Shown here piece after piece: positions 1-64,000 of a stretch of DNA of 64,000 nt; positions within the stretch are counted from its first letter, which is position 1, and every line of letters starts with the position of its first letter. This DNA comes from an uncultured Bacteroidota bacterium (lineage in GTDB: Bacteria; Bacteroidota; Bacteroidia; Flavobacteriales; Flavobacteriaceae): positions 62,001 to 126,000 of the forward strand of contig CACHVZ010000003.1 of the NCBI GenBank assembly GCA_902583445.1, in the 5' to 3' direction. The notes beneath the pieces are model-generated. The model was not told where the DNA came from. It was given only the letters and a program-made list of their open reading frames with translations, and did no database searches. A program made the translations under genes and the position numbers.

Positions 1-412
1 TATTTTGAATAAGACTTTTAGCAAATTCTTTAACATATTTCTCAGATTGTTGTCTAAAATGATTATTGTTATTTACAACTAAAAAATTTTGTTTTAAGAA
101 ATTCAACTCATCTTTAGCATATATAATAACCTTTGTATTGTAATCACCAATTTGTTTTAATTTCCATTTTAAATTAAAAATTGAATCTTTAACTTTAATT
201 TTTTTATGAATTGTTTTGGATTCATAATTTTGAAATTCATCAATAAAAGAAGATTTTTCACCTTCAATTCCATTCCATTTAGATAAATGATCAAAAATAA
301 CACTAGGAGTTTGGTCAATTGTAAAACTGTATTTATAATTGAAGCCTTTAAAAATGAAAGAAAATACCAAGATTATAATTAGAAAAAATAGTTTTAAAAA
401 ATTTTTATTCAT
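1..412 (-). CDS. Hypothetical membrane-anchored protein, 3' part outside the window
   Basis: An open frame starts with ATG at 412 and runs off the left edge, giving about 137 visible residues. Residues 1-22 form one hydrophobic segment (signal anchor), followed by a lysine-rich soluble part. The stretch around residues 35-100 (a VIFDHLSKW-like motif followed by alternating strands) vaguely resembles SRPBCC/effector-binding proteins; this is a guess and no function is assigned. Its start overlaps the end of the haloperoxidase-like gene by 8 nt (ATGAATAA), so it is probably translated as the last known member of that operon. No stop codon is visible, so the length is unknown. Confidence 0.6.
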   Translation of the reverse strand, partial: MNKNFLKLFFLIIILVFSFIFKGFNYKYSFTIDQTPSVIFDHLSKWNGIEGEKSSFIDEFQNYESKTIHKKIKVKDSIFNLKWKLKQIGDYNTKVIIYAKDELNFLKQNFLVVNNNNHFRQQSEKYVKEFAKSLIQN

Positions 413-1742
413 TTTTCAATTTTAGATTATTAATTATAAAATAAGCTATTTTTTTACCCTGATTTACACCTTCTTCAATTGCAGATCTATAATGTATCCC
501 ACCATATAATCGACTAATAGCAGCTTCTTTAGCAGCATGGTTAAAAGACTTAAAGTTTCTTATAGGAAGTCCGTAAGCAACTTCCGTGTTATCTGCAAAT
601 GAAAAGTTATCACCAAAAATATTAGTTAATATCTCTCCAGAAACAGTTGAAATTACAGAATGTCCACTTGTATATTCTGGGAAAGGAGGAGTCTGCAAAA
701 TTGGTTTCCATTCAGAGTCAAAAAACGAATTGATTAATGTTTCAGGTCTAACAAGATTACTTCTATACTTTTCATCCCAATTACTTATAAAAGCATCAAA
801 AATTCCAATTGAAACTTTTGTATAAGAATATATTGTCTCCTCAAAGTTTTTTTTTGATATGTTAGATGCAATCTTTGTAATTCCAATCCAATGTGCTCCA
901 GGACTAATTTTTTTTGTAGCAAACATCATATGACCTCTTGTAACGGAAACATATGGGTTACAATCCCAAAACTGAGCGATAGCAATTTCTTCTGACTCAT
1001 CTCCAAGCTCAGTAATTTTATTTGTTAAATCATAAACTTCAATTAATTCATTATAGAACTTTGAATTTTCTTCCAATGAATATTTTGGAGGAGGTTTAGG
1101 TTTAAATTGGCTTAATGAATCAAGCACTAAAGTTCTTATTTTATTCCAATGAGGTTCAACACCGTCCATATAGGATGGAGGAGTAGGTTGCCATCTTTCA
1201 ATTTTGTATGGATCAACCATAAATTTTGACATAGTTCTTGTTTCATTGTAGTTATCATTATTCATCCAATTTGAAATGACCTCAACAACACTTAATGCAT
1301 ATTTTTGTGATTCTTTAAATTCTGTTTTATTAGTTTTTTTAAATTTTAAATATAAACTATCACTATATTCTAGAATTAATTGCTCTGAAAAAACAAGCTG
1401 GCGAGTAAGCTCTAAATGAGAAATAAGAGCTGCTAATCTTAAATTTACGTTTTCACTTTCAGGAAGAGGAATATCAGGAAAATCTTTAATAAAAGTTTTT
1501 AAGGAATTAAAGTTATCTGATGAATTTGAAATTATTTCATAGGCAGCTATGTTTGGGTAAACATAGACTCTACTAGCAACTGGTGGAGAAAAAATATCAT
1601 GAACCATTACATTAGTTGCTAGATCAACTGCTAGATGAAAATCATTTGATGTAATGTTAATTTCCTCTTTATTAGAACAAGAAACAGTTAAAAGAACAAA
1701 TAGAACTGAAAAAAAAAGAAAAATTTTAAAAAGTTTAATCAT
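405..1742 (-). CDS. Vanadium-dependent haloperoxidase-like PAP2 family lipoprotein
   Basis: 445 residues with a lipoprotein signal ending at LLTVSC (Cys21), so probably anchored in the outer membrane or periplasm. The C-terminal half carries the three vanadate/phosphate-binding signatures of the PAP2/vanadium-haloperoxidase superfamily: K325-x6-R332-P333, TSGH (358-361) and SR-x5-H (S410, R411, H417). Two positions differ from the textbook pattern: PSGH reads TSGH, and the residue four after His417, usually Asp, is Ala421. Members are halogenating peroxidases or acid phosphatases; the substrate here is unknown. The start overlaps the stop of the upstream FG-GAP lipoprotein by 8 nt, so the genes are translationally linked. 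Family assignment is firm; catalytic activity is inferred and uncertain. Confidence 0.85.
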   Translation of the reverse strand: MIKLFKIFLFFSVLFVLLTVSCSNKEEINITSNDFHLAVDLATNVMVHDIFSPPVASRVYVYPNIAAYEIISNSSDNFNSLKTFIKDFPDIPLPESENVNLRLAALISHLELTRQLVFSEQLILEYSDSLYLKFKKTNKTEFKESQKYALSVVEVISNWMNNDNYNETRTMSKFMVDPYKIERWQPTPPSYMDGVEPHWNKIRTLVLDSLSQFKPKPPPKYSLEENSKFYNELIEVYDLTNKITELGDESEEIAIAQFWDCNPYVSVTRGHMMFATKKISPGAHWIGITKIASNISKKNFEETIYSYTKVSIGIFDAFISNWDEKYRSNLVRPETLINSFFDSEWKPILQTPPFPEYTSGHSVISTVSGEILTNIFGDNFSFADNTEVAYGLPIRNFKSFNHAAKEAAISRLYGGIHYRSAIEEGVNQGKKIAYFIINNLKLKNE

Positions 1743-4700
1743 AATTCAATAACTTATATATTTCTAGATCTTCATCATTAATAATTGTTATTAGAAATTT
1801 TTTATCAACAATATTAATAATTTTAAAGTCTCTAACTGATTTACCTAAAAAATTTAATCCCAAATTAGATGCATCTTTAATTTGAGAATCTGACTCAATT
1901 AAAAATGAATTCATTGCAGAGAGCCTTCCATGGTATGGAGTTACTCCAAAATAATTACCCCCTAATAAAAGTTCATCAACGTTATCATTATCAAAATCAT
2001 AGGAAATCATTGATAGAATAGGTGAAACTTGTAATCTTGAGTCAAACGGAATAAATTTAAACTCAGAATCTTCATTAATTAAATATCCTGATTTAAGTTC
2101 ATTGACATAGAATTCTTTAGAACTTGAAATTTGACTTGAAGAAAAAATTTCATCGATTTTCTTACCAGCAAAGCTTTCATATGAATTAAACTTCTTCTTT
2201 AGTATTTCAATTTGAGAAGTTAAATTATCAAGATTTTCAATTGTATAATATTCACCATTTTTATTAATTACAATGATTGTTTCAGTAATTCCATTTTTAT
2301 CAAAATCATTATAATACATTTTCATTGGTTTGTCATATGATGCCTTAAACTTACTGTTTTCACCCCAATTACCAATAACATAATCTAAATCACCATCATT
2401 ATCTATATCAAATGGTATTATGGATTGCCATAAGCCAGATAAATCAATACTATTTTTTTTATCAATCGAAAGTTTTCCATTTATATTTTTTAAAAAAACT
2501 GGTTCCATCCACTCACCAACAATGATTAAATCTTCAAAACCATCATTATTGTAATCAGACCATACAGCGTCTGTTACCATACCAATATTACCAATTTTAT
2601 TATTTTTTGATAATCTTAATTCACCATCAATATTATCCAATATGTAAGATTGTGGAATTTGACCATAATCATTAGTTATCATATGGTTTCCAACAAATAT
2701 GTCTAAATCACCATCTAAGTCATAATCACTCTCGATTATAATAGAATTATTTTCAAAAGAATCATAGAGTTCAGTCCTTATTAAAACATCTTGGTTACCT
2801 ATATAAAATCTGTTATTCAATTGACTCATTTTATTAAAATAATCTCCTCCACCAGATCCAACTATCAGATCATTCAAACCATCATTATTAAAGTCAGCAA
2901 TAACAGATGAGATATCTTCATAAATTGAATCATTATAGATATTAGAAATCTCATCTTCAATAAAAAATTTATCTTTTCTTAAAAATATTTTAGGCTTTTT
3001 AAATTTTGAGCCTCCAATAAATATATCATCATCACCGTCATTGTTTAAATCTCCAACACTAATTGATGGACCTCTATCAGAAAATTTAAATGGAATAAGT
3101 TTTTGTCTTAGAAAATCATTGTAATTATCCTCAACATGCTTGAAATTAATTCCTAAATCAATATTTGGAATTTTTTGAAAAATTTTTGAACTTAACGATT
3201 TAATATCTGAAAGTTGATTAGAAATTGAATTATTTGAGCCAATCTTTAATGTTTGGTTTACATCTAAATTTTTAAGTAAACTAACTGTATTGTTAGGCCA
3301 TAAGATTTTTAATGAATCGATTAATTTTGTTTTTCCAAATCCAAAATGAACTATAGGTTCTGAACTAGACTGAAAACCTCTAGCTGTGTATAATTCTCTA
3401 TAACTGGTTTTGGAGTTATAAAAAGCAAATACTTTAGTTCCTATTCCAAAAACATTTCCATCCTTATAATCTAATTTAACCTTAAGATAATTGTTTGACT
3501 GATCGGTAGTATTGACATAAATGCTGGCATAATCGTTAAAATTATTAACAACCAAATCTAAATCTCCATCATTGTCTAAATCTCCATATGCTGATGCACC
3601 AGATACTGTTTCTTTTTGATTTACCCATTCATTGGATTTATCCTGAAAAATAAAATTATCATTTCCTTTAAAAAAGTAATTATTAGCATAGCCTTCAGGC
3701 ATTAAGTTTAAGGCTTCTTGGTCGACTAATCGAGTATTATTAATTTTTTTTCTAATCTCATCACTTGATACAAACTTGATGAAATCTAAATTATTTGGTC
3801 TTCTTGGTATTCCATTTGATATGAATAAATCAATGTTTCCATCTTGATCATAATCTGAAAATAATGAACTCCAACTCCAATCAGTAGCAGATACTCCAGA
3901 TAAAATTCCAATTTCAGAAAACATTTTATCTTTATTATTTTTAAATAGCATATTTCTTGAAAACTGATAATGATAGCCAAACTGCTTATTGACTAAATTT
4001 TGTATTTGAAAATCAAAATCACCCTGTGATGATTTTAAAATCTTTTCATCTTGTGGAAGCATATCTAAAGATATAATTTCTGGAAATCCATCTCCATTTA
4101 TATCAGCATTATCATTTCCCATTGAAAATCTTGAGGAATAATCAAAAAACTCTCTTAAACTTTCAGTAAATGTTCCATTCCCGTTATTTATATAATAATA
4201 ATCATCCTCATGAAAATCATTTCCAATATATATATCTGGATAAGTATCATTGTTAAAATCCGCAATAGAAATACCTAAACCATAACCATTTACTCCAGAA
4301 AAAATACCTGCCTCTTCACTTACATCGATAAATTTTCCATTATCATTTTTTAACAATTTATCACCTGTCATAAAGTCTCTTTTATATCGCAAATTAACAT
4401 TTCCAAAAGATTCTGGTGTATGAATTGAGTGATTTAATAAATACATATCTAAATCCCCATCTAAGTCATAGTCAAGGAAAGCTGCAGCTGAGCTATAAGT
4501 TTTAAAATCAAGACCGTATTCTGCTGATTTTTCTGTAAATGTATTATCTCCATTGTTAATATAAAGTTCGTTAGAACCAGTAAAGCCATTTATCCCAACA
4601 ACCGAACATACATAAATGTCTAATAATCCATCATTATTTATATCAACCATTACTGACCCTGTTGACCAAGAACTGTTTCCTGAAACACCTGCAGTTTCAG

Positions 4701-4986
4701 TAATTTCTGTAAACTTTAAATTACCATTATTTAAAAAAAGTTTATTAGATCCTTGGTTTGCAGTAAAAAAAATATCCAGTAAATCATCATCATTTATATC
4801 CCCTAAAGAAACACCTCCACCATTGTAGAAATACAAATAGTCAAGTATATTAAGTCTATCAGATTCAACGACAGTGTTAATAAAATTAACACCAGTTTTA
4901 TTATGATTTATGATTTTAAATACCTTTTCATTGTTACATCCAAAAAAAAGTATTGAAGTGATAAATAAAATAATATGCTTACTCAT
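1735..4986 (-). CDS. FG-GAP/VCBS repeat lipoprotein with UnbV/ASPIC domain (CRTAC1 family), copy 2
   Basis: 1083 residues. A lipoprotein signal ends at LFFGC (Cys17). About fifteen calcium-binding loops of the DxNxDGxxD type occur in two blocks, near residues 62-475 and 644-1015, as in two seven-bladed propellers. Between them (about 498-582) lies an ASPIC/UnbV domain with the typical ARGFQSS...HFGFG...LKILWPN pattern. Such proteins are large, Ca2+-rich extracellular or surface proteins; in Bacteroidetes they are common beside SusC/SusD genes, where binding of a polymer or of the SusCD complex is suspected but not proven. It is clearly a tandem paralogue of the gene just upstream. It overlaps the upstream gene by 8 nt (ATGAGTAA) and the downstream one by 8 nt (ATGATTAA). 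Confidence 0.9.
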   Translation of the reverse strand: MSKHIILFITSILFFGCNNEKVFKIINHNKTGVNFINTVVESDRLNILDYLYFYNGGGVSLGDINDDDLLDIFFTANQGSNKLFLNNGNLKFTEITETAGVSGNSSWSTGSVMVDINNDGLLDIYVCSVVGINGFTGSNELYINNGDNTFTEKSAEYGLDFKTYSSAAAFLDYDLDGDLDMYLLNHSIHTPESFGNVNLRYKRDFMTGDKLLKNDNGKFIDVSEEAGIFSGVNGYGLGISIADFNNDTYPDIYIGNDFHEDDYYYINNGNGTFTESLREFFDYSSRFSMGNDNADINGDGFPEIISLDMLPQDEKILKSSQGDFDFQIQNLVNKQFGYHYQFSRNMLFKNNKDKMFSEIGILSGVSATDWSWSSLFSDYDQDGNIDLFISNGIPRRPNNLDFIKFVSSDEIRKKINNTRLVDQEALNLMPEGYANNYFFKGNDNFIFQDKSNEWVNQKETVSGASAYGDLDNDGDLDLVVNNFNDYASIYVNTTDQSNNYLKVKLDYKDGNVFGIGTKVFAFYNSKTSYRELYTARGFQSSSEPIVHFGFGKTKLIDSLKILWPNNTVSLLKNLDVNQTLKIGSNNSISNQLSDIKSLSSKIFQKIPNIDLGINFKHVEDNYNDFLRQKLIPFKFSDRGPSISVGDLNNDGDDDIFIGGSKFKKPKIFLRKDKFFIEDEISNIYNDSIYEDISSVIADFNNDGLNDLIVGSGGGDYFNKMSQLNNRFYIGNQDVLIRTELYDSFENNSIIIESDYDLDGDLDIFVGNHMITNDYGQIPQSYILDNIDGELRLSKNNKIGNIGMVTDAVWSDYNNDGFEDLIIVGEWMEPVFLKNINGKLSIDKKNSIDLSGLWQSIIPFDIDNDGDLDYVIGNWGENSKFKASYDKPMKMYYNDFDKNGITETIIVINKNGEYYTIENLDNLTSQIEILKKKFNSYESFAGKKIDEIFSSSQISSSKEFYVNELKSGYLINEDSEFKFIPFDSRLQVSPILSMISYDFDNDNVDELLLGGNYFGVTPYHGRLSAMNSFLIESDSQIKDASNLGLNFLGKSVRDFKIINIVDKKFLITIINDEDLEIYKLLNYD

Positions 4987-7900
4987 TTACTTTAAAAAGC
5001 ATTGGTTTTCCATCATTTAATGCAGCTATTATAACTCTTCTGCCATATTTATCTTTGATTATCTCTAAGTGTTTTACTTCTTTATTTATAAAAAACCCAC
5101 TCTCAATATAATCCATCAAAATAAATTCCATATTACCCTTATTAATAAGTATGCTTCCATAATTTGAATCTTGTCGAGAATATTGTGGCTTAAATTCAAA
5201 ATTATTTCCTCCCATAATAATATCATCCAAACCATCATTATTTAAGTCATCAATTTTTATATCTAAAATACATGAAAACTGTATCTCAGTCGGTAGCTCA
5301 ATAATTTCAAACTGAAAATCGCCATTATTTTTTGCAATTATTGTTTTTGTAAAATTTAGTTCCTTTATTATGGAATTATCAATTACTTTATTATCAAAAA
5401 GCTCATAGATCTTTCTTTGGGAGTAATCTTTAGCTTTTAAGTTTTCTTTTTTAAGTTTAACTATTTGATTAGTTAATTCTTTTTTCATGTGAATTGGATA
5501 ATCATCTCCATTTATATTGTGGGTTGTTATCTGTTCAATTGTTCCATTGTTATCAAAATCATTTATCCACATTTTCATGGGATTTAATTTAGTTGCTCTA
5601 TATAATGTATTTTCTCCTTGATTTCCAAGAATTAAATCCATGTCATTGTCTCCATCAAGATCTGATGATTCTATTGCCTCCCAAATACCTTTAAAAGTAC
5701 TTAAATTGCTCTGCACATTTTTTAATTGATAGCCATCGTTTTTATATATATTTACAGAACCCCAATCAGAGGTTGTTATCAAATCTTTATAATTATCATT
5801 GTTAATATCAACCCATTTAGCATCTGTAATCATACCAGCATTGTAAATATCATATATAATTTTTTGTGTAGAATCAACAAAATTACCTTCACCAATATTT
5901 TCTAAAAAAATGTGCTTAGGATCAATACCATATGTTCCTGCAACACTTCTGGAACCAATAAAAACATCAAGATCACCATCATTATCATAATCAATTGGTT
6001 TTATTACAGAAGTATTAGTGTTTACAGTATTTATGTTTAATTTTTTTTCTGTAAACTTTCCATTTCCATTATTTAAGTATAGTCTTGTATAATAATAAAA
6101 AGAATCCCAAATTTCATTTCCACCAACACCAATCATTAGATCAAAATCACCATCGTTATCAGCATCAAAAAAAGAAGATGCAGTATGATCGTACAAGTTT
6201 TTATTTTGGAAGATTTTTTGGTCAATTAAACTAAAATAATTTCCATGATTCTTATAAATATGTGAGTACTGATTTTTAGCACCACCTATAAAAATATCGT
6301 CAAGACCGTCATTATCAATATCTGCAATAGAAAAAGCAGGTCCTTCTTGAGATAATAGTTTTGATATTAGACCTTCATAATCAAAATCTAAAAATGAATT
6401 TTCTTTATGTTCATTAAAATTAATATTATCAATTTTATTGACTAGAGAATTGACTTTAAAATTCTTTTCATGTGTATACTTGTATGAGTTTTTTTCATCT
6501 AAATATAATCTTTGATTTACAACAATATTTTTAAGTAAAATGGATTTATTTGATGGCCAAATAACTCTTACTGAATCAATTTTATTAATTTTTCCAAGAC
6601 CAATAGTTTGAACATAGTCCATAGATGATTGAAAGCCTCTTGAAGGAATTAATTCTTGAATAATTTCACTGTTTTTAAAGTAAAGTTTTATTACTGTACC
6701 AATTGCATCTATATTTTTACCTGTTCCACTAATATCAAATTGAATATAATTATTCCCTTTTTCATTTGACTTATTTTCATAAATCATAGAAGGCATGTTA
6801 ACATTGTTGATTACTAAATCTAAATCTCCATCATTATCCAAATCTCCATATGCAACACCATTAGAAAAAGTTTTATCAGTAAAACCCCATTCTTCATTAG
6901 CATTATCAAATTTTAAATTTTTATTATTTTTAAAGGCATAATTTGATTGAGGTTTTATTGGCATTTTATTAATTATCGAATCAATGGCTTGTTTTCTTCC
7001 AGTTAGTGCCATATCCTGAATAATTTCATCTGCAAAAAAATTAACAAAATCAATATCAGTTAAGTCATGAGCAATTCCATTTGTGACAAAAATATCACGA
7101 AACCCATCATTATCCATATCAAAAATTAACCCAGCCCAACTCCAATCAGTCGCAGCTACTCCACTTAAATATGCAATTTCAGAAAAGGTATTATTTCCAT
7201 TATTTAACTGCAGTGTATTTTGAATATATTGTTGGTAAAAACCTTTACTTTGTTTAAGCTTAAATACATTATAACCTTCAAATTCCATTACTGATTTTAC
7301 TCTTGAATCTTCCTCTGGTAGCATATCTGTTACAAAGATATCAACAAGTCCATCATTATTTATATCAGCAATGTCAACTCCCATGGCTGAGAGGGATAAA
7401 TGTGATGTCCAATTTTGTATTTGCTCAGTGAAAGTCCCGTCCTGATTATTTATATATAAATAATCTCTTTCATAAAAATCGTTAGAAACATAAATGTCTG
7501 GATATCCATCCATATTTATATCACTAGTCATAACACCAAGACCAAAACCAATTAAACTTCCATAAATACCTGCTTTTTCACTAACATCAATAAATCTTCC
7601 GTTATCATTTCTTAGCAACATATCGCCAACACCTCTAAATATTTTGGGTACATTTTTCCAATCTTGGGCCCTTAAATCTCTTTGCTCTGAATACCCCAAA
7701 CTTGTAACAGGTATATTACTATTATTAAGTATGTACAGATCTAGATCTCCATCTTTATCATAATCAAAAAAACTAGAGTGAGTCGTAAATCCAGTTTTGG
7801 CTATATTATAATTTTCAGCACTTTCAGTAAAAGTTAAATCTCCATTATTAATGTAAAGATCATTATCATGATTATCACCTTCCATGTTTCCAGCGTTACT

Positions 7901-8305
7901 TACATAAATATCAAGAAAACCATCATGATTAATATCAACCATAACAACACCTGTAGACCATGGTTTATCACCTTCAACACCTGCTTTTGAAGAAATATCA
8001 ATAAATTCTAAATCACCATTATTCAAGTATAGCTTATTATTTCCAGTATTTGAAGTAAAGTAAATATCAGGTAAGCTATCATTATTTATATCACCAATTG
8101 CAACACCTCCACCATTGTAGTAGTTTCTATATTTAAAAATGTTAAAATCCTTTTGGTTAATAACAGTATTTGTAAAATCAATTCCAGATTCACTATTATC
8201 AAGAAGTTTAAATAAAGTGTCTGATGAATTTGACTTAATTTCCTCTGGATTTTGACATGAAATTAAAATCAAAAAATTAATGAATATTACAATGTATTTT
8301 TTCAT
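4979..8305 (-). CDS. FG-GAP/VCBS repeat lipoprotein with UnbV/ASPIC domain (CRTAC1 family), copy 1
   Basis: 1108 residues from the ATG at 8305; a TTG one codon earlier is open but less likely. The signal peptide ends at LILISC (Cys17 from this ATG). The architecture equals its downstream paralogue: FG-GAP/Ca2+-loop block (first loop GDINNDSLPDI), a central UnbV/ASPIC domain with SRGFQSS...GLGK...VRVIWPS, then a second block of DxDxDGxxD loops. Expected to be lipid-anchored on the cell surface. Gene order suggests a role in binding or processing of the SusCD substrate, but no enzyme domain is visible. It is separated from susD by an intrinsic terminator and has a TAATTTTG box 5 nt before the ATG, so it may also be transcribed on its own. 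Confidence 0.9.
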   Translation of the reverse strand: MKKYIVIFINFLILISCQNPEEIKSNSSDTLFKLLDNSESGIDFTNTVINQKDFNIFKYRNYYNGGGVAIGDINNDSLPDIYFTSNTGNNKLYLNNGDLEFIDISSKAGVEGDKPWSTGVVMVDINHDGFLDIYVSNAGNMEGDNHDNDLYINNGDLTFTESAENYNIAKTGFTTHSSFFDYDKDGDLDLYILNNSNIPVTSLGYSEQRDLRAQDWKNVPKIFRGVGDMLLRNDNGRFIDVSEKAGIYGSLIGFGLGVMTSDINMDGYPDIYVSNDFYERDYLYINNQDGTFTEQIQNWTSHLSLSAMGVDIADINNDGLVDIFVTDMLPEEDSRVKSVMEFEGYNVFKLKQSKGFYQQYIQNTLQLNNGNNTFSEIAYLSGVAATDWSWAGLIFDMDNDGFRDIFVTNGIAHDLTDIDFVNFFADEIIQDMALTGRKQAIDSIINKMPIKPQSNYAFKNNKNLKFDNANEEWGFTDKTFSNGVAYGDLDNDGDLDLVINNVNMPSMIYENKSNEKGNNYIQFDISGTGKNIDAIGTVIKLYFKNSEIIQELIPSRGFQSSMDYVQTIGLGKINKIDSVRVIWPSNKSILLKNIVVNQRLYLDEKNSYKYTHEKNFKVNSLVNKIDNINFNEHKENSFLDFDYEGLISKLLSQEGPAFSIADIDNDGLDDIFIGGAKNQYSHIYKNHGNYFSLIDQKIFQNKNLYDHTASSFFDADNDGDFDLMIGVGGNEIWDSFYYYTRLYLNNGNGKFTEKKLNINTVNTNTSVIKPIDYDNDGDLDVFIGSRSVAGTYGIDPKHIFLENIGEGNFVDSTQKIIYDIYNAGMITDAKWVDINNDNYKDLITTSDWGSVNIYKNDGYQLKNVQSNLSTFKGIWEAIESSDLDGDNDMDLILGNQGENTLYRATKLNPMKMWINDFDNNGTIEQITTHNINGDDYPIHMKKELTNQIVKLKKENLKAKDYSQRKIYELFDNKVIDNSIIKELNFTKTIIAKNNGDFQFEIIELPTEIQFSCILDIKIDDLNNDGLDDIIMGGNNFEFKPQYSRQDSNYGSILINKGNMEFILMDYIESGFFINKEVKHLEIIKDKYGRRVIIAALNDGKPMLFKVNE

Positions 8306-8310
8306 CAATA

Positions 8311-8318
8311 CAAAATTA
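8311..8318 (-). promoter_or_regulatory. Candidate -7 box (TAATTTTG) directly before the FG-GAP gene
   Basis: On the minus strand TAATTTTG matches the Bacteroidetes -7 consensus TAnnTTTG and lies 5 nt upstream of the ATG at 8305. No TTG element is found at the expected -33 distance, so support is partial. If used, transcription would begin at or next to the start codon. Confidence 0.3.
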
Positions 8319-8363
8319 ATAATGATTAAATATTTTAAATAAAAATAATTAACAAATTAAAAT

Positions 8364-8392
8364 AAAAAAGGGGCAAATAGCCCCTTTTTTTT
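8364..8392 (-). terminator. Intrinsic terminator after susD
   Basis: GGGGC and GCCCC arms with a 5-nt loop, extended by A/T pairing and flanked by A and T runs on both sides. It lies 19 nt beyond the susD stop and 59 nt before the first FG-GAP gene. It should end most susCD transcripts and give lower expression of the lipoprotein genes by read-through. Confidence 0.85.
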
Positions 8393-8410
8393 ATAATTCA
8401 ATAAGTTAAA

Positions 8411-9994
8411 TTAATATCCTTCATTTTGAACTAAATTCGGATTAGATAAAAGTGCTTTTGAAGGAATTGGAAAAACATTATAAATGGAATTACCAACAGA
8501 TGATGGGTTTTTGTACAACCAATCTTTTGTCATTTTATCAAATCTAACTAAATCTGTTCTTCTAGACATTTCTATATATAGCTCTCTTCCTCTTTCTGCA
8601 AGCATATCATCTTCTGAAAGACTAGATAATGGTGAAGCTTTTCTAATTGATCTTAAAAGATTAACATCGGCAAGTGCACCAGCATTATCACCTGATCTCA
8701 TTTTAGCTTCTGCTTTCATAAGATGAGCATCAGCATATCTATATAATATTATATGATTTCTGAATGACTCCGATTGACCAGGAGTTCCATTGTAAGGATG
8801 GTATTTAATTGCTCTAATACCTTCGTTTTCTCCATTTCCATATAAACCTGCAAGATCTCTTGTAAATATTAAATCATTACCTGAACGATCTTTTACTTTA
8901 GAGCCATCTGCAGCATATGCTTGACCTATCCAGAATCCGTAGGCCATTCCCCAGTTATCTGTTGCATTAGCGTTAGTTGCGTCGGGAACCCATCCTCTTC
9001 TTTCTTCCTGTCCAGAGTTAAGTGCATTTGTGTCAGATGGTCCTTCAAATGAATCATAAAACTCAGCAAGAGTTGTAAAACCATTCCAACCCCCACCTCC
9101 ATTATCAGGAGTAACAGTGTTATAGTGAAGTCCATTCCATATTCTATTTCCAATACTCAAGTCTTCAGCATAAAATATTGTTTCAGAATCAAGCGAACTT
9201 TGAAAAATTTCAAAGTAACCATCATGAACTGCAAAACTAGGATTAATTTGATTAACGTGATCTATAACTTTCGCCATATCTCCAGAATCAGCAGAACCAG
9301 TTCCTTTATAAACATGTGCATTTAAATATAATTTAGCTAAAGCAAAATGAGCTGCAGACTTTGTACCTCTCTTTAAGTCTGTGTCACCAGCAGATAAATC
9401 AGGAAGACCCTGTAGGGCTTCGATTAAATCTTGTTCAACAAAATCATATGCTTCAGTTCTAGATAAAACTGATGGAATAACATCAGGTCCGTCTCCAACA
9501 TTTCTGAAGGGTACTTGACCATACATATCCATTACAAGGTACATGTTAAACGCTCTGTAAAACTTAGCTTGGGCAACTATCTCTGCAGATGCATTACTTC
9601 TAGAGTCAATTATTTCAGAAGCTTGATAAACTTTTTGATTCAATTGATCCCAGGTGTTATTAACATCTCTGTGAGTAGCAGTCCAAGAATGATTATGTAA
9701 AGACCTCCAGACACCATTATCTCCCCAGTCAGTTCCTCTTGTTGGAACTAATTGAGCATCTGTGGTTACCTCCTGAAGAGCATAAACAGCCTCTTGATTA
9801 CCAAGCATACCCGAGGTAGACTGAGCTAAACTTGTTAAAGAAGCAGCAGGATCACTGACTCCTGTAAATTCAGAACCAGCATCCAGTGAAAAAACAGAAT
9901 CTGTTTCCTCAATTTCTAAATCTGTACAAGATAAAACTAGAACAGATGAAGCCAAAATTGCAATAAATTTAAAATTGTTTTTAATTGTTTTCAT
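8411..9994 (-). CDS. SusD/RagB family outer-membrane nutrient-binding lipoprotein
   Basis: 527 residues from the ATG at 9994. Two in-frame ATGs lie further upstream (10021, 10030), but the start at 9994 puts the lipobox SVLVLSC (Cys23) at normal signal-peptide length, so it is preferred. The TPR-rich N-terminal region and the SusD-type C-terminus (HLMKAEAKMRSGDNAGALADVN followed by RGRELYIEMSRRTDLVRF-like sequence) are clear. SusD proteins sit as lids on the SusC channel at the cell surface and capture glycans or other oligomers. The gene directly follows susC and ends before an intrinsic terminator. The substrate cannot be read from the sequence. Confidence 0.92.
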   Translation of the reverse strand: MKTIKNNFKFIAILASSVLVLSCTDLEIEETDSVFSLDAGSEFTGVSDPAASLTSLAQSTSGMLGNQEAVYALQEVTTDAQLVPTRGTDWGDNGVWRSLHNHSWTATHRDVNNTWDQLNQKVYQASEIIDSRSNASAEIVAQAKFYRAFNMYLVMDMYGQVPFRNVGDGPDVIPSVLSRTEAYDFVEQDLIEALQGLPDLSAGDTDLKRGTKSAAHFALAKLYLNAHVYKGTGSADSGDMAKVIDHVNQINPSFAVHDGYFEIFQSSLDSETIFYAEDLSIGNRIWNGLHYNTVTPDNGGGGWNGFTTLAEFYDSFEGPSDTNALNSGQEERRGWVPDATNANATDNWGMAYGFWIGQAYAADGSKVKDRSGNDLIFTRDLAGLYGNGENEGIRAIKYHPYNGTPGQSESFRNHIILYRYADAHLMKAEAKMRSGDNAGALADVNLLRSIRKASPLSSLSEDDMLAERGRELYIEMSRRTDLVRFDKMTKDWLYKNPSSVGNSIYNVFPIPSKALLSNPNLVQNEGY

Positions 9995-10035
9995 AGTAAG
10001 ATTTATAATAAAATTTTTCATAATATACATATTTT

Positions 10036-13000
10036 TTAAAACCTAACATTTAACCCAAGAGAAACAGTTCTTGGTTTTGGATATGCACTCCAATCTATAC
10101 CAGCAGTTGGAATTCCGTTAAGAAGGGCACCAGGGTCAGGGGTTGAGCTTACCTCTGGATCTAAACCACTGTAATCAGTAAATAATAAAAGGTTTTGTCC
10201 ATTTAAAAATACATTCATCGAATTTAGGAAAGAATCAGTGCTAAGCGGAACATTATATGAGATACTCATACTCTGTAACCTAACAAAATCTCCTTTTTCA
10301 AGGAATCTAGTCGATACAGCAGCCTCTGCTTTTCCAGATTCACCACTTGTAAGAACATTTCTAGTTACATTCCTTGCATTTGAGATTGCACCTGCAGTGA
10401 ACAATGCATTTTCAGTGTTATTATATACATAGTGACCAAACATTCCTGTAAAGTACATATTTAGGTTCCAATTACCTTTGGAAAGGGATGTGTTGAAACC
10501 ACCTGTTATATCAGGTAATGCAGATTTTCCTATAAAATCCTGAACATCTCCGATTGGCTGACCAGCAGAATCAAATCCTTCAAATTCTCTTAAAAAATAT
10601 GAAAATAAGGGTTGTCCACCTGCTAGCATTTGAGCAAAAGCAGATGTAAGACCTTGACCGTAAATTGTACCGGCATTAATTAAACCTGCAAAGTTCTGAA
10701 CTTCATTCTCGTTATAAGCTACGTTAAAACCAGCTTCCCAATTCCACTCAGAACCTCTCAAAATTTGATAGTTTAAAGAAAATTCAACTCCTTGATTAAG
10801 AACTGTTGCATCTAAATTTTGAAAATAGAACGGCTGTGGTGCTGGCTGAGCTGCAGTAACACTTAATAATAAACCATCTGTTTCTTTTTTATACACATCT
10901 AAAGACCCTGTCAATCTATAGTTGTTAAATGCAAAATCAATTCCAACACCTACTGAAGTAGTTTCCTCCCACTTTAAATTAGGGTTTGGGAATGAAATAA
11001 CATTAGTACTAGGCATAGTAATATTACTATCATTAGCAATACCAATACCACCAAATCTTTCTCTTCTAATAAAGTTACCATAACCCAGACCTTGCTGGTT
11101 ACCAGTTATACCCCAACCTAATCTAAGTTTTAAATTATCAATAGAATCAATATTTAAATCTTCATGAATTTTCCATGCTAAAGCAGCTGATGGAAAATAT
11201 CCGTATTGATTATCATTACTAAAACTTGATGAACCGTCAGCTCTAAGGGTTGCTGTTAGAAGGTATTTATCCATAATCGAATAATTTACTCTTGCAAAAA
11301 AGGATTGCATCTCATCTGAGTATCCCCAATAATCTGCTGCTACTGATTGCAAACTTACACCTGATGGTGTAGAGACAGCTTCATTTTGTGAAATTGACGG
11401 GAATAGTCTATTTACATAAAGCCCATCACGATCATAACCAAATTGCTGATACTGACCAGATAAACCTGATTCTATCAATTCCATATCATTGTAGAGTTCA
11501 TTTGCCATTCCTTGAACACTCTCATTGGTAAAACCAAATCCAAGCCCATATCTTCCTTGATAACTCGTTTCTTGATATGAATAACCAGCAATAACATCTA
11601 GATTTGAATTACCAAAATCTTTATTGTAATTAAGTGTAAACTCTAAAAGATCCTCATCATTACCAGTATTTTGTATTATACCTCTTCCATTACCAGTAAT
11701 TGAATTTTCCATATAACCACCAGCATTTTTTGTAGCCATAGTATTTCTTTGTGTTTCATTTCTTGTAATACCATATGTAAGATTAGCACTTATGTTATCA
11801 CTTAAAGCATAATTTGCAGATAAATTCATCAAAATAGTTTCGTTATCTGAAAAAGTTCTTACATGATTTAACATGTTGGCAGGATTTATAACTCCACCAG
11901 GCTCAAATGTCTCATCAACAGGCCATGTAGGATTTGCAGATAGTGAACCTCCAATTATATCTCCTCTATATCCAGCGTTTCCACTGACTGGTGGTGCTGT
12001 GTCATTAAATTCTGAGTAGACTGCTGTTAAACCTAAAGATAGTTTATCTGTTAAATCATAATTACCTGAAAGACGAGCACTTAATCTCTGTAATTCAGAA
12101 GATTCTATTATACCTTGTTGATCTTGTTGCCCTAAAGAAACTCTAAAAGAACCCCTATCATTAGAATCCGAATAACTTAAATTATTCTGTGTTGATACAG
12201 TGCTTCTTGTAATAAAATCCCACCAATCTGTAGATGCTCCACCGTCAACTGCAGACAAATCTCCTCCAAATTGAGTAATTGCACTTCTAAATTCTGAAGG
12301 ATTTAAAAGATCATAACTAGTGGATGGAGATGAAAAATTAACAGTAGATGAAAATTCAAACTGCCCATCACCACCTTTACCTGATTTTGTTTCTACAATT
12401 ACTACTCCATTTGCACCTCTTGAACCATAAATTGCAGTTGCAGATGCATCTTTAAGAATACTTATACTTTCTATATCATTTGGATTAATAAATGATAATG
12501 GGTTTTTTGGGGATTGGGAACCAGCTCCTATATCAGGAACATTTGCCATAGACGATGAACCACCTGTTAATGGTATACCATCAACCACAAATAAAGGGTT
12601 ATTATTTGATCTTACTGAGTTAGTACCTCTAATTCTAACTTGAATACCTGAGCCAGGCTCACCAGTCTGGGTTGAAATTTGAACACCAGCTGTTCTACCT
12701 TGAATTAGTTGTTCAGGAGTTGAAATAATACCTTGGTTAAAATCCTCTGCACTAATTGAAGCAACAGCACCAGTTGCATCATCAACTGAAGTTGTTCCAT
12801 ATCCAATCAATACTACCTCATCAAGAAGTGCTGCATCTTCTTGTAAAACAATATTAAGAGATGTTCTACCATTAAGAGATACTGTTTGTGATTGATAACC
12901 AACGTAACTAAAAATCAGTACAGCATTACTACTTGCATCAATTGTAAAATTACCATCAAAGTCGGTAGTAGTTCCAGTTGTTGTTCCTTCAACAACTACT

Positions 13001-13116
13001 GATGCCCCGGGAAGAGGACCTGTATCATCTGTAACGCTACCTGAGATTTGTTGCGCATTTATAACTCCACTAAATAGAAAAGCTAAAGCAATGCACAGAT
13101 TAAGTAAATTTTTCAT
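10036..13116 (-). CDS. SusC/RagA family TonB-dependent outer-membrane transporter
   Basis: 1026 residues. A signal peptide (about residues 1-21, ending VINAQ) is followed by a carboxypeptidase-D-like domain (about 22-95), the DEVVLIGYGT segment typical of SusC proteins, a plug domain (about 115-230, with VRIRGTNSVRSNNNPLFVVDGIP-like sequence) and a 22-strand barrel ending in a terminal Phe (LGLNVRF). It imports substrate caught by SusD, powered by TonB/ExbBD. First gene of the susCD transcript; a Bacteroidetes-type promoter candidate lies about 50 nt upstream. Neighbouring fructokinase-like and sugar-porter genes suggest a sugar substrate. Confidence 0.95.
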   Translation of the reverse strand: MKNLLNLCIALAFLFSGVINAQQISGSVTDDTGPLPGASVVVEGTTTGTTTDFDGNFTIDASSNAVLIFSYVGYQSQTVSLNGRTSLNIVLQEDAALLDEVVLIGYGTTSVDDATGAVASISAEDFNQGIISTPEQLIQGRTAGVQISTQTGEPGSGIQVRIRGTNSVRSNNNPLFVVDGIPLTGGSSSMANVPDIGAGSQSPKNPLSFINPNDIESISILKDASATAIYGSRGANGVVIVETKSGKGGDGQFEFSSTVNFSSPSTSYDLLNPSEFRSAITQFGGDLSAVDGGASTDWWDFITRSTVSTQNNLSYSDSNDRGSFRVSLGQQDQQGIIESSELQRLSARLSGNYDLTDKLSLGLTAVYSEFNDTAPPVSGNAGYRGDIIGGSLSANPTWPVDETFEPGGVINPANMLNHVRTFSDNETILMNLSANYALSDNISANLTYGITRNETQRNTMATKNAGGYMENSITGNGRGIIQNTGNDEDLLEFTLNYNKDFGNSNLDVIAGYSYQETSYQGRYGLGFGFTNESVQGMANELYNDMELIESGLSGQYQQFGYDRDGLYVNRLFPSISQNEAVSTPSGVSLQSVAADYWGYSDEMQSFFARVNYSIMDKYLLTATLRADGSSSFSNDNQYGYFPSAALAWKIHEDLNIDSIDNLKLRLGWGITGNQQGLGYGNFIRRERFGGIGIANDSNITMPSTNVISFPNPNLKWEETTSVGVGIDFAFNNYRLTGSLDVYKKETDGLLLSVTAAQPAPQPFYFQNLDATVLNQGVEFSLNYQILRGSEWNWEAGFNVAYNENEVQNFAGLINAGTIYGQGLTSAFAQMLAGGQPLFSYFLREFEGFDSAGQPIGDVQDFIGKSALPDITGGFNTSLSKGNWNLNMYFTGMFGHYVYNNTENALFTAGAISNARNVTRNVLTSGESGKAEAAVSTRFLEKGDFVRLQSMSISYNVPLSTDSFLNSMNVFLNGQNLLLFTDYSGLDPEVSSTPDPGALLNGIPTAGIDWSAYPKPRTVSLGLNVRF

Positions 13117-13166
13117 ATATGTTTAATTTGTTAATTTTTTGTTAATATGCTGCAATATATGACTCA

Positions 13167-13194
13167 CAAATATTAATATCAAATTTTTTTGCAA
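13167..13194 (-). promoter_or_regulatory. Candidate promoter of susCD
   Basis: Minus strand TTG (13194-13192), 16 nt, then TAATATTTG (13175-13167), close to the Bacteroidetes -33/-7 consensus but with one extra base inside the -7 box. It would give a leader of about 45 nt before susC. Confidence 0.3.
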
Positions 13195-13280
13195 TAAAAA
13201 TTAAAATTTTCTTAACAAAGTCTATAGATAATACTAATGAATGATAATTTTTAGTATAAAAAAATATGAAGTTGATAATT

Positions 13281-14162
13281 CTAGTTTTTAAGAATTTTAT
13301 TGATTTCATGGGGTTTTATAGATGGTGATGCACCTATTTTTGTAGTAGCTAGAGCACCATATGCAGAAGCTATTTTTAATGAATTTTTTATGCTATTTTT
13401 TTTAATAAAAAACTCATTTATAAAACAAGCTAAAAAATTATCGCCTGCACCTAAATTATCAATTGATTTCACTTTAAAAGAATCTACTGTAAATAAATTA
13501 TTACCATTATAAATTGATGAATTTATTGAACCGTTCGTTACACAAATAAATTTTAAGTTAAACTTTAAATAAATTGACTCAATTAATGTTTTTAAATCAG
13601 AATACTTAAATTTAAATATAACACCAAGTTTGAGTAGTTCTTCCATATTTATTTTTAGAAAATCTGACTCATTTAATAAAAAATTCACCTTTGATTCAGA
13701 ATAAAAATTTTGTCTAAGATTTAAATCAAAAATTTTAAATTTTGAAAAACTAAGAAGTCTTTTTAGTGTCATAAAAGATACATCATTTCTAATCCCAAGG
13801 GAACCATATACTATGCAATCAAAATCATCAGAATATTTTAAATATTTTTTTTTAAAAGGAATATAGTCCCATGCAACATTTTCTAATATATCATAGTCAG
13901 GCTCACCAGATTTAGGATTTATCAAGACTTGACCAGTTTGATAATTTTTATCAACATTGAGAAAGTTAGTGCTAAGATTATTTTTTTGAAAATAATTAAT
14001 AACATTATTACCTAACTTATCTTTTCCTACTGAAGAAATAAAGTTTACATCAAGACCAAATGAATGAAGTCTATGATATACATTAAATGGTGCACCTCCT
14101 ATTTCAATTTTATCAGGATAAACATCCCAAAGAACTTCTCCAAAACATAGTATTTTTTTCAA
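13281..14162 (-). CDS. PfkB-family carbohydrate kinase (fructokinase-like)
   Basis: 293 residues, starting at TTG (14162); the N-terminus MKKILCFGEVLWDVYP aligns with the normal start of fructokinase-like PfkB enzymes, so the TTG is accepted. Visible features are the substrate-binding IGGAPFN (21-27), FDLNLR (145-150) and the C-terminal signature NLGAGDNF with catalytic Asp241. It should phosphorylate a sugar, most likely fructose, using ATP. The TTG overlaps the TGA of the sugar-porter gene (TTGA), so the kinase acts on what that permease brings in. The exact sugar is inferred. Confidence 0.88.
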   Translation of the reverse strand: MKKILCFGEVLWDVYPDKIEIGGAPFNVYHRLHSFGLDVNFISSVGKDKLGNNVINYFQKNNLSTNFLNVDKNYQTGQVLINPKSGEPDYDILENVAWDYIPFKKKYLKYSDDFDCIVYGSLGIRNDVSFMTLKRLLSFSKFKIFDLNLRQNFYSESKVNFLLNESDFLKINMEELLKLGVIFKFKYSDLKTLIESIYLKFNLKFICVTNGSINSSIYNGNNLFTVDSFKVKSIDNLGAGDNFLACFINEFFIKKNSIKNSLKIASAYGALATTKIGASPSIKPHEINKILKN

Positions 14163-15475
14163 TTTTTAATAAGTTTTTTACTTAAATCTTCAAGCGAAAC
14201 ACCTTTAGTTTCAGGCATAACAAAATGAGTAAAAAGTAATTGAAGAACCATCATGAATGCAAAGAACACAAATACAATTCCTGGACCAATCCAGCTAAAA
14301 AGAAATGGAATTAGAGATGGTATAATAGCTGCAAGAACCCAATGAGCAGAAACTCCAAATGATTGGCCATAGCTTCTTATATTATTAGGAAAAATTTCAG
14401 AAATATATACCCAAATTATTGCTCCCTGTCCAATTGCATGTGAAGCTATAAATAAGAATAAGAATATCGGAAGTAATATTCCTCCCCAATCTAAAATAAA
14501 TGATAGACTAATTAGGGTAAGAGATATTATATATCCTATTGAACCAATATACATAAGGCTTTTTCTTCCCAATTTGTCAATTAAACTTATTCCTATATAT
14601 GTAAATATTACATTGGTTAGTCCAATCCCTACACTATTTAGAAGAGCTGCACTTTGTCCTATACCACCAGCCTCAAAAATTCTTGGAGCATAGTATAGAA
14701 AGGCATTTATACCCGAAAACTGATTAAATGCTGCTACTAAAAAAGCAAGCATTAAAATAAAGCTATATTTCTTTTGAAAAATTGACTCAGTGTTAACATT
14801 TAACTCTTTATCTTGAATTATTTCAGCTATTAGTCCATCAGCATCTTTCTTTGAATATGCGTCTCTAATAACTTTTTCAGCTTCTTTTTGTTGATTATTG
14901 AGATATAGCCACCTTGGACTCTTAGGAATTGTAAGTACCAAGAAAGTATATATAATTGCTGGAAGAGCTTCAATACCCATCATGTATCTCCAATCATTCT
15001 CCCCAAGTCCATTTAAGAGATAATTTGATAAAAATGCAACTAAAATTCCTGTGACTAAATTAAATTGATATAATCCAACTAGTTTACCTCTATTTTTAGC
15101 TGGTGCAATTTCTGATATATATGCTGGTGCAGCAATACCTGATATCCCTACTCCAACACCCCCTAAAAATCTGAATGCAGCGAAAGTAAACGGATCATTA
15201 GCTAATGCGGATCCTACAGCTGATAGAGTATAAAAGATACCTATCCAAAGTAAGGTTTTCTTTCTACCAATTTTTCTAGTTGGGAAACCACCAAAAATAG
15301 CCCCCACAACAGTCCCCCATAGAGCCATTGCCATTACAACACTTCCATGAAAAATATCAGATGAGTTCCAAAGTTCTTGAAGCTTTTGATCGGCACCTGA
15401 TATTACAACTGTATCAAACCCAAAAAGAAAACCTGCCAAGGCAGCAGTTAAAGACCACTTTGTTAACTTATGCAT
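14159..15475 (-). CDS. Sugar porter family MFS transporter
   Basis: 438 residues with about twelve membrane segments. Family signatures are visible: FGFDTVVISGA in helix 1, GRKKT in the 2-3 loop, PAYISEIAPAKNRGKL before helix 5, PKSPRWLYL ahead of the central loop, QFSGINAFLYYAPRIF in helix 7 and PETKG at the C-terminus. These are typical of XylE/GLUT-like proton-sugar symporters of the inner membrane. It is followed with a 4-nt overlap by the PfkB kinase gene, forming an uptake-and-phosphorylation pair next to susCD. Sugar specificity cannot be decided from the sequence. Confidence 0.93.
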   Translation of the reverse strand: MHKLTKWSLTAALAGFLFGFDTVVISGADQKLQELWNSSDIFHGSVVMAMALWGTVVGAIFGGFPTRKIGRKKTLLWIGIFYTLSAVGSALANDPFTFAAFRFLGGVGVGISGIAAPAYISEIAPAKNRGKLVGLYQFNLVTGILVAFLSNYLLNGLGENDWRYMMGIEALPAIIYTFLVLTIPKSPRWLYLNNQQKEAEKVIRDAYSKKDADGLIAEIIQDKELNVNTESIFQKKYSFILMLAFLVAAFNQFSGINAFLYYAPRIFEAGGIGQSAALLNSVGIGLTNVIFTYIGISLIDKLGRKSLMYIGSIGYIISLTLISLSFILDWGGILLPIFLFLFIASHAIGQGAIIWVYISEIFPNNIRSYGQSFGVSAHWVLAAIIPSLIPFLFSWIGPGIVFVFFAFMMVLQLLFTHFVMPETKGVSLEDLSKKLIKN

Positions 15476-15525
15476 TAACCAAATATATTAAAAGGTAAAT
15501 TAACTACTTAATAGGATGAATAAAT

Positions 15526-16806
15526 CTAATAGTAATCCTTCATCTTGAGAACTATTTTATCTAGAGCTAAATTTCCAATACTTCCAATGTGAGAATGGTT
15601 AACTGTCTTTGGAAACTTTATTTCACCTGATTTTAATTTACTTTTTAATTCAAGATAAGCATCTCTAAAAGGCATCCCTTTTAAAACCATCTCATTGATT
15701 AACTCTACACTAAAAATATTTTCATAATTTGATTTTTGAAGTATTTTTTTATTGACACTTATCATAGATAAACAATATGATAGAATTTGAATACATTCTT
15801 TTATATCATTAACAGCATTAATAATTTTTCCCTTATTTAGTTGAAAATCCCTATGATATCCACTTGGGAGGTTAGTTGATGATAAATTTACAGAGTTTGA
15901 TAGATTTTGAATACTATTACATTTTCCTCTTATTATCTCAAAAACATCAGGATTCTTTTTATGTGGCATTATGCTAGATCCTGTTGTAATATTTTCAGGA
16001 AATGAAATAAATTGAAACTCATCTCCAGAATATAAACATATATCCATTGAAATTTTTGATAATGTAAAGGCAATATTCCCTATAGCATCGAAGGTGTTTT
16101 TTTCAATTTTATTTCTACTAATTTGACATGCGAGGGAGTTATACTTTAATGTTTTAAAATTTAAATCTTTTGTTGTAAAATCTCTATCAATATTAAATGA
16201 TGTTCCATAGCCAGCAGCACTACCTAATGTGTTTTGATTTACTATTTCAATTGAGCTATTAAGGCTAATAATATCGTCAATTAATGTTTCAGCATATGCT
16301 GAAAACCATAATCCAAAAGAGGAAGGCATTGCGGCTTTCATATGAGTATATCCAGGCATAATAATATCCTTATTTTTATTGGCAAGTTTAATCAATAAGT
16401 CAAATAAAGATTTTACTTCTGTTTTTATATTATTTAACTCATCAATAAGGTAGAGCTGGATTGAGACAAGTACTTGATCATTTCTTGATCTTGCAGTGTG
16501 AATTTTTTTTCCAATATCACCTAGTCTACTTATAAGTGTATATTCAATTTTTGAGTGCATATCTTCAAATTCCTTCTCAATTTTTAATTCTCCAGATTCG
16601 GCCTCAATTAGCATCTCATTAAGAATGTTTATTATTCTATCACATTCAATTTCTGATAAAAGATTGGATTTGTACAACATTTTTGCATGTGAAATAGAAG
16701 CTTTTAAATCATATTTAATTAAATGCATATCATTTAACCTATCATGACCAATTGTAAATTCAATTATTTTTTCATTACCTGAGTTATTTTTATCCCATAG
16801 TTTCAT
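15526..16806 (-). CDS. argH: Argininosuccinate lyase
   Basis: 426 residues. Splits argininosuccinate into arginine and fumarate, the last step of arginine synthesis, in the cytosol. Signatures: ARSRNDQ (105-111), GYTHMKAA with catalytic His155, and the fumarase/lyase family loop GSSIMPHKKNPD (276-287). Slightly shorter than the usual 450-470 residues, as in other Bacteroidetes. Last gene of the arginine operon, 1 nt after argE'. Confidence 0.96.
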   Translation of the reverse strand: MKLWDKNNSGNEKIIEFTIGHDRLNDMHLIKYDLKASISHAKMLYKSNLLSEIECDRIINILNEMLIEAESGELKIEKEFEDMHSKIEYTLISRLGDIGKKIHTARSRNDQVLVSIQLYLIDELNNIKTEVKSLFDLLIKLANKNKDIIMPGYTHMKAAMPSSFGLWFSAYAETLIDDIISLNSSIEIVNQNTLGSAAGYGTSFNIDRDFTTKDLNFKTLKYNSLACQISRNKIEKNTFDAIGNIAFTLSKISMDICLYSGDEFQFISFPENITTGSSIMPHKKNPDVFEIIRGKCNSIQNLSNSVNLSSTNLPSGYHRDFQLNKGKIINAVNDIKECIQILSYCLSMISVNKKILQKSNYENIFSVELINEMVLKGMPFRDAYLELKSKLKSGEIKFPKTVNHSHIGSIGNLALDKIVLKMKDYY

Positions 16807-16807
16807 A

Positions 16808-17866
16808 TTATATTATTTTATTTAAAAGATTTTTATAGACTTCTATCCCCTCTTTAACCTCATCAACATATATATATTCATCTGCACTATGGGATCTTTT
16901 TGAATTACCGGGCCCAATTTTTACTGATGGAAAATCAAGTAAGGCCTGGTCTGATAATGTTGGAGATCCATAAGATTCTATTCCTATTGAGTCTGCAGAC
17001 TTTACAATTTTATGATTAGAACTGATTGATGATGGCCTAAGATTCAAAGATCTAGCCTTTATTTCACATGGACATTTACTAACAAAGAAATCATTGATTT
17101 CATTGATATCATAAAGTTCATTAATTCTTACATCAACAACAATATCAACTTCAGAAGGTATTACGTTATGTTGAAATCCAGCATTTATTTGAGTTATTGT
17201 TGTTTTAACTGGTCCCAATAATTTTGAAACCCTATCAAATTTTATTTGATTAAACCAGTTAAGTATTTTTGGCAGTTTTTCAATGGCATTATCGATATTT
17301 TCGTGAGCTGCATGACTTGGTTTACCTTTTATTTTTGCATCAAATACAATTAGACCTCTTTCAGCAATAGATAGCTTCATTTGTGTTGGCTCTCCAATAA
17401 TTCCAAAATCAATTTTAGGTATTTTTTTTAGAATACTTTTAATTCCATTTGTTCCTGCAATTTCTTCCTCAGCTGTACAAGCAATAATAAAATTATAGTT
17501 CATATTTTGACTTAAATATATGCTTTTAAAAAGGTATAGAAGTGATACAAGAGCACCTCCCGCATCGTTACTTCCTAATCCAAATATCTTTCCATTCTTT
17601 TCAGTCGGATAGAATGGATCAATAGTGAATGATTTATTTGGCTGGACTGTATCATGATGAGAATTTAGAAGAATTGTAGGTTTCTTTTTATTAAAATACT
17701 TGTTCCCCGCCCATAAATTATTTAAATGTCTTTTATAATCTATTCCATTTTCTTTAAACCAAGACTCTAAAATTTTAACAACATCTTCCTCCTTTTTTGA
17801 GAAAGAAGGAGTCTTAATAATTTTCTTTAGAAGTTTAATGGCATCTTTCGATTGATTATCAATCAT
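16808..17866 (-). CDS. argE: M20 family N-acyl-ornithine/citrulline deacylase (ArgE-like)
   Basis: 352 residues, M20 metallopeptidase family. Metal ligands are visible: His71 and Asp72 in HHDTVQP, Asp101 in GSNDAGG, and the acid pair in TAEEE (131-135); GEPTQMK and GKPSHAA follow, with the dimerisation domain between about 165 and 270. It should remove the acyl group from acyl-citrulline, because the transcarbamylase of this operon acts before deacylation in Bacteroidetes. Whether the group is acetyl or succinyl is not shown by this gene. It lies between argB and argH with 1-nt gaps. Confidence 0.88.
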   Translation of the reverse strand: MIDNQSKDAIKLLKKIIKTPSFSKKEEDVVKILESWFKENGIDYKRHLNNLWAGNKYFNKKKPTILLNSHHDTVQPNKSFTIDPFYPTEKNGKIFGLGSNDAGGALVSLLYLFKSIYLSQNMNYNFIIACTAEEEIAGTNGIKSILKKIPKIDFGIIGEPTQMKLSIAERGLIVFDAKIKGKPSHAAHENIDNAIEKLPKILNWFNQIKFDRVSKLLGPVKTTITQINAGFQHNVIPSEVDIVVDVRINELYDINEINDFFVSKCPCEIKARSLNLRPSSISSNHKIVKSADSIGIESYGSPTLSDQALLDFPSVKIGPGNSKRSHSADEYIYVDEVKEGIEVYKNLLNKII

Positions 17867-17867
17867 A

Positions 17868-18641
17868 TTAATTGGTTATTGTTGTTGATTTAATATTTAT
17901 TTCATCTAGAGATTGTCCTGCAATCTTTACTGATTTCACACCATTATTTAATGCATAAAATGAATTTGTTAATTTGGGAATCATTCCATTGGATATAATA
18001 TTAAGCTTTAAGTAATTACTAAACTCCTTTTCATTGAGTTGACCAAATGTAGAATTATCATCATTAGGGTTTGATAGAACTCCATTTTTTTCATGACAAT
18101 AAATTAAATTAACTATATAATACTTTGATAGTGAAATTGCTATTTCAGAGGAAATTGTATCAGCATTAGTATTGAGTAATTGGCCATTTTTATCATGAGT
18201 AATTGAACATATAACAGGAGTAAGATTTTCATCTATCAAATTTTTTAAAAAAATAGAATTTATTTTTTTTATATCTCCGACTAAACCATAATCGATTTCC
18301 TTCACAGGTCTTTTAACACTCTCAATTAAATTAGCGTCTGCTCCAGATAATCCGATTGAATTACAATTAAATGATTGCAATTTCGTCACCAAAGTTTTAT
18401 TTAAACTTCCAGCATAAATCATTGTGGCAACTTCAAGATCTTGAATACTTGTTATCCTTCTGCCATTTCTAATTTTGATATCTAAATTTAATTTTTTACA
18501 CATTTTTGTAACTTGATTACCTCCTCCGTGAATTAATATTTTTTTCGTTTTTATTTTAGCAAAAGATTTTAAAAATCTATGTAAAACATGACTATCATTA
18601 ATTAATTTTCCACCAATTTTAACAATTAAAATTTTATCCAT
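17868..18641 (-). CDS. argB: N-acylglutamate kinase (ArgB)
   Basis: 257 residues of the amino-acid kinase family. Phosphorylates the gamma-carboxylate of N-acetyl- or N-succinylglutamate. Signatures: VKIGGK (7-12), HGGGNQV (38-44), the RNGRR segment near 58-62, GLSGADANLI near 120, and LNTNADTISSEIA near 156. Its ATG overlaps the end of argF' by 8 nt (ATGGATAA). Length is normal for the family. Confidence 0.93.
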   Translation of the reverse strand: MDKILIVKIGGKLINDSHVLHRFLKSFAKIKTKKILIHGGGNQVTKMCKKLNLDIKIRNGRRITSIQDLEVATMIYAGSLNKTLVTKLQSFNCNSIGLSGADANLIESVKRPVKEIDYGLVGDIKKINSIFLKNLIDENLTPVICSITHDKNGQLLNTNADTISSEIAISLSKYYIVNLIYCHEKNGVLSNPNDDNSTFGQLNEKEFSNYLKLNIISNGMIPKLTNSFYALNNGVKSVKIAGQSLDEINIKSTTITN

Positions 18642-19581
18642 TTTTTAATAATTTTTTTATGATGTGCTGAGCAGTATATATTCTATTTTCAGATTGGTCA
18701 ATAATAAGTGATTGTTCACTATCAATAACATTATCAGTTGCAACTAGATTTCTTCTAATGGGAAGGCAATGCATAAATTTTGCATTATTAGTAATAGACA
18801 TCTTTTTTTCATCAATTATCCAATCATTGTTGTTATTATTTATCTCACCATAATTCTCAAAAGAACTCCAGTTCTTCGCATAAACAAAGTCAACACCTTT
18901 AAATGCATCTAACTGGTTATTATTAGTTTTTATTCCTTTCAAAATAGTTGGATCAAGATTAAAACCTTCAGGATTAGTAATTGATATATCAAAGTTCATT
19001 TTCTTCATTGCCCTAACAAATGAATTAGGAACAGCATGAGGTAAAGGTTTAATGTGAGGAGCCCATGTCAACAATACTTTTGGTTTATTAACCCTAGAAT
19101 TTTCTTTAATTGTAACTAAATCAGTAAGTGCTTGAAGAGGGTGGGCAATTGAACTCTCCATATTAAATACTGGAATATTTGAGTATCTAATAAAACTTTT
19201 TATAATACGATCTTCCGCATCCTTTTCTTTACTTTTTAATAACGGGAAAGATCTTACACCAATAATATCACAATAATTAGAAATCACCCTAGCAGCATCT
19301 TTTATGTGTTCTACCTTTGAGGAATCCATTATTTTACCATCTTCAAATTCTAAAGACCATATATTATTTGAGATATTTATAAAAAAGGTCTCTAATCCAA
19401 GATTTCTGGATGCTTTGTATGTACTCATTCTTGTTCTTAGACTAGGATTAAAGAAAATTAAGCCAATAATTTTATCCTCAAAGATCTTTTGATATTTTCC
19501 GACATTATTTTTTATATCAAGTATCTCATCAATTGATTGATTAATATCCTTTATATCATTGAGGTTGTAGAAATTTTTCAT
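18634..19581 (-). CDS. argF': N-acyl-L-ornithine carbamoyltransferase (ArgF', SOTCase/AOTCase type)
   Basis: 315 residues. Transfers a carbamoyl group to N-acylated ornithine, the unusual Bacteroidetes/Xanthomonas route. Signatures: FFNPSLRTRMST (43-54) as carbamoyl-phosphate loop, RSFP, WAPHIKPLPHAVPNS near 173-187, and MHCLPIRRN. The residue known to set specificity (Pro90 in the Bacteroides succinylornithine enzyme, Glu92 in the Xanthomonas acetylornithine enzyme) is Val90 here, in SSKVEHIKDA. That argues against a Glu-type acetylornithine enzyme and for a succinyl substrate. 4-nt overlap with argD, 8-nt overlap with argB. Confidence 0.92.
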   Translation of the reverse strand: MKNFYNLNDIKDINQSIDEILDIKNNVGKYQKIFEDKIIGLIFFNPSLRTRMSTYKASRNLGLETFFINISNNIWSLEFEDGKIMDSSKVEHIKDAARVISNYCDIIGVRSFPLLKSKEKDAEDRIIKSFIRYSNIPVFNMESSIAHPLQALTDLVTIKENSRVNKPKVLLTWAPHIKPLPHAVPNSFVRAMKKMNFDISITNPEGFNLDPTILKGIKTNNNQLDAFKGVDFVYAKNWSSFENYGEINNNNNDWIIDEKKMSITNNAKFMHCLPIRRNLVATDNVIDSEQSLIIDQSENRIYTAQHIIKKLLKNG

Positions 19582-20702
19582 AGTGATTTATTAAGTGCAT
19601 TGAAAAAAATATCAAAATGATTTTTTTTAATTGACAATGGAGGTAAAATTCTAATTAAATTTTTATTACTGCTGCTACCAGTAAAAATTTTATGTTCGTA
19701 GACTAACTTTGATCTTAATTCTGAGACATCAAAATCAAATTCTATTCCCAACATCAAACCTCTTCCCTTTACCTTTTTTATGGAGTTGAATTTTGAAGCA
19801 ATATTTTTAAAATAGCTCTCTAACTCTATAGCTTTTTTACAAATGTTATTTTTTTTCAAAAATTCAAGAACACTTAAAGAAGCAACACATGCTAGATGAT
19901 TACCACCGTATGTAGTCCCGAGTATACCTTTTTGAGGATGGATATTAGGATTTACAAGAATTCCTCCTACTGGAAAACCATTTCCCATTCCTTTTGCGAT
20001 TGTAATTATATCAGGCTGAATATTAAATTTTTGAAAAGCAAAAAATTGACCGGAACGACAAAATCCTGATTGAACCTCATCTGCAATTATAGATACCTGA
20101 TATTTTTTTTGATAATAGTCTAGTCCATTAATAAAGTCCTCGTCAGGTTGGTCAAGTCCTCCAACCCCTTGAATTGATTCAAATATTATTGCACTTACGT
20201 CTCCCTTATCTAACTCTATTTCTAACTTTTTATTGTCATTAAATTCAATAAAACTAACATTATGTTGTTTGTTCAGCTCAGAGTTAATGTATTTATTATC
20301 AGTAACTGCAACGGCAGCTGATGTTCTTCCATGAAAAGAATTTTTAAAAGCAATTATTCTCTTTTTTCCTGTATTAAAAGAAGATAGCTTTAGAGCATTT
20401 TCTACAGCCTCAGCACCAGAGTTACACATGAACAGCTTATAATTATCTAAATCTGCTTGTGAGTTAATCTCTTTCGATAATTCATCCTGTAATGGATTTC
20501 TTACAGCATTTGAATAAAATCCTAGATTCTTAAGTTGATTAGTTATATTCTTAACATATTTTTTTTCAGAATGACCTATTGAGATTACTGCATGTCCTCC
20601 ATATAAATCTAAATATTTATTATTAAAATCATCATAAATATATACATCCTTTCCCTTTACAGGAACTACATCAAATTGGTTGTAAACGTCAAATGTTTTC
20701 AT
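19578..20702 (-). CDS. argD: N-acylornithine aminotransferase (ArgD)
   Basis: 374 residues, class-III PLP aminotransferase. Converts N-acylglutamate semialdehyde to N-acylornithine with glutamate as amino donor. Visible: the GAEAVENALK segment (96-105), SFHGRTSAAV (122-131), ADEVQSGFCRSG with Asp208, and the PLP lysine Lys237 in TIAKGMGNG. Lies 1 nt after argC and overlaps argF' by 4 nt. Confidence 0.94.
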   Translation of the reverse strand: MKTFDVYNQFDVVPVKGKDVYIYDDFNNKYLDLYGGHAVISIGHSEKKYVKNITNQLKNLGFYSNAVRNPLQDELSKEINSQADLDNYKLFMCNSGAEAVENALKLSSFNTGKKRIIAFKNSFHGRTSAAVAVTDNKYINSELNKQHNVSFIEFNDNKKLEIELDKGDVSAIIFESIQGVGGLDQPDEDFINGLDYYQKKYQVSIIADEVQSGFCRSGQFFAFQKFNIQPDIITIAKGMGNGFPVGGILVNPNIHPQKGILGTTYGGNHLACVASLSVLEFLKKNNICKKAIELESYFKNIASKFNSIKKVKGRGLMLGIEFDFDVSELRSKLVYEHKIFTGSSSNKNLIRILPPLSIKKNHFDIFFNALNKSL

Positions 20703-20703
20703 A

Positions 20704-21675
20704 TTAATAAATTGAACCTTTAAAATTTAGACCTAAGCTTTCCTCATAACCATAAATAATATTCAAGTTTTGTACTGCTTGACCTGATGCCCCTTTAAGA
20801 AGATTATCTAAAACAGTAGTTATATGAATTATATTTTCATGGAATTCTATTTTCAAATGGCAATTATTAGTATTAATTACCTCTTTTAGGTTTATATCAT
20901 TTTTAGATAAAAAAGTAAAAGGATGATTTTCATAGAAGTCTTCATAAATAATCTTGATATCCTCAATCTCATGATCAAATTTCATATAAATCGAAGTGAA
21001 AATTCCTCTAGTAAAGTTTCCTCTGTATGGAACAAAATAAATTTTAGAATCGTTACCCAAGATATTTAATGTTTGATATATCTCATTTAAATGTTGGTGA
21101 TTAAAAGGTTTATAAATGGATAAGTTATTATTTCTCCAGTTGAAGTTATTTGTATCTGAACTCATCTTACCAGCACCAGTACTTCCTGTTATCGCATTAA
21201 CATGAATATCATTTTTTATTAATTTATTAACCATTAATGGAAGTAAACCAATTTGAATAGCAGTTGCAAAACATCCAGGATTTGCAATTGATTTACTTTG
21301 TTTAATCTTTTCTCTATTGAACTCCGGCAAACTATATAGAAAATTTCTTGATTTATATTTGTTATTATTGATTAACCTAAAATCTGAACTAAGATCAATT
21401 ATAATCATGTCACTTTTAAAATTATAATTATCTAAAAAAAATTTGGACTTTCCATGTCCCAGACATAGAAATAGTACATCAATGTCCGTAGTAATTTGAT
21501 CAGAAAAAATAATATCTGTTTTCCCTAACAAATCTGGATGTATTTCATGAATATTTTTTCCATTTTGAGATGAAGAATAAATGAATTTTATTTTAAACTT
21601 TGGGTGATTCAGTAATATTCTAATTAACTCACCCCCTGTAAATCCTGAACCCCCTACTATTCCTATTTTTTTCAT
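20704..21675 (-). CDS. argC: N-acetyl-gamma-glutamyl-phosphate reductase (ArgC)
   Basis: 323 residues. Reduces N-acylglutamyl phosphate to the semialdehyde with NADPH. Visible: GIVGGSGFTGGELIR nucleotide loop (5-19), catalytic Cys135 in NPGCFATAIQIGLLPL, and the PFNHQHLNEI segment that carries the family's conserved His. Second enzyme gene after argG, with a 2-nt gap. Confidence 0.95.
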   Translation of the reverse strand: MKKIGIVGGSGFTGGELIRILLNHPKFKIKFIYSSSQNGKNIHEIHPDLLGKTDIIFSDQITTDIDVLFLCLGHGKSKFFLDNYNFKSDMIIIDLSSDFRLINNNKYKSRNFLYSLPEFNREKIKQSKSIANPGCFATAIQIGLLPLMVNKLIKNDIHVNAITGSTGAGKMSSDTNNFNWRNNNLSIYKPFNHQHLNEIYQTLNILGNDSKIYFVPYRGNFTRGIFTSIYMKFDHEIEDIKIIYEDFYENHPFTFLSKNDINLKEVINTNNCHLKIEFHENIIHITTVLDNLLKGASGQAVQNLNIIYGYEESLGLNFKGSIY

Positions 21676-21677
21676 TA

Positions 21678-22862
21678 CTATTTATTTATTTGTTTAAATA
21701 TTCTTGAAGAATTTGAATAAATTTTAATAAATCCTTTAATGTCATCAGAAGACCAGTTTAAATTTTCTTCTCCATAAACTCCTGAATTATCATTCATTAA
21801 ATCATGTTTAGATTTAATTCCATTTAATTTAAAATTATATGGACTTAATTCCACAAAAACATTTCCAGTAACATATCTTTGACTTTTTTCAAAATATGCT
21901 TCAATATCTTCAATTACTGGATCAAAGTATTGCCCTTCATGAATTAACATACCATATAATTTTGAAATAGATTCTTTTTGAAAAATTTGCCATTTCGACA
22001 TAGTATGCTTTTCCAAAAGTTCATGAGCCTTAATTATAATTCTTGCTGCAGATGCTTCAAAACCTACTCTACCTTTAATTCCAATTATAGAATCACCAAC
22101 ATGAACATCCCTTCCAATAGCATATTTACTGGATATTTCCTCAAGGTAATCTATCAAATCAATGGGATTAGATCTTTTATTATTAATTGATACTATTTCA
22201 CCTTTTATAAATTTTATATTTAATACTTTTGTTCTCTTTTCTATTAATTTTTTTGTAAATGCCTTATTTGGAAGAGTTTTAAAAGAGGTTAAAGTCTCAT
22301 CACCACCGATTGTAGTACCCCATATTCCTTTGTTTATTGAGTACTTAGAGTTATTCCATCTAAACTTTACACCCATTTTTTTTAAGTACGATATTTCCTG
22401 TTTCCTTGAAATATTATTGTCTCTTATTGGAGTAATTATATTAATATTTGGATTTAATATTTGAAAAATTGAATCAAATCTTACTTGATCATTTCCTGCA
22501 CCAGTTGATCCATGAGCAATAGTATTTATATTATTTTTTTTTGAATAATTCATTATTTCAATTGCTTGTATTATTCTTTCAGAACTAACTGAAAGAGGAT
22601 AAGAATTATTCTTGAGAACATTACCAAAAATTAAAAACTTAATTATTTTATCGTAGAATGGTTTCTTTGCATCAATTGAAATAAATTTTGAAGCACCTAA
22701 TTCAATCGCTTGTTTTTTTATATTGATTAGTTCTGATTTATTAAAGCCACCAGTATTCACTAATATAGCGTGAACATCAAAGCCATCAATAGATAGTCTC
22801 TTTAAACAAAATGAAGTATCGAGACCTCCACTGTAAGCTAAAACTATAGTTTTATTTTTCAT
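21678..22862 (-). CDS. argG: Argininosuccinate synthase
   Basis: 394 residues. Joins citrulline and aspartate with ATP to form argininosuccinate. The P-loop-like AYSGGLDTS (9-17) and the AHGSTGAGNDQVRF segment are the family's signatures; GTTIGGD is also visible. It is 2 nt downstream of the GNAT gene. Citrulline comes from deacylation by the ArgE-like enzyme of the same operon. Confidence 0.95.
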   Translation of the reverse strand: MKNKTIVLAYSGGLDTSFCLKRLSIDGFDVHAILVNTGGFNKSELINIKKQAIELGASKFISIDAKKPFYDKIIKFLIFGNVLKNNSYPLSVSSERIIQAIEIMNYSKKNNINTIAHGSTGAGNDQVRFDSIFQILNPNINIITPIRDNNISRKQEISYLKKMGVKFRWNNSKYSINKGIWGTTIGGDETLTSFKTLPNKAFTKKLIEKRTKVLNIKFIKGEIVSINNKRSNPIDLIDYLEEISSKYAIGRDVHVGDSIIGIKGRVGFEASAARIIIKAHELLEKHTMSKWQIFQKESISKLYGMLIHEGQYFDPVIEDIEAYFEKSQRYVTGNVFVELSPYNFKLNGIKSKHDLMNDNSGVYGEENLNWSSDDIKGFIKIYSNSSRIFKQINK

Positions 22863-22864
22863 AA

Positions 22865-23386
22865 TTATTTTTTATCATATAACATACCTGTACATAGACA
22901 CATTGAAAACTCAGTTCTTTTGAGAATATCATAGTTTTGACATGTCTTACAGCCTTTCCAAAATTCTGGATCATCAGTTAATTCGCTAAAATGAGCAGGC
23001 CTATATCCAAGTTCATAATTTATTTTCATAACTGGCATTCCAGTTGTTATTCCAAAAATCTTTGATTTTGGATACTTTTTCAACGAGAGTTCTAGTACTT
23101 TCTTCTTAATCTTTTTTCCAATACCCATATTTCTGTATTTTGGTGATACTATTAATCCAGAATGAGCAACATACTCTCCATGCTCCCATGCTTCAATATA
23201 ACAGAACCCAGCAAAATTATTTTCATCTAATGCGATGACAGAATTTCCAGATAAAATTTTTTCTTTTATATATGTAGGAGATCTTCTAGCAATTCCTGTC
23301 CCCCTAATTTTAGCGGACTCATCTATTAGTTTGCTAATTAATTTACTATATTCTGTATGTTCGGCATTAGCCAGTTTTATTATCAA
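22865..23386 (-). CDS. GNAT acyltransferase heading the arginine operon (candidate ArgA')
   Basis: 173 residues, starting at TTG (23386); no suitable ATG lies near. GNAT fold with the acyl-CoA loop RNMGIGKK (85-92). The C-terminus carries four cysteines in CxxC (146, 149) and CxC (163, 165) arrangement, which could bind a metal. As first enzyme gene of a full arg operon that otherwise lacks an argA or argJ, it most probably makes N-acetyl- or N-succinylglutamate. That function is inferred from position and family. A short arginine-codon ORF precedes it by about 60 nt. Confidence 0.8.
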   Translation of the reverse strand: MIIKLANAEHTEYSKLISKLIDESAKIRGTGIARRSPTYIKEKILSGNSVIALDENNFAGFCYIEAWEHGEYVAHSGLIVSPKYRNMGIGKKIKKKVLELSLKKYPKSKIFGITTGMPVMKINYELGYRPAHFSELTDDPEFWKGCKTCQNYDILKRTEFSMCLCTGMLYDKK

Positions 23387-23446
23387 ATTCTGTATTTTAT
23401 TGGATTAAGTAAGTTAACTTCATATTGAAGCTATATCAAAAGGGAA

Positions 23447-23515
23447 TTATGCAACCCGACCTCGAAGAGTAAGTCGGTTGTGAAAAATACGATTGTATAT
23501 TTTCTTTAGAAACAT
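23447..23515 (-). CDS. Putative arginine leader peptide of the arg operon
   Basis: A 22-codon ORF (ATG 23515, TAA 23449-23447) upstream of the arginine operon. It begins MFLKKIYNRIF and ends RLTLRGRVA; Arg is at positions 9, 14, 18 and 20, encoded CGT, CGA, CGA and CGG. In the arg genes that I read codon by codon, arginine is AGA, so this clustering of rare CGN codons is unusual. Codons 13-21 lie in a hairpin (23480-23452). This fits ribosome-mediated control by charged tRNA-Arg. No Shine-Dalgarno is seen, as usual in this phylum. Alternative: the CG content belongs to a structured RNA and the frame is chance. Confidence 0.55.
   Translation of the reverse strand: MFLKKIYNRIFHNRLTLRGRVA
23452..23480 (-). 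promoter_or_regulatory. Hairpin in the arg operon leader
   Basis: Minus strand CAACCGAC pairs with GTCGGGTTG (8 bp with one bulged base); inside is a second small stem CTC-TTC-GAG. It overlaps the end of the leader ORF. No U-run follows, so it is not a plain terminator. A second stem AGCTTCA-ATA-TGAAGTT lies downstream, before the GNAT start. Confidence 0.55.
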
Positions 23516-23569
23516 ATTCATATATAAAATTGATAAAAAAAATTTTAATATCAAAATTTTAGGTTTAAA

Positions 23570-23725
23570 TTAGAAATAGTCAATCAATTTTAATAAAAAT
23601 TTATCTATAAATGAAAGTTGAGATTTGTGACTACCTCCCGAATATATAAGAAAACCCATATTTATAATTATATCAATAAATATTACAACAAAAAAAATAA
23701 TTATATACTTGATATTTTTTCTCAT
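23570..23725 (-). CDS. Small putative membrane protein (51 residues)
   Basis: ORF from ATG 23725 to TAA. Begins MRKNIKYIIIFFVVIFIDII, a positively charged start followed by one membrane helix, then a short polar tail containing IYSGGSHKSQLSFIDKF. Lies in the 410-nt gap between the arg operon and a divergent small ORF. No promoter box was found. Could be real because codon use is like its neighbours, but an ORF of this length in AT-rich DNA may be chance. Function unknown. Confidence 0.3.
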   Translation of the reverse strand: MRKNIKYIIIFFVVIFIDIIINMGFLIYSGGSHKSQLSFIDKFLLKLIDYF

Positions 23726-23767
23726 TTTTTTAACAATCAAAGGAGCTAATCAAAAAATATTCTAATC

Positions 23768-23775
23768 TAAATTTG
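23768..23775 (+). promoter_or_regulatory. Candidate -7 box (TAAATTTG)
   Basis: TAAATTTGC matches TAnnTTTG and lies 22 nt before the ATG of the 64-residue membrane ORF. No clear -33 TTG. Confidence 0.3.
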
Positions 23776-23797
23776 CAATTATACTAATTACTAATTT

Positions 23798-23992
23798 ATG
23801 ATTTTTGACTTGTTTGGCACATTATTTTCGATACTACTTTTTATTGTTGCAATAATAATAGTAAGAAGATGGGAAAAAGAAAAGATACTTGGAAAGAATT
23901 TCATTTTGCTAATGAAGATAATCTACGTTGGAGGTGCAATTTTAGGCACTTTTTTACTTATATATCAAATTATTTTTAAAACTACATTATAA
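23798..23992 (+). CDS. Small putative two-helix membrane protein (64 residues)
   Basis: Starts MIFDLFGTLFSILLFIVAII and has two hydrophobic helices (about residues 5-22 and 38-58) joined by a basic loop RRWEKEKILGKN. Not recognised. A consensus -7 box 22 nt upstream supports expression. It ends 4 nt before a decayed tRNA-Thr copy that lies on the opposite strand. Confidence 0.45.
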   Translation: MIFDLFGTLFSILLFIVAIIIVRRWEKEKILGKNFILLMKIIYVGGAILGTFLLIYQIIFKTTL

Positions 23993-23996
23993 TTGC

Positions 23997-24044
23997 ACCA
24001 ACACCGAGATTTGAACTCGGCAGCTTTTCTTTAACATGGAAAAA
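23997..24044 (-). pseudogene. Decayed 3' half of tRNA-Thr (duplicate flanking panD)
   Basis: Aligned at an offset of 410 nt with the intact tRNA-Thr(GGT), positions 24001-24040 match in 34 of 40 bases. It covers the anticodon arm, variable loop, T arm (GTTCAAATC intact) and part of the 3' acceptor strand. The D arm and 5' acceptor strand are missing and the anticodon is changed, so it cannot be a working tRNA. It has the same orientation as the tRNA and begins about 6 nt after the panD stop: the topology of an integration remnant at a tRNA 3' end, or of a decayed tandem duplication. Confidence 0.75.
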
Positions 24045-24050
24045 GAAAGA

Positions 24051-24380
24051 TTAATCAAATATTAAAAGCTTAGGCTTAAATTTCTTTGCTGATTTATGAT
24101 CTACCAGGGCAAAGCTATTTATTATAATTATATCACCTTTATTTATTTTATAAGTCGCAGGTCCATTAACGATGACATCTCCTTTACCTCTTTGTCCCTC
24201 AATTACATAAGTCTCTAATCTTTCGCCATTATTTACATTAAGCACTTGTATTTTTTCTCCGCTGATAAGACCTACTTTTTCCATGAGATCAATGTCAAGT
24301 GTTAGACTACCTATATAATCAAGATTTCCATCTGTTACCTTAATTCTGTGGATTTTAGATTTTAAAACTTCAATAAGCAT
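24051..24380 (-). CDS. panD: Aspartate 1-decarboxylase
   Basis: 109 residues. Makes beta-alanine from aspartate for pantothenate and coenzyme A. The self-processing site Gly24-Ser25 is present in DYIGSLTLD, which yields the pyruvoyl cofactor on Ser25; NGPAT and Lys9 are also conserved. Slightly shorter than most PanD proteins (115-127), lacking only tail residues. It stands alone, without panC or panB, and is flanked by tRNA-Thr(GGT) upstream and a decayed copy of the same tRNA downstream, which suggests it arrived here by integration or rearrangement. coaD of the same pathway is elsewhere in the window (45361). Confidence 0.95.
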   Translation of the reverse strand: MLIEVLKSKIHRIKVTDGNLDYIGSLTLDIDLMEKVGLISGEKIQVLNVNNGERLETYVIEGQRGKGDVIVNGPATYKINKGDIIIINSFALVDHKSAKKFKPKLLIFD

Positions 24381-24405
24381 TTAAGATTTGGTTTTTATAA
24401 ATATG

Positions 24406-24477
24406 AGCCAATACCGAGATTTGAACTCGGGACCTTTTCCTTACCAAGGAAACGCTCTACCCCTGAGCTATATCGGC
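24406..24477 (-). tRNA. tRNA-Thr (anticodon GGT)
   Basis: Full cloverleaf read on the minus strand: acceptor GCCGATA with TATTGGC, anticodon loop TTGGTAA, T loop GTTCAAATC. CCA is not encoded. Last of a four-tRNA cluster. Its 3' half is repeated at 23997-24044. Confidence 0.95.
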
Positions 24478-24486
24478 AAAAAGTAG

Positions 24487-24559
24487 AGCGGGAGACGAGG
24501 GTCGAACTCGCGACATTCAGCTTGGAAGGCTGACGCTCTACCAACTGAGCTACTCCCGC
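24487..24559 (-). tRNA. tRNA-Gly (anticodon TCC)
   Basis: Cloverleaf on the minus strand with acceptor GCGGGAG/CTCCCGC, anticodon loop TTCCAAG, T loop GTTCGACCC. CCA not encoded. Third gene of the cluster. Confidence 0.96.
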
Positions 24560-24567
24560 TTATTATG

Positions 24568-24649
24568 TGGGGAGAGCAGGATTCGAACCTACGAAGGCGA
24601 AGCCAACAGTTTTACAGACTGCTCTCGTTGACCGCTTGAGTATCTCCCC
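24568..24649 (-). tRNA. tRNA-Tyr (anticodon GTA)
   Basis: 82 nt with a long variable arm as expected for bacterial tRNA-Tyr; acceptor GGGGAGA/TCTCCCC, anticodon loop CTGTAAA, discriminator A. Second gene of the cluster. Confidence 0.96.
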
Positions 24650-24667
24650 AATTTCAAGATTTCAAAG

Positions 24668-24741
24668 AGCCGATAGAGGGACTCGAACCCACGACCTGCT
24701 GATTACAAATCAGCTGCTCTAGCCAGCTGAGCTATATCGGC
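24668..24741 (-). tRNA. tRNA-Thr (anticodon TGT)
   Basis: Acceptor GCCGATA/TATCGGC, anticodon loop TTTGTAA, T loop GTTCGAGTC. First gene of the Thr-Tyr-Gly-Thr cluster, the order that in many bacteria precedes tuf; here tuf does not follow. Confidence 0.96.
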
Positions 24742-24758
24742 TTGATATATAACAGTTG

Positions 24759-24785
24759 CAAAATAAATGCTTTTTTAACCTACAA
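24759..24785 (-). promoter_or_regulatory. Candidate promoter of the tRNA cluster
   Basis: Minus strand TTG, 17 nt, TATTTTG, one base short of the TAnnTTTG consensus, about 18 nt before tRNA-Thr(TGT). Confidence 0.3.
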
Positions 24786-24813
24786 CAAAGTAAAAAGAAA
24801 TAATTTTTAAAAA

Positions 24814-25701
24814 TTATTTAGCCCTAGGATGTGAGTTCTGGAAGACCTCTTTTATTCGTTCCATGCTAGTATGACTATAAACTTGTGTAGTAGATAAACT
24901 TGCATGACCAAGGAGCTCTTTTACAGAATTAATATCTGCTCCTTCGTTGATTAAATGAGTAGCAAAACTATGCCTTAAAACATGTGGAGCTTTTTTTACT
25001 TTAGGTGAAACAAGATTGAAATATTCGTTAACAGTTCTATAAACAAATTTCTCAGATAGCTGCTTTCCACCCTTTGATATAAACAGAAGATCTAAATCTA
25101 AATTTTTAAAACTTTTAGATTTTAATTCTTGATAGTAAATAATTGATTTCTTTAGCTTAGGAAGAATAGGGATTATCCTTTCTTTATTCCTTTTTCCTAT
25201 AACTTTTAAGGTAGATGATTCAAGGTTAACATTTGATGATTTTACTGAAATAAGCTCAATTCTTCTAACACCAGTAAAATAAAAGAATAAAATTATTGTC
25301 TTCTTAAGGGTTCCATTGTAGTCTTTATTAAAATAATCACTATCAAGTAAAGTATTAATCTCTTCTTTTGAGAATGGTACTTGAATCTTTTTTGATTGTT
25401 TGAGAGGGGAATGAGCAATCAAAGGTGAAGACTTAATAGTATCTGTTTTTATTAGAAATTTATAGAATGATTTTAAACTAGATATCTTTCTATTTATTGT
25501 ACGATTAGATATGTTATCATTTACCATTTTAACAATCCAAGATCTAATAACTTTATAATCGATATTTTCAATTTTAGTTTTAGTACCAGATTGGATTAAG
25601 AAATCATTGAAATTATTCAAGTCAGTCTTATAAGCGATAATTGTATGATTTGAGTAATTTTTTTCTACTCTGAGGTATTCAATAAACTTTTCAATAAGCA
25701 T
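24814..25701 (-). CDS. xerC: Tyrosine recombinase XerC-like
   Basis: 295 residues. SAM-like core-binding N-terminal domain (about 1-90) and tyrosine-recombinase catalytic domain with all expected residues: Arg146 (TGVRRIEL), Lys170, His240-x2-Arg243 (HVLRHSFATHL), His266 (LLGHASL) and nucleophile Tyr275. It should resolve chromosome dimers at dif together with a partner. Its place between rpsU and the Thr-Tyr-Gly-Thr tRNAs is the normal flavobacterial context, so it is a housekeeping enzyme rather than an island integrase. In relatives an hpf/raiA gene lies between it and the tRNAs; only 72 nt remain here. Confidence 0.92.
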   Translation of the reverse strand: MLIEKFIEYLRVEKNYSNHTIIAYKTDLNNFNDFLIQSGTKTKIENIDYKVIRSWIVKMVNDNISNRTINRKISSLKSFYKFLIKTDTIKSSPLIAHSPLKQSKKIQVPFSKEEINTLLDSDYFNKDYNGTLKKTIILFFYFTGVRRIELISVKSSNVNLESSTLKVIGKRNKERIIPILPKLKKSIIYYQELKSKSFKNLDLDLLFISKGGKQLSEKFVYRTVNEYFNLVSPKVKKAPHVLRHSFATHLINEGADINSVKELLGHASLSTTQVYSHTSMERIKEVFQNSHPRAK

Positions 25702-25743
25702 TACACATCTAAATTACGATGTCTAGAGAAAATATTGAGTAAT

Positions 25744-25938
25744 TTAAATGTTTTCTTGATCTTTAAGTCTCTGAATATGACGAGCTTTAAGAATTTTACT
25801 TCTATGTTCAACTGATGGTTTAACAAATTGCTTTCTATCTCTGAGAGATCTCATAACACCAGTTTTATCAAACTTACGCTTGAATCTCTTAAGAGCTTTA
25901 TCAATGTTTTCGCCGTCTTTGATAGGTATAATTAACAT
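25744..25938 (-). CDS. rpsU: 30S ribosomal protein S21
   Basis: 64 residues, starts MLIIPIKDGENIDKALKRFKR as typical for Bacteroidetes S21, strongly basic. Part of the small ribosomal subunit near the anti-Shine-Dalgarno end of 16S rRNA. Followed by xerC with a 42-nt gap. A TATATTTG box lies 19 nt upstream. Confidence 0.96.
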   Translation of the reverse strand: MLIIPIKDGENIDKALKRFKRKFDKTGVMRSLRDRKQFVKPSVEHRSKILKARHIQRLKDQENI

Positions 25939-25957
25939 ATAAAATTAATTTCGCACG

Positions 25958-25965
25958 CAAATATA
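25958..25965 (-). promoter_or_regulatory. Candidate -7 box (TATATTTG) of rpsU
   Basis: Exact TAnnTTTG match followed by C, 19 nt before the rpsU ATG. No good -33 TTG at the normal distance. Confidence 0.4.
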
Positions 25966-25988
25966 ACTAATTGTATTAAATAAGCTTA

Positions 25989-27485
25989 TTAATTTTTACC
26001 ATTTATTGCAGCAACATACTTAGCAAGTTCCTCTTTAACTTTTGGAAATAATATAAACAAGCCAATCATATTTGGAAAAACTAAAGCAAGTATCATCGCA
26101 TCAGAAAAAGCCCAAACAGATGACATATCTCCTGCTGCACCAATTACAATAAATACAAGGAATAATATTTTATAAGTAAGATCAGAGATTTTTCCTTTAC
26201 CAAAAACATACATCCATGACTGCAGACCATAGTATGACCAAGAAATCATAGTTGATAAAGCAAAAAGAACTACTGCAATTGCAAGGAAGGGTCCAGAGAA
26301 AGAAATATATTCAGCAAATGCAGCTGAAGTTAGACCAGCACCTTCAAGTTCTTGTCCTCTCACCATAACAGCTGACGAACCTTCTACAAGGTTTCCATAT
26401 GTAAATAAGCTGTTGTCACCATTAAAGATAATTATTACAAGTGCAGTCATAGTACAAATAACAACAGTATCTATAAATGGTTCAAGAAGTGCAACTAATC
26501 CTTCAGAAGCAGGGTAACTAGTTATTACAGCTGAGTGAGCAATTGATGCAGATCCAGCACCAGCCTCATTTGAAAAAGCACCTCTTCTAAAACCTTGCAC
26601 TAGTACTCCGATAAAACCACCTACGGCAGCTGAAGGTGCAAAAGCTTGATTAACTATCATAGCAAATGCATCATCAACAAATGATAAGTTTGAAAAAATA
26701 ATATATAAACATGCTATTAAATACATACCTGCCATAAAAGGCACTATTTTTTCAGTAACTGAAGCAATTCTTTTAATACCTCCAATTATTATAATTCCAA
26801 CAACAATCATCATTATAATTCCAACAATTGTTCTAGCAGATCCTCCACTTAGACCAAAAAGACTAACCATTTGAAGTGCAGCTTGATTAGATTGAGCAGC
26901 ATTTCCACCACCAAAAGATGCACCGATACATAGAATAGCAAAAATTACTGCAAGGATTTTTCCTAACTTGGCAAAACCACGCTCTTTTAAACCTTTTGAA
27001 AGATAATACATAGGCCCACCATATACAGTTCCATCTGAACCAACATCTCTATATTTTACACCAAGGGTACACTCAACAAATTTTGATGACATACCAAGTA
27101 ATCCACACAAAATCATCCAGAAGGTAGCACCAGGACCTCCAATAGCAATTGCCATAGCAACTCCTGCAATATTTCCGTTACCAACAGTTCCTGAAACAGC
27201 TGTTGCTAATGCTTGGAAATGACTTACCTCTCCACTATCTTTTCTCTTCTTATCAAGCCCATCATATTTACCCATAACAGTTCTCAACGACAAGCCAAAA
27301 CCTCTAATATTAATGAACCCAAAATATAATGTAAAGAAGGTTGCACCTCCAACTAGTAAAAAAATGATTGTAGGAATACCTGTTCCAAAAAACTCGTGAA
27401 GAATTAATCCCTCCCAGAAGTTTGAAATTGGTTGAAAGGCTTCATTTATTCTTTCATCAATTCCTAATTTTTCTTGTGTAACCAT
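25989..27485 (-). CDS. Alanine or glycine:cation symporter, AGCS family
   Basis: 498 residues, about ten to eleven membrane segments. Family signatures visible: AVSGTVGNGNIAGVAMAIAIGGPGA-type motif near residues 85-110 and RGAFSNEAGAGSASIAHSA near 300. Imports small neutral amino acids such as alanine or glycine with Na+. Single gene between rpsU and a rhodanese gene; two TAnnTTTG boxes lie in its upstream region. Substrate choice between alanine and glycine cannot be told. Confidence 0.93.
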   Translation of the reverse strand: MVTQEKLGIDERINEAFQPISNFWEGLILHEFFGTGIPTIIFLLVGGATFFTLYFGFINIRGFGLSLRTVMGKYDGLDKKRKDSGEVSHFQALATAVSGTVGNGNIAGVAMAIAIGGPGATFWMILCGLLGMSSKFVECTLGVKYRDVGSDGTVYGGPMYYLSKGLKERGFAKLGKILAVIFAILCIGASFGGGNAAQSNQAALQMVSLFGLSGGSARTIVGIIMMIVVGIIIIGGIKRIASVTEKIVPFMAGMYLIACLYIIFSNLSFVDDAFAMIVNQAFAPSAAVGGFIGVLVQGFRRGAFSNEAGAGSASIAHSAVITSYPASEGLVALLEPFIDTVVICTMTALVIIIFNGDNSLFTYGNLVEGSSAVMVRGQELEGAGLTSAAFAEYISFSGPFLAIAVVLFALSTMISWSYYGLQSWMYVFGKGKISDLTYKILFLVFIVIGAAGDMSSVWAFSDAMILALVFPNMIGLFILFPKVKEELAKYVAAINGKN

Positions 27486-27522
27486 AGTACTTAATGTATT
27501 GTAATACTTAATATTTTATTGC

Positions 27523-27551
27523 CAAAATTACTTGGATGAGCTCCAAATATA
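27523..27551 (-). promoter_or_regulatory. Two candidate -7 boxes upstream of the AGCS gene
   Basis: TAATTTTG (27530-27523) and TATATTTG (27551-27544) on the minus strand, 37 and 58 nt before the ATG. Which one is used cannot be told; no well-spaced -33 element. Confidence 0.3.
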
Positions 27552-27605
27552 AAATAAATAGTATGAGATTAGAAAAATTATTATATAAATTCTAAGACAA
27601 CTTAT

Positions 27606-27920
27606 TTAAGAATTATTTTTTTCACCTGTCCACTCAGATATTCCACCGAGTAAATTAAATAAATTTTCATATCCAAATGTCTTCATTATTTGACATGCTT
27701 GAATACTTCTAACTCCAGAATGACAGTAAACATAATAGTTTAAAGATTTGTCCATTTTTTCAAGACCATTCATAAATAATTGAGGATTTCTGATGTTTAA
27801 AAGATTAGCATTTGGAATATGAGATTCTTCGTATTCTTCTTCAGATCTTACATCTAGAAGATAACCTTTCTCATCATTTTTTAGCTTTTCGATAAGTTCC
27901 TCTGAGCTCAAATCAATCAT
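27606..27920 (-). CDS. Rhodanese-like domain protein
   Basis: 104 residues, one single rhodanese domain. LLDVRSEEEYEESHIPNA near 21-38 and active-site Cys66 in CHSGVRS are typical. Single-domain rhodaneses carry sulfane sulfur in the cytosol; the partner is unknown. Divergent from the two small membrane genes at 28031. Confidence 0.9.
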   Translation of the reverse strand: MIDLSSEELIEKLKNDEKGYLLDVRSEEEYEESHIPNANLLNIRNPQLFMNGLEKMDKSLNYYVYCHSGVRSIQACQIMKTFGYENLFNLLGGISEWTGEKNNS

Positions 27921-28030
27921 AATTTTTTATTTTAAAAATAAGTATTTACAATAGTATATAAAAAAAACTTAATGATTAGTTTTTTTTTATTCAATACTAT
28001 TTATGTATTTTGGATTTAAATAAATTATAT

Positions 28031-28204
28031 ATGAAATATTTTCAAAAATCTGATATTTTCCTGATAGGTGCTGCATTTGTTTCTTTTGTTTTATCTGTAT
28101 CATTATGGTTTTATGGATATAAAGACGAAGGGTTATTTGTTGGACTTTGGGTTCCATCAATTCTTTCTTTTGGATGTTATTTTAAACAAATGTTGAATAA
28201 ATAA
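28031..28204 (+). CDS. Small conserved-looking membrane protein (57 residues)
   Basis: ATG at 28031 (MKYFQKSDIFLIGAAF) is chosen over an in-frame TTG at 28010. Two hydrophobic helices (about 9-27 and 34-50) around a YGYKDEGLFVG loop. It looks like a short flavobacterial membrane protein, but its function is not known. Ends 1 nt before the next small gene, so both are cotranscribed. Confidence 0.6.
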   Translation: MKYFQKSDIFLIGAAFVSFVLSVSLWFYGYKDEGLFVGLWVPSILSFGCYFKQMLNK

Positions 28205-28205
28205 G

Positions 28206-28433
28206 ATGGGCGATACATTCATATTTATTATGGGACTAGTATGTACTGGTGCAGTTATTGCAGCTACATTTCTATCTATCAACGAGCTTAAGGATGTTAA
28301 TCAACCTCAGCTTAGTTCAATAGATATGGCTGAAGGTGCAAAGAGACATTTAAAACTTATCTCAATAGCTATATTGATTATTATTGGGTTTGTTTCTGTA
28401 GGATTAGTTTGTTTTTATTTTATATTTGCCTAA
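28206..28433 (+). CDS. Small membrane protein (75 residues) preceding the trp leader
   Basis: MGDTFIFIMGLVC and a second helix near 50-72, with a polar middle (LKDVNQPQLSSIDMAEG). Not recognised. Its stop codon directly abuts the ATG of the Trp leader peptide, and a consensus -7 box lies inside its last codons, so its 3' end doubles as part of the trp promoter. Confidence 0.55.
   Translation: MGDTFIFIMGLVCTGAVIAATFLSINELKDVNQPQLSSIDMAEGAKRHLKLISIAILIIIGFVSVGLVCFYFIFA
28421..28428 (+). promoter_or_regulatory. Candidate -7 box (TATATTTG) of the trp operon
   Basis: Exact TAnnTTTG match, 5 nt before the leader-peptide ATG, within the end of the preceding gene. A -33 TTG at the usual 17-23 nt spacing is absent. 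If used, the transcript would start at or near the leader ATG. Confidence 0.4.
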
Positions 28434-28478
28434 ATGATTAAAATTAACACATACTGGTGGTGGACACATGAATGTTAA
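28434..28478 (+). CDS. trpL: Trp operon leader peptide (three consecutive Trp codons)
   Basis: 14-codon ORF MIKINTYWWWTHEC followed by TAA, located 58 nt before trpE. Three adjacent TGG codons at positions 8-10 are the hallmark of attenuation by charged tRNA-Trp. The stop lies inside a pause hairpin (28467-28486). A terminator hairpin with U-run follows at 28506-28533. The ATG abuts the stop codon of the preceding small gene. Confidence 0.9.
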   Translation: MIKINTYWWWTHEC

Positions 28479-28519
28479 AATTCGTGGATAAAACTATTAT
28501 ATTATAGCTTGTCTCACGA
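28467..28519 (+). promoter_or_regulatory. trp attenuator: pause and antiterminator pairing
   Basis: Pause stem: 28467-28473 (CATGAAT) with 28480-28486 (ATTCGTG), loop GTTAAA. Alternative antiterminator: TCGTG at 28482-28486 (plus a G-U pair at 28487) with CACGA at 28515-28519, which would break the terminator. If the ribosome stalls at the Trp codons, region 2 is free and read-through occurs. The antiterminator is short, so it is less certain than the rest. Confidence 0.6.
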
Positions 28520-28533
28520 CAGGCTTTTTTTTT
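28506..28533 (+). terminator. Attenuator terminator before trpE
   Basis: AGCTTGTC and GACAGGCT form an 8-bp stem (one G-U pair) with loop TCAC, followed by nine T. trpE starts 3 nt later. Confidence 0.92.
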
Positions 28534-28536
28534 GCT

Positions 28537-29934
28537 ATGAAAATAAAGATTAATACATATCACAAAAAAATTATAGCTGATACTATAACCCCTGTTGAAG
28601 TGTATCTCAAAATAAGAGATAGATTTCCAAATAGTATATTATTGGAAAGCAGTGACTATATGCAAACAGCTAACAACTTTTCATTTATTTGTTTTAATCA
28701 AACTGGTTTTTTTGAATTAAAAAACAACTTAATTAATTTAAAATATCCAGGCGAAAAAACTAAAGAAATTCCATTAACTAATAAATCTATATCCGAATAT
28801 TTAAATAATTATATAAACGGGTATGATGTGAAAAAATCTAAAACAAAATTTATCTCAAATGGTTTATTTGGATATATGTCTCACGAATCGGTTAAATATC
28901 AAGAAAAAATAAAGTTCAGTGAAGATAAGGATGATCTGGATATACCTGATATTTATTATGGATTTTACCAAAATATTATAGCCATTAGTTTATTCAACCA
29001 TGAGGCACATATTTATTGTAACTCTTATAATGGTGAAAATAATATAAGAGAGGTTGAAGACATAGTTAATGCTAAAAATTATTCAGTTTTTAATTATAAA
29101 AATATTGGTAATAAGACTTCTAATATAAATGATGATCAGTACATAGAATATGTAAAAATAGCAAAGGAACATTGTAAAAGAGGTGATGTTTTCCAGCTTG
29201 TTTTATCGAGAAGGTTTAATCAAAATTTTGAGGGAGATGAATTTAATGTATACAGAGCACTGCGCTCCATAAACCCATCACCATATTTATTCTTCTTTGA
29301 TTATGGTAGTTTTAAAATTTTTGGAAGTTCTCCAGAAGCACAAATAATTATTAACAATGGTAAAGCTGAAATTCATCCAATTGCTGGTACATTCAAAAGA
29401 ACTGGTGATGATAAAAGAGATAAAGAAAAAGCTAATGCCTTATCTAAAGATCCAAAAGAAAACTCAGAACATATAATGCTAGTTGATTTGGCTAGAAATG
29501 ATTTAAGTAGAAATGGCACCAACGTTAAAGTAGAAAAAAATAGAGAAATTCAATTTTACTCACATGTAATACACTTAGTATCCAAAGTAACCGCAACTTT
29601 AAAAGATACTGCTAAAATATTTCAAGTGGTAATGGATACTTTTCCTGCAGGAACTCTTACAGGTGCCCCAAAGCATAAAGCATTAAATTTAATTGAGAAA
29701 TATGAAAAAGTAAATAGAAACTTTTATGGTGGAGCAATTGGATATATGGACTTTGATGGAAATTTCAATCATGCAATCATTATAAGATCTTTTATAAGTA
29801 AGAACAATACACTTAGTTATCAGGCAGGTGCTGGTATAGTAATAAAGTCAAATCCTGAGGATGAACTACAGGAAGTATATAATAAACTGGGAGCTTTAGA
29901 CAAAGCACTTAAAAATGCAGAAGATATCGTATGA
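28537..29934 (+). CDS. trpE: Anthranilate synthase component I
   Basis: 465 residues. Makes anthranilate from chorismate with glutamine-derived ammonia from TrpG. The N-terminal regulatory domain has the Trp-binding LLES motif (35-38), so feedback inhibition by tryptophan is likely. The chorismate-binding domain shows GSSPEA, PIAGTFKRTGD, EHIMLVDLARNDL and FPAGTLTGAPK. First gene of the trp operon, right after the attenuator; 4-nt overlap with trpG. Confidence 0.97.
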   Translation: MKIKINTYHKKIIADTITPVEVYLKIRDRFPNSILLESSDYMQTANNFSFICFNQTGFFELKNNLINLKYPGEKTKEIPLTNKSISEYLNNYINGYDVKKSKTKFISNGLFGYMSHESVKYQEKIKFSEDKDDLDIPDIYYGFYQNIIAISLFNHEAHIYCNSYNGENNIREVEDIVNAKNYSVFNYKNIGNKTSNINDDQYIEYVKIAKEHCKRGDVFQLVLSRRFNQNFEGDEFNVYRALRSINPSPYLFFFDYGSFKIFGSSPEAQIIINNGKAEIHPIAGTFKRTGDDKRDKEKANALSKDPKENSEHIMLVDLARNDLSRNGTNVKVEKNREIQFYSHVIHLVSKVTATLKDTAKIFQVVMDTFPAGTLTGAPKHKALNLIEKYEKVNRNFYGGAIGYMDFDGNFNHAIIIRSFISKNNTLSYQAGAGIVIKSNPEDELQEVYNKLGALDKALKNAEDIV

Positions 29935-30494
29935 AAAAAATTTTTTTAATTGATAATTACGACTCATTTACTTACAATCTATCTCATTATTTAGAGGACC
30001 TTGGTTGTGATGTCACAGTTAAAAGGAATGATATGTTTAAGTTGGAAGACATTAATAATTATGATGGGATATTGATTTCACCTGGTCCTGGAATACCTGA
30101 TGAAGCTGGCATGACCAAAGAGGTAATTAAAAAATACAAAGAGAAAAATATTTTAGGAATTTGCCTAGGGCAACAAGCTATAGCTGAAGTATTTGGTGGT
30201 GAGATTGAGAATATGAGCGAAGTATACCACGGAGTTGCTACCAAAATAAATTTAAAAGAACACGATGAAATTTTTAAGGATATTCCTAATTCCCTTGATG
30301 TTGGTAGGTATCATTCTTGGATAGTAAAGAGTCCATTACCAGATGACCTTATTACTACATCAGTAGATCATAATGATCAAATTATGTCATTAAAACATAT
30401 CAAATATCCCATTAGAGGTGTTCAGTTTCATCCAGAATCAGTTTTAACTCCTTACGGAAAAGCTATAATCAAAAATTGGGTAGAGACATTATGA
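29931..30494 (+). CDS. trpG: Anthranilate synthase component II (glutamine amidotransferase)
   Basis: 187 residues, class-I glutaminase. Catalytic Cys78 in GICLGQQ, His167 and Glu169 in QFHPES; oxyanion strand PGPGIP (51-56). Provides ammonia to TrpE. Starts MKKIFLIDNYDSFTYN, classic for TrpG/PabA. It may also serve PabB, because no other pabA is visible here. ATGA overlaps on both sides. Confidence 0.96.
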   Translation: MKKIFLIDNYDSFTYNLSHYLEDLGCDVTVKRNDMFKLEDINNYDGILISPGPGIPDEAGMTKEVIKKYKEKNILGICLGQQAIAEVFGGEIENMSEVYHGVATKINLKEHDEIFKDIPNSLDVGRYHSWIVKSPLPDDLITTSVDHNDQIMSLKHIKYPIRGVQFHPESVLTPYGKAIIKNWVETL

Positions 30495-31483
30495 AAGAAA
30501 TTTTAAATAGATTAATAGCTTACAAAACATTGAACGAAAATGAGTCCAAAGAAATACTTATTAGAATTTCAAATGGAGAATTAAACAACAGTCAAATATC
30601 TTCATTTTTAACTGTATTTATGATGAGAAATATAACCCTTGAAGAATTAAAAGGGTTTCGTGATGCCCTTATTGAATTATGCATAAAAGTTAACCTTGAG
30701 GAATTTGATGCAATTGATTTGTGTGGAACAGGCGGAGATGGAATGGATACATTTAATATTTCAACTTTGGCTTCTTTTGTTACTGCTGGCTCGGGATGTA
30801 AAGTTGCAAAACATGGTAATTATGGAGTCTCTTCGGGCTGCGGATCAAGTAATGTTCTAGAATCTCTTGGATTGAAATTTACAAATGATTACGACACTCT
30901 TAGAAATGCAATTGATAAATCTGGAATATGTTTTCTTCATGCACCTCTATTTCACCCAGCAATGAAAAATGTTGCACCAGTTAGAAGAGAATTGGGAATG
31001 AAGACTTTTTTTAATATGCTAGGGCCACTTGTAAATCCCTCAATGCCTAATAAACAAATTGTTGGAGTGTTTAATCTTGAGCTTGCAAGAATATATAATT
31101 ATCTACTTCAAAAAAGTAACAAAAAATACAGTATAATTTATTCGTTAGATGGATATGATGAGATTTCATTAACTAATGATACTAAAATTTACTCAAACAA
31201 CTATGAGAGAATTTTAAAATCAAAAGAGTTTGAATTAGAAAATTTAAAAGCTTCTGAAATTAAAGGTGGCTTTGATATTCCATCATCATCTAAAATATTT
31301 ATGAATGTTCTTAATGGAGCTGGAACAGAAAGCCAAAATAATGTTGTATGTGCTAATGCAGGTATCGCAATATCTATTTCAAAAAATATAAGTATTAAGG
31401 AAGGTTTTGAATTAGCAAAGGAATCTTTAATATCAAGTAAAGCACTTGATTCATTCAATAAACTAAAAAAAATAATGGCATGA
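30491..31483 (+). CDS. trpD: Anthranilate phosphoribosyltransferase
   Basis: 330 residues from ATG 30491, which overlaps the trpG stop (ATGA); an upstream TTG at 30476 is rejected. Joins anthranilate and PRPP. Signatures: LCGTGGDGMDTFNIST, KHGNYGVSSGCGSSNVLE, and FLHAPLFHPAMKNVAPVRRE. Confidence 0.96.
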   Translation: MKEILNRLIAYKTLNENESKEILIRISNGELNNSQISSFLTVFMMRNITLEELKGFRDALIELCIKVNLEEFDAIDLCGTGGDGMDTFNISTLASFVTAGSGCKVAKHGNYGVSSGCGSSNVLESLGLKFTNDYDTLRNAIDKSGICFLHAPLFHPAMKNVAPVRRELGMKTFFNMLGPLVNPSMPNKQIVGVFNLELARIYNYLLQKSNKKYSIIYSLDGYDEISLTNDTKIYSNNYERILKSKEFELENLKASEIKGGFDIPSSSKIFMNVLNGAGTESQNNVVCANAGIAISISKNISIKEGFELAKESLISSKALDSFNKLKKIMA

Positions 31484-32271
31484 AGATATTAGATAAAATA
31501 GTTAAGGATAAAAAAGAAGAAATAATAAAACTATCTTTAAAAAACCCTATATCTTCATTAGAAAACGAAAAATTATTTTCCAGAAAATGTATATCACTAA
31601 AAGATTCTTTATTAAGAAGTTCTAGTGGTATAATATGTGAATTTAAGAGAAAGTCTCCCTCTAATAATAATATAAATTACAAATCAACTATTTCAGAAGT
31701 TGTTAGTGGATATCAAAAGGCTGGAGCTGCTGGATTATCAATCCTTACAAATAAAAAATATTTTGATGGAAATATTGAGGATATCATTGAAATAAGAAAT
31801 TTTGCAGAAATTCCAATTTTACGAAAAGAATTTATAATTAGCGAATATCAAATATTTGAAGCTAAATCGATTGGGGCTGACGCAATACTATTAATTGCAT
31901 CAATTCTTACCTCAGAAGATATTTTGAATTTTAGTTCCTTAGCCAAGAGCCTCGGTCTTGAAGTATTGGTAGAGATACACTTGTATGAAGAATTGAAAAA
32001 AATATCAGGAAATAATATTGATATAATTGGTGTTAATAATAGAAATCTTGACACTTTAGAGATCGATTTAAATAACAGCATTGAAATGTATAAAGAAATT
32101 CCTGATAAATTTCTTAAGATATCTGAAAGTGGTATTAGTAAGGTTGAATCAATACTAAAACTTAGAGAAGTTGGCTATCAAGGATTTTTAATTGGTGAAA
32201 ATTTTATGAAAAGTGATGATCCAATGGAGGAGGCATATAATTTTATTAAAGAAGTTGAAAATGAAATTTAA
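31480..32271 (+). CDS. trpC: Indole-3-glycerol phosphate synthase
   Basis: 263 residues, TIM barrel. Closes the indole ring from CdRP. Signatures: CEFKRKSPS near 50-58, AAGLSILTNKKYFDG, LRKEFII, ISESGI near 218. Separate from trpF, unlike the fused enterobacterial enzyme. ATGA overlap with trpD; overlaps trpF by 11 nt. Confidence 0.96.
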   Translation: MKILDKIVKDKKEEIIKLSLKNPISSLENEKLFSRKCISLKDSLLRSSSGIICEFKRKSPSNNNINYKSTISEVVSGYQKAGAAGLSILTNKKYFDGNIEDIIEIRNFAEIPILRKEFIISEYQIFEAKSIGADAILLIASILTSEDILNFSSLAKSLGLEVLVEIHLYEELKKISGNNIDIIGVNNRNLDTLEIDLNNSIEMYKEIPDKFLKISESGISKVESILKLREVGYQGFLIGENFMKSDDPMEEAYNFIKEVENEI

Positions 32272-32887
32272 AGTTTGTGGATTATTTGATGATAAAAATA
32301 TTCAGCAAGTAGCTGAATTAAATCCTGATTACATTGGTCATATTTTTTGGGAAAAATCTGTAAGGTTTGTAAAGACTAAAACTCCAAACCTTAAATCTGA
32401 AATAAAAAAAACTGGTGTTTTTTTTAACTCGCATTTTGATTTTGTAATTGACAAAGTATTAGAGCATGATTTAGCTTGTGTTCAATTACATGGAGATGAG
32501 TCACCTGAATTTTGTAAAAAAATATTAGATAGTGGGATTCAAGTTATTAAGTCATTTAGAATTGATGACAAGTTTGATTTTGGTGTTTTAAAAAATTATG
32601 AAAACTATTGTGACATGTTTTTATTTGATTCAAAATCAAAACTTCCTGGGGGTACTGGCAACTCATTTAACTGGGATAATTTAAAAAAATATAATTTAGA
32701 AAAGGAATTTTTTATCAGCGGAGGTATTGGACTTCACTCTATTGATCCGCTATTTGATCTTTTAAAAATGGATCTTCCTATATATGGAATAGATGTTAAT
32801 AGTAAATTTGAGGACGACAACTATTTGAAAAAAATTGATGAATTAAAAACTTTTATAAAAACAATTAAAGATGAAATATACAGTTGA
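32261..32887 (+). CDS. trpF: Phosphoribosylanthranilate isomerase
   Basis: 208 residues from ATG 32261, where MKFKVCGLFD gives the family N-terminus with general-base Cys6; a longer frame from 32213 would lie inside trpC and is rejected. Also visible: QLHGDESPEFC, DSKSKLPGGTGNSFNW and the phosphate loop FISGGIG. Converts PRA to CdRP. Overlaps trpC by 11 nt and trpB by 17 nt. Confidence 0.95.
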   Translation: MKFKVCGLFDDKNIQQVAELNPDYIGHIFWEKSVRFVKTKTPNLKSEIKKTGVFFNSHFDFVIDKVLEHDLACVQLHGDESPEFCKKILDSGIQVIKSFRIDDKFDFGVLKNYENYCDMFLFDSKSKLPGGTGNSFNWDNLKKYNLEKEFFISGGIGLHSIDPLFDLLKMDLPIYGIDVNSKFEDDNYLKKIDELKTFIKTIKDEIYS

Positions 32888-34052
32888 CAAAAAAGGGTTT
32901 TATGGGAACTATGGAGGTGCTTTTGTACCTGAAATGCTATTTCCAAACCTTGACGAATTAGAAAAAAAATATAAAAAGATTATAAATGATATTGATTTCC
33001 AAGAAGATTATAATAATCTTTTAAAGGACTATGTAGGAAGACCAACACCATTATATTTTGCAGAGAGAATGTCAGAGAAATATAAAAGTAAAATATACCT
33101 TAAAAGAGAGGACTTGTGCCATACAGGAGCTCATAAAATAAATAATACTGTTGGTCAAATTTTACTAGCTAAAAGATTAGGAAAGAAAAGAATTATTGCT
33201 GAAACAGGTGCTGGTCAACATGGAGTTGCCACTGCAACTGTTTGTGCATTAGCAGGAATTGAATGTGTAATATATATGGGAGCTATTGATATAAAAAGAC
33301 AAGCTCCAAATGTTGCTAGGATGAAAATGCTAGGAGCAAGTGTAGTTGCAGCTGAATCTGGAAGCAAAACTCTTAAGGATGCTACAAATGAGGCTATCAG
33401 AGATTGGATAAATAATCCTGTTACAACTCACTATATCATTGGATCAGTTGTTGGTCCTCATCCTTATCCTGATATGGTTGCCAAATTTCAATCAATAGTT
33501 TCTAAAGAGATAAAGTCTCAATTAATTGAAAAAGAAGGAACTGATAGCCCAGATTATTTAATAGCTAATATTGGAGGGGGAAGTAATGCAGCTGGATTAT
33601 ATTATCATTATTTAGAAGACAAGAAAGTAAAAATTATTTCAGTTGAAGCAGCTGGTGAAGGTGTTGAGTCAGGTAAAAGTGCTGCTACATCAGTTCTTGG
33701 TAAAACTGGAATTATTCATGGAAGTAAAACTCTTTTAATGCAAACCAAGGATGGGCAAATAGTTGAGCCTTACTCCATATCAGCTGGTCTAGATTATCCA
33801 GGTGTTGGTCCACTTCATGCACATTTATTGAAAAGCAAAAGAGCAGAGTTTATGTCTATAACAGATAGTGATGCTATGCTAGCAGGATTAGAAGTTTCTA
33901 AACTAGAAGGGATTATTCCTGCAATAGAAACTGCTCATGCATTTGCAGCATTTAAGTATTTAGATTTTAAACCAAATGATATAATTGTTGTTAACTTCTC
34001 TGGAAGAGGAGATAAAGACTTAAATACTTATATTGATTATTTTAATTTATAA
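32871..34052 (+). CDS. trpB: Tryptophan synthase beta chain
   Basis: 393 residues. PLP-dependent joining of indole and serine. PLP Lys89 in HTGAHKINN; GAGQHGVATA near 115; GGGSNAAG phosphate loop; SAGLDYPGVGP and SGRGDKD at the C-terminus. Standard TrpB1 length. Its TAA overlaps the trpA ATG by one base. Confidence 0.97.
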   Translation: MKYTVDKKGFYGNYGGAFVPEMLFPNLDELEKKYKKIINDIDFQEDYNNLLKDYVGRPTPLYFAERMSEKYKSKIYLKREDLCHTGAHKINNTVGQILLAKRLGKKRIIAETGAGQHGVATATVCALAGIECVIYMGAIDIKRQAPNVARMKMLGASVVAAESGSKTLKDATNEAIRDWINNPVTTHYIIGSVVGPHPYPDMVAKFQSIVSKEIKSQLIEKEGTDSPDYLIANIGGGSNAAGLYYHYLEDKKVKIISVEAAGEGVESGKSAATSVLGKTGIIHGSKTLLMQTKDGQIVEPYSISAGLDYPGVGPLHAHLLKSKRAEFMSITDSDAMLAGLEVSKLEGIIPAIETAHAFAAFKYLDFKPNDIIVVNFSGRGDKDLNTYIDYFNL

Positions 34053-34813
34053 TGAATAGAATTGACAAAAAATTAAAAGAAGAAGGTAAACTATTATCTA
34101 TATATTTTACAGCTGGATATCCTAATCTAGATGATACAGTTGATATTATTTTTAAGCTTCAGGAATCTGGTGTTGATATGATAGAAATAGGTCTGCCTTT
34201 TAGTGATCCACTTGCTGATGGGCCTACAATTCAAGACAGCTCTACAAAGGCAATTAAAAATGGCATGAATACTAATTTCCTATTTAATCAGTTAAAAAGA
34301 ATTAGAGACAAAGTTTCAATTCCTCTAATAATAATGGGTTATTTCAATCCGATCCTTCAGTATGGTGTAGAAGACTTTTGTAAAAAATGTAATAAAATTG
34401 GAATTGACGGATTAATCATTCCCGACTTACCAATTGACTATTATGAAGCAAACTATAAATCAATATTTGAAGAAAATCAACTTTACAATATGTTTTTAAT
34501 AGCTCCACAGACTTCAGATAAAAGAATTAAAAAGATTGACTCAATATCAAATGGGTTTATCTACATGGTAAGTTCTTCCAGTATAACTGGGTCCAAGAAC
34601 AGTTTTAGTCCTGAGCAAATAAATTATTTTGAAAGAATTGAAAAAATGAATCTAAAAACTCCTAGAATAATCGGTTTTGGAGTTGGAAATAAAGAGACAT
34701 TTAATACTGTAGTAAAATATTCTAAGGGAGCAATAATTGGATCCGCATTTATAAAGAATATTACTGAAAATGGAGTTGAATCAATTGCTTCATATATAGA
34801 TTCAATAAGATAA
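34052..34813 (+). CDS. trpA: Tryptophan synthase alpha chain
   Basis: 253 residues, TIM barrel. Cleaves indole-glycerol phosphate and passes indole to TrpB. Catalytic Glu45 and Asp56 in IEIGLPFSDPLADGPTIQ. Last gene of the trp set; menG starts 1 nt after its stop, so it is part of the same transcript. Confidence 0.97.
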   Translation: MNRIDKKLKEEGKLLSIYFTAGYPNLDDTVDIIFKLQESGVDMIEIGLPFSDPLADGPTIQDSSTKAIKNGMNTNFLFNQLKRIRDKVSIPLIIMGYFNPILQYGVEDFCKKCNKIGIDGLIIPDLPIDYYEANYKSIFEENQLYNMFLIAPQTSDKRIKKIDSISNGFIYMVSSSSITGSKNSFSPEQINYFERIEKMNLKTPRIIGFGVGNKETFNTVVKYSKGAIIGSAFIKNITENGVESIASYIDSIR

Positions 34814-34814
34814 A

Positions 34815-35519
34815 ATGAATAATATCGAAGAATCTAATTTCTCATACATTAAAAATATCTTTGAATCAATTTCAAATGAATATGATTTTATGAATGATTT
34901 GATGACTTTTAATAATCATTCTAAATGGAAAAAAGAAATAGTTAAAATTGCAATAGATTCATCTCCAAAAAAAATTCTTGACATTGCAACAGGTACAGGA
35001 GATATAGCAATAAAACTTAGTAAAATAAAAGGGGCAATTATTGATGCAATTGATGTATCTGATAATATGCTTAAAATTGCTCATAATAAAATTAACAAGC
35101 TAAATATTGATAATATTAATTTAAAAACATGCGAAGCTGAGAATCTAGTTTTTGATGATAATCACTTTGATATCATATCTATAGGATATGGAGTTAGAAA
35201 CTTTACTAATCTTAATAAAGGGTTAAGTGAAAGTTACAGGGTTTTAAAAAAAAATGGAAAACTTATAATTCTTGAGACTTCAATTCCAGAAAATCCAATA
35301 ATTAAATTCCTATACACACTAATAACAACTATATATATTCCTCTGATTGCTTTTTTATTTTCTAGAAAAGCAAAAGCATATATTTATTTATTAAATTCTA
35401 CCAAAAAATTTCCTCCAAAAAATAAATTCCTTGAAATCCTTAACAGAATAGGGTTTAAAAAAATTGAAACAAGAAAAAAACTATATGGTGCTTCTACAAT
35501 TTATATTGCTTCAAAATAA
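34815..35519 (+). CDS. menG: Demethylmenaquinone methyltransferase (UbiE/MenG)
   Basis: 234 residues, class-I SAM methyltransferase. Signature YDFMNDLMTFNNHSKWKK near 24-41, SAM loop LDIATGTGDIAIKLS, and GVRNFTNLNKGLSE. Last step of menaquinone synthesis, the respiratory quinone of Bacteroidetes. Follows trpA directly. Confidence 0.94.
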   Translation: MNNIEESNFSYIKNIFESISNEYDFMNDLMTFNNHSKWKKEIVKIAIDSSPKKILDIATGTGDIAIKLSKIKGAIIDAIDVSDNMLKIAHNKINKLNIDNINLKTCEAENLVFDDNHFDIISIGYGVRNFTNLNKGLSESYRVLKKNGKLIILETSIPENPIIKFLYTLITTIYIPLIAFLFSRKAKAYIYLLNSTKKFPPKNKFLEILNRIGFKKIETRKKLYGASTIYIASK

Positions 35520-35601
35520 TCAATTATTGATAATTTAATATTCAATAATAATAAAGACTATATATATTCGTTATATTAATAAATATTTAAAATAATTAAA
35601 C

Positions 35602-36300
35602 ATGAAACAATTTATAACATTACTATTTACAATTATATTGGGATTTTCGTACTCTCAAGATAATATTGCTTGGAACAGAGTAGATCTTTATGTTCCTGCT
35701 AATCAAGCTGGAGCATACCTGGAGGCTATGGATGAGTTTTACTCTGAAATTGAAATGCCAGAGGGTGTAGCTGTATCTCTAGTTAGATATTTTTATAGAG
35801 CTGAGGATGTCAAAGCTACTCATTCAATTGTTTTTGCAGGCCCTGTAGAAGGACTAATTGAATTAAGACAAATAAGATCAGGAGAAAAATATGAGGATTT
35901 TTATGATGATTTAAATGCACTTGATGCTAAAGTTGTAGCTAACTCTGCTGGTCAAAGTCTTATACGAGTAAATACCGATGCTGAAAGAGGGAATTGGGCT
36001 CAATCATGGCAATGGAGTGTTGATGATCAAAGAGTATTTGCAGCAGCCTTTGCTGAATTAATGCAAAATTTTAAATCAGTTGAAACATATGTTGCTTTAG
36101 GCTCCATTAACCAGGGTGTCAGTAAACATGGAGAAAGTCACTACATATACTCTAATCAAGGAAGTTTTGCTGATAATTTAAATGGAGGTCCTCAAAATCA
36201 ACCTGAGTTTGAAGCTTTTGAAAAATTTGGAAATACTATTGCTCCAATTTCAACATTTCTAGGAACCAGAACAGAGGTAACTATTAAGACTTGGCAATAA
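35602..36300 (+). CDS. Secreted hypothetical protein
   Basis: 232 residues. Sec signal peptide MKQFITLLFTIILGFSYSQ, cleaved about residue 18-19. The mature part is acidic and aromatic-rich (WNRVDLYVP, MDEFYSEIEM, NWAQSWQWSVDD). No domain recognised; the two halves of the mature part look somewhat alike, which may mean a dimeric alpha-beta barrel repeat, but this is only an impression. It stands alone between menG and an intrinsic terminator. Function unknown. Confidence 0.75.
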   Translation: MKQFITLLFTIILGFSYSQDNIAWNRVDLYVPANQAGAYLEAMDEFYSEIEMPEGVAVSLVRYFYRAEDVKATHSIVFAGPVEGLIELRQIRSGEKYEDFYDDLNALDAKVVANSAGQSLIRVNTDAERGNWAQSWQWSVDDQRVFAAAFAELMQNFKSVETYVALGSINQGVSKHGESHYIYSNQGSFADNLNGGPQNQPEFEAFEKFGNTIAPISTFLGTRTEVTIKTWQ

Positions 36301-36321
36301 TAAAATTCAATTTATAATAAT

Positions 36322-36350
36322 AAAACCCTTAGTTTTCTGAGGGTTTTTTT
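36322..36350 (+). terminator. Intrinsic terminator
   Basis: AAACCCTTAG and CTGAGGGTTT arms (10 bp, one G-T) around TTTT, followed by a T-run. Placed 22 nt after the secreted protein gene. Confidence 0.88.
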
Positions 36351-36367
36351 TATTTTAGAAATAAAAA

Positions 36368-36922
36368 ATGGCAAGAACTCCATCAAATATGATCTCATTA
36401 GGATCTGAGGCTCCTGATTTTAATCTTCCAGATGTTAATTCCGAAACTAACATTTCATTAAAAGAGTATAAAGGTGAAATAGGTACAGTTATAATGTTTA
36501 TTTGTAATCATTGTCCATATGTCAAACATGTCAATCCAACCATAACAAAAATATCTAAAAAGTATCATGGAGAAGATATTAGGTTTATAGCAATCTCTAG
36601 TAATGATGTATTAAATTATCCTGATGATAGTCCTGAAAAAATGAAAATAAATGCTATTGAGAATGATTTTATTTTTCCATATCTATATGATGAGTCTCAA
36701 GATGTTGCCAAAGCTTATGATGCTGCATGTACTCCTGATTTTTATCTTTATGATTCAAATTTAAAGTTAGTTTATAGAGGGCAATTAGACGATTCAAGAC
36801 CAGGTAATGATACTTTATCTGATGGAGCTGACATAGAAAATGCAATTGAATGCCTTGTATCTGGAAAGGAGAACACAAAACTTCAGAAACCTAGTATAGG
36901 GTGTAATATAAAGTGGAAATAA
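36368..36922 (+). CDS. Thioredoxin-family (AhpC/TSA-like) protein
   Basis: 184 residues, no signal peptide, so cytosolic. Redox motif CNHC (46-49) in MFICNHCPYVKHV; the conserved CTPDFYLYD later carries the cis-Pro; terminal SIGCNIKWK is usual for this subfamily. Probably a thiol reductase or peroxiredoxin-like enzyme; the substrate is unknown. Followed after 1 nt by the dehydratase gene. Confidence 0.88.
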   Translation: MARTPSNMISLGSEAPDFNLPDVNSETNISLKEYKGEIGTVIMFICNHCPYVKHVNPTITKISKKYHGEDIRFIAISSNDVLNYPDDSPEKMKINAIENDFIFPYLYDESQDVAKAYDAACTPDFYLYDSNLKLVYRGQLDDSRPGNDTLSDGADIENAIECLVSGKENTKLQKPSIGCNIKWK

Positions 36923-36923
36923 A

Positions 36924-37859
36924 ATGTCAAAAAATGATTTAATTGATTGTCATGATAGGATTAAACCATTTATTCATAATACGCCTGTATTAACTTCAAA
37001 ACTGATTAACAATTTAGCTGGAGCTGATATATATTTTAAGTGCGAAAATTTTCAAAAAATGGGAGCATTTAAAATGAGAGGGGCAGCAAACGCAATTCTA
37101 AAACTTTCCAATGAACAAAAAAATAATGGTGTAGTTACGCACTCATCCGGTAACCATGCACAGGCTGTATCTCTGGCTGCAAAAAAAATTGGAATTAGGG
37201 CTTATATAGTAATGCCATCTAATGCTCCTGAAATAAAAAAAATAGCAGTTAAAAGTTATGGAGGTGAGTTAATTGAATGTGAACCAAATCTAGCTGCAAG
37301 GGAAGCTGCTGCTAAAAAAATTGTGGATTTAAAGGGTGCTACTTTTATTCATCCTTCTAACAATATTGATGTAATAATTGGACAGGGCACTTCATGTAAA
37401 GAGCTCATTGAAGAATATGGTTTTTTTGATCATATAATTGTACCAATTGGAGGGGGAGGATTAATTGCAGGAACAGCCTTAGCAGTAAAATATTTTGGAG
37501 ATAAATGCTCGGTTATTGGAACAGAACCTCTTGAAGTGGATGATGCTTATAGATCTTTAATTAGTGGTAAAATTGAATCAAACTCAACTACTAATACTAT
37601 TGCAGATGGACTAAAAACTCAACTTGGAGATAAAAATTTTCCTATAATACTTAAGGAAGTAAAGTCAATTATAAGAATTACAGAAGATGAAATCATTGAA
37701 TCAATGAAATTAATTTGGCAACACCTGAAGATAATATGTGAACCTTCTTGCTCTCTTCCCCTTGCTGGAGTTATAAAAAACAGAGAACAGTTCTTAGGGA
37801 AAAAAATCGGTATTATAATTACAGGAGGTAATGTAGATCTTAAAAATCTACCATTTTAA
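36924..37859 (+). CDS. Threonine/serine dehydratase or serine racemase (PLP fold type II)
   Basis: 311 residues. PLP Lys50 in GAFKMRGA; SSGNHAQAVSLAA; phosphate loop GGGGLIAG near 178; terminal SGGN-type segment ITGGNVDL. No ACT regulatory domain, so it is a catabolic or racemase-like form rather than the feedback-controlled IlvA. Makes 2-oxobutanoate from threonine or pyruvate from serine. Convergent with the next gene at a 3-nt gap. Confidence 0.87.
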   Translation: MSKNDLIDCHDRIKPFIHNTPVLTSKLINNLAGADIYFKCENFQKMGAFKMRGAANAILKLSNEQKNNGVVTHSSGNHAQAVSLAAKKIGIRAYIVMPSNAPEIKKIAVKSYGGELIECEPNLAAREAAAKKIVDLKGATFIHPSNNIDVIIGQGTSCKELIEEYGFFDHIIVPIGGGGLIAGTALAVKYFGDKCSVIGTEPLEVDDAYRSLISGKIESNSTTNTIADGLKTQLGDKNFPIILKEVKSIIRITEDEIIESMKLIWQHLKIICEPSCSLPLAGVIKNREQFLGKKIGIIITGGNVDLKNLPF

Positions 37860-37862
37860 TAT

Positions 37863-38297
37863 TTACGAAATCTTTCTATTACCAATAATAGAAATTGAGT
37901 GAAGGATTACAATCCCCAGACCAAGATAAATAAATGGTGAACTTGGAATCCAAATAAATGCAAGGACTAAAGCTAAATAAACTGTAAGACCAGTAGATAT
38001 TAGCAGAGATTTTCTTATATCTGAATCTTCAATAAACTTTTCTCTAAGAAATGAAATTATAAATAAGCCTATCATTGAAATCCATAAACCAAAAAAACGA
38101 TAGTTCTGCTGTAAATAGCCTGGAAGAGTATCATTAATTTCATTAGAAAATAATTTTTCAAATGTCATATTAAGTCTTTCTTCATTGGCAACCTTATCAA
38201 GCATCCATGGCTCATCAACAAAGATATACCTTAAGCCCATTATTATGAATATGAAGCCAATTGTTAATAACGGTATCCTAAATAATTTGTTCTTCAT
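37863..38297 (-). CDS. Hypothetical membrane protein, four helices
   Basis: 144 residues from ATG 38297 (MKNKLFRIPLLTIG); the frame is open further upstream into the MerC gene, which is rejected. Hydrophobic helices near 8-24, 72-90, 96-113 and 117-135 (estimated). Not recognised. Downstream of the MerC-type gene with a 37-nt gap and probably cotranscribed. Confidence 0.7.
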   Translation of the reverse strand: MKNKLFRIPLLTIGFIFIIMGLRYIFVDEPWMLDKVANEERLNMTFEKLFSNEINDTLPGYLQQNYRFFGLWISMIGLFIISFLREKFIEDSDIRKSLLISTGLTVYLALVLAFIWIPSSPFIYLGLGIVILHSISIIGNRKIS

Positions 38298-38334
38298 ATA
38301 TAAAAAGTAAAAAAATTTTTTCTGTTTGTAAAAA

Positions 38335-38730
38335 TTAGTCATTACAACACTCTCCATCTTTACATTGACAATATTTCAAATTGAAAATATGAGCATAAAC
38401 TAGAGAAAATGCAGATATATATGAAAATAATTCTGAAATTTCAATTATTCCAATAATTTCATTTAGAATTACTATTACAAAAAATAGCCAACAGGTCCAT
38501 AATATTAGTTTCATAAAATTCTTTGAAGTATTTCTTGCTGAATAGTAAACTGCAATAAACGACAAAAAGATGAATAAAAAATTCATTGATTCCCACCATA
38601 TTGGCTGTATGTCAACAGAAACAAAACCAGATTGTGTAATAAATAAAATTGGTGTTGCAAAACAATGAATAGAACAAATCAGGCTTGTAAAAATTCCAAT
38701 TGTATCTGAGTTATTTAAGACTACTTTCAT
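38335..38730 (-). CDS. MerC domain membrane protein
   Basis: 131 residues from ATG 38730. The longer open frame upstream runs through tRNA-Asp and is an artefact. Four membrane helices; the first carries a Cys pair in CSIHC as in MerC mercury/metal transporters; the tail CQCKDGECC could bind metal. Metal specificity is unknown; chromosomal MerC-like proteins in this phylum lack other mer genes, as here. Confidence 0.8.
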   Translation of the reverse strand: MKVVLNNSDTIGIFTSLICSIHCFATPILFITQSGFVSVDIQPIWWESMNFLFIFLSFIAVYYSARNTSKNFMKLILWTCWLFFVIVILNEIIGIIEISELFSYISAFSLVYAHIFNLKYCQCKDGECCND

Positions 38731-38744
38731 ATTTGATTGATATG

Positions 38745-38819
38745 TGGGTAATACTGGATTCGAACCAGTGACCCCTACCCTGTCAAGGTAGTGCTCTAAA
38801 CCAACTGAGCTAATCACCC
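38745..38819 (-). tRNA. tRNA-Asp (anticodon GTC)
   Basis: Cloverleaf on the minus strand: acceptor GGGTGAT/ATTACCC, anticodon loop TTGTCAA-like reading GTC in CCTTGACAGGG, T loop GTTCGAATC. Single gene, CCA not encoded. Confidence 0.95.
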
Positions 38820-38827
38820 ATGCTTTG

Positions 38828-38835
38828 CAAATTTA
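38828..38835 (-). promoter_or_regulatory. Candidate -7 box (TAAATTTG) of tRNA-Asp
   Basis: Minus strand TAAATTTG 8 nt before the tRNA 5' end, the right distance for a TSS at the mature end. No TTG at -33. Confidence 0.35.
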
Positions 38836-38860
38836 AAAGATTTCTTTATACTTTTAGAGA

Positions 38861-39478
38861 ATGAAACATTTATCTAAAGAAGACTTTGACGATTTACAAA
38901 AATTTTATAGAATTAACCTTATTAATTCTTGTACAGGATACAAATCAGCTAATTTAATTGGATCCATTTCAAAAGATGGAGTTGAAAATGTAGCTGTCTT
39001 TAGTTCTATTACACATTTAGGTAGTAATCCTGCAATGCTTGGATATATTTTAAGACCTACAACTGTTCCCAGAAATACCTACAAGAATATAAAAGAGACA
39101 GGTTTTTTTACTGTAAATCATATTGTCAGTGATATTATAAGTGAAGCTCATCATACAAGTGCTAAATATCCCGAAGAAATTTCTGAGTTTGATATGACTC
39201 AACTTGAACAAGAATATAAAAAAGGATGCAAAGCTCCATTTGTTAAAGGATCGCCTGTTCAACTTGTTTGTAAATATCTTAATGAATATAATATTGAAGA
39301 AAACGGAACTATTTTAGTTGTAGCAAGTATTGAGCAACTATATTTTAATGAAGATCTAGTTAGTGAAACAGGGTTTTTAAGACTTGATAAAGGTAATGTA
39401 GTTACAATTAATGGATGTGATGGATATGCATTGCCAACTCTTCTTGATAGATTTGATTACCAAAGACCAAAAAAATAA
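38861..39478 (+). CDS. Flavin reductase family (FMN-binding split-barrel) protein
   Basis: 205 residues. Split-barrel flavin reductase fold with the SANLIGSISKDGVENVAVFSS segment, RPTTVPRNTYKNI and an FTVNHI strand. Such proteins bind FMN and reduce it with NAD(P)H or act as oxidoreductases; the substrate is not known. The stop codon abuts the ATG of the methyltransferase gene. Confidence 0.85.
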   Translation: MKHLSKEDFDDLQKFYRINLINSCTGYKSANLIGSISKDGVENVAVFSSITHLGSNPAMLGYILRPTTVPRNTYKNIKETGFFTVNHIVSDIISEAHHTSAKYPEEISEFDMTQLEQEYKKGCKAPFVKGSPVQLVCKYLNEYNIEENGTILVVASIEQLYFNEDLVSETGFLRLDKGNVVTINGCDGYALPTLLDRFDYQRPKK

Positions 39479-40117
39479 ATGGATTTTATATCTGATAAAT
39501 TAGCTGATTATTTAAATAAAAATTCTGAAAAAGAGCCAGAAATTTTATCTCGGCTGAGTAAAGAGACTCATCAAAAGATTTTGCAACCTAGAATGTTAAG
39601 TGGACATATTCAAGGAAGATTTTTAAGTTTTATATCTAAAATTAAATCTCCTGACAAAATTTTGGAGATTGGAACATACACTGGATACAGCACTATTTGT
39701 CTAGCTGAAGGGTTATCAAAAAATGGAAAAATTGATACAATAGATAAAAATGAGGAATTGATTAAAATACAGAATAAGTATTTTGAGGAGAGTGGATTCA
39801 GGAATAAAATTATTCAACATACCGGATATGCTATAGATATATTGAAAAACTTAAATGAAAAATATGATATTATTTTTATTGATGCTGATAAAGAAAATTA
39901 TATTAACTATTTCAATCAAGCATCAAATAAACTTTGCAAAAATGGTATTATAATTTCAGATAACGTCCTTTGGTCTGGAAAGGTCTTAGACTCCAATCAA
40001 ATGGATGAAGAAACTTCTACTCTTGTTCAGTTTAATAAAATAATTAATGATGATAAAAGGTTTAAAAGTATTATTTTACCAATTAGAGATGGGATCTCAA
40101 TTTCAAGACTAGTTTAG
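39479..40117 (+). CDS. O-methyltransferase (class I SAM, caffeoyl-CoA type)
   Basis: 212 residues. LEIGTYTGYSTICLAEGL SAM loop, IDKNEELI acid loop, FIDADKENY and SDNVLWSGKV are the YrrM/COMT family signatures; metal-dependent methylation of a catechol-like hydroxyl or of tRNA wobble uridine is possible (TrmR-like). Its 3' end overlaps tatA on the other strand by 9 nt. Confidence 0.9.
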   Translation: MDFISDKLADYLNKNSEKEPEILSRLSKETHQKILQPRMLSGHIQGRFLSFISKIKSPDKILEIGTYTGYSTICLAEGLSKNGKIDTIDKNEELIKIQNKYFEESGFRNKIIQHTGYAIDILKNLNEKYDIIFIDADKENYINYFNQASNKLCKNGIIISDNVLWSGKVLDSNQMDEETSTLVQFNKIINDDKRFKSIILPIRDGISISRLV

Positions 40118-40384
40118 ATCTCTTTTAATTGAGTCCTTTAAATCATCAAAGTCTTTTTTTATATCACTTACACTATCATTTAAATCCTTAGTGATTGATT
40201 TAGATGGATTCTTTACTTCAGTATTTTTAGAAATCTCAGTTTTTATCTCGTTTGTTGCCTGCCTAATCTGAGTCATACCTTTTGCAAGGCCTTTTGCAAT
40301 TGATGGAATTTTATCAGCACCAAATACAAGTAAAACAATAAAAAAAACAAAAACAAGTTCTGCTCCACTAATAAAAAGAATCAT
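40109..40384 (-). CDS. tatA: Sec-independent translocase protein TatA/TatE
   Basis: 91 residues. One N-terminal helix, the FG hinge (VFGADKIP), an amphipathic helix (IAKGLAKGMTQIRQATNEI) and a polar tail. Forms the pore of the twin-arginine export machinery with TatC. No tatC in the window. Confidence 0.92.
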   Translation of the reverse strand: MILFISGAELVFVFFIVLLVFGADKIPSIAKGLAKGMTQIRQATNEIKTEISKNTEVKNPSKSITKDLNDSVSDIKKDFDDLKDSIKRDLN

Positions 40385-40397
40385 AACATAAAACTAA

Positions 40398-41174
40398 TCA
40401 ATTATTAAAGCTCTCAAAATTTTTTTTAAAATATTCAATAACTATTGTATAGTTGCCCATTTTAAAATTTTCTTCAACAGGATAATTCAAATATGTTGAG
40501 GTTACAAAATTATGGATATTGTCTATTTTTAAATCAAATTCCTGCATAAAAAAACTTTGACCATAAAATTTTATAATTTGATCAATGAGGTCATAATCAT
40601 TACTGTATTCCCTTACTTTTTTTAAGTTTTTATAATATCCTGAAACCCATTTATACATTCTTTCAATATTAAAACCACCTGTAAGTGGTGCTAAAAGCAA
40701 CTCAGAGGTCAGCTGAGCATTAGTAGGGATCTTTTCCATTCTAATACCAGTAAAACCAGGAATCCCAAGATCATCAAAATTAATTGGATCAATTACACCT
40801 GAGTTTAGCAGATCAGTTGATAAGTTACCAGATAATCCACTTGAGTTAACAATTACCTCATCTAATTCATTTACAAACTCCTCTAAAAAAACTTTAACTG
40901 AAATAGAATTTAGTAGATCATCGTTTATGATAATTTTCTTTCGTTTAAACTGAATAGCAGAAAAAATAATTTCATCATTTAGATTTGCATATATTTTAAA
41001 ATCTCCTTCAGAGTCTGTAATTGTATTATAGCCTGAAGTAATATTTAATACATGAACACCTTCTATTGAATATGAATCATCGTTATAAACTGTACCTTCA
41101 ATTAACTTTTGACCATTACTTTGTGATAAACAAATTATTGGAAAAAATAGTAAAAGAAATAAAGTATTTCTCAT
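40398..41174 (-). CDS. Secreted protein with carboxypeptidase-D-like regulatory domain, copy 2
   Basis: 258 residues. Signal peptide (about 1-20), then a beta-sandwich domain like that at the N-terminus of SusC proteins (LIEGTVYNDDSYSIEGVHV ... DEIIFSAIQF), ending with an LDEVIV element near residue 107; the rest is unknown. Tandem paralogue of the preceding gene, 4-nt ATGA overlap. No barrel follows, so it is not a transporter. Function unknown. Confidence 0.8.
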   Translation of the reverse strand: MRNTLFLLLFFPIICLSQSNGQKLIEGTVYNDDSYSIEGVHVLNITSGYNTITDSEGDFKIYANLNDEIIFSAIQFKRKKIIINDDLLNSISVKVFLEEFVNELDEVIVNSSGLSGNLSTDLLNSGVIDPINFDDLGIPGFTGIRMEKIPTNAQLTSELLLAPLTGGFNIERMYKWVSGYYKNLKKVREYSNDYDLIDQIIKFYGQSFFMQEFDLKIDNIHNFVTSTYLNYPVEENFKMGNYTIVIEYFKKNFESFNN

Positions 41175-41896
41175 TCTACTTGTAGAGATTTATATATCTC
41201 TACTTCTTTTAATAAATAATCTATTATTAAAAATTGATTTTTTTCTAAAATAAGGTTTTTAAGCTTTTGATCTGAGTCCAGTTTATAAAGGAAATCAGAG
41301 GTTTCATAGGGTTCAAGGTTAAGAATATCTGAAAAAAAGTTATCATCTAAAATATATGGAAGGACCTCACTAGGAGAAATATTAATTTTTTCTTCTTCAG
41401 ATTTTGAATCAACTAAAGAGGATAATAGCTTAAATATATTTACAAAATTTAGTCCATTCACTATTTGCCTATCATCAGTTAAAATGTTTTGGATTCTTGT
41501 TGACTTATCATCTAAATATTCAAAACCTTTAAATTGTTCTTGCTTAAGATCTAAGAATTTTTGAGTATCATCAGGCGTAATAACTACCTCATCTAGCTCT
41601 CTAACTCTTTGGTTAATTTGAACTATCAATCTTTTATTTTTCATTACCTCCTCGCTCACTCTAACAGTTCTAATTATGTATTGAACAGAAGAAAAAATAA
41701 TTTCATCATTAACTCTTGCTAAAATTGCAAATTCACCATTTTCATTAGTAATAGTTGTATTTTGAGAAGTATTATTAACAACATTAGCCGAAGGAACATC
41801 TATATTTCTATAAATGACTTTTCCTTTAATTAACTGTCGTTCTTGGGAAAAACCAAATTGAAAAATAAAGATTAAAAAAAGAATCTTTTTGAACAT
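41171..41896 (-). CDS. Secreted protein with carboxypeptidase-D-like regulatory domain, copy 1
   Basis: 241 residues with signal peptide MFKKILFLIFIFQFGFSQ. Domain: LIKGKVIYRNIDVPSANVV ... NDEIIFSSVQY ... ELDEVVIT. The C-terminal half is acidic and helical and differs from its paralogue. Probably periplasmic or at the outer membrane. Function unknown. Confidence 0.8.
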   Translation of the reverse strand: MFKKILFLIFIFQFGFSQERQLIKGKVIYRNIDVPSANVVNNTSQNTTITNENGEFAILARVNDEIIFSSVQYIIRTVRVSEEVMKNKRLIVQINQRVRELDEVVITPDDTQKFLDLKQEQFKGFEYLDDKSTRIQNILTDDRQIVNGLNFVNIFKLLSSLVDSKSEEEKINISPSEVLPYILDDNFFSDILNLEPYETSDFLYKLDSDQKLKNLILEKNQFLIIDYLLKEVEIYKSLQVE

Positions 41897-41963
41897 ATCT
41901 CTAACTAATTTACAAATAAATCATTCATAAAATAAAGAGTTCAAAATTTAATCTTTCTACAAA

Positions 41964-42719
41964 TTACCTAACAAAGACTGGGTTTAATAAATCCTTTGAT
42001 TCATCGGAGCTAAACGAATAACCTGAGTAGTCAAATCCTAAAATATCATTTTCGGATTTAATTTCATTTTCGATTAAATATCTTGTCATTAATCCTCTAG
42101 CTTTTTTTGCGTAAAAAGAAATTATTTTAAGCTTACCATTTTTAAAATCCTTAAACTGGGGAGAAATAATTTTGTTACTCAACAATTTAGGATTTATAAC
42201 TGAAAAGTATTCGTTACTAGCAAGGTTTATGATAAGCTCATCATCAGAAACTTCGTCAGTAATAGAATTAGTTACAGATTCACTCCAAAAATCATAAAGA
42301 TTTTTTGAACCATTTACTGAAATCTTTGTTCCCATCTCAAGTCTATAAGGTTTGATAATATCAAAAGGTTTGAGAATACCATAAAGACCCGATAATATTC
42401 TAACACTTTTTTGAATTTTTTCATGCTTATCATTAGGTATTGATGATATATCAATGCCATCATATACATCACCGTTAAATGCATAGATAGCCTGCTTTTC
42501 AGATGAATCTGAATTCTGGAATTCTTGATTTCTTTGCCAGTTCAAATCACTTAACTTAGGAGATATACTCATAAGTTTACCAAGATCAGGAGCAGATAAA
42601 TCTTTAATTATATCATTAATCTGTTTGGCTTTTTTGCCAAATAAAGGGTTGGAGCTATGACTTGTCTCCACGTCGATTTCAAAATCAAGAGATTTTGCAG
42701 GGGAAATAAGTATTTTCAT
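41964..42719 (-). CDS. yaaA: Peroxide stress protein YaaA
   Basis: 251 residues, DUF328 family: MKILISPAKSLDFE start, AFNGDVYDGID, ILSGLYGILKPFD, and FYAKKARGLMTRYL. In E. coli the protein lowers free iron and protects DNA during H2O2 stress. Lies 15 nt after rluD; it has its own candidate -7 box (TAACTTTG) overlapping the rluD end. Confidence 0.93.
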   Translation of the reverse strand: MKILISPAKSLDFEIDVETSHSSNPLFGKKAKQINDIIKDLSAPDLGKLMSISPKLSDLNWQRNQEFQNSDSSEKQAIYAFNGDVYDGIDISSIPNDKHEKIQKSVRILSGLYGILKPFDIIKPYRLEMGTKISVNGSKNLYDFWSESVTNSITDEVSDDELIINLASNEYFSVINPKLLSNKIISPQFKDFKNGKLKIISFYAKKARGLMTRYLIENEIKSENDILGFDYSGYSFSSDESKDLLNPVFVR

Positions 42720-42729
42720 CTTTTTATTT

Positions 42730-42737
42730 CAAAGTTA
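42730..42737 (-). promoter_or_regulatory. Candidate -7 box (TAACTTTG) of yaaA
   Basis: Exact TAnnTTTG match on the minus strand, 10 nt before the yaaA ATG and partly inside the rluD stop region. No -33 TTG. Confidence 0.3.
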
Positions 42738-43763
42738 TAAATTTTTATGTTTTGAATAACCTCTCCATTTTTCAATAACAGAATTCATATCTATTGGAAT
42801 ATCACTGTCAAAAAGAACATTTTCTTTAGTTTTAGGGTGAATAAAGCCAAGTGTTTTAGCATGAAGAGCTTGTCTTGGCAACATATCAAAACAATTTTCC
42901 ACGAACTGTTTATACTTTGAATAAACAGTTCCTTTTAATATTTTATTTCCACCATATCTTTCATCGTTAAAAAGTGTATGCCCTATGTATTTCATATGAA
43001 CCCGAATTTGGTGAGTTCTTCCTGTTTTTAATTTACAACTAACAAGCGTTACATAACCAAACCTTTCTATGACTTTATAATTAGTAATTGCATCTTTTCC
43101 ACCCTCAAGATCTTCATAAACAATCATTTGAAGTCTATTTTTTGGATTTCTTCCAATTGGTGCATTGATCTCACCCTCATCATTTTTCACATCCCCCCAC
43201 ACTAATGCTAAATATTCTCTTTCAACTGATTTCTTAAAAAATTGCTTAGCAAGAATAGTCATAGATTTTTCAGTTTTTGCTATTACTAAAAGACCAGAGG
43301 TATCCTTGTCAATTCTATGAACTAATCCAGGTCTATTAGATGAGTTATTAGGAAGATTATCAAAATGATATAAAAGACCATTTATTAATGTGCCTGAATA
43401 ATTACCGTGACCTGGATGAACCACCATTCCACTTTTTTTGTTAATTACAATTATTGAATCATCTTCATATTTTATATCTAATTCAATATTTTCAGGAGTA
43501 AGAAGATTTTCATATGGAGGATGAGTAAATAATATTCTTATTTTATCTCCTTTTTTAACTTTATAACTGGATTTTACAATTATACCATTAACCCTAATTG
43601 ATCCTTCTTTTGCTGCTTTTTGAATTTTATTTCTAGTTGCATTTTCAATCCTATTCATTAAAAATTTATCAATTCTAAGTGGTTCCTGACCAACATCAAT
43701 ATCAAAAGCAAAATGCTCATGAAGATCTTGTTCAAAAATTTCTTTGGAGTTATCTTTTTCCAT
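42735..43763 (-). CDS. rluD: 23S rRNA pseudouridine synthase, RluD family
   Basis: 342 residues. N-terminal S4 RNA-binding domain (about 27-90, LRIDKFLMNRI), catalytic domain with Asp in HRIDKDTSGLLVIAK, and GRTHQIRVHMKYIGHTLFND. Modifies uridines in helix 69 of 23S rRNA by analogy with E. coli. Overlaps the PASTA gene by 14 nt; the ddl | PASTA-rluD arrangement is common in Flavobacteriia. Confidence 0.93.
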   Translation of the reverse strand: MEKDNSKEIFEQDLHEHFAFDIDVGQEPLRIDKFLMNRIENATRNKIQKAAKEGSIRVNGIIVKSSYKVKKGDKIRILFTHPPYENLLTPENIELDIKYEDDSIIVINKKSGMVVHPGHGNYSGTLINGLLYHFDNLPNNSSNRPGLVHRIDKDTSGLLVIAKTEKSMTILAKQFFKKSVEREYLALVWGDVKNDEGEINAPIGRNPKNRLQMIVYEDLEGGKDAITNYKVIERFGYVTLVSCKLKTGRTHQIRVHMKYIGHTLFNDERYGGNKILKGTVYSKYKQFVENCFDMLPRQALHAKTLGFIHPKTKENVLFDSDIPIDMNSVIEKWRGYSKHKNL

Positions 43764-44301
43764 TACCCAAAATTAGACTTAAGGCTGAATTCATTGGAAT
43801 TTTTTGTCCAGGAAGAATTTTTTCACCCTCGTATAGAACATCTAATACCATATCTTTTCCAATATTATCAACATAATTATATTCCAAGACTTGAAAACCA
43901 AGAGCTGTAAGGATAGATTCAGCATTTCTTTTAGTAATTTGGATTACATTGGGTAGAGAAACTTTTTGAAAATTTCTTGGATTTACATTTAGATAGATTT
44001 TTCTATTTTTTTTAACAAGTTCTTTATCTAAGGGTATTTGAGAAATAACTGAATAATTTGGAATCTCTGCAAAAAATTTTGATGAATCAAGAACTTCATA
44101 TTTAAGCCTATTCTTTTTAAGTACATCAATAGCATCATCAAGATTTAATCCTGATAAATTAGGAACCTCTATATATCTATTGTGTTTTGTATAGATCATT
44201 AATGAATTATAGACAAGAAAGAATACAATAAAAACAATAGATACCATTAGAAATATTTGCTTAGTAAGTGATTTACTTTTAAACTGATCCCAAATTTTCA
44301 T
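43750..44301 (-). CDS. PASTA domain membrane protein
   Basis: 183 residues. One N-terminal membrane helix (about 16-36), then PASTA repeats beginning EVPNLSGLNLDDAIDVLKK (46-64) and SLPNVIQITKRNAESILTALG (about 113-133). PASTA domains bind peptidoglycan fragments in other proteins. No kinase or transpeptidase domain. Divergent from ddl, in keeping with a cell-wall role, which is inferred. Confidence 0.9.
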   Translation of the reverse strand: MKIWDQFKSKSLTKQIFLMVSIVFIVFFLVYNSLMIYTKHNRYIEVPNLSGLNLDDAIDVLKKNRLKYEVLDSSKFFAEIPNYSVISQIPLDKELVKKNRKIYLNVNPRNFQKVSLPNVIQITKRNAESILTALGFQVLEYNYVDNIGKDMVLDVLYEGEKILPGQKIPMNSALSLILGNGKR

Positions 44302-44334
44302 TTCTATAATTTGTGTAAATATACTAAGACATAA

Positions 44335-44363
44335 TTGTCTTTTATTATATTGACTTACATTTG
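44335..44363 (+). promoter_or_regulatory. Candidate promoter of ddl
   Basis: TTG (44335-44337), 18 nt, TACATTTG (44356-44363): both elements with normal spacing. The ATG follows 8 nt later, so the leader would be only a few bases long. Confidence 0.5.
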
Positions 44364-44371
44364 AAAATATT

Positions 44372-45340
44372 ATGGTAAATATTGCTGTAGTTTTTGGTGG
44401 CTATTCCTCTGAATATGAGGTGTCAGTTAAAAGTGGAAAATTTATCTATGAAAATTTAAAAGACAACTCGGATTGGAATGTATTCGAAGTTTGTATTTCA
44501 AATGATAAAAACTTTGTAAGGTATAACGAGAAAGTTTATGACTTAGACTATGAAAATTTTTCATTTATTGTCAATGGAACGGAATTAAAACCCGATGCTG
44601 TATTTAATATAATACATGGTGATCCTGGGGAAAATGGAGATCTTGCCAAGATCCTAGAGAGAAATAAAATTCCTCAGACCGGATGTGATGTTTATGTTTC
44701 TAAGCTCACATCCAATAAGAAAAAATATATAGAATTTGTTAATTCTCTTGGTATTCCTTCATCAAAACAAGTATTAATTAAAAGGAATGATATCAATAAT
44801 CTATCTTCAATCTCAAGTTCAATCACATTCCCATGTATTGTTAAACCAAATAATGGTGGAAGCAGTATTGGTGTGTCAAAAGTTTACAAGTCAAATGAAC
44901 TAAATGAAAAGGTTCAAATTGCTTTTAAAGAAGACGATAAAGTATTGATTGAGAGTTTCCTTGATGGTCAAGAGGTATCAGTGGGAGTTATTCAAAATAA
45001 AAATGATAGAATAATACTTCCTATTACAGAAATAATTAGTGACAATGAATTTTTTGACTACAGTGCAAAGTATTTAGGTGAATCTCAAGAGATTACCCCA
45101 GGAAATGTTTCTGAAAAATCAAAAAAATTGATTCATGAATATTTGAATAATATCTATGATAATATAAACTTAAATGGAATTACTAGATCAGAATTTATAA
45201 TAGTTGATGATATACCATATATTTTAGAAACTAATACTATTCCTGGATTTACTCAGCAGAGTATTGTTCCCCAACAAATTGAGGCTCAAAAACTAAATGT
45301 TAAAGATGTAATAAATGATCTTGTAAGATCTATTCTTTAA
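44372..45340 (+). CDS. ddl: D-alanine--D-alanine ligase
   Basis: 322 residues, ATP-grasp. FGGYSSEYEVSVKSG start, IIHGDPGENGDLAKILE, PNNGGSSIGVSK ATP loop, EFIIVDDIPYILETNTIPGFTQQSIVPQQ metal/substrate end. Makes the D-Ala-D-Ala of peptidoglycan. The coaD gene follows 20 nt later. Confidence 0.96.
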   Translation: MVNIAVVFGGYSSEYEVSVKSGKFIYENLKDNSDWNVFEVCISNDKNFVRYNEKVYDLDYENFSFIVNGTELKPDAVFNIIHGDPGENGDLAKILERNKIPQTGCDVYVSKLTSNKKKYIEFVNSLGIPSSKQVLIKRNDINNLSSISSSITFPCIVKPNNGGSSIGVSKVYKSNELNEKVQIAFKEDDKVLIESFLDGQEVSVGVIQNKNDRIILPITEIISDNEFFDYSAKYLGESQEITPGNVSEKSKKLIHEYLNNIYDNINLNGITRSEFIIVDDIPYILETNTIPGFTQQSIVPQQIEAQKLNVKDVINDLVRSIL

Positions 45341-45360
45341 ATAATAATTAAATTTATCTT

Positions 45361-45813
45361 ATGAAAAGAGCTGTTTTTCCTGGATCCTTTGACCCAATTA
45401 CAATTGGACACCTTGATATAGTAAATAGGGGTTTAAGAGTTTTTGATGAAATAATCATTGGAATAGGAGAAAACACAGATAAAAAATACATGTTTTCATC
45501 TGATAAAAGAGCCAAATTTGTCGAAACTGTTTTTAAAAAAAATAGCAACGTAACTGTAAAAACTTATTCTGGATTAACAGTTGATTTTTGTAAAAAAAAT
45601 AATTCAAACTTTTTAATAAGGGGTCTAAGAAACCCTTCTGACTTTGAGTTTGAAAAAAGCATTGCACTTACAAATAGAAAGATTTCAGATATTGAGACTG
45701 TGTTCTTTTTAACTTCTGTAGAAAACTCATATATAAGCAGTAGTATTGTAAGAGAGCTAATAAGGAATAAGGGTGACTACCAATTATTTATTCCTAAAGG
45801 AATTACTATTTAG
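45361..45813 (+). CDS. coaD: Phosphopantetheine adenylyltransferase
   Basis: 150 residues. FPGSFDPITIGHLDI (6-20) nucleotidyltransferase motif with His17, RGLRNPSDFEFE, and ISSSIVREL at the end. Fourth step of coenzyme A synthesis. The 3' end overlaps the convergent NUDIX gene by 30 nt. Confidence 0.96.
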   Translation: MKRAVFPGSFDPITIGHLDIVNRGLRVFDEIIIGIGENTDKKYMFSSDKRAKFVETVFKKNSNVTVKTYSGLTVDFCKKNNSNFLIRGLRNPSDFEFEKSIALTNRKISDIETVFFLTSVENSYISSSIVRELIRNKGDYQLFIPKGITI

Positions 45814-46404
45814 AACTTCTAGTACTATTAACCTTATATTTTCAAATGCATTTTTTAAAAGATTATTAATATCATCATATGATATCCATTCTGTCTTCTT
45901 TATACCCTCCTCGACTTGAGGAACCAGAGGGCCCATATATGAGGTTGACATTTTAAACCAATATGTTTTTTTTAATCTATAATTTTTACCCTTTTTAAAA
46001 ATATGATAAGTCTCAGATAACTGATTGTTTATAATAATATCTGCAACACCTGTCTCTTCTGTTACTTCCCTTTTAGCTGCTTCAATTATTAGTTCTTTTT
46101 TTTCAACACCACCCTTTGGGAGATCCCATTTATCATTTCTAAATATGAAAAGTAATTTTCCGTCAGTTCTCTCGACCAATCCTCCAGCTGCGTTAATTAC
46201 AGGGAATTTTTTTAAAAGTATTTCCCATAGCTTATCCATATTTTTATGATATAAATAGACCTTTTCATTATTCTTAGACTTTAATGCTTTAATAATTAAA
46301 GATGCAGAAGTATATTTTATAAAAATTAATGGAGATGAATCAGTTATATCAAGTATTTTATCAGTTAAAACAAGGGGCTTTTGGTTGAAAAAAACTTTAT
46401 ACAT
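45784..46404 (-). CDS. NUDIX hydrolase
   Basis: 206 residues from ATG 46404 (MYKVFFNQKPLVL); an upstream frame into pyrE is rejected. A full NUDIX box is present at about 98-120: GGVEKKELIIEAAKREVTEE followed by TGV. N-terminal part unknown. Hydrolyses a nucleoside-diphosphate derivative; substrate unknown. Its start lies only 8 nt from the divergent pyrE start. Confidence 0.9.
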   Translation of the reverse strand: MYKVFFNQKPLVLTDKILDITDSSPLIFIKYTSASLIIKALKSKNNEKVYLYHKNMDKLWEILLKKFPVINAAGGLVERTDGKLLFIFRNDKWDLPKGGVEKKELIIEAAKREVTEETGVADIIINNQLSETYHIFKKGKNYRLKKTYWFKMSTSYMGPLVPQVEEGIKKTEWISYDDINNLLKNAFENIRLIVLEVLNSNSFRNK

Positions 46405-46407
46405 TTG
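46379..46407 (+). promoter_or_regulatory. Candidate promoter of pyrE
   Basis: TTTTG (46379-46383), 16 nt, TACATTTG (46400-46407), then 5 nt to the pyrE ATG. The -7 box covers the start codon of the divergent NUDIX gene. Implies a leaderless pyrE transcript. Confidence 0.5.
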
Positions 46408-46412
46408 TAACA

Positions 46413-47051
46413 ATGGTTTTAGATAAAAAAGTTGCTGAGCAAACAATAAATTATCTCACACAAATTAATGCAATTAAATTAAATACCAAAAAACCATTTA
46501 CATGGACAAGTGGTATAAAATCTCCAATATACTGTGACAATAGATTGCTGCTTTCATATCCTGAGATTAGAAAATTTATTGCAGAAAAAATGTCTCAAAT
46601 TATTAAAAATAAATATGGTGAAAATATATCAATTACTGGAGTTGCTACTGGTGCTATAGCAATTGGAGCATTGATTGCAGAAAGGTTAAATCTTCCATAT
46701 TCTTATGTCAGACCAGAGCCTAAAAATCATGGATTAAAAAATCAGATTGAGGGATTTATTGATAAAGGATCTGAAGTTGTTGTAATTGAAGATTTGATAA
46801 GTACAGGAAAAAGTAGCCTAAATGCTATAAACGCTTTAAGAGATGAAAGTTTTAATGTAAGTGGAATGCTTTCTATATTCTCATATAACTTTGATTTTGC
46901 TAATCAAAGGTTTCAAAATGAAAACATTCCAATTTACTCATTAGCAGATTATAATACTTTAGTTGAAATGATATTATCTGAAGGATCTACATCTGAAGAT
47001 GAGGCAGCCAGACTTATTGACTGGAGAAAAGATCCTGAAAACTGGGTTTAA
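46413..47051 (+). CDS. pyrE: Orotate phosphoribosyltransferase
   Basis: 212 residues. Joins orotate and PRPP in pyrimidine synthesis. FTWTSGIKSPIYCDNR (29-44), and the PRPP loop VVVIEDLISTGKSS (122-135). Convergent 4-nt overlap with birA. Confidence 0.96.
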   Translation: MVLDKKVAEQTINYLTQINAIKLNTKKPFTWTSGIKSPIYCDNRLLLSYPEIRKFIAEKMSQIIKNKYGENISITGVATGAIAIGALIAERLNLPYSYVRPEPKNHGLKNQIEGFIDKGSEVVVIEDLISTGKSSLNAINALRDESFNVSGMLSIFSYNFDFANQRFQNENIPIYSLADYNTLVEMILSEGSTSEDEAARLIDWRKDPENWV

Positions 47052-47776
47052 TAAATTATTTTTATCTCTGAAGATTTAAACTCTTTTGATCCAATATTTT
47101 CTATTTGGGCAACTAAGTTTCCATTATGTAAAACTCTTTCAACTTTTCCATTAAATATTTTTTCTTTTAATAGAAATTTACATTTGTTCTTTCCATATAA
47201 ATTTTGATTGAATTCTTTAGATAAATATTTAATATCATGAATTCTTTTAAAATAAGTTGCATAATTTTTCAGTAATTGATCTAAAACTTCATCTAGATCA
47301 ATATTTTTTCCACTTATTTTTTTTAAAGATGTTGCATGCTTAAGATTATTGAATCTTGTTTGATTTACATTTATCCCAGTACCTATTATTGAATAAGATA
47401 AGTCACTACTCTTAAAACTATTTTCAATTAATATTCCTGATATCTTCCTCTTTTCTGACAAAATGTCGTTTGGCCACTTAATAAAAGATTTTTCTTTACT
47501 AAAAAAATTTACAGTTTTAAGAACTGAAAGTGATGTTGCAAAATTTAATGCATATATAGGCGAATTAAAGTCTTTAGTAAATTCAAGATATAATGAGCAT
47601 AAAAGGTTATTTCCATAGCTAGAGAACCACCTTCTAGCTAATTGTCCTTTACCCTTGTATTGATATTTTGCAGATATAACATCTTTATTATTAATTTTTT
47701 TTGATTTAATTAACATCTTCACTTTGTCATTTGTTGACTTAGTGGCATTAACTTTGATGATGTTATATGTAGTCAT
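47048..47776 (-). CDS. birA: Biotin--[acetyl-CoA-carboxylase] ligase
   Basis: 242 residues, catalytic domain only (no DNA-binding N-terminus), so it is not a BirA-type repressor. YKGKGQLARRWFSSYGNNL biotinyl-AMP loop, KWPNDIL, and GTGINVNQ are the signatures. Attaches biotin to carboxylase carrier protein. Divergent from rsfS, as usual in Flavobacteriia. Confidence 0.94.
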   Translation of the reverse strand: MTTYNIIKVNATKSTNDKVKMLIKSKKINNKDVISAKYQYKGKGQLARRWFSSYGNNLLCSLYLEFTKDFNSPIYALNFATSLSVLKTVNFFSKEKSFIKWPNDILSEKRKISGILIENSFKSSDLSYSIIGTGINVNQTRFNNLKHATSLKKISGKNIDLDEVLDQLLKNYATYFKRIHDIKYLSKEFNQNLYGKNKCKFLLKEKIFNGKVERVLHNGNLVAQIENIGSKEFKSSEIKIIY

Positions 47777-47790
47777 ATTATTAAAAGTAA

Positions 47791-47798
47791 TAAATTTG
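47791..47798 (+). promoter_or_regulatory. Candidate -7 box (TAAATTTG) of the rsfS-ftsH operon
   Basis: Exact TAnnTTTG match 16 nt before the rsfS ATG in the 38-nt birA/rsfS gap. No clear -33 TTG. Confidence 0.4.
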
Positions 47799-47814
47799 AA
47801 AAAAGAAAAGATTA

Positions 47815-48186
47815 ATGGTTAAACCCAAGTCAGCAGATTCTGAATTAATTAGTAAAATTATATTCGGTATTGAAGATGTGAAGGGTGCAGACGTAAATAT
47901 AATGGACCTTACAAATATTACTAACACTGTTTGTGGATATTTTATAGTTTGTACGGGAACATCAAATACTCATGTTGCAGCCATTGTTAGCTCAATTAGA
48001 AAACATGTGAGTAAAGAATTAAAGGAAAAACCATTTAGTGTTGAAGGAAATGAAAATCAGGAATGGGTTCTAATTGATTATGTTAATGTAGTAGTTCATG
48101 TTTTTCAAAGAGAAATTAGAGAATATTACGATATTGAGAACCTCTGGGGTGATGCAAAAATTACAAACGTTGAATTAAATGCTTAA
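47815..48186 (+). CDS. rsfS: Ribosomal silencing factor RsfS
   Basis: 123 residues, Iojap family. FIVCTGTSNTHVAAI, EWVLIDYVNVVVHVF and YDIENLWGDA are family signatures. Binds L14 and blocks subunit joining on starvation. First gene of rsfS-ftsH-LUD-cdsA-psd. Confidence 0.96.
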   Translation: MVKPKSADSELISKIIFGIEDVKGADVNIMDLTNITNTVCGYFIVCTGTSNTHVAAIVSSIRKHVSKELKEKPFSVEGNENQEWVLIDYVNVVVHVFQREIREYYDIENLWGDAKITNVELNA

Positions 48187-48188
48187 AA

Positions 48189-50123
48189 ATGGTAAACAAG
48201 AAAAAAAATAATAAATCAAAAATTAATATATACTGGTTCTATGCATCAATTGTCTTTTTTATAATCAGTATTGGACTACTTGGTGGAGATAATGGTATTC
48301 AAAATACTCAACCAACTGATATCTCATCTTTTGAAAATTATTTAAGGAATGGAGATGTGGAGAGAGTCACAATAATTAACCAGAGATATGCCCGAGTAAC
48401 ATTAAATGAAAATGCTCTTGAAAAAGACATACATAAAAGAGCTAGATCAAAAAACTTTTTAGGACAAGATAATCTAGCTGGGCCTCACTATCAATTTGAA
48501 ATTGGTACTCCAGAATTATTTGAAACAAATCTTCAACAAATTAAACAAACTCAAGATTTAGACTTTTCAATCGAATTTATGACTATGGAGAATAGATGGC
48601 TTGATGTTCTCTTAGGATTTCTGCCAATTATTATAATAATTGGAATATGGATTTTCTTAATGAGAAGAATGTCTGGTGGTGCTGGAGGTGCAGGTGGGCA
48701 AATTTTTAATATTGGTAAATCAAAAGCAAAATTATTTGATCAGAATACTTTAGTAAAAATTACATTTAAGGATGTTGCTGGTCTTGAGGGTGCAAAAGAA
48801 GAAGTTCAAGAAATAGTTGATTTTTTAAAGAATCCAAAAAAATATACTGTTTTAGGTGGTAAAATTCCAAAAGGTGCTCTTTTAGTAGGTGCACCAGGAA
48901 CTGGAAAAACTCTTCTTGCAAAAGCTGTAGCAGGTGAAGCTAAAGTTCCTTTCTTTTCTCTTTCTGGTTCTGATTTTGTTGAAATGTTTGTTGGAGTAGG
49001 TGCTTCAAGAGTTAGAGATTTGTTTAAGCAAGCAAAGGATAAATCTCCATCAATAATTTTTATTGATGAGATAGATGCCATAGGAAGAGCTAGGGGGAGA
49101 AATAATATTACTGGATCTAATGATGAAAGAGAAAATACTCTTAATCAACTTTTAACAGAAATGGATGGTTTTGGTACAGATACTAATGTTATAGTTATTG
49201 CTGCAACAAACAGAGCTGATGTCCTTGACAAAGCATTAATGAGGGCTGGTAGATTTGATAGACAGATATTTGTAGACCTACCTGACTTGAATGAAAGAAG
49301 AGAAATCTTTCAGGTTCATTTAAAGCCATTAAAAAAGAGTAGGACTTTAGACATTGACTTCTTAGCAAAACAAACACCTGGTTTCTCTGGTGCTGATATT
49401 GCAAACGTTTGTAATGAAGCAGCATTAATAGCTGCAAGAAACAACAAGAAATCTGTTGGTAAACAAGATTTTCTTGATGCAGTAGATAGAATTGTAGGTG
49501 GTTTAGAGAAAAAGAATAAAATAATCACTAAAGAAGAGAAGAATACAATAGCTTTTCATGAAGCAGGTCATGCAATTGTAAGTTGGCTTCTTGAATACGC
49601 AGCTCCTCTTGTTAAAGTAACAATTGTTCCAAGAGGTCAGTCTCTTGGGGCTGCCTGGTATTTACCAGAGGAGAGAATGATTGTAAGAACAGAACAAATG
49701 CTAGACGAAATGTGTGCTACTCTAGGTGGAAGAGCAGCAGAAAAGATAATGTTTAATAAAATCTCCACTGGAGCTTTAAGCGATTTAGAAAAAGTTACTA
49801 AACAGGCAAGAGCAATAGTCTCTGTTTATGGTTTAAATGATAAAATCGGTAACATTACATACTATGACTCAAGTGGGCAAACTGATTATAATTTCAATAA
49901 GCCTTACTCTGAAGAAACTGCAAAAAAAATAGACGAAGAAATATCACTTATTATTGAAAAACAATATAAAAGAGCCTGTGATATTCTTAAGAAAAACAAA
50001 AGCAAACTATCAGAACTTGCTAAAAGACTGTTAGAGAAAGAAGTAATCTTTAAAGAAGATCTTGTTAAAATTCTTGGTGAAAGACCATTTAAAAAAGATG
50101 AACAAGATGAAAATAAAAAATAA
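48189..50123 (+). CDS. ftsH: ATP-dependent zinc metalloprotease FtsH
   Basis: 644 residues. Two membrane helices (about 12-30 and 137-157), AAA domain with Walker A GAPGTGKT (near 236) and Walker [15 protein letters not shown] region [19 protein letters not shown], and zinc site HEAGH (near 455). Inner-membrane quality control protease. The acidic-lysine tail is typical. Starts 2 nt after rsfS. Confidence 0.98.
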
Positions 50124-50128
50124 TTATT

Positions 50129-50710
50129 TTGAGCTTTTGGAACTTTTTTAAAAATAAGAAAAAAGATAACCAGGAGCCTGATGATCCCTCTATTTCTGAT
50201 GAATCATCTTTGGATTTAATTTTTGCCAAAAATTTTACAGAATCAGGTGGTAGATTCATCTATCTAGATCATGAAAATTCTACAAAAGATATCTTTGAAA
50301 AAATTATTGGAGAAAATAATTGGGAGATAGACAATGTTTGTTCACTTGATTCAGATATCTCTAAAAATCTTGATATAAGATTGATTAGAAATATTGATAA
50401 CGAAAAAGTCAAAGCACTTGTCACTAATTGTGAATATTTACTTTCAAATTCAGGAAGAATATTAATTTGTAACAAACAGATTAAGAATAACAAAATTGAA
50501 AATCTTCCTCCAGTAGTAATAATTTTGGCTCGTATGGATCAATTTGTATCTGACCTAAGTGAAGGTATGACAAAGCTTAAATATAAATACAAAACAAAGT
50601 TTCCTTCAAATATTACAACTATTGTAGTAAAAAATAAGCTGAATGAAGATAACTTTTTAACTTACGGTAATAGTGCCAAAGACATCTATCTTATTTTAAG
50701 TGATGATTAA
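50129..50710 (+). CDS. LUD domain protein (LutC-like)
   Basis: 193 residues beginning at TTG (50129); no in-frame ATG lies near the start, and MSFWNFFKN fits the position 5 nt after ftsH. The TNCEYLLSNSGRILIC and LPPVVIILARMDQFVSDL stretches are typical of LUD/LutC proteins. Relatives are linked to lactate utilisation, but in the ftsH-cdsA context of this phylum the role is unknown. The stop overlaps the cdsA start by 8 nt (ATGATTAA). Confidence 0.8.
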   Translation: MSFWNFFKNKKKDNQEPDDPSISDESSLDLIFAKNFTESGGRFIYLDHENSTKDIFEKIIGENNWEIDNVCSLDSDISKNLDIRLIRNIDNEKVKALVTNCEYLLSNSGRILICNKQIKNNKIENLPPVVIILARMDQFVSDLSEGMTKLKYKYKTKFPSNITTIVVKNKLNEDNFLTYGNSAKDIYLILSDD

Positions 50711-51356
50711 TTTTCTTCCAAGATTAATTAGTGGAATTCTCTACATAGTAATAATTTTTGCATCAATAGTTATTAGCATGGAGACTTTCATAACTGTTTT
50801 TTTAATTTTTACATTAATATCAACATATGAAGCTAATTCACTTTATCAGAAAATTAAATCTAAGGGATATAAGTATAATCATCCTTTTATCCCCCCGTTA
50901 TATGTTTCAGTATCAATGATAGCTCTGATTTATATTCCATTTAGTGGTAATGATATATACAACCCATATCTAATCTTGTTTATTTTTATTTTAATATGGA
51001 TAAGTGATACTATGTCTTATTTTTTTGGATCATTATTTGGTAGAAATAGTTTAAAAATTGAAGCTTCACCAAATAAAACGTGGGAGGGTTTTATTGGTGG
51101 ATTATTTTGTTCAATTTTATTTAGTTATGTTTCATTTAATTTTATACAAGAAATATTCCCTTTCTGGAAAACTATAGTGCTTGGATTAATTATACCAATT
51201 TTTGGACTTTTTGGAGATATTGTTCAATCCAAAATTAAGAGAAAAGCTGATGTAAAAGATAGCGGAAATATAATACCTGGACACGGAGGCTTATTTGATA
51301 GATTAGATAGTGCAATTGGTAATTCCTTTATTGTTCTAATAATAACCATTTTATAA
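50703..51356 (+). CDS. cdsA: Phosphatidate cytidylyltransferase
   Basis: 217 residues from ATG 50703. Six or seven membrane helices; signature SPNKTWEGFIGG and the C-terminal KRKADVKDSGNIIPGHGGLFDRLDS. Makes CDP-diacylglycerol for phospholipids, and is followed (1-nt overlap) by psd, which acts two steps later. Confidence 0.95.
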   Translation: MINFLPRLISGILYIVIIFASIVISMETFITVFLIFTLISTYEANSLYQKIKSKGYKYNHPFIPPLYVSVSMIALIYIPFSGNDIYNPYLILFIFILIWISDTMSYFFGSLFGRNSLKIEASPNKTWEGFIGGLFCSILFSYVSFNFIQEIFPFWKTIVLGLIIPIFGLFGDIVQSKIKRKADVKDSGNIIPGHGGLFDRLDSAIGNSFIVLIITIL

Positions 51357-52018
51357 TGTTTCATAAGGAAGGCTTTAATATTATAATTCTTTTTTTCATA
51401 GTTGTATCTATGGACGTTATCATTTTAGAAGTTCTTTTTGAAGAACCATCAACTATAAAGAGTCTTCTTCAAACTAGTGCACTAATTCTCTTACTATTAA
51501 TATTATGGTTTTTCAGAAACCCAAAAAGAAATATAAATAAAAAGACTAATCATATCATAAGTCCTGCTGATGGTAGGGTTGTCAATATTCAGCAGACATT
51601 TGAAAATGAGTATTTTAAAGAAAATAAATTACAAATATCTATTTTTCTATCCCCATTTGATGTTCACGTTAACAGATATCCAGTATCTGGCAAAGTATTA
51701 TACTCAAAACATCATCATGGTAAATATTTAGTAGCTTGGCATCCAAAATCTTCTGATAAAAATGAAAGAACAACTATAGTAATTAAAAATAAAAATTTTG
51801 GAAATATTATGTACAGACAGATTGCTGGAATGGTTGCAAGGAGAATAGTTAATTATGCAAATGAAGGCTTAATGGTAGCTCAAGGTGAGGACTCAGGCTT
51901 TATAAAGTTTGGATCAAGAGTTGACCTATTTCTTCCATTGAATTCTCAACTTCTTGTTAAGGAAGGAGATAGAGTTATTGGAGGAATTTCGGAAATAGCC
52001 AGGTTAGGAAAGTTCTGA
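51356..52018 (+). CDS. psd: Phosphatidylserine decarboxylase
   Basis: 220 residues, short (type-II-like) form. HVNRYPVSGKV, WHPKSSDKNERTTIVI and the C-terminal self-cleavage site FGSRVDLFLP with Gly-Ser yielding the pyruvoyl group. One or two N-terminal helices (about 8-45). Makes phosphatidylethanolamine. Convergent overlap of 15 nt with valS. Confidence 0.94.
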   Translation: MFHKEGFNIIILFFIVVSMDVIILEVLFEEPSTIKSLLQTSALILLLLILWFFRNPKRNINKKTNHIISPADGRVVNIQQTFENEYFKENKLQISIFLSPFDVHVNRYPVSGKVLYSKHHHGKYLVAWHPKSSDKNERTTIVIKNKNFGNIMYRQIAGMVARRIVNYANEGLMVAQGEDSGFIKFGSRVDLFLPLNSQLLVKEGDRVIGGISEIARLGKF

Positions 52019-54628
52019 AATTGACTTTTTTATAGATTTTATCTTTTGTTCTGTATCGATAATTTTTTGTTTTTCCTTATCTATAATTTCTTTAGGTGCA
52101 TTACTTATAAAATTTTTGTTTTTTAATTTACTATCTACAGACTTAAGAAAACCAATATTATATTCAAGTTCTTTATTTAATTTCTTGATTTCAGAATCTT
52201 TATCAAAACCTTCGTCCAGTGGAATAAAAAACTCATAATTTTTTATTATAAAAGATTTAACTAAAGCAAAGTCAGCTTTTTCAGATTCAATTATATCCTC
52301 AACAAATCCAATTTTTTTAATAACATCAATATTACCAATTGGTTTATTAGATGGAATACAGTATAATTTAATTGGTGTTTTAAAAGGAATATTTTTTTCC
52401 TTTCTATAATTTCTTATTTGTGAAATAATTTCTTTTGTAATTTCAAAATTATTAATCAGCTGTATATCATATTCTTCCTTATTTGGCCATGAACTTATTG
52501 TTATTGGTTTAGAGACTTTGCCCTCAATATTATGATATATTTCTTCTGAAAGAAAAGGCATAAATGGATGGATAATTTTCAAATTTTTAATAAATAATTC
52601 AATTAAATCAGACTTTGACTTCTGGTCAATTTTCTTACCATATTCAGGTTTTAATATTTCTAAAAACCATGAACAAAAGTCATCCCATATCAATTTATAT
52701 GAAGACATTAAAACATCTGAAATCCTATAACTTTCAAAGTTACTATCTATAGACTCTAAAGTATTGTTGAATTTATTTCTATACCAATTTATTGCTAGTT
52801 CATTAACTTTAGGCTGTTTAATTTGTAAGTCAGTATCCCAACCATCAATAAGCCTCAATGCATTCCAGATTTTATTTGTAAAATTTTTTCCTTGCTGACA
52901 TAAAGATTCATCAAACAAAAGATCGTTACCAGCAGCTGAGCTTAGCATTAAACCGACTCTTACAGAATCTGCACCATATTCTTCAATCAATTTAATAGCA
53001 TCAGGTGAGTTACCAAGTTGTTTAGACATTTTTCTTCTAAGTTTATCTCTAACAATTCCAGTAAAGTATACATTAGAAAATGGTTTTTCGTCTCTAAATT
53101 CATAACCTGAAATTATCATTCTTGCAACCCAAAAAAAGATTATATCAGGACCTGTAACCAAATCTTGTGTAGGGTAATAATATTTGATTTCTTCATTATC
53201 AGGATTTCTAATTCCATCAAATACAGAGATTGGCCATAACCAAGAGGAGAACCAAGTATCAAGTACATCTTGATCCTGACTCAGATCTGAATCTTTTAAA
53301 TTTAATTTTAAGTCTTCGTTTGCTTTTTTAAGAGCTTCTTCTTTTGAAGTAGCAACTATATACTCATCATCGTTACCATAATAAAAAACAGGGATTTGAT
53401 GACCCCAAGATAGCTGTCTTGATATGTTCCAGTCTTTTATATTTTCAAGCCAGTACTTATATGTTGATTTGAATTTTTTAGGGAAGAACTTTATGTTTTC
53501 GTTTTCTAATACATTTATAATAGCTGGCTTAGTTATTTCATCCATCTTTAAAAACCATTGTTTTGAAATTTTGGGCTCAATCACAGAATTTGTTCTTTCT
53601 GATCTACCAACATTATGGACATAATTTTCCTTTTTTATTAATAATTTATTTTTAATAAGCTCATCTTCCATTTCATTTCTGACAACAAATCTATTTTTGC
53701 CTTCATAATGAAGACCATGTTGATTAAGATTAGCATTAGTATCAAAAATATCTATAGTATCAAGGTTATGTTTTTTTCCTAGATTATAATCATTTATGTC
53801 ATGAGCAGGGGTTACCTTAAGACATCCTGTTCCAAACTCAACATCAACATAAGGATCAGCAATTACTGGTACTTTTCTGTCACAAATTGGAACAATAGCT
53901 TGTTTACCAATCATGGATTTATATCTTTTATCTTTAGGATTAACACATACTGCAGTATCACCAAATATAGTTTCAGGTCTTGTTGTTGCGATAATCATCT
54001 CTTGATCTGAATCCACGATTTTATATTTTAGATAGTATAAATTTGATTGTTCCTCAACATAATTTACTTCCTCATCAGAGACAGTAGTTTTAGCCTCTGG
54101 ATCCCAGTTAATCATTCTGTATCCTCTATAAATTAATCCTTTATTATGAAGAATTTTAAATGCAATTAAAACAGATTCATACATATCATCATCCAATGTA
54201 AACTTAGTTCTGTCCCAATCACATGAACATCCCAACATTTTTAATTGTTCAAGTATTCCACCACCATATTTTTCCGTCCAATCCCATGCATATTTTAAAA
54301 ATTCATCCCTAGAAATATCTAACTTATTTATTCCTTTTTCCTTTAGATTCTCAACAACTTTTGCTTCAGTTGCAATCGATGCATGATCAGTACCAGGAAC
54401 CCAACATGCATTCTTACCTAACATCCTAGCCCTCCTAACCAATATATCTTGGATAGTATTGTTAAGCATGTGACCCATATGAAGAAGTCCTGTAACATTT
54501 GGAGGAGGTATTACAATTGTAAATGGTTCTTTATCATTTGGAATAGATTTAAAAAGATTGTTTTCCATCCAATATGAATACCATTTCTTTTCAATTTCAA
54601 TATGTTCATATTTAGAAGGAATTGGCAT
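52004..54628 (-). CDS. valS: Valine--tRNA ligase
   Basis: 874 residues. Class-I synthetase: HIGH-type GLLHMGHML (near 48), CP1 editing domain, KMSKQ in RRKMSKQLGNSPD (near 533) and a C-terminal coiled coil (FDKDSEIKKLNKELEYNIG onward). Normal length. Monocistronic, with a good promoter match upstream. Confidence 0.97.
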   Translation of the reverse strand: MPIPSKYEHIEIEKKWYSYWMENNLFKSIPNDKEPFTIVIPPPNVTGLLHMGHMLNNTIQDILVRRARMLGKNACWVPGTDHASIATEAKVVENLKEKGINKLDISRDEFLKYAWDWTEKYGGGILEQLKMLGCSCDWDRTKFTLDDDMYESVLIAFKILHNKGLIYRGYRMINWDPEAKTTVSDEEVNYVEEQSNLYYLKYKIVDSDQEMIIATTRPETIFGDTAVCVNPKDKRYKSMIGKQAIVPICDRKVPVIADPYVDVEFGTGCLKVTPAHDINDYNLGKKHNLDTIDIFDTNANLNQHGLHYEGKNRFVVRNEMEDELIKNKLLIKKENYVHNVGRSERTNSVIEPKISKQWFLKMDEITKPAIINVLENENIKFFPKKFKSTYKYWLENIKDWNISRQLSWGHQIPVFYYGNDDEYIVATSKEEALKKANEDLKLNLKDSDLSQDQDVLDTWFSSWLWPISVFDGIRNPDNEEIKYYYPTQDLVTGPDIIFFWVARMIISGYEFRDEKPFSNVYFTGIVRDKLRRKMSKQLGNSPDAIKLIEEYGADSVRVGLMLSSAAGNDLLFDESLCQQGKNFTNKIWNALRLIDGWDTDLQIKQPKVNELAINWYRNKFNNTLESIDSNFESYRISDVLMSSYKLIWDDFCSWFLEILKPEYGKKIDQKSKSDLIELFIKNLKIIHPFMPFLSEEIYHNIEGKVSKPITISSWPNKEEYDIQLINNFEITKEIISQIRNYRKEKNIPFKTPIKLYCIPSNKPIGNIDVIKKIGFVEDIIESEKADFALVKSFIIKNYEFFIPLDEGFDKDSEIKKLNKELEYNIGFLKSVDSKLKNKNFISNAPKEIIDKEKQKIIDTEQKIKSIKKSISELS

Positions 54629-54654
54629 CAGATGATAAATATTTTAAAGTAAAA

Positions 54655-54687
54655 CAAAAATAACATACCTTGAAGTATATTTACAAA
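54655..54687 (-). promoter_or_regulatory. Candidate promoter of valS
   Basis: Minus strand TTTG (54687-54684), 21 nt, TATTTTTG (54662-54655): both Bacteroidetes elements at normal spacing, 26 nt before the ATG. Confidence 0.5.
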
Positions 54688-54701
54688 ATTAAGTTAAATA
54701 A

Positions 54702-55892
54702 ATGCCATCAATATCAAAAAAAGGTAATAAGATCCCTCCTTCACCAATCAGAAAACTTGTACCATATGCTGATGATGCAAAAAAAAGAGGAATTGAAATT
54801 CTTCATTTAAATATTGGTCAGCCTGATATAAAATCTCCAGTTGAATCTCTTAATGCAGTTAAGGAAACCAATTTAGATTTATTAAAATATGAATATTCTC
54901 AAGGATCACTTGAATTTAGAAACAATGTTTGCAATTATTACAAAAAACATAGTATATATGTTTCTCCTGATGATATTATAACTACTGTTGGTGCCAGCGA
55001 AGCCCTTTCATTTACAATGAATTCTATTTGTGATCCCGGTGATGAGGTAATTATCCCTGAACCTTTTTATGCCAATTATAATGGTTTCGCATTGGCTTCT
55101 GATGTTAATGTTATTCCAATTACATCAAAAATTGATGATAATTTTGCTTTACCATCAATTCATGAATTTGAAAAGAAGATTAATAGTAAAACAAAAGCAA
55201 TTTTATTATGTAATCCTTGTAATCCTACTGGATATGTCTACTCCCAAGAGGAAATAACAAACATTGCCAATCTTGCTAAAAAAAATGATTTATTCATAGT
55301 TGTTGATGAGGTTTATAGAGAGTTTATTTATATAGATACTAAGCATTTTTCAATTCTTGAAGATGAAAAATTTTCTGAGAATGCTATTTTAATTGATTCA
55401 ACTTCTAAAAGATACAGTCTGTGTGGTGCTAGAGTTGGATTTATTGTATCTAAAAACTCTGAATTCATACAGACTTGTTTAAAGTTTGCTCTTACCAGAT
55501 TATCTCCTCCTACTTTAGCATTAATTGCTGCGAATCATGCTCTAAATTCAGGAGAAGACTATATAGAAAATGTAATAAAGGAATACTATAAAAGAAGAGA
55601 AGTTGTTATTAATGAATTAAGTCAAATTGATAATATTAAGTTTTCTAATCCAATGGGTGCATTTTATTCTATGATAAAGTTACCAATTGAAAATGCAGAA
55701 GATTTTGCAAAGTTTCTTTTGACAGATTTTTCATATAAAAATCAAAGTGTAATGCTATCTCCAGCTTCAGGTTTTTATAGTTCTGAAAATTACGGAAAAG
55801 ATGAGGTAAGAATTGCATTTGTTCTAAATTCAGAAAAATTAAAAAATGCAATAAAGATTATTAAACTAGGTCTTAAAGAGTTTATTGGATAG
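54702..55892 (+). CDS. Pyridoxal-phosphate aminotransferase, class I/II (aspartate/aromatic type)
   Basis: 396 residues. LNIGQPDIKSP start region, TVGASEALSFTMNSICDPGDE, CNPCNPTGYVYS, DEVYREF, PLP lysine in STSKRYSLCGARVGF (near 236). Probably transfers amino groups between aspartate or aromatic amino acids and 2-oxoglutarate. murB follows after 3 nt. Confidence 0.88.
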   Translation: MPSISKKGNKIPPSPIRKLVPYADDAKKRGIEILHLNIGQPDIKSPVESLNAVKETNLDLLKYEYSQGSLEFRNNVCNYYKKHSIYVSPDDIITTVGASEALSFTMNSICDPGDEVIIPEPFYANYNGFALASDVNVIPITSKIDDNFALPSIHEFEKKINSKTKAILLCNPCNPTGYVYSQEEITNIANLAKKNDLFIVVDEVYREFIYIDTKHFSILEDEKFSENAILIDSTSKRYSLCGARVGFIVSKNSEFIQTCLKFALTRLSPPTLALIAANHALNSGEDYIENVIKEYYKRREVVINELSQIDNIKFSNPMGAFYSMIKLPIENAEDFAKFLLTDFSYKNQSVMLSPASGFYSSENYGKDEVRIAFVLNSEKLKNAIKIIKLGLKEFIG

Positions 55893-55895
55893 CTT

Positions 55896-56900
55896 ATGAT
55901 TGTAAATAAAAATGCTTCATTAAAAAAGCTCAATACATTTAATGTAGATGCTAGTTGTGATGTGTTAGTTGAGTCAAGTAACACTAATGATCTCTTAGAG
56001 GTATTAAAGAACAAAGAGTTAAATAACAAACTATTTATTCTTGGAGGCGGAAGTAATATATTATTTACAAAGCATTATGAAGGAACTATTATTAATCTAA
56101 AAGAAGAAAGTATAAAGATCTTAGACGAAGGTCCTGTCAAAGTTCAAGTTGAAGTGTCTGCTGGCATGAACTGGCATAGATTTGTTGAGTGGGCAGTGGA
56201 TAAAGATTTTGGTGGTATTGAAAATTTGTCATTAATTCCTGGTAATGTTGGTGCTTCTCCAATTCAAAACATCGGAGCTTATGGTGTTGAATTAGAAGAT
56301 GTATTCGATAGTTGCTCAGGTATAATGATTGACTCTCTTGATAAAGTTAACTTAAGTAAGTCAGATTGTGAATTTTCTTACAGATCATCCATTTTTAAAA
56401 AAAAACTTAAGAATAAGTTTATAATAACTTCTGTTAGATTTAATCTAACAAAATCAAATCATTTATATAACATTGATTATCCAGATTTGAGTAATCTTTC
56501 AGAATCTGGCCTAGATTTAAAGAAAATCTCAAATGAGGTAATTAAAATTAGGAACTCTAAACTACCAGATCCAAAACAATATGGTAATTGTGGAAGTTTT
56601 TTTAAGAACCCTATTATAGGCTATTCTAAATTTCAAAAACTTAAAGAAAAATTTACTGAAATTCCTTTCTTTAAAACTGATTCAAATTATTTTAAAGTTC
56701 CAGCTGCATGGTTAATTGATAAATGTGGCTTTAAAAAAATTAATGATGAAAATGTAGGTGTCTATAAGAACCAGCCTTTAGTAATAATTAATCTAGGCAA
56801 TGCATCAGGGAATGAAATTATAAATTTTGCTAAAAGAATTAAGGACTCAGTATTTAATGAATTTGATATTGAACTTGAAGAAGAAGTAATTGTAATGTAA
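55896..56900 (+). CDS. murB: UDP-N-acetylenolpyruvoylglucosamine reductase
   Basis: 334 residues, type I. FAD site LGGGSNILF and IPGNVGASPIQNIGAYGVEL; proton-donor Ser in GNCGSFFKNP; C-terminal domain present. Reduces the enolpyruvyl group to form UDP-MurNAc for peptidoglycan. Convergent with dtd, 2-nt gap. Confidence 0.96.
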   Translation: MIVNKNASLKKLNTFNVDASCDVLVESSNTNDLLEVLKNKELNNKLFILGGGSNILFTKHYEGTIINLKEESIKILDEGPVKVQVEVSAGMNWHRFVEWAVDKDFGGIENLSLIPGNVGASPIQNIGAYGVELEDVFDSCSGIMIDSLDKVNLSKSDCEFSYRSSIFKKKLKNKFIITSVRFNLTKSNHLYNIDYPDLSNLSESGLDLKKISNEVIKIRNSKLPDPKQYGNCGSFFKNPIIGYSKFQKLKEKFTEIPFFKTDSNYFKVPAAWLIDKCGFKKINDENVGVYKNQPLVIINLGNASGNEIINFAKRIKDSVFNEFDIELEEEVIVM

Positions 56901-56902
56901 TA

Positions 56903-57355
56903 TTACTCTTTATTTTTTGAATCAATTATTATTGTTACAGGTCCATCATTAATAAGTGAAACTTTCATATCAGCACCAAAAGTTCCAGTTTTTACCTTAT
57001 CATCAATCTGATCTTTACAAGTCTTTATAAAATGCTCATAGAGAGGGATTGCAATTTGATGATTAGCAGACTTTATATAAGATGGCCTATTTCCTTTCTT
57101 GGTTGAGGCTAGCAGAGTAAATTGAGAAATTAGAAGTAATTCACCATTTATATCCAGTAAGGATTTATTCATAACTCCTTCTGAGTCATTAAATACTCTT
57201 AGGTTTAAAACTTTATTAACTAACCATTCTACATCTTGTTTATTATCATCTAAACCAATTCCTATTAAGACAAGTAATCCTTTTTGAATTTCAGATTTAA
57301 TATTATTATTTATCTCAACTGAAGACTTATTAACTCTCTGAATTACAACTTTCAT
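56903..57355 (-). CDS. dtd: D-aminoacyl-tRNA deacylase
   Basis: 150 residues. MKVVIQRVNKSSVEI start, SQFTLLASTKKGNRPSY and GPVTIIIDS with the Gly-cisPro motif. Removes D-amino acids from tRNA. Starts inside the end of rsgA (26-nt overlap). Confidence 0.96.
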   Translation of the reverse strand: MKVVIQRVNKSSVEINNNIKSEIQKGLLVLIGIGLDDNKQDVEWLVNKVLNLRVFNDSEGVMNKSLLDINGELLLISQFTLLASTKKGNRPSYIKSANHQIAIPLYEHFIKTCKDQIDDKVKTGTFGADMKVSLINDGPVTIIIDSKNKE

Positions 57356-58277
57356 CGGATTTTCTATAAATATTATGGTCTTTCATCATATCTAAATAAG
57401 TATTATATCTTGATTCAAATATTTCACCATTAGTTATTTCACTTTTTATATTACAATTTGGTTCATCTAGATGAAGACAATCTTTAAATTTACATTTGTC
57501 TTTTGCTTTAAAAAATTCTGGAAAAAAGTCCCCAAGTTCATTTTTTGAAATATCTACAAGACCAAACCCTCTTATTCCAGGAGTATCTATTACCCTTATA
57601 TTTGAATCTAGATCAAACATTTCTGCATGTGTGGTTGTGTGTTGACCCTGATTATGCGAGGATGATATTTCTTTTGTCTTCAGGCTTAAACCAGGAGATA
57701 TATAATTGATTAAAGTTGATTTACCTACTCCACTATGACCAGATATCATACAGGTTTTGTTTTTCATTTTTGCAATTAAATTATCTACCCCGTCCCCAAA
57801 TTTAGCCGAGATTAAATCACAATTATATCCTATATGATTATACATGTTAATCATTTCTTTAATTTTATCATCTTCATTTTTTTGAAAGGTGTCAATTTTG
57901 TTAAAGGCCAAAATAACAGGAATGTCATAAGCCTTACAGGTAACTAAAAATCTATCAATAAAATTATTTGTTGTTACAGGGTTATTAAGGGTAACAACTA
58001 GTATTGATAAATCGATATTAGAGGCAATTATATGATACTGTTTAGAAAGTTTTACTGATTTTCTAATTATATAATTTGATCTAGGCAAAATATCTGAAAT
58101 AATACCAGTATTTTGATCTTCTATTTCAAATATTACATCATCACCAACTGATATTGGATTTGTAGTAGAGATATCCCTAAGTCTAATTTTTCCCTTTATT
58201 CTACATTCAAAAAATTTATTTTTTGATCTAACTAGGTACCAACTCCCTGTTGATTTATATACTTTACCCTCTAACAT
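57330..58277 (-). CDS. rsgA: Ribosome small-subunit GTPase RsgA
   Basis: 315 residues from ATG 58277 (MLEGKVYKSTGSWYLV); a TTG four codons earlier is open but not needed. OB fold (1-65), circularly permuted GTPase with NKID before GHSGVGKST and DTPGIRGFG, and a zinc finger CKFKDCLHLDEPNC. Assists 30S maturation. Confidence 0.95.
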   Translation of the reverse strand: MLEGKVYKSTGSWYLVRSKNKFFECRIKGKIRLRDISTTNPISVGDDVIFEIEDQNTGIISDILPRSNYIIRKSVKLSKQYHIIASNIDLSILVVTLNNPVTTNNFIDRFLVTCKAYDIPVILAFNKIDTFQKNEDDKIKEMINMYNHIGYNCDLISAKFGDGVDNLIAKMKNKTCMISGHSGVGKSTLINYISPGLSLKTKEISSSHNQGQHTTTHAEMFDLDSNIRVIDTPGIRGFGLVDISKNELGDFFPEFFKAKDKCKFKDCLHLDEPNCNIKSEITNGEIFESRYNTYLDMMKDHNIYRKSDESCNSES

Positions 58278-58325
58278 ATTATATAACAATATATTTTTTC
58301 CTAATCATATTAACAAATCTACTTA

Positions 58326-59870
58326 ATGATATTTGTATCTTTAAACAAAAAATTGAACAAGAAAGTCTTACTATTAATTCTTGATGGATGGGGAATTGCA
58401 GATAACAAAGATGCATCTGCACCTGACAAGGCAAACACTCCAAATTTTAATTCGTTAATTGAGAATTACCCAAATAATTTTTTAATAACTCATGGAGAAA
58501 AAGTTGGTTTACCAAAAGGTCAAATGGGAAACAGTGAAGTTGGTCATATGAATATTGGTTCGGGAAGGATTGTTCTGCAAGATCTTCTTAAAATTAATAA
58601 CAGTATTAAAGAAGGTGAGTTTAGAAATAAGAGTCATTTTAATGATATAATTAAGTATACTAAAAAAAATTCTTCAAATGTTCATTTAATGGGTCTAGTT
58701 TCAGACGGGGGTGTTCACTCTCATATAGACCATTTAAAAGAGATTATTTTATCCTTATCCGAGATTAAAGATAAAATCTATATACATGCATTTACTGATG
58801 GTAGAGACGTTGATCCAAAATCTGGAATTGATTTTATAAAATCTGTTGAAACTTTTAGTAAAAAAAATGGAGGCAAACTTGCAACTATAATTGGTAGATA
58901 CTATTCAATGGATAGGGATAATAGATGGGAGAGAGTTAAGAAAGCGTATGATCTAATTTCAAATTCTCTTGGAACCAAGTCAACTGATTTGACAAATGAT
59001 ATAAATAATTCATATTCAAGAGGAGTAACAGATGAATTTATAGAGCCACTTTTGAAGGTAGACTCAGATGGCAATCCAATTCATGAACTAAATCCTGATG
59101 ATACGGTAATATTTTTTAATTATAGGACTGATAGAGGGAGACAGCTAACATCCGCCTTATGTGAAAAGGATTATCTAGATCATGAAATGACTAAATCTGT
59201 GAGTAATTTATACACACTTACTAATTATGATGAAAATTTTAAAATTGCAAAACCAATTTTTGAGAATAAGGTTCTTAAGAATACTCTTGGAGAGGTAATT
59301 TCAAAAAATAATTTTAATCAACTCAGAATTTCTGAAACCGAAAAATATCCACATGTGACATTCTTTTTTAATGGTGGGAACGAGGAAAAATTCAAAAATG
59401 AGGAAAGAATTTTATGTCCATCACCAAAAGTAGCTACCTATGATCTTAAACCTGAGATGAGCTCTGATGCAGTAACTAAAAATGTAATACGAGAAATCAA
59501 AAAAGGTAAATTTGAGTTTATATGCTTGAACTTTGCTAATCCTGATATGGTAGGACATACAGGAAATTTTACTGCTGCAGTTAAAGCTTGCGAAGCAGTA
59601 GACAATCATCTTGGAAGTATTATAAATGAAGCAACCAAAGAAGGATATATATCAATTGTTATATCTGATCACGGCAATTGTGAGAGAATGATTAATGATG
59701 ATGGCTCAGCAAACACTTCACATACTATCAATCCAGTACCTATAATTCTAGTTAATTTTAAAAACAAAGAAATTAACAATGGAGTGCTCGCAGATATTGC
59801 TCCAACTATACTTGATATTCTTGGTATAGAAACTCCTATAGAGATGGAAGGGGAATCATTGCTAATATGA
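58326..59870 (+). CDS. gpmI: 2,3-bisphosphoglycerate-independent phosphoglycerate mutase
   Basis: 514 residues. Metal site LLLILDGWGIAD with Asp20, catalytic Ser70 in GQMGNSEVGHMNIGSGR, and the closing VISDHGNCE metal residues. Glycolysis, 3-PG to 2-PG, Mn2+-dependent. Overlaps the downstream lipoprotein gene by 4 nt. Confidence 0.97.
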   Translation: MIFVSLNKKLNKKVLLLILDGWGIADNKDASAPDKANTPNFNSLIENYPNNFLITHGEKVGLPKGQMGNSEVGHMNIGSGRIVLQDLLKINNSIKEGEFRNKSHFNDIIKYTKKNSSNVHLMGLVSDGGVHSHIDHLKEIILSLSEIKDKIYIHAFTDGRDVDPKSGIDFIKSVETFSKKNGGKLATIIGRYYSMDRDNRWERVKKAYDLISNSLGTKSTDLTNDINNSYSRGVTDEFIEPLLKVDSDGNPIHELNPDDTVIFFNYRTDRGRQLTSALCEKDYLDHEMTKSVSNLYTLTNYDENFKIAKPIFENKVLKNTLGEVISKNNFNQLRISETEKYPHVTFFFNGGNEEKFKNEERILCPSPKVATYDLKPEMSSDAVTKNVIREIKKGKFEFICLNFANPDMVGHTGNFTAAVKACEAVDNHLGSIINEATKEGYISIVISDHGNCERMINDDGSANTSHTINPVPIILVNFKNKEINNGVLADIAPTILDILGIETPIEMEGESLLI

Positions 59871-60370
59871 AAAAGATATATTTAATATTTATAGCTATTT
59901 TATTTACAAGCTGCTCTCAGAATCAAAATTATCTTTTAGAAGAAGGAGTAGTAGATATAGATTATTTAAAAAACTCGCCAAAAACATATTGGTTTAATGA
60001 AAATTTTGAAAACTATACAGTTGAAAAAATAGATATAAATAATTTCTCTGAGTTATATAATTACGATATTGAAATATTCATGAATACATTATGCCATGAT
60101 TCTCAGCGAGAAATACCTAGGTTAATTAAAATTCTAAAGGAGCTTAATTTTCCCGAAAATAAATTAAAAATTATTTTACTTAATCCAAATAAAGAGTCTG
60201 AAATGGGTTATGAAGTAAACAAAAATATAACCAATACACCAACGATTATTTTTAATTTAGATAATATTGAGGTTAATAGAATAGTCGAATTTCCAATGGA
60301 GAGCCTAGAGAGTGATATTCTCAAAATTTTAAATGATGAAGACTATAAACATGTATATTTTATAGAATGA
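59867..60370 (+). CDS. Thioredoxin-like lipoprotein
   Basis: 167 residues with lipobox LFTSC (Cys16). The segment IEIFMNTLCHDSQREIPRL (near 70-88) corresponds to the redox region of flavobacterial thioredoxin-family proteins where WCGDSKRE is usual; here the Trp is replaced and only one Cys is present, so classic disulfide exchange is unlikely. TNTPTIIF carries the cis-Pro (near 127). Between gpmI and map with 4-nt overlaps at both ends. Confidence 0.75.
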   Translation: MKKIYLIFIAILFTSCSQNQNYLLEEGVVDIDYLKNSPKTYWFNENFENYTVEKIDINNFSELYNYDIEIFMNTLCHDSQREIPRLIKILKELNFPENKLKIILLNPNKESEMGYEVNKNITNTPTIIFNLDNIEVNRIVEFPMESLESDILKILNDEDYKHVYFIE

Positions 60371-61173
60371 TACTAAAAGATATAAATGAAATAAAAAAAA
60401 TTAGGGAAAGTGCCCAATTAGTCTCAAAGACCTTAGGTTTATTGGCAGAAGAAATTAAACCTGGAATAACTTCTTTATATCTTGACAAGATTGCAGAAGA
60501 ATTTATACTTGATAATAAGGCTAAGCCAGGATTTAAGGGATATGATAATTTTCCAAACACATTATGTGTAAGTATAAATAATGAAGTTGTACATGGTATT
60601 CCATGTGATACAACGTTAAAAAATGGTGATATAATTTCAATAGATTGTGGAGTTCTAAAAGATGGGTTTTATGGTGATCATGCATATACTTTTTCTGTAG
60701 GTGAGGTATCCAAAGAAGTTCAAGAATTATTAGATGTAACAAAAAAATCACTTTATAAAGGAATTGAATCAATGAAAGAGAGTAATAGAATTGGTGATAT
60801 AGGTGATGCAATAGAAAGCTATATTAAAATTCATGGTTATGGTATTGTAAGAGAGCTTGTGGGACACGGATTAGGTCAAAGTCTTCATGAATTACCAGAA
60901 GTTCCAAACTATGGAAAAAAAGGTACCGGAAAACTTATCAAAAATGGTTTAGTATTGGCAATAGAACCGATGATAAATCTTGGGACTGAAAAAATTAAAA
61001 TAAATGATGATGGTTGGACCTTTGTGACTCTCGACGGACTTCAGAGCGCACATTTTGAACATAATATTGCAGTTATTGATAGTAAGCCAGAGTTATTATC
61101 AACATTCAGATATATTTACCAAGCTCTTGGCATTGAATCTAACGAAGAAGATAAATTCAATAATTTTTTTTAA
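60367..61173 (+). CDS. map: Methionine aminopeptidase, type I
   Basis: 268 residues. VVHGIPCDTTLKNGDIISID with first metal Asp, YGDHAYTF, GHGLGQSLHELPEVPN with His ligand, AIEPMINLG and HFEHNIAV supplying the last Glu ligand. Removes the starting Met from new proteins. Followed by the methyltransferase after 3 nt. Confidence 0.96.
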   Translation: MILKDINEIKKIRESAQLVSKTLGLLAEEIKPGITSLYLDKIAEEFILDNKAKPGFKGYDNFPNTLCVSINNEVVHGIPCDTTLKNGDIISIDCGVLKDGFYGDHAYTFSVGEVSKEVQELLDVTKKSLYKGIESMKESNRIGDIGDAIESYIKIHGYGIVRELVGHGLGQSLHELPEVPNYGKKGTGKLIKNGLVLAIEPMINLGTEKIKINDDGWTFVTLDGLQSAHFEHNIAVIDSKPELLSTFRYIYQALGIESNEEDKFNNFF

Positions 61174-61176
61174 TAG

Positions 61177-61941
61177 ATGAAATATATATTAACATTCTTA
61201 CCAAGAGAGTTACTAATAAAATATAGCTTCTACTTTATACCAATTTTAAAAATTATATTCAAAGGAAAAAGATTTTATGATCCAATTGATGGAAATGGAT
61301 ACTCAAAATTTTTATCATATGGTTATAAAAAAATAAGAAGAAATGCATTATCCCCTGGAACACTATCTTTGGAAAGACATAGGCTTCTTTGGTTATACCT
61401 TGTTAACGAAACAAATTTTCTTGACTCAAAACTAAAAGTTTTACATGTTGCACCAGAACAAATTTTTTATAAAAAATTTAAAAAAAATCAAAACTGGAAC
61501 TACATAACTTTTGATTTAAAATCACCGTTAGCAGATATAAAAGGAGATCTCAAATCAATGAATTTTGAGAATAAATCTTTTGATTTAATAATATGTAATC
61601 ATGTTCTTGAACATATTGATGATGATATAAAAGCATTAAATGAAATTTTTAGAGTTTTAAAGTCTGGTGGAGTTGCAATACTTCAAGTACCTATTAACTT
61701 TAAAAGAAATGAAACTTTTGAGGATCAATCAATAACTTCTAAGAAAGATAGAGAGAAATATTTTGGACAGTATGATCATATAAGAGAATATGGTTTGGAC
61801 TTTAAAGAGAGAGTAGAAAAAGCTGGATTTGAAGTAGAGATGGTGAACTATACTGAAAATTTTTCTGAAGAAATTAAATTAAAATATGGATTGCAGATAA
61901 ATGATGTAATTCCTATTGCTAGAAAATCATTTAGTGATTAA
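61177..61941 (+). CDS. Class I SAM-dependent methyltransferase
   Basis: 254 residues. The SAM loop is changed to VLHVAPEQIF; FDLIICNHVLEHIDDD and LKSGGVAILQVP are typical of Methyltransf_11. N-terminal 60 residues are basic and partly hydrophobic. Substrate unknown. Overlaps apbE by 15 nt tail to tail. Confidence 0.85.
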   Translation: MKYILTFLPRELLIKYSFYFIPILKIIFKGKRFYDPIDGNGYSKFLSYGYKKIRRNALSPGTLSLERHRLLWLYLVNETNFLDSKLKVLHVAPEQIFYKKFKKNQNWNYITFDLKSPLADIKGDLKSMNFENKSFDLIICNHVLEHIDDDIKALNEIFRVLKSGGVAILQVPINFKRNETFEDQSITSKKDREKYFGQYDHIREYGLDFKERVEKAGFEVEMVNYTENFSEEIKLKYGLQINDVIPIARKSFSD

Positions 61942-62922
61942 ATCCCATCCATTAGATTTTACAGGAATAATTTTTCCATCTTTTGAAACAAGTAACAGTG
62001 ACTCTATATTATCTATATTATTTATAATTTCTGTACTTTGATTTGGATCCATTAACATTAATGCAGTTGCCCATCCATCAGCAGTAATGCATAGGTCAGA
62101 TATAACAGATGCGCTCAGAATATTATTAGAACTTGACTTACCTGTAATAGGATTTATAATATGTGTGTATCTGTCTCCAGTTATAGGGTCGATTCTGAAC
62201 TTTCTATAATTACCTGAAGTTGCGAGAGACTTATTGTCAAGGTATATTTCAGAGTAGAATTTATTCATCTCTAATGGGTTCTGAATTGCAACTTTCCATC
62301 TATTTCCCTTGTTGGAAATACCTTTTGCTATAATTTCTCCCCCAACCTCAATTAAAAAGTTTTCATAGCCACTTTTAATAAATAAATCATTAATTAAATC
62401 AACTGAGTATCCTTTTGCAATTGCATTAAAGTCTAAGAATATGTCTTTATTTGATTTAACAATTTCATTGTTATTGTTAAGGGTCACTTTACCAAACCCT
62501 ACAATATTTTTTAAACTATCAATTTTATAATCATTAATCTGTTGGCTACTAGTTTCTGGGCCTAATCCATAAAAATTAACAAAAGATCCAGCGGTTGGGT
62601 CAAAGAAACCATTTGAGTTTAACCAAATCTCTTTTGACTTATTAAATACATTAATAAAATTAGTATCAACTTCAACAGGTTTTGATGATTTATTAACTCT
62701 TGTAATTATTGAGCTATCAATGTATGTAGACATTGATAGGTTAACTTGATTGAAAATAGAATCAATTTGATTTTCAATTAAACCTTCATTAGATTTCGTC
62801 TCAACTATAACGCTATAAGTTGTTCCAAGTGCATTTCCTCTAATACTTTTATACAAATTAGTATTTGTATTGCAACTATTTAATAGAGTTAGTGAGAGTA
62901 AAAGAAGTATTTTTGATTTCAT
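61927..62922 (-). CDS. apbE: FAD:protein FMN transferase (lipoprotein)
   Basis: 331 residues, lipobox LLNSC (Cys17). DFNAIAKGYSVDLI and the Mg/FAD region THIINPITGK are signatures. Attaches FMN to Thr of NqrB and NqrC. Its ATG overlaps the nqrF stop by one base, so it is the last gene of the nqr operon and serves that complex. Confidence 0.95.
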   Translation of the reverse strand: MKSKILLLLSLTLLNSCNTNTNLYKSIRGNALGTTYSVIVETKSNEGLIENQIDSIFNQVNLSMSTYIDSSIITRVNKSSKPVEVDTNFINVFNKSKEIWLNSNGFFDPTAGSFVNFYGLGPETSSQQINDYKIDSLKNIVGFGKVTLNNNNEIVKSNKDIFLDFNAIAKGYSVDLINDLFIKSGYENFLIEVGGEIIAKGISNKGNRWKVAIQNPLEMNKFYSEIYLDNKSLATSGNYRKFRIDPITGDRYTHIINPITGKSSSNNILSASVISDLCITADGWATALMLMDPNQSTEIINNIDNIESLLLVSKDGKIIPVKSNGWDLITK

Positions 62923-64000
62923 TAACCACCAAAGTCATCAAATCTCACATTCTCAGGTGGGACACCAAAATCTTCAGCCATTTTATCAACCGCTTGATTC
63001 ATTAAGGGAGGGCCACAGAAATAAACCTCGATATCTTCTGGTGAATCATGATTAGACAGATAGTTATCAATTACTACTTGATGAATAAATCCTACAAAAC
63101 CATCACCATCTCCCTCAAGGGAATCTTTAACTTTCCAATTGTCCTCCTCAAGAGGTTCTGATAAAGCTATATAAAATTTAAAATTTGGAAAATCCTCTTC
63201 TAAAGCTCTAAAATGATCGACGTAGAAAAGCTCTCTTTTGGATCTACCTCCATACCAAAAGGTTACTTTTCTACCTGTCTTGATAGTTCGAAATAGTTCA
63301 TATAAGTGAGATCTCATTGGTGCCATTCCAGCACCTCCACCAACATAAAGCATTTCTGCATCTGAATCATTAATAAAAAATTCACCATAAGGCCCTGAAA
63401 TTGTAACAGTGTCTCCCGGTTTTTTTGAAAAAATATAAGAGGAAGCAATACCAGGATTTACAGACATCCAATCATTTTTTTTAGCATCCCAGGGTGGGGT
63501 TGCAATTCTAACGTTTAACATTATTTCCTTTCCTTCAGCTGGATAAGATGCCATGGAATAAGCTCTTTCAACAGTTTCATCATTCTTCATATTTAGTGGC
63601 CATAAATTAAAGTTATCCCATTCATGTTTAAACTTTTGTGGATCATCTGGATGTTCTTGAGGGTGAGAAGTAATATCTATATCCTGATAATTAATATCAC
63701 ACTCTGGGATTTCAATTTGAATATATCCTCCAGCTTTATAATCCATTTCTTCAGGAATTTCAATAACAAACTCTTTGATAAACGAGGCAACATTGTAATT
63801 ACTTTTGACCTTAGCTTGCCATTTTTTTATACCAAAGACTTCCTCAGGCACTTCAATCTTCATATCCTGTTTAACTTTAACTTGACATCCAAGTCTCCAA
63901 CCCTCGGATATTTCTTTTCTTGTAAAATGAGGTTCTTCAGTTGGAAGTATTTCACCTCCTCCTTCTAATACCTGGCATTTACATTGTACACATGTTCCTC
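62922..64000 (-). CDS. nqrF: Na+-translocating NADH:quinone reductase subunit F, 5' part outside the window
   Basis: The frame is open to the right edge, giving 359 residues of about 430. Visible: the end of the 2Fe-2S domain (GTCVQCKC and GCQVKVKQD), FAD domain [16 protein letters not shown] domain [14 protein letters not shown] and the C-terminal VRFDDFGG. The N-terminal helix and first Fe-S Cys are beyond the window. NADH input subunit of the sodium pump. The internal ATG at 63863 is not the start. Confidence 0.95.

Follow-up and report, generated by a model that had tools for sequence, protein, structure and literature searches.

A putative arginine-sensing leader peptide gene before the arg operon of an uncultured Flavobacteriaceae bacterium

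Leader peptides and arginine operons

Arginine is usually taught as an amino acid under repressor control. Several other amino acids are associated with attenuators. In the his, trp, leu and ilv attenuators of Proteobacteria, a run of codons for the end product lies just upstream of the biosynthetic operon. In fungi, the arginine attenuator peptide is encoded by an arginine-responsive upstream open reading frame (ORF), and stalls in arginine excess.

Related elements have been described in other bacteria. Bacteroid-trp is listed in PMC2864571. Structured 5' elements of Flavobacterium psychrophilum give clues of leader-peptide attenuation before amino-acid operons, with pheA and hisG named (PMC9723704), and 5' UTRs of Bacteroides contain short ORFs reminiscent of leader peptides (PMC7366714). 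In S. aureus, rbfL is a short leader whose rare Arg codons sense arginine restriction (PMC13009471). An arginine leader on a bacterial operon for arginine biosynthesis was not recognized in searches of a collection of open-access papers, and none of the kind described below appears in the accessible parts of PMC6429828, PMC8632094, PMC2965389 and PMC4833913. A 2010 comparative study of amino-acid attenuation by Lopatovskaya and co-workers, cited in PMC4833913, could contain predictions that bear on this.

A candidate for such a leader is present in a 64,000-nucleotide stretch of DNA from an uncultured member of the Flavobacteriaceae, referred to here as the window. In the window and in many relatives, a short ORF rich in CGN arginine codons precedes the arg genes.

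The arg leader in the window

The arg operon lies on the minus strand. A first-pass annotation of the window described it as an eight-gene operon, and NCBIfam searches agree, giving the order GNAT-argG-argC-argD-argF'-argB-argE-argH. Matches above the curated cut-offs identify argG (21678..22862), argC (20704..21675), argF' (N-acetylornithine carbamoyltransferase, 18634..19581), argB (17868..18641) and argH (15526..16806), while argD (19578..20702) and an argE/dapE-type deacylase (16808..17866) score below theirs. The first gene, GNAT (22865..23386), probably encodes N-acetylglutamate synthase. This assignment draws on its position in the operon, since its NCBIfam match, at 25.4 bits, stays far below the cut-off of 154. 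Its start codon at 23384-23386 is TTG, which the other five genomes of the genus in the six-genome alignment share.

The leader ORF ends 60 nt upstream of GNAT on the same strand. As first read it occupied 23447-23515 and encoded MFLKKIYNRIFHNRLTLRGRVA. An in-frame ATG at 23521, six bases further upstream, is kept in the six genomes of the genus that were aligned, the window's included; in one of them (L006) the first-read ATG is replaced by ACG and the upstream ATG is kept, so the start was moved up by two codons. The ATG at 23521 is probably the true start, giving an ORF of 24 codons and a stop at 23447..23521 with the translation MNMFLKKIYNRIFHNRLTLRGRVA. The earlier description of four arginine codons holds, and its length of 22 codons is probably two too short.

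The four Arg codons are CGT, CGA, CGA and CGG. That all of them are CGN had been singled out as atypical, and it is: only 27 of the 538 Arg codons in 54 window ORFs (19096 codons) belong to this class. The chance of four CGN codons out of four is about 6e-6, and that of at least four Arg codons within 21 about 0.003, where the window ORFs are taken to represent the whole genome and neither value is corrected for the places in which a reader might have looked. The eight arg genes have CGN at 2 of 67 Arg codons. The other 65 are AGA or AGG. Enrichment for codons of the end product, one of the criteria for ribosome-mediated leader-peptide attenuators, is therefore present in the window ORF. No tRNA-Arg gene is among the tRNAs detected in the assembly of the window's genome, which is itself incomplete.

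Two hairpins are predicted in the transcript, in agreement with an earlier report of one over the last third of the ORF and a further stem before GNAT. The first, CAACCGAC...GTCGGGTTG (23452..23480, minus strand), contains the last three Arg codons and has a folding energy of -9.8 kcal/mol, equalled by 3 of 200 shuffles. The second, TAGCTTCA-ATA-TGAAGTTA (23415..23433, minus strand), folds at -6.3 kcal/mol, an energy reached by 1 of 200 shuffles. Both stretches were picked because they fold, and the shuffle ranks should be read accordingly. The folding energy of the whole 161-nt leader is ordinary, with 42 of 200 shuffles as good. A U-run had been noted as missing; a terminator scan found no U-run terminator on the leader strand of the window and did detect the terminator of the trp leader.

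Candidate promoter elements precede the ORF. A possible -7 element, TCAATTTT (23526..23533, minus strand), was recognized by eye 12 nt upstream of the leader ATG and is degenerate, matching four of the six fixed positions of TAnnTTTG. A possible -33 element, TTTTG (23552..23556, minus strand), is conserved in the alignment of six genus genomes. Both boxes were assigned from what we take to be the Bacteroidota -7 (TAnnTTTG) and -33 consensus sequences.

The trp leader of the window

The window also contains a Trp leader peptide, MIKINTYWWWTHEC, at 28434-28478 on the plus strand, with a TATATTTG box 13 nt upstream of its ATG. A terminator made of a hairpin and a U-run follows at 28506-28533, just upstream of trpE. 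The best Rfam match of this leader is Bacteroid-trp, at 32.1 bits and below the cut-off of 49. This trp leader is textbook-like, and it was counted in favour of leader-peptide control of the arg genes. The Bacteroid-trp covariance model has no match to the window's arg leader at E values up to 10.

Conservation within the genus

The window's genus is represented by 25 genomes, and GNAT was found in 7 of them. A strong match to argH occurs in six of these seven (the exception is G006), and a fragment in G016. Most members of the genus may be arginine auxotrophs, with the reservation that the assemblies are incomplete.

Six of the leaders, that of the window's genome included, can be aligned over 24 codons with the reading frame free of indels. 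The first Arg codon, codon 11, appears as CGT or CGC; codon 16 is CGA, CGT or CGC; codon 20 is CGA in all six; and codon 22 is CGG except in L008, which has CAG (Gln). Three Arg residues are therefore invariant, and the fourth is found in five of the six. The grounds for rejecting the leader that the first-pass annotation named, among them frame-breaking indels with unconserved Arg codons, are seen in none of these genomes. The seventh leader (L009) cannot be aligned. Its ORF, MKLFSFDILTSSSTVRLRPNR, has three CGN Arg codons.

The half of the ORF that carries the Arg codons is conserved like coding DNA, with a mean identity in the six genomes of 0.917, against 0.918 for the first 120 nt of GNAT. 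Identity is 0.886 for the whole ORF and nearly the same, 0.872, for the 60-nt gap that follows it. Further upstream it is 0.719, with much of the drop owed to the divergent L005. Pairwise comparisons of the ORF give 43 synonymous and 67 nonsynonymous codon differences. Since the nonsynonymous changes are in excess, the peptide as such appears weakly constrained.

The leader and operon of L005 sit behind a different upstream region, in which a tRNA-like sequence was noticed by eye. The leader therefore seems to travel with the operon.

In the first hairpin the outer CAACC/GGTTG pairing is invariant in the six genomes, and inner pairs are broken in some. Covariation support is absent, and the exchanges among CGA, CGT and CGC at codon 16 disturb the stem yet keep the arginine.

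Arg leaders in other genomes

A wider set was made of 80 named GNAT loci. These are the best 80 of 585 and so lean towards relatives of the query. Most have titles with what we take to be Flavobacteriaceae names, and two are titled otherwise (L094, Roseithermus; L104, Balneolaceae).

An Arg leader was called where an ORF within 280 nt upstream of GNAT had at least four Arg codons among its last 14. Such ORFs occur in 55 of the 80 loci, whereas 1600 dinucleotide shuffles gave 29 and the 80 reverse strands 9; the remaining 25 loci fall under the four-Arg threshold. CGN accounts for 289 of 312 Arg codons in the leaders (92.6%), against 242 of 508 in the GNAT genes (47.6%). The CGN share is higher in the leader than in GNAT in 73 of 79 loci and lower in four. 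A conserved position in front of the cognate operon, another criterion for attenuators, is thus seen in the relatives, where the gene annotated next to the leader is GNAT. With 55 of 80 loci and this codon bias, the original reading of the window ORF as an Arg leader peptide is well supported by the relatives.

Outside the family, Arg-rich ORFs are present in L017, L018, L023 and L024, and a shorter Arg cluster in L021 and L022, while in L019 and L020 GNAT is present and an Arg leader was not seen. Among the other loci, L198 likewise has GNAT with no visible Arg leader; the leader of L197 (genome G106) cannot be aligned, and its ORF still has three CGN Arg codons. The Balneolaceae locus has an ORF at about 1044-1110 that ends in FRIPRRR and contains CGG codons.

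Endings in RRRP before the stop codon recur in the leaders of several genera, and outside the arginines the peptides differ widely among lineages. The window's peptide is not significantly similar to the leaders of relatives, 33 of 300 shuffles being as good; a proposed kinship with the first of the tandem leaders described below was rejected on the same ground.

A search for the repressor ArgR (PF01316) gave no match in any of 60 family genomes, among them the window's incomplete assembly. The same search matches 9 of 14 named control genomes, including Bacteroides ihuae.

Promoter spacing and tandem leaders

In 23 of 25 hand-chosen loci with a single leader, a TAnnTT[TA][GA] box starts 15 nt upstream of the leader ATG; in the other two the distance is 16 or 17 nt, and the spacing was counted without a shuffle control. 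If this box is the -7 element of Bacteroidota, the transcript would start at the ATG or a few bases before it.

About 31 of the 80 loci seem to have two Arg leaders in tandem. The upstream ORF, for example MNTLKNKIRPSSPGLRARSPRRRF, has its end about 220-255 nt away from GNAT. The figure is our own reading of 37 candidates, from which L079, L083, L091, L095, L096 and L101 were dropped. A wider automatic count returned a far ORF with at least three Arg codons for 40 of the 80 loci and for 129 of 1600 shuffles. At several tandem loci (L026, L029, L031, L034 and L038), the downstream Arg ORF, as judged by eye, lacks a nearby in-frame ATG, and its translation is therefore less certain. A T-run such as TTTTTATTTTTTT recurs between tandem leaders (L026, L034 and L043), about 170-210 nt before GNAT. 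A script found a run in 8 of 11 loci, and in these 8 no strong hairpin precedes it.

A two-hairpin RNA element

In most of the 80 loci, the Arg codons run into RRP, and these last codons form hairpin A, CGCCC-GTAA-GGGTG with a variable loop. Hairpin B comes next, with GG-TGNGN-CC enclosed by a stem of variable sequence. The strict hairpin B pattern is found in 63 of 80 loci, and in Psychroflexus and Lutibacter loci GA/TC replaces GG/CC.

The pairing was examined in an alignment (A2) of 56 of the 58 segments taken from the 80 loci, omitting L052 and L059, whose spacing is longer. Pairing is possible in 91.2% of cells. Across the whole structure, 50 cells show changes on both sides of a pair; the mean for shuffles is 15.4, and none of 500 shuffles reaches 50. 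Six of the eight pairs in hairpin B covary in this way. In hairpin A a single pair shows a both-sided change, and 23 of the 56 sequences cannot form the outer pair. A further alignment of hairpin B alone (A3, 38 of 54 segments) has its arms out of register.

A covariance model of the two-hairpin arginine element, R1, was used to search genomes with stricter filters, by which weak matches may be lost. Of 60 family genomes, 41 have a strong match (E at most 3.5e-8), located 36-236 nt upstream of GNAT in every case. This corresponds to 41 of the 45 genomes with GNAT and none of the 15 that gave no GNAT match. The four GNAT-bearing genomes that lack a strong match are G000 (the window's), G078, G106 and G108. 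An Arg ORF is nevertheless present in G078 (L196) and G106 (L197), and in G108 neither a strong match nor a visible Arg ORF was found. Weak matches (E of 1e-4 and worse) do occur in genomes without GNAT. Eight weak matches were inspected, showed no leader-like context and were taken as chance.

R1 has no match in the window or elsewhere in its genome, and none at the leaders of the genus loci L003-L009; away from its leader, L007 has a match of 7 bits. The second hairpin of the window occupies the position of hairpin B without its conserved loop. Common descent of the window leader with the others is not established, as it has neither an R1 match nor a significantly similar peptide. No Rfam family scores above its cut-off at the leaders of the 20 relatives searched. 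The few matches below threshold come from plastid, microRNA and sRNA families, and a single one partly overlaps the leader of L104.

How the leader may act

Judged from sequence, the ORF is very probably the gene of a leader peptide that senses charged tRNA-Arg and acts on the arg genes downstream. The sensor half of this proposal is well supported, and the output half is more tentative. The ORF, its codon bias, the conservation of its arginines, its location before the arg genes and the lack of an ArgR match in the genomes searched are all observed. Points against the proposal are the well-conserved gap behind the ORF, the excess of nonsynonymous differences in the genus, the missing R1 match there, and the loci that have GNAT but no visible Arg leader.

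The operon mRNA would probably begin with the leader ORF or only slightly upstream of it. Under a shortage of charged tRNA-Arg, a ribosome would stall on the rare CGN codons, and stalling would raise the expression of the arg genes. The position of the ribosome most likely acts mainly on transcription, deciding whether RNA polymerase continues past the leader. The route would be one other than a classical U-run terminator, such as pausing or Rho.

A more specific version of transcriptional control assigns a role to each hairpin of the relatives. Hairpin A would be a pause or terminator signal that is masked by a ribosome on the Arg run, and hairpin B a putative site for a factor. We regard this as possible, with somewhat more doubt than confidence. 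The final Arg codons overlap with hairpin A. In the 57 of 80 loci covered by the test, the median energy of this hairpin is -7.3 kcal/mol, and the 12 nt that follow it are T-rich, with a T content of 0.49 compared with 0.37 downstream and 0.35 upstream. Lax terminator matches are found in 26 of 80 loci, compared with 45 of 800 mononucleotide shuffles; 19 are at hairpin A and three at hairpin B, with one locus having both. For hairpin B, the conserved letters of the TGNGN loop and the covarying stem would fit a binding site. On the other hand, 54 of the 80 loci have no terminator match, and the genus of the window lacks both hairpins as modelled. The T tract after hairpin A is also broken, and it peaks 10-13 nt past the stem, unlike that of an intrinsic terminator; this spacing would suit a pause better.

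Control of translation is a close second to control of transcription, though taken by itself rather unlikely. Here the stalled ribosome would change how accessible the GNAT start is, which lies 60 nt further on. The missing intrinsic terminator fits such a mechanism, as does a weak hairpin that recurs over the GNAT start region in the predicted folds of 67 relatives. That hairpin, however, is a folding prediction, and no segment of the leader pairs with the GNAT start significantly better natively than across species. The trp leader of the same window, moreover, does have an intrinsic terminator.

Mutually exclusive alternative structures, a further criterion for attenuators, were not found among 45 segment pairs in 67 of the 80 loci. 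The stem of hairpin B alone is clear, and one other pairing, U1-U3, is weak (p 0.002, uncorrected). Such comparisons of native with cross-species pairing would miss pairings of invariant letters. L014 suggested a three-way pairing in which the leader ORF would bind the 5' arm of hairpin B; in 67 loci, however, native combinations (-5.41) were no better than cross-species ones (-5.75), and this was rejected. Exposure of an anti-SD match (AGGTG) by hairpin B was also considered and discarded, since Psychroflexus (L030, L039) and Lutibacter (L099, L100) loci have GATGNGTTC.

The remaining explanations deny the ORF its role as a leader. It could be an untranslated by-product of a structured RNA, either a riboswitch or a protein site, as the covariation at six of eight pairs of hairpin B might suggest. 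This is improbable. In the genus, changes at codon 16 alter stem pairs and spare the arginine; L009 and L197 have CGN Arg ORFs without an R1 match; and such ORFs are far rarer in shuffles and on the reverse strand. Still less probable is a functional Arg-rich small protein with no regulatory task. The recurrence of RRRP endings across genera would fit it, but the peptides vary widely outside the arginines, and hairpin A falls on the RRP codons. That the ORF arose by chance, as a short ORF in an AT-rich genome might, is scarcely credible given its CGN bias, the 55 of 80 relatives, the frame kept in six genomes and the conservation of the Arg half.

Taking the leader-peptide reading further, we tentatively propose a scheme for the family, which as a whole is less likely than not. 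Flavobacteriaceae that make arginine would have no ArgR and would run the whole arg operon by near-leaderless, CGN-rich Arg leaders, often two in series. These would be coupled to a new conserved hairpin with a TGNGN loop, acting through some factor and not as a classical U-run terminator. Streamlined marine lineages would have kept the peptide sensor and lost the hairpin.

That no ArgR was found in 60 genomes, together with Arg leaders at arg loci, suggests a regulator swap in the family. The R1 model, the tandem leaders and the hairpin with the conserved loop can be tested in culturable marine bacteria. The use of CGN in the leader against AGA in the genome bears on which isoacceptor tRNA best reports starvation.

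Comparison with known systems

Leader peptides are a known kind of regulator, with Bacteroid-trp as an example from the same phylum, and one for arginine on a biosynthetic operon was not found in the literature searched. The fungal arginine attenuator peptide is an arginine-responsive ORF like the present one, but it is eukaryotic, stalls in excess and is unrelated.

Two bacterial leaders are linked to arginine in other ways. The speF leader of Salmonella, like the arg leader, precedes a gene tied to arginine, but that gene serves polyamine biosynthesis (ornithine decarboxylase) and not the synthesis of arginine (PMC6386406). The S. aureus leader rbfL differs in using AGA and AGG codons and in controlling a biofilm regulator; when arginine is limiting, it covers the ribosome-binding site and so lowers translation of that regulator (PMC13009471).

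Flavobacterium psychrophilum belongs to the same family as the window, and the arginine operon is not among the elements named in the accessible part of PMC9723704.

The layout of the window leader is that of the his, trp, leu and ilv attenuators, with a codon run for the end product before the operon. It differs from them in that the amino acid is arginine, that no antiterminator/terminator pair was found, and that promoter spacing suggests a near-leaderless ORF. Bacteroid-trp (RF01692) responds to tryptophan instead, and the trp leader of the window ends in a U-run terminator, which the arg leader does not. Like the putative arg leader of the window, Bacteroid-trp is a leader peptide RNA for the product of its own operon, within the same phylum.
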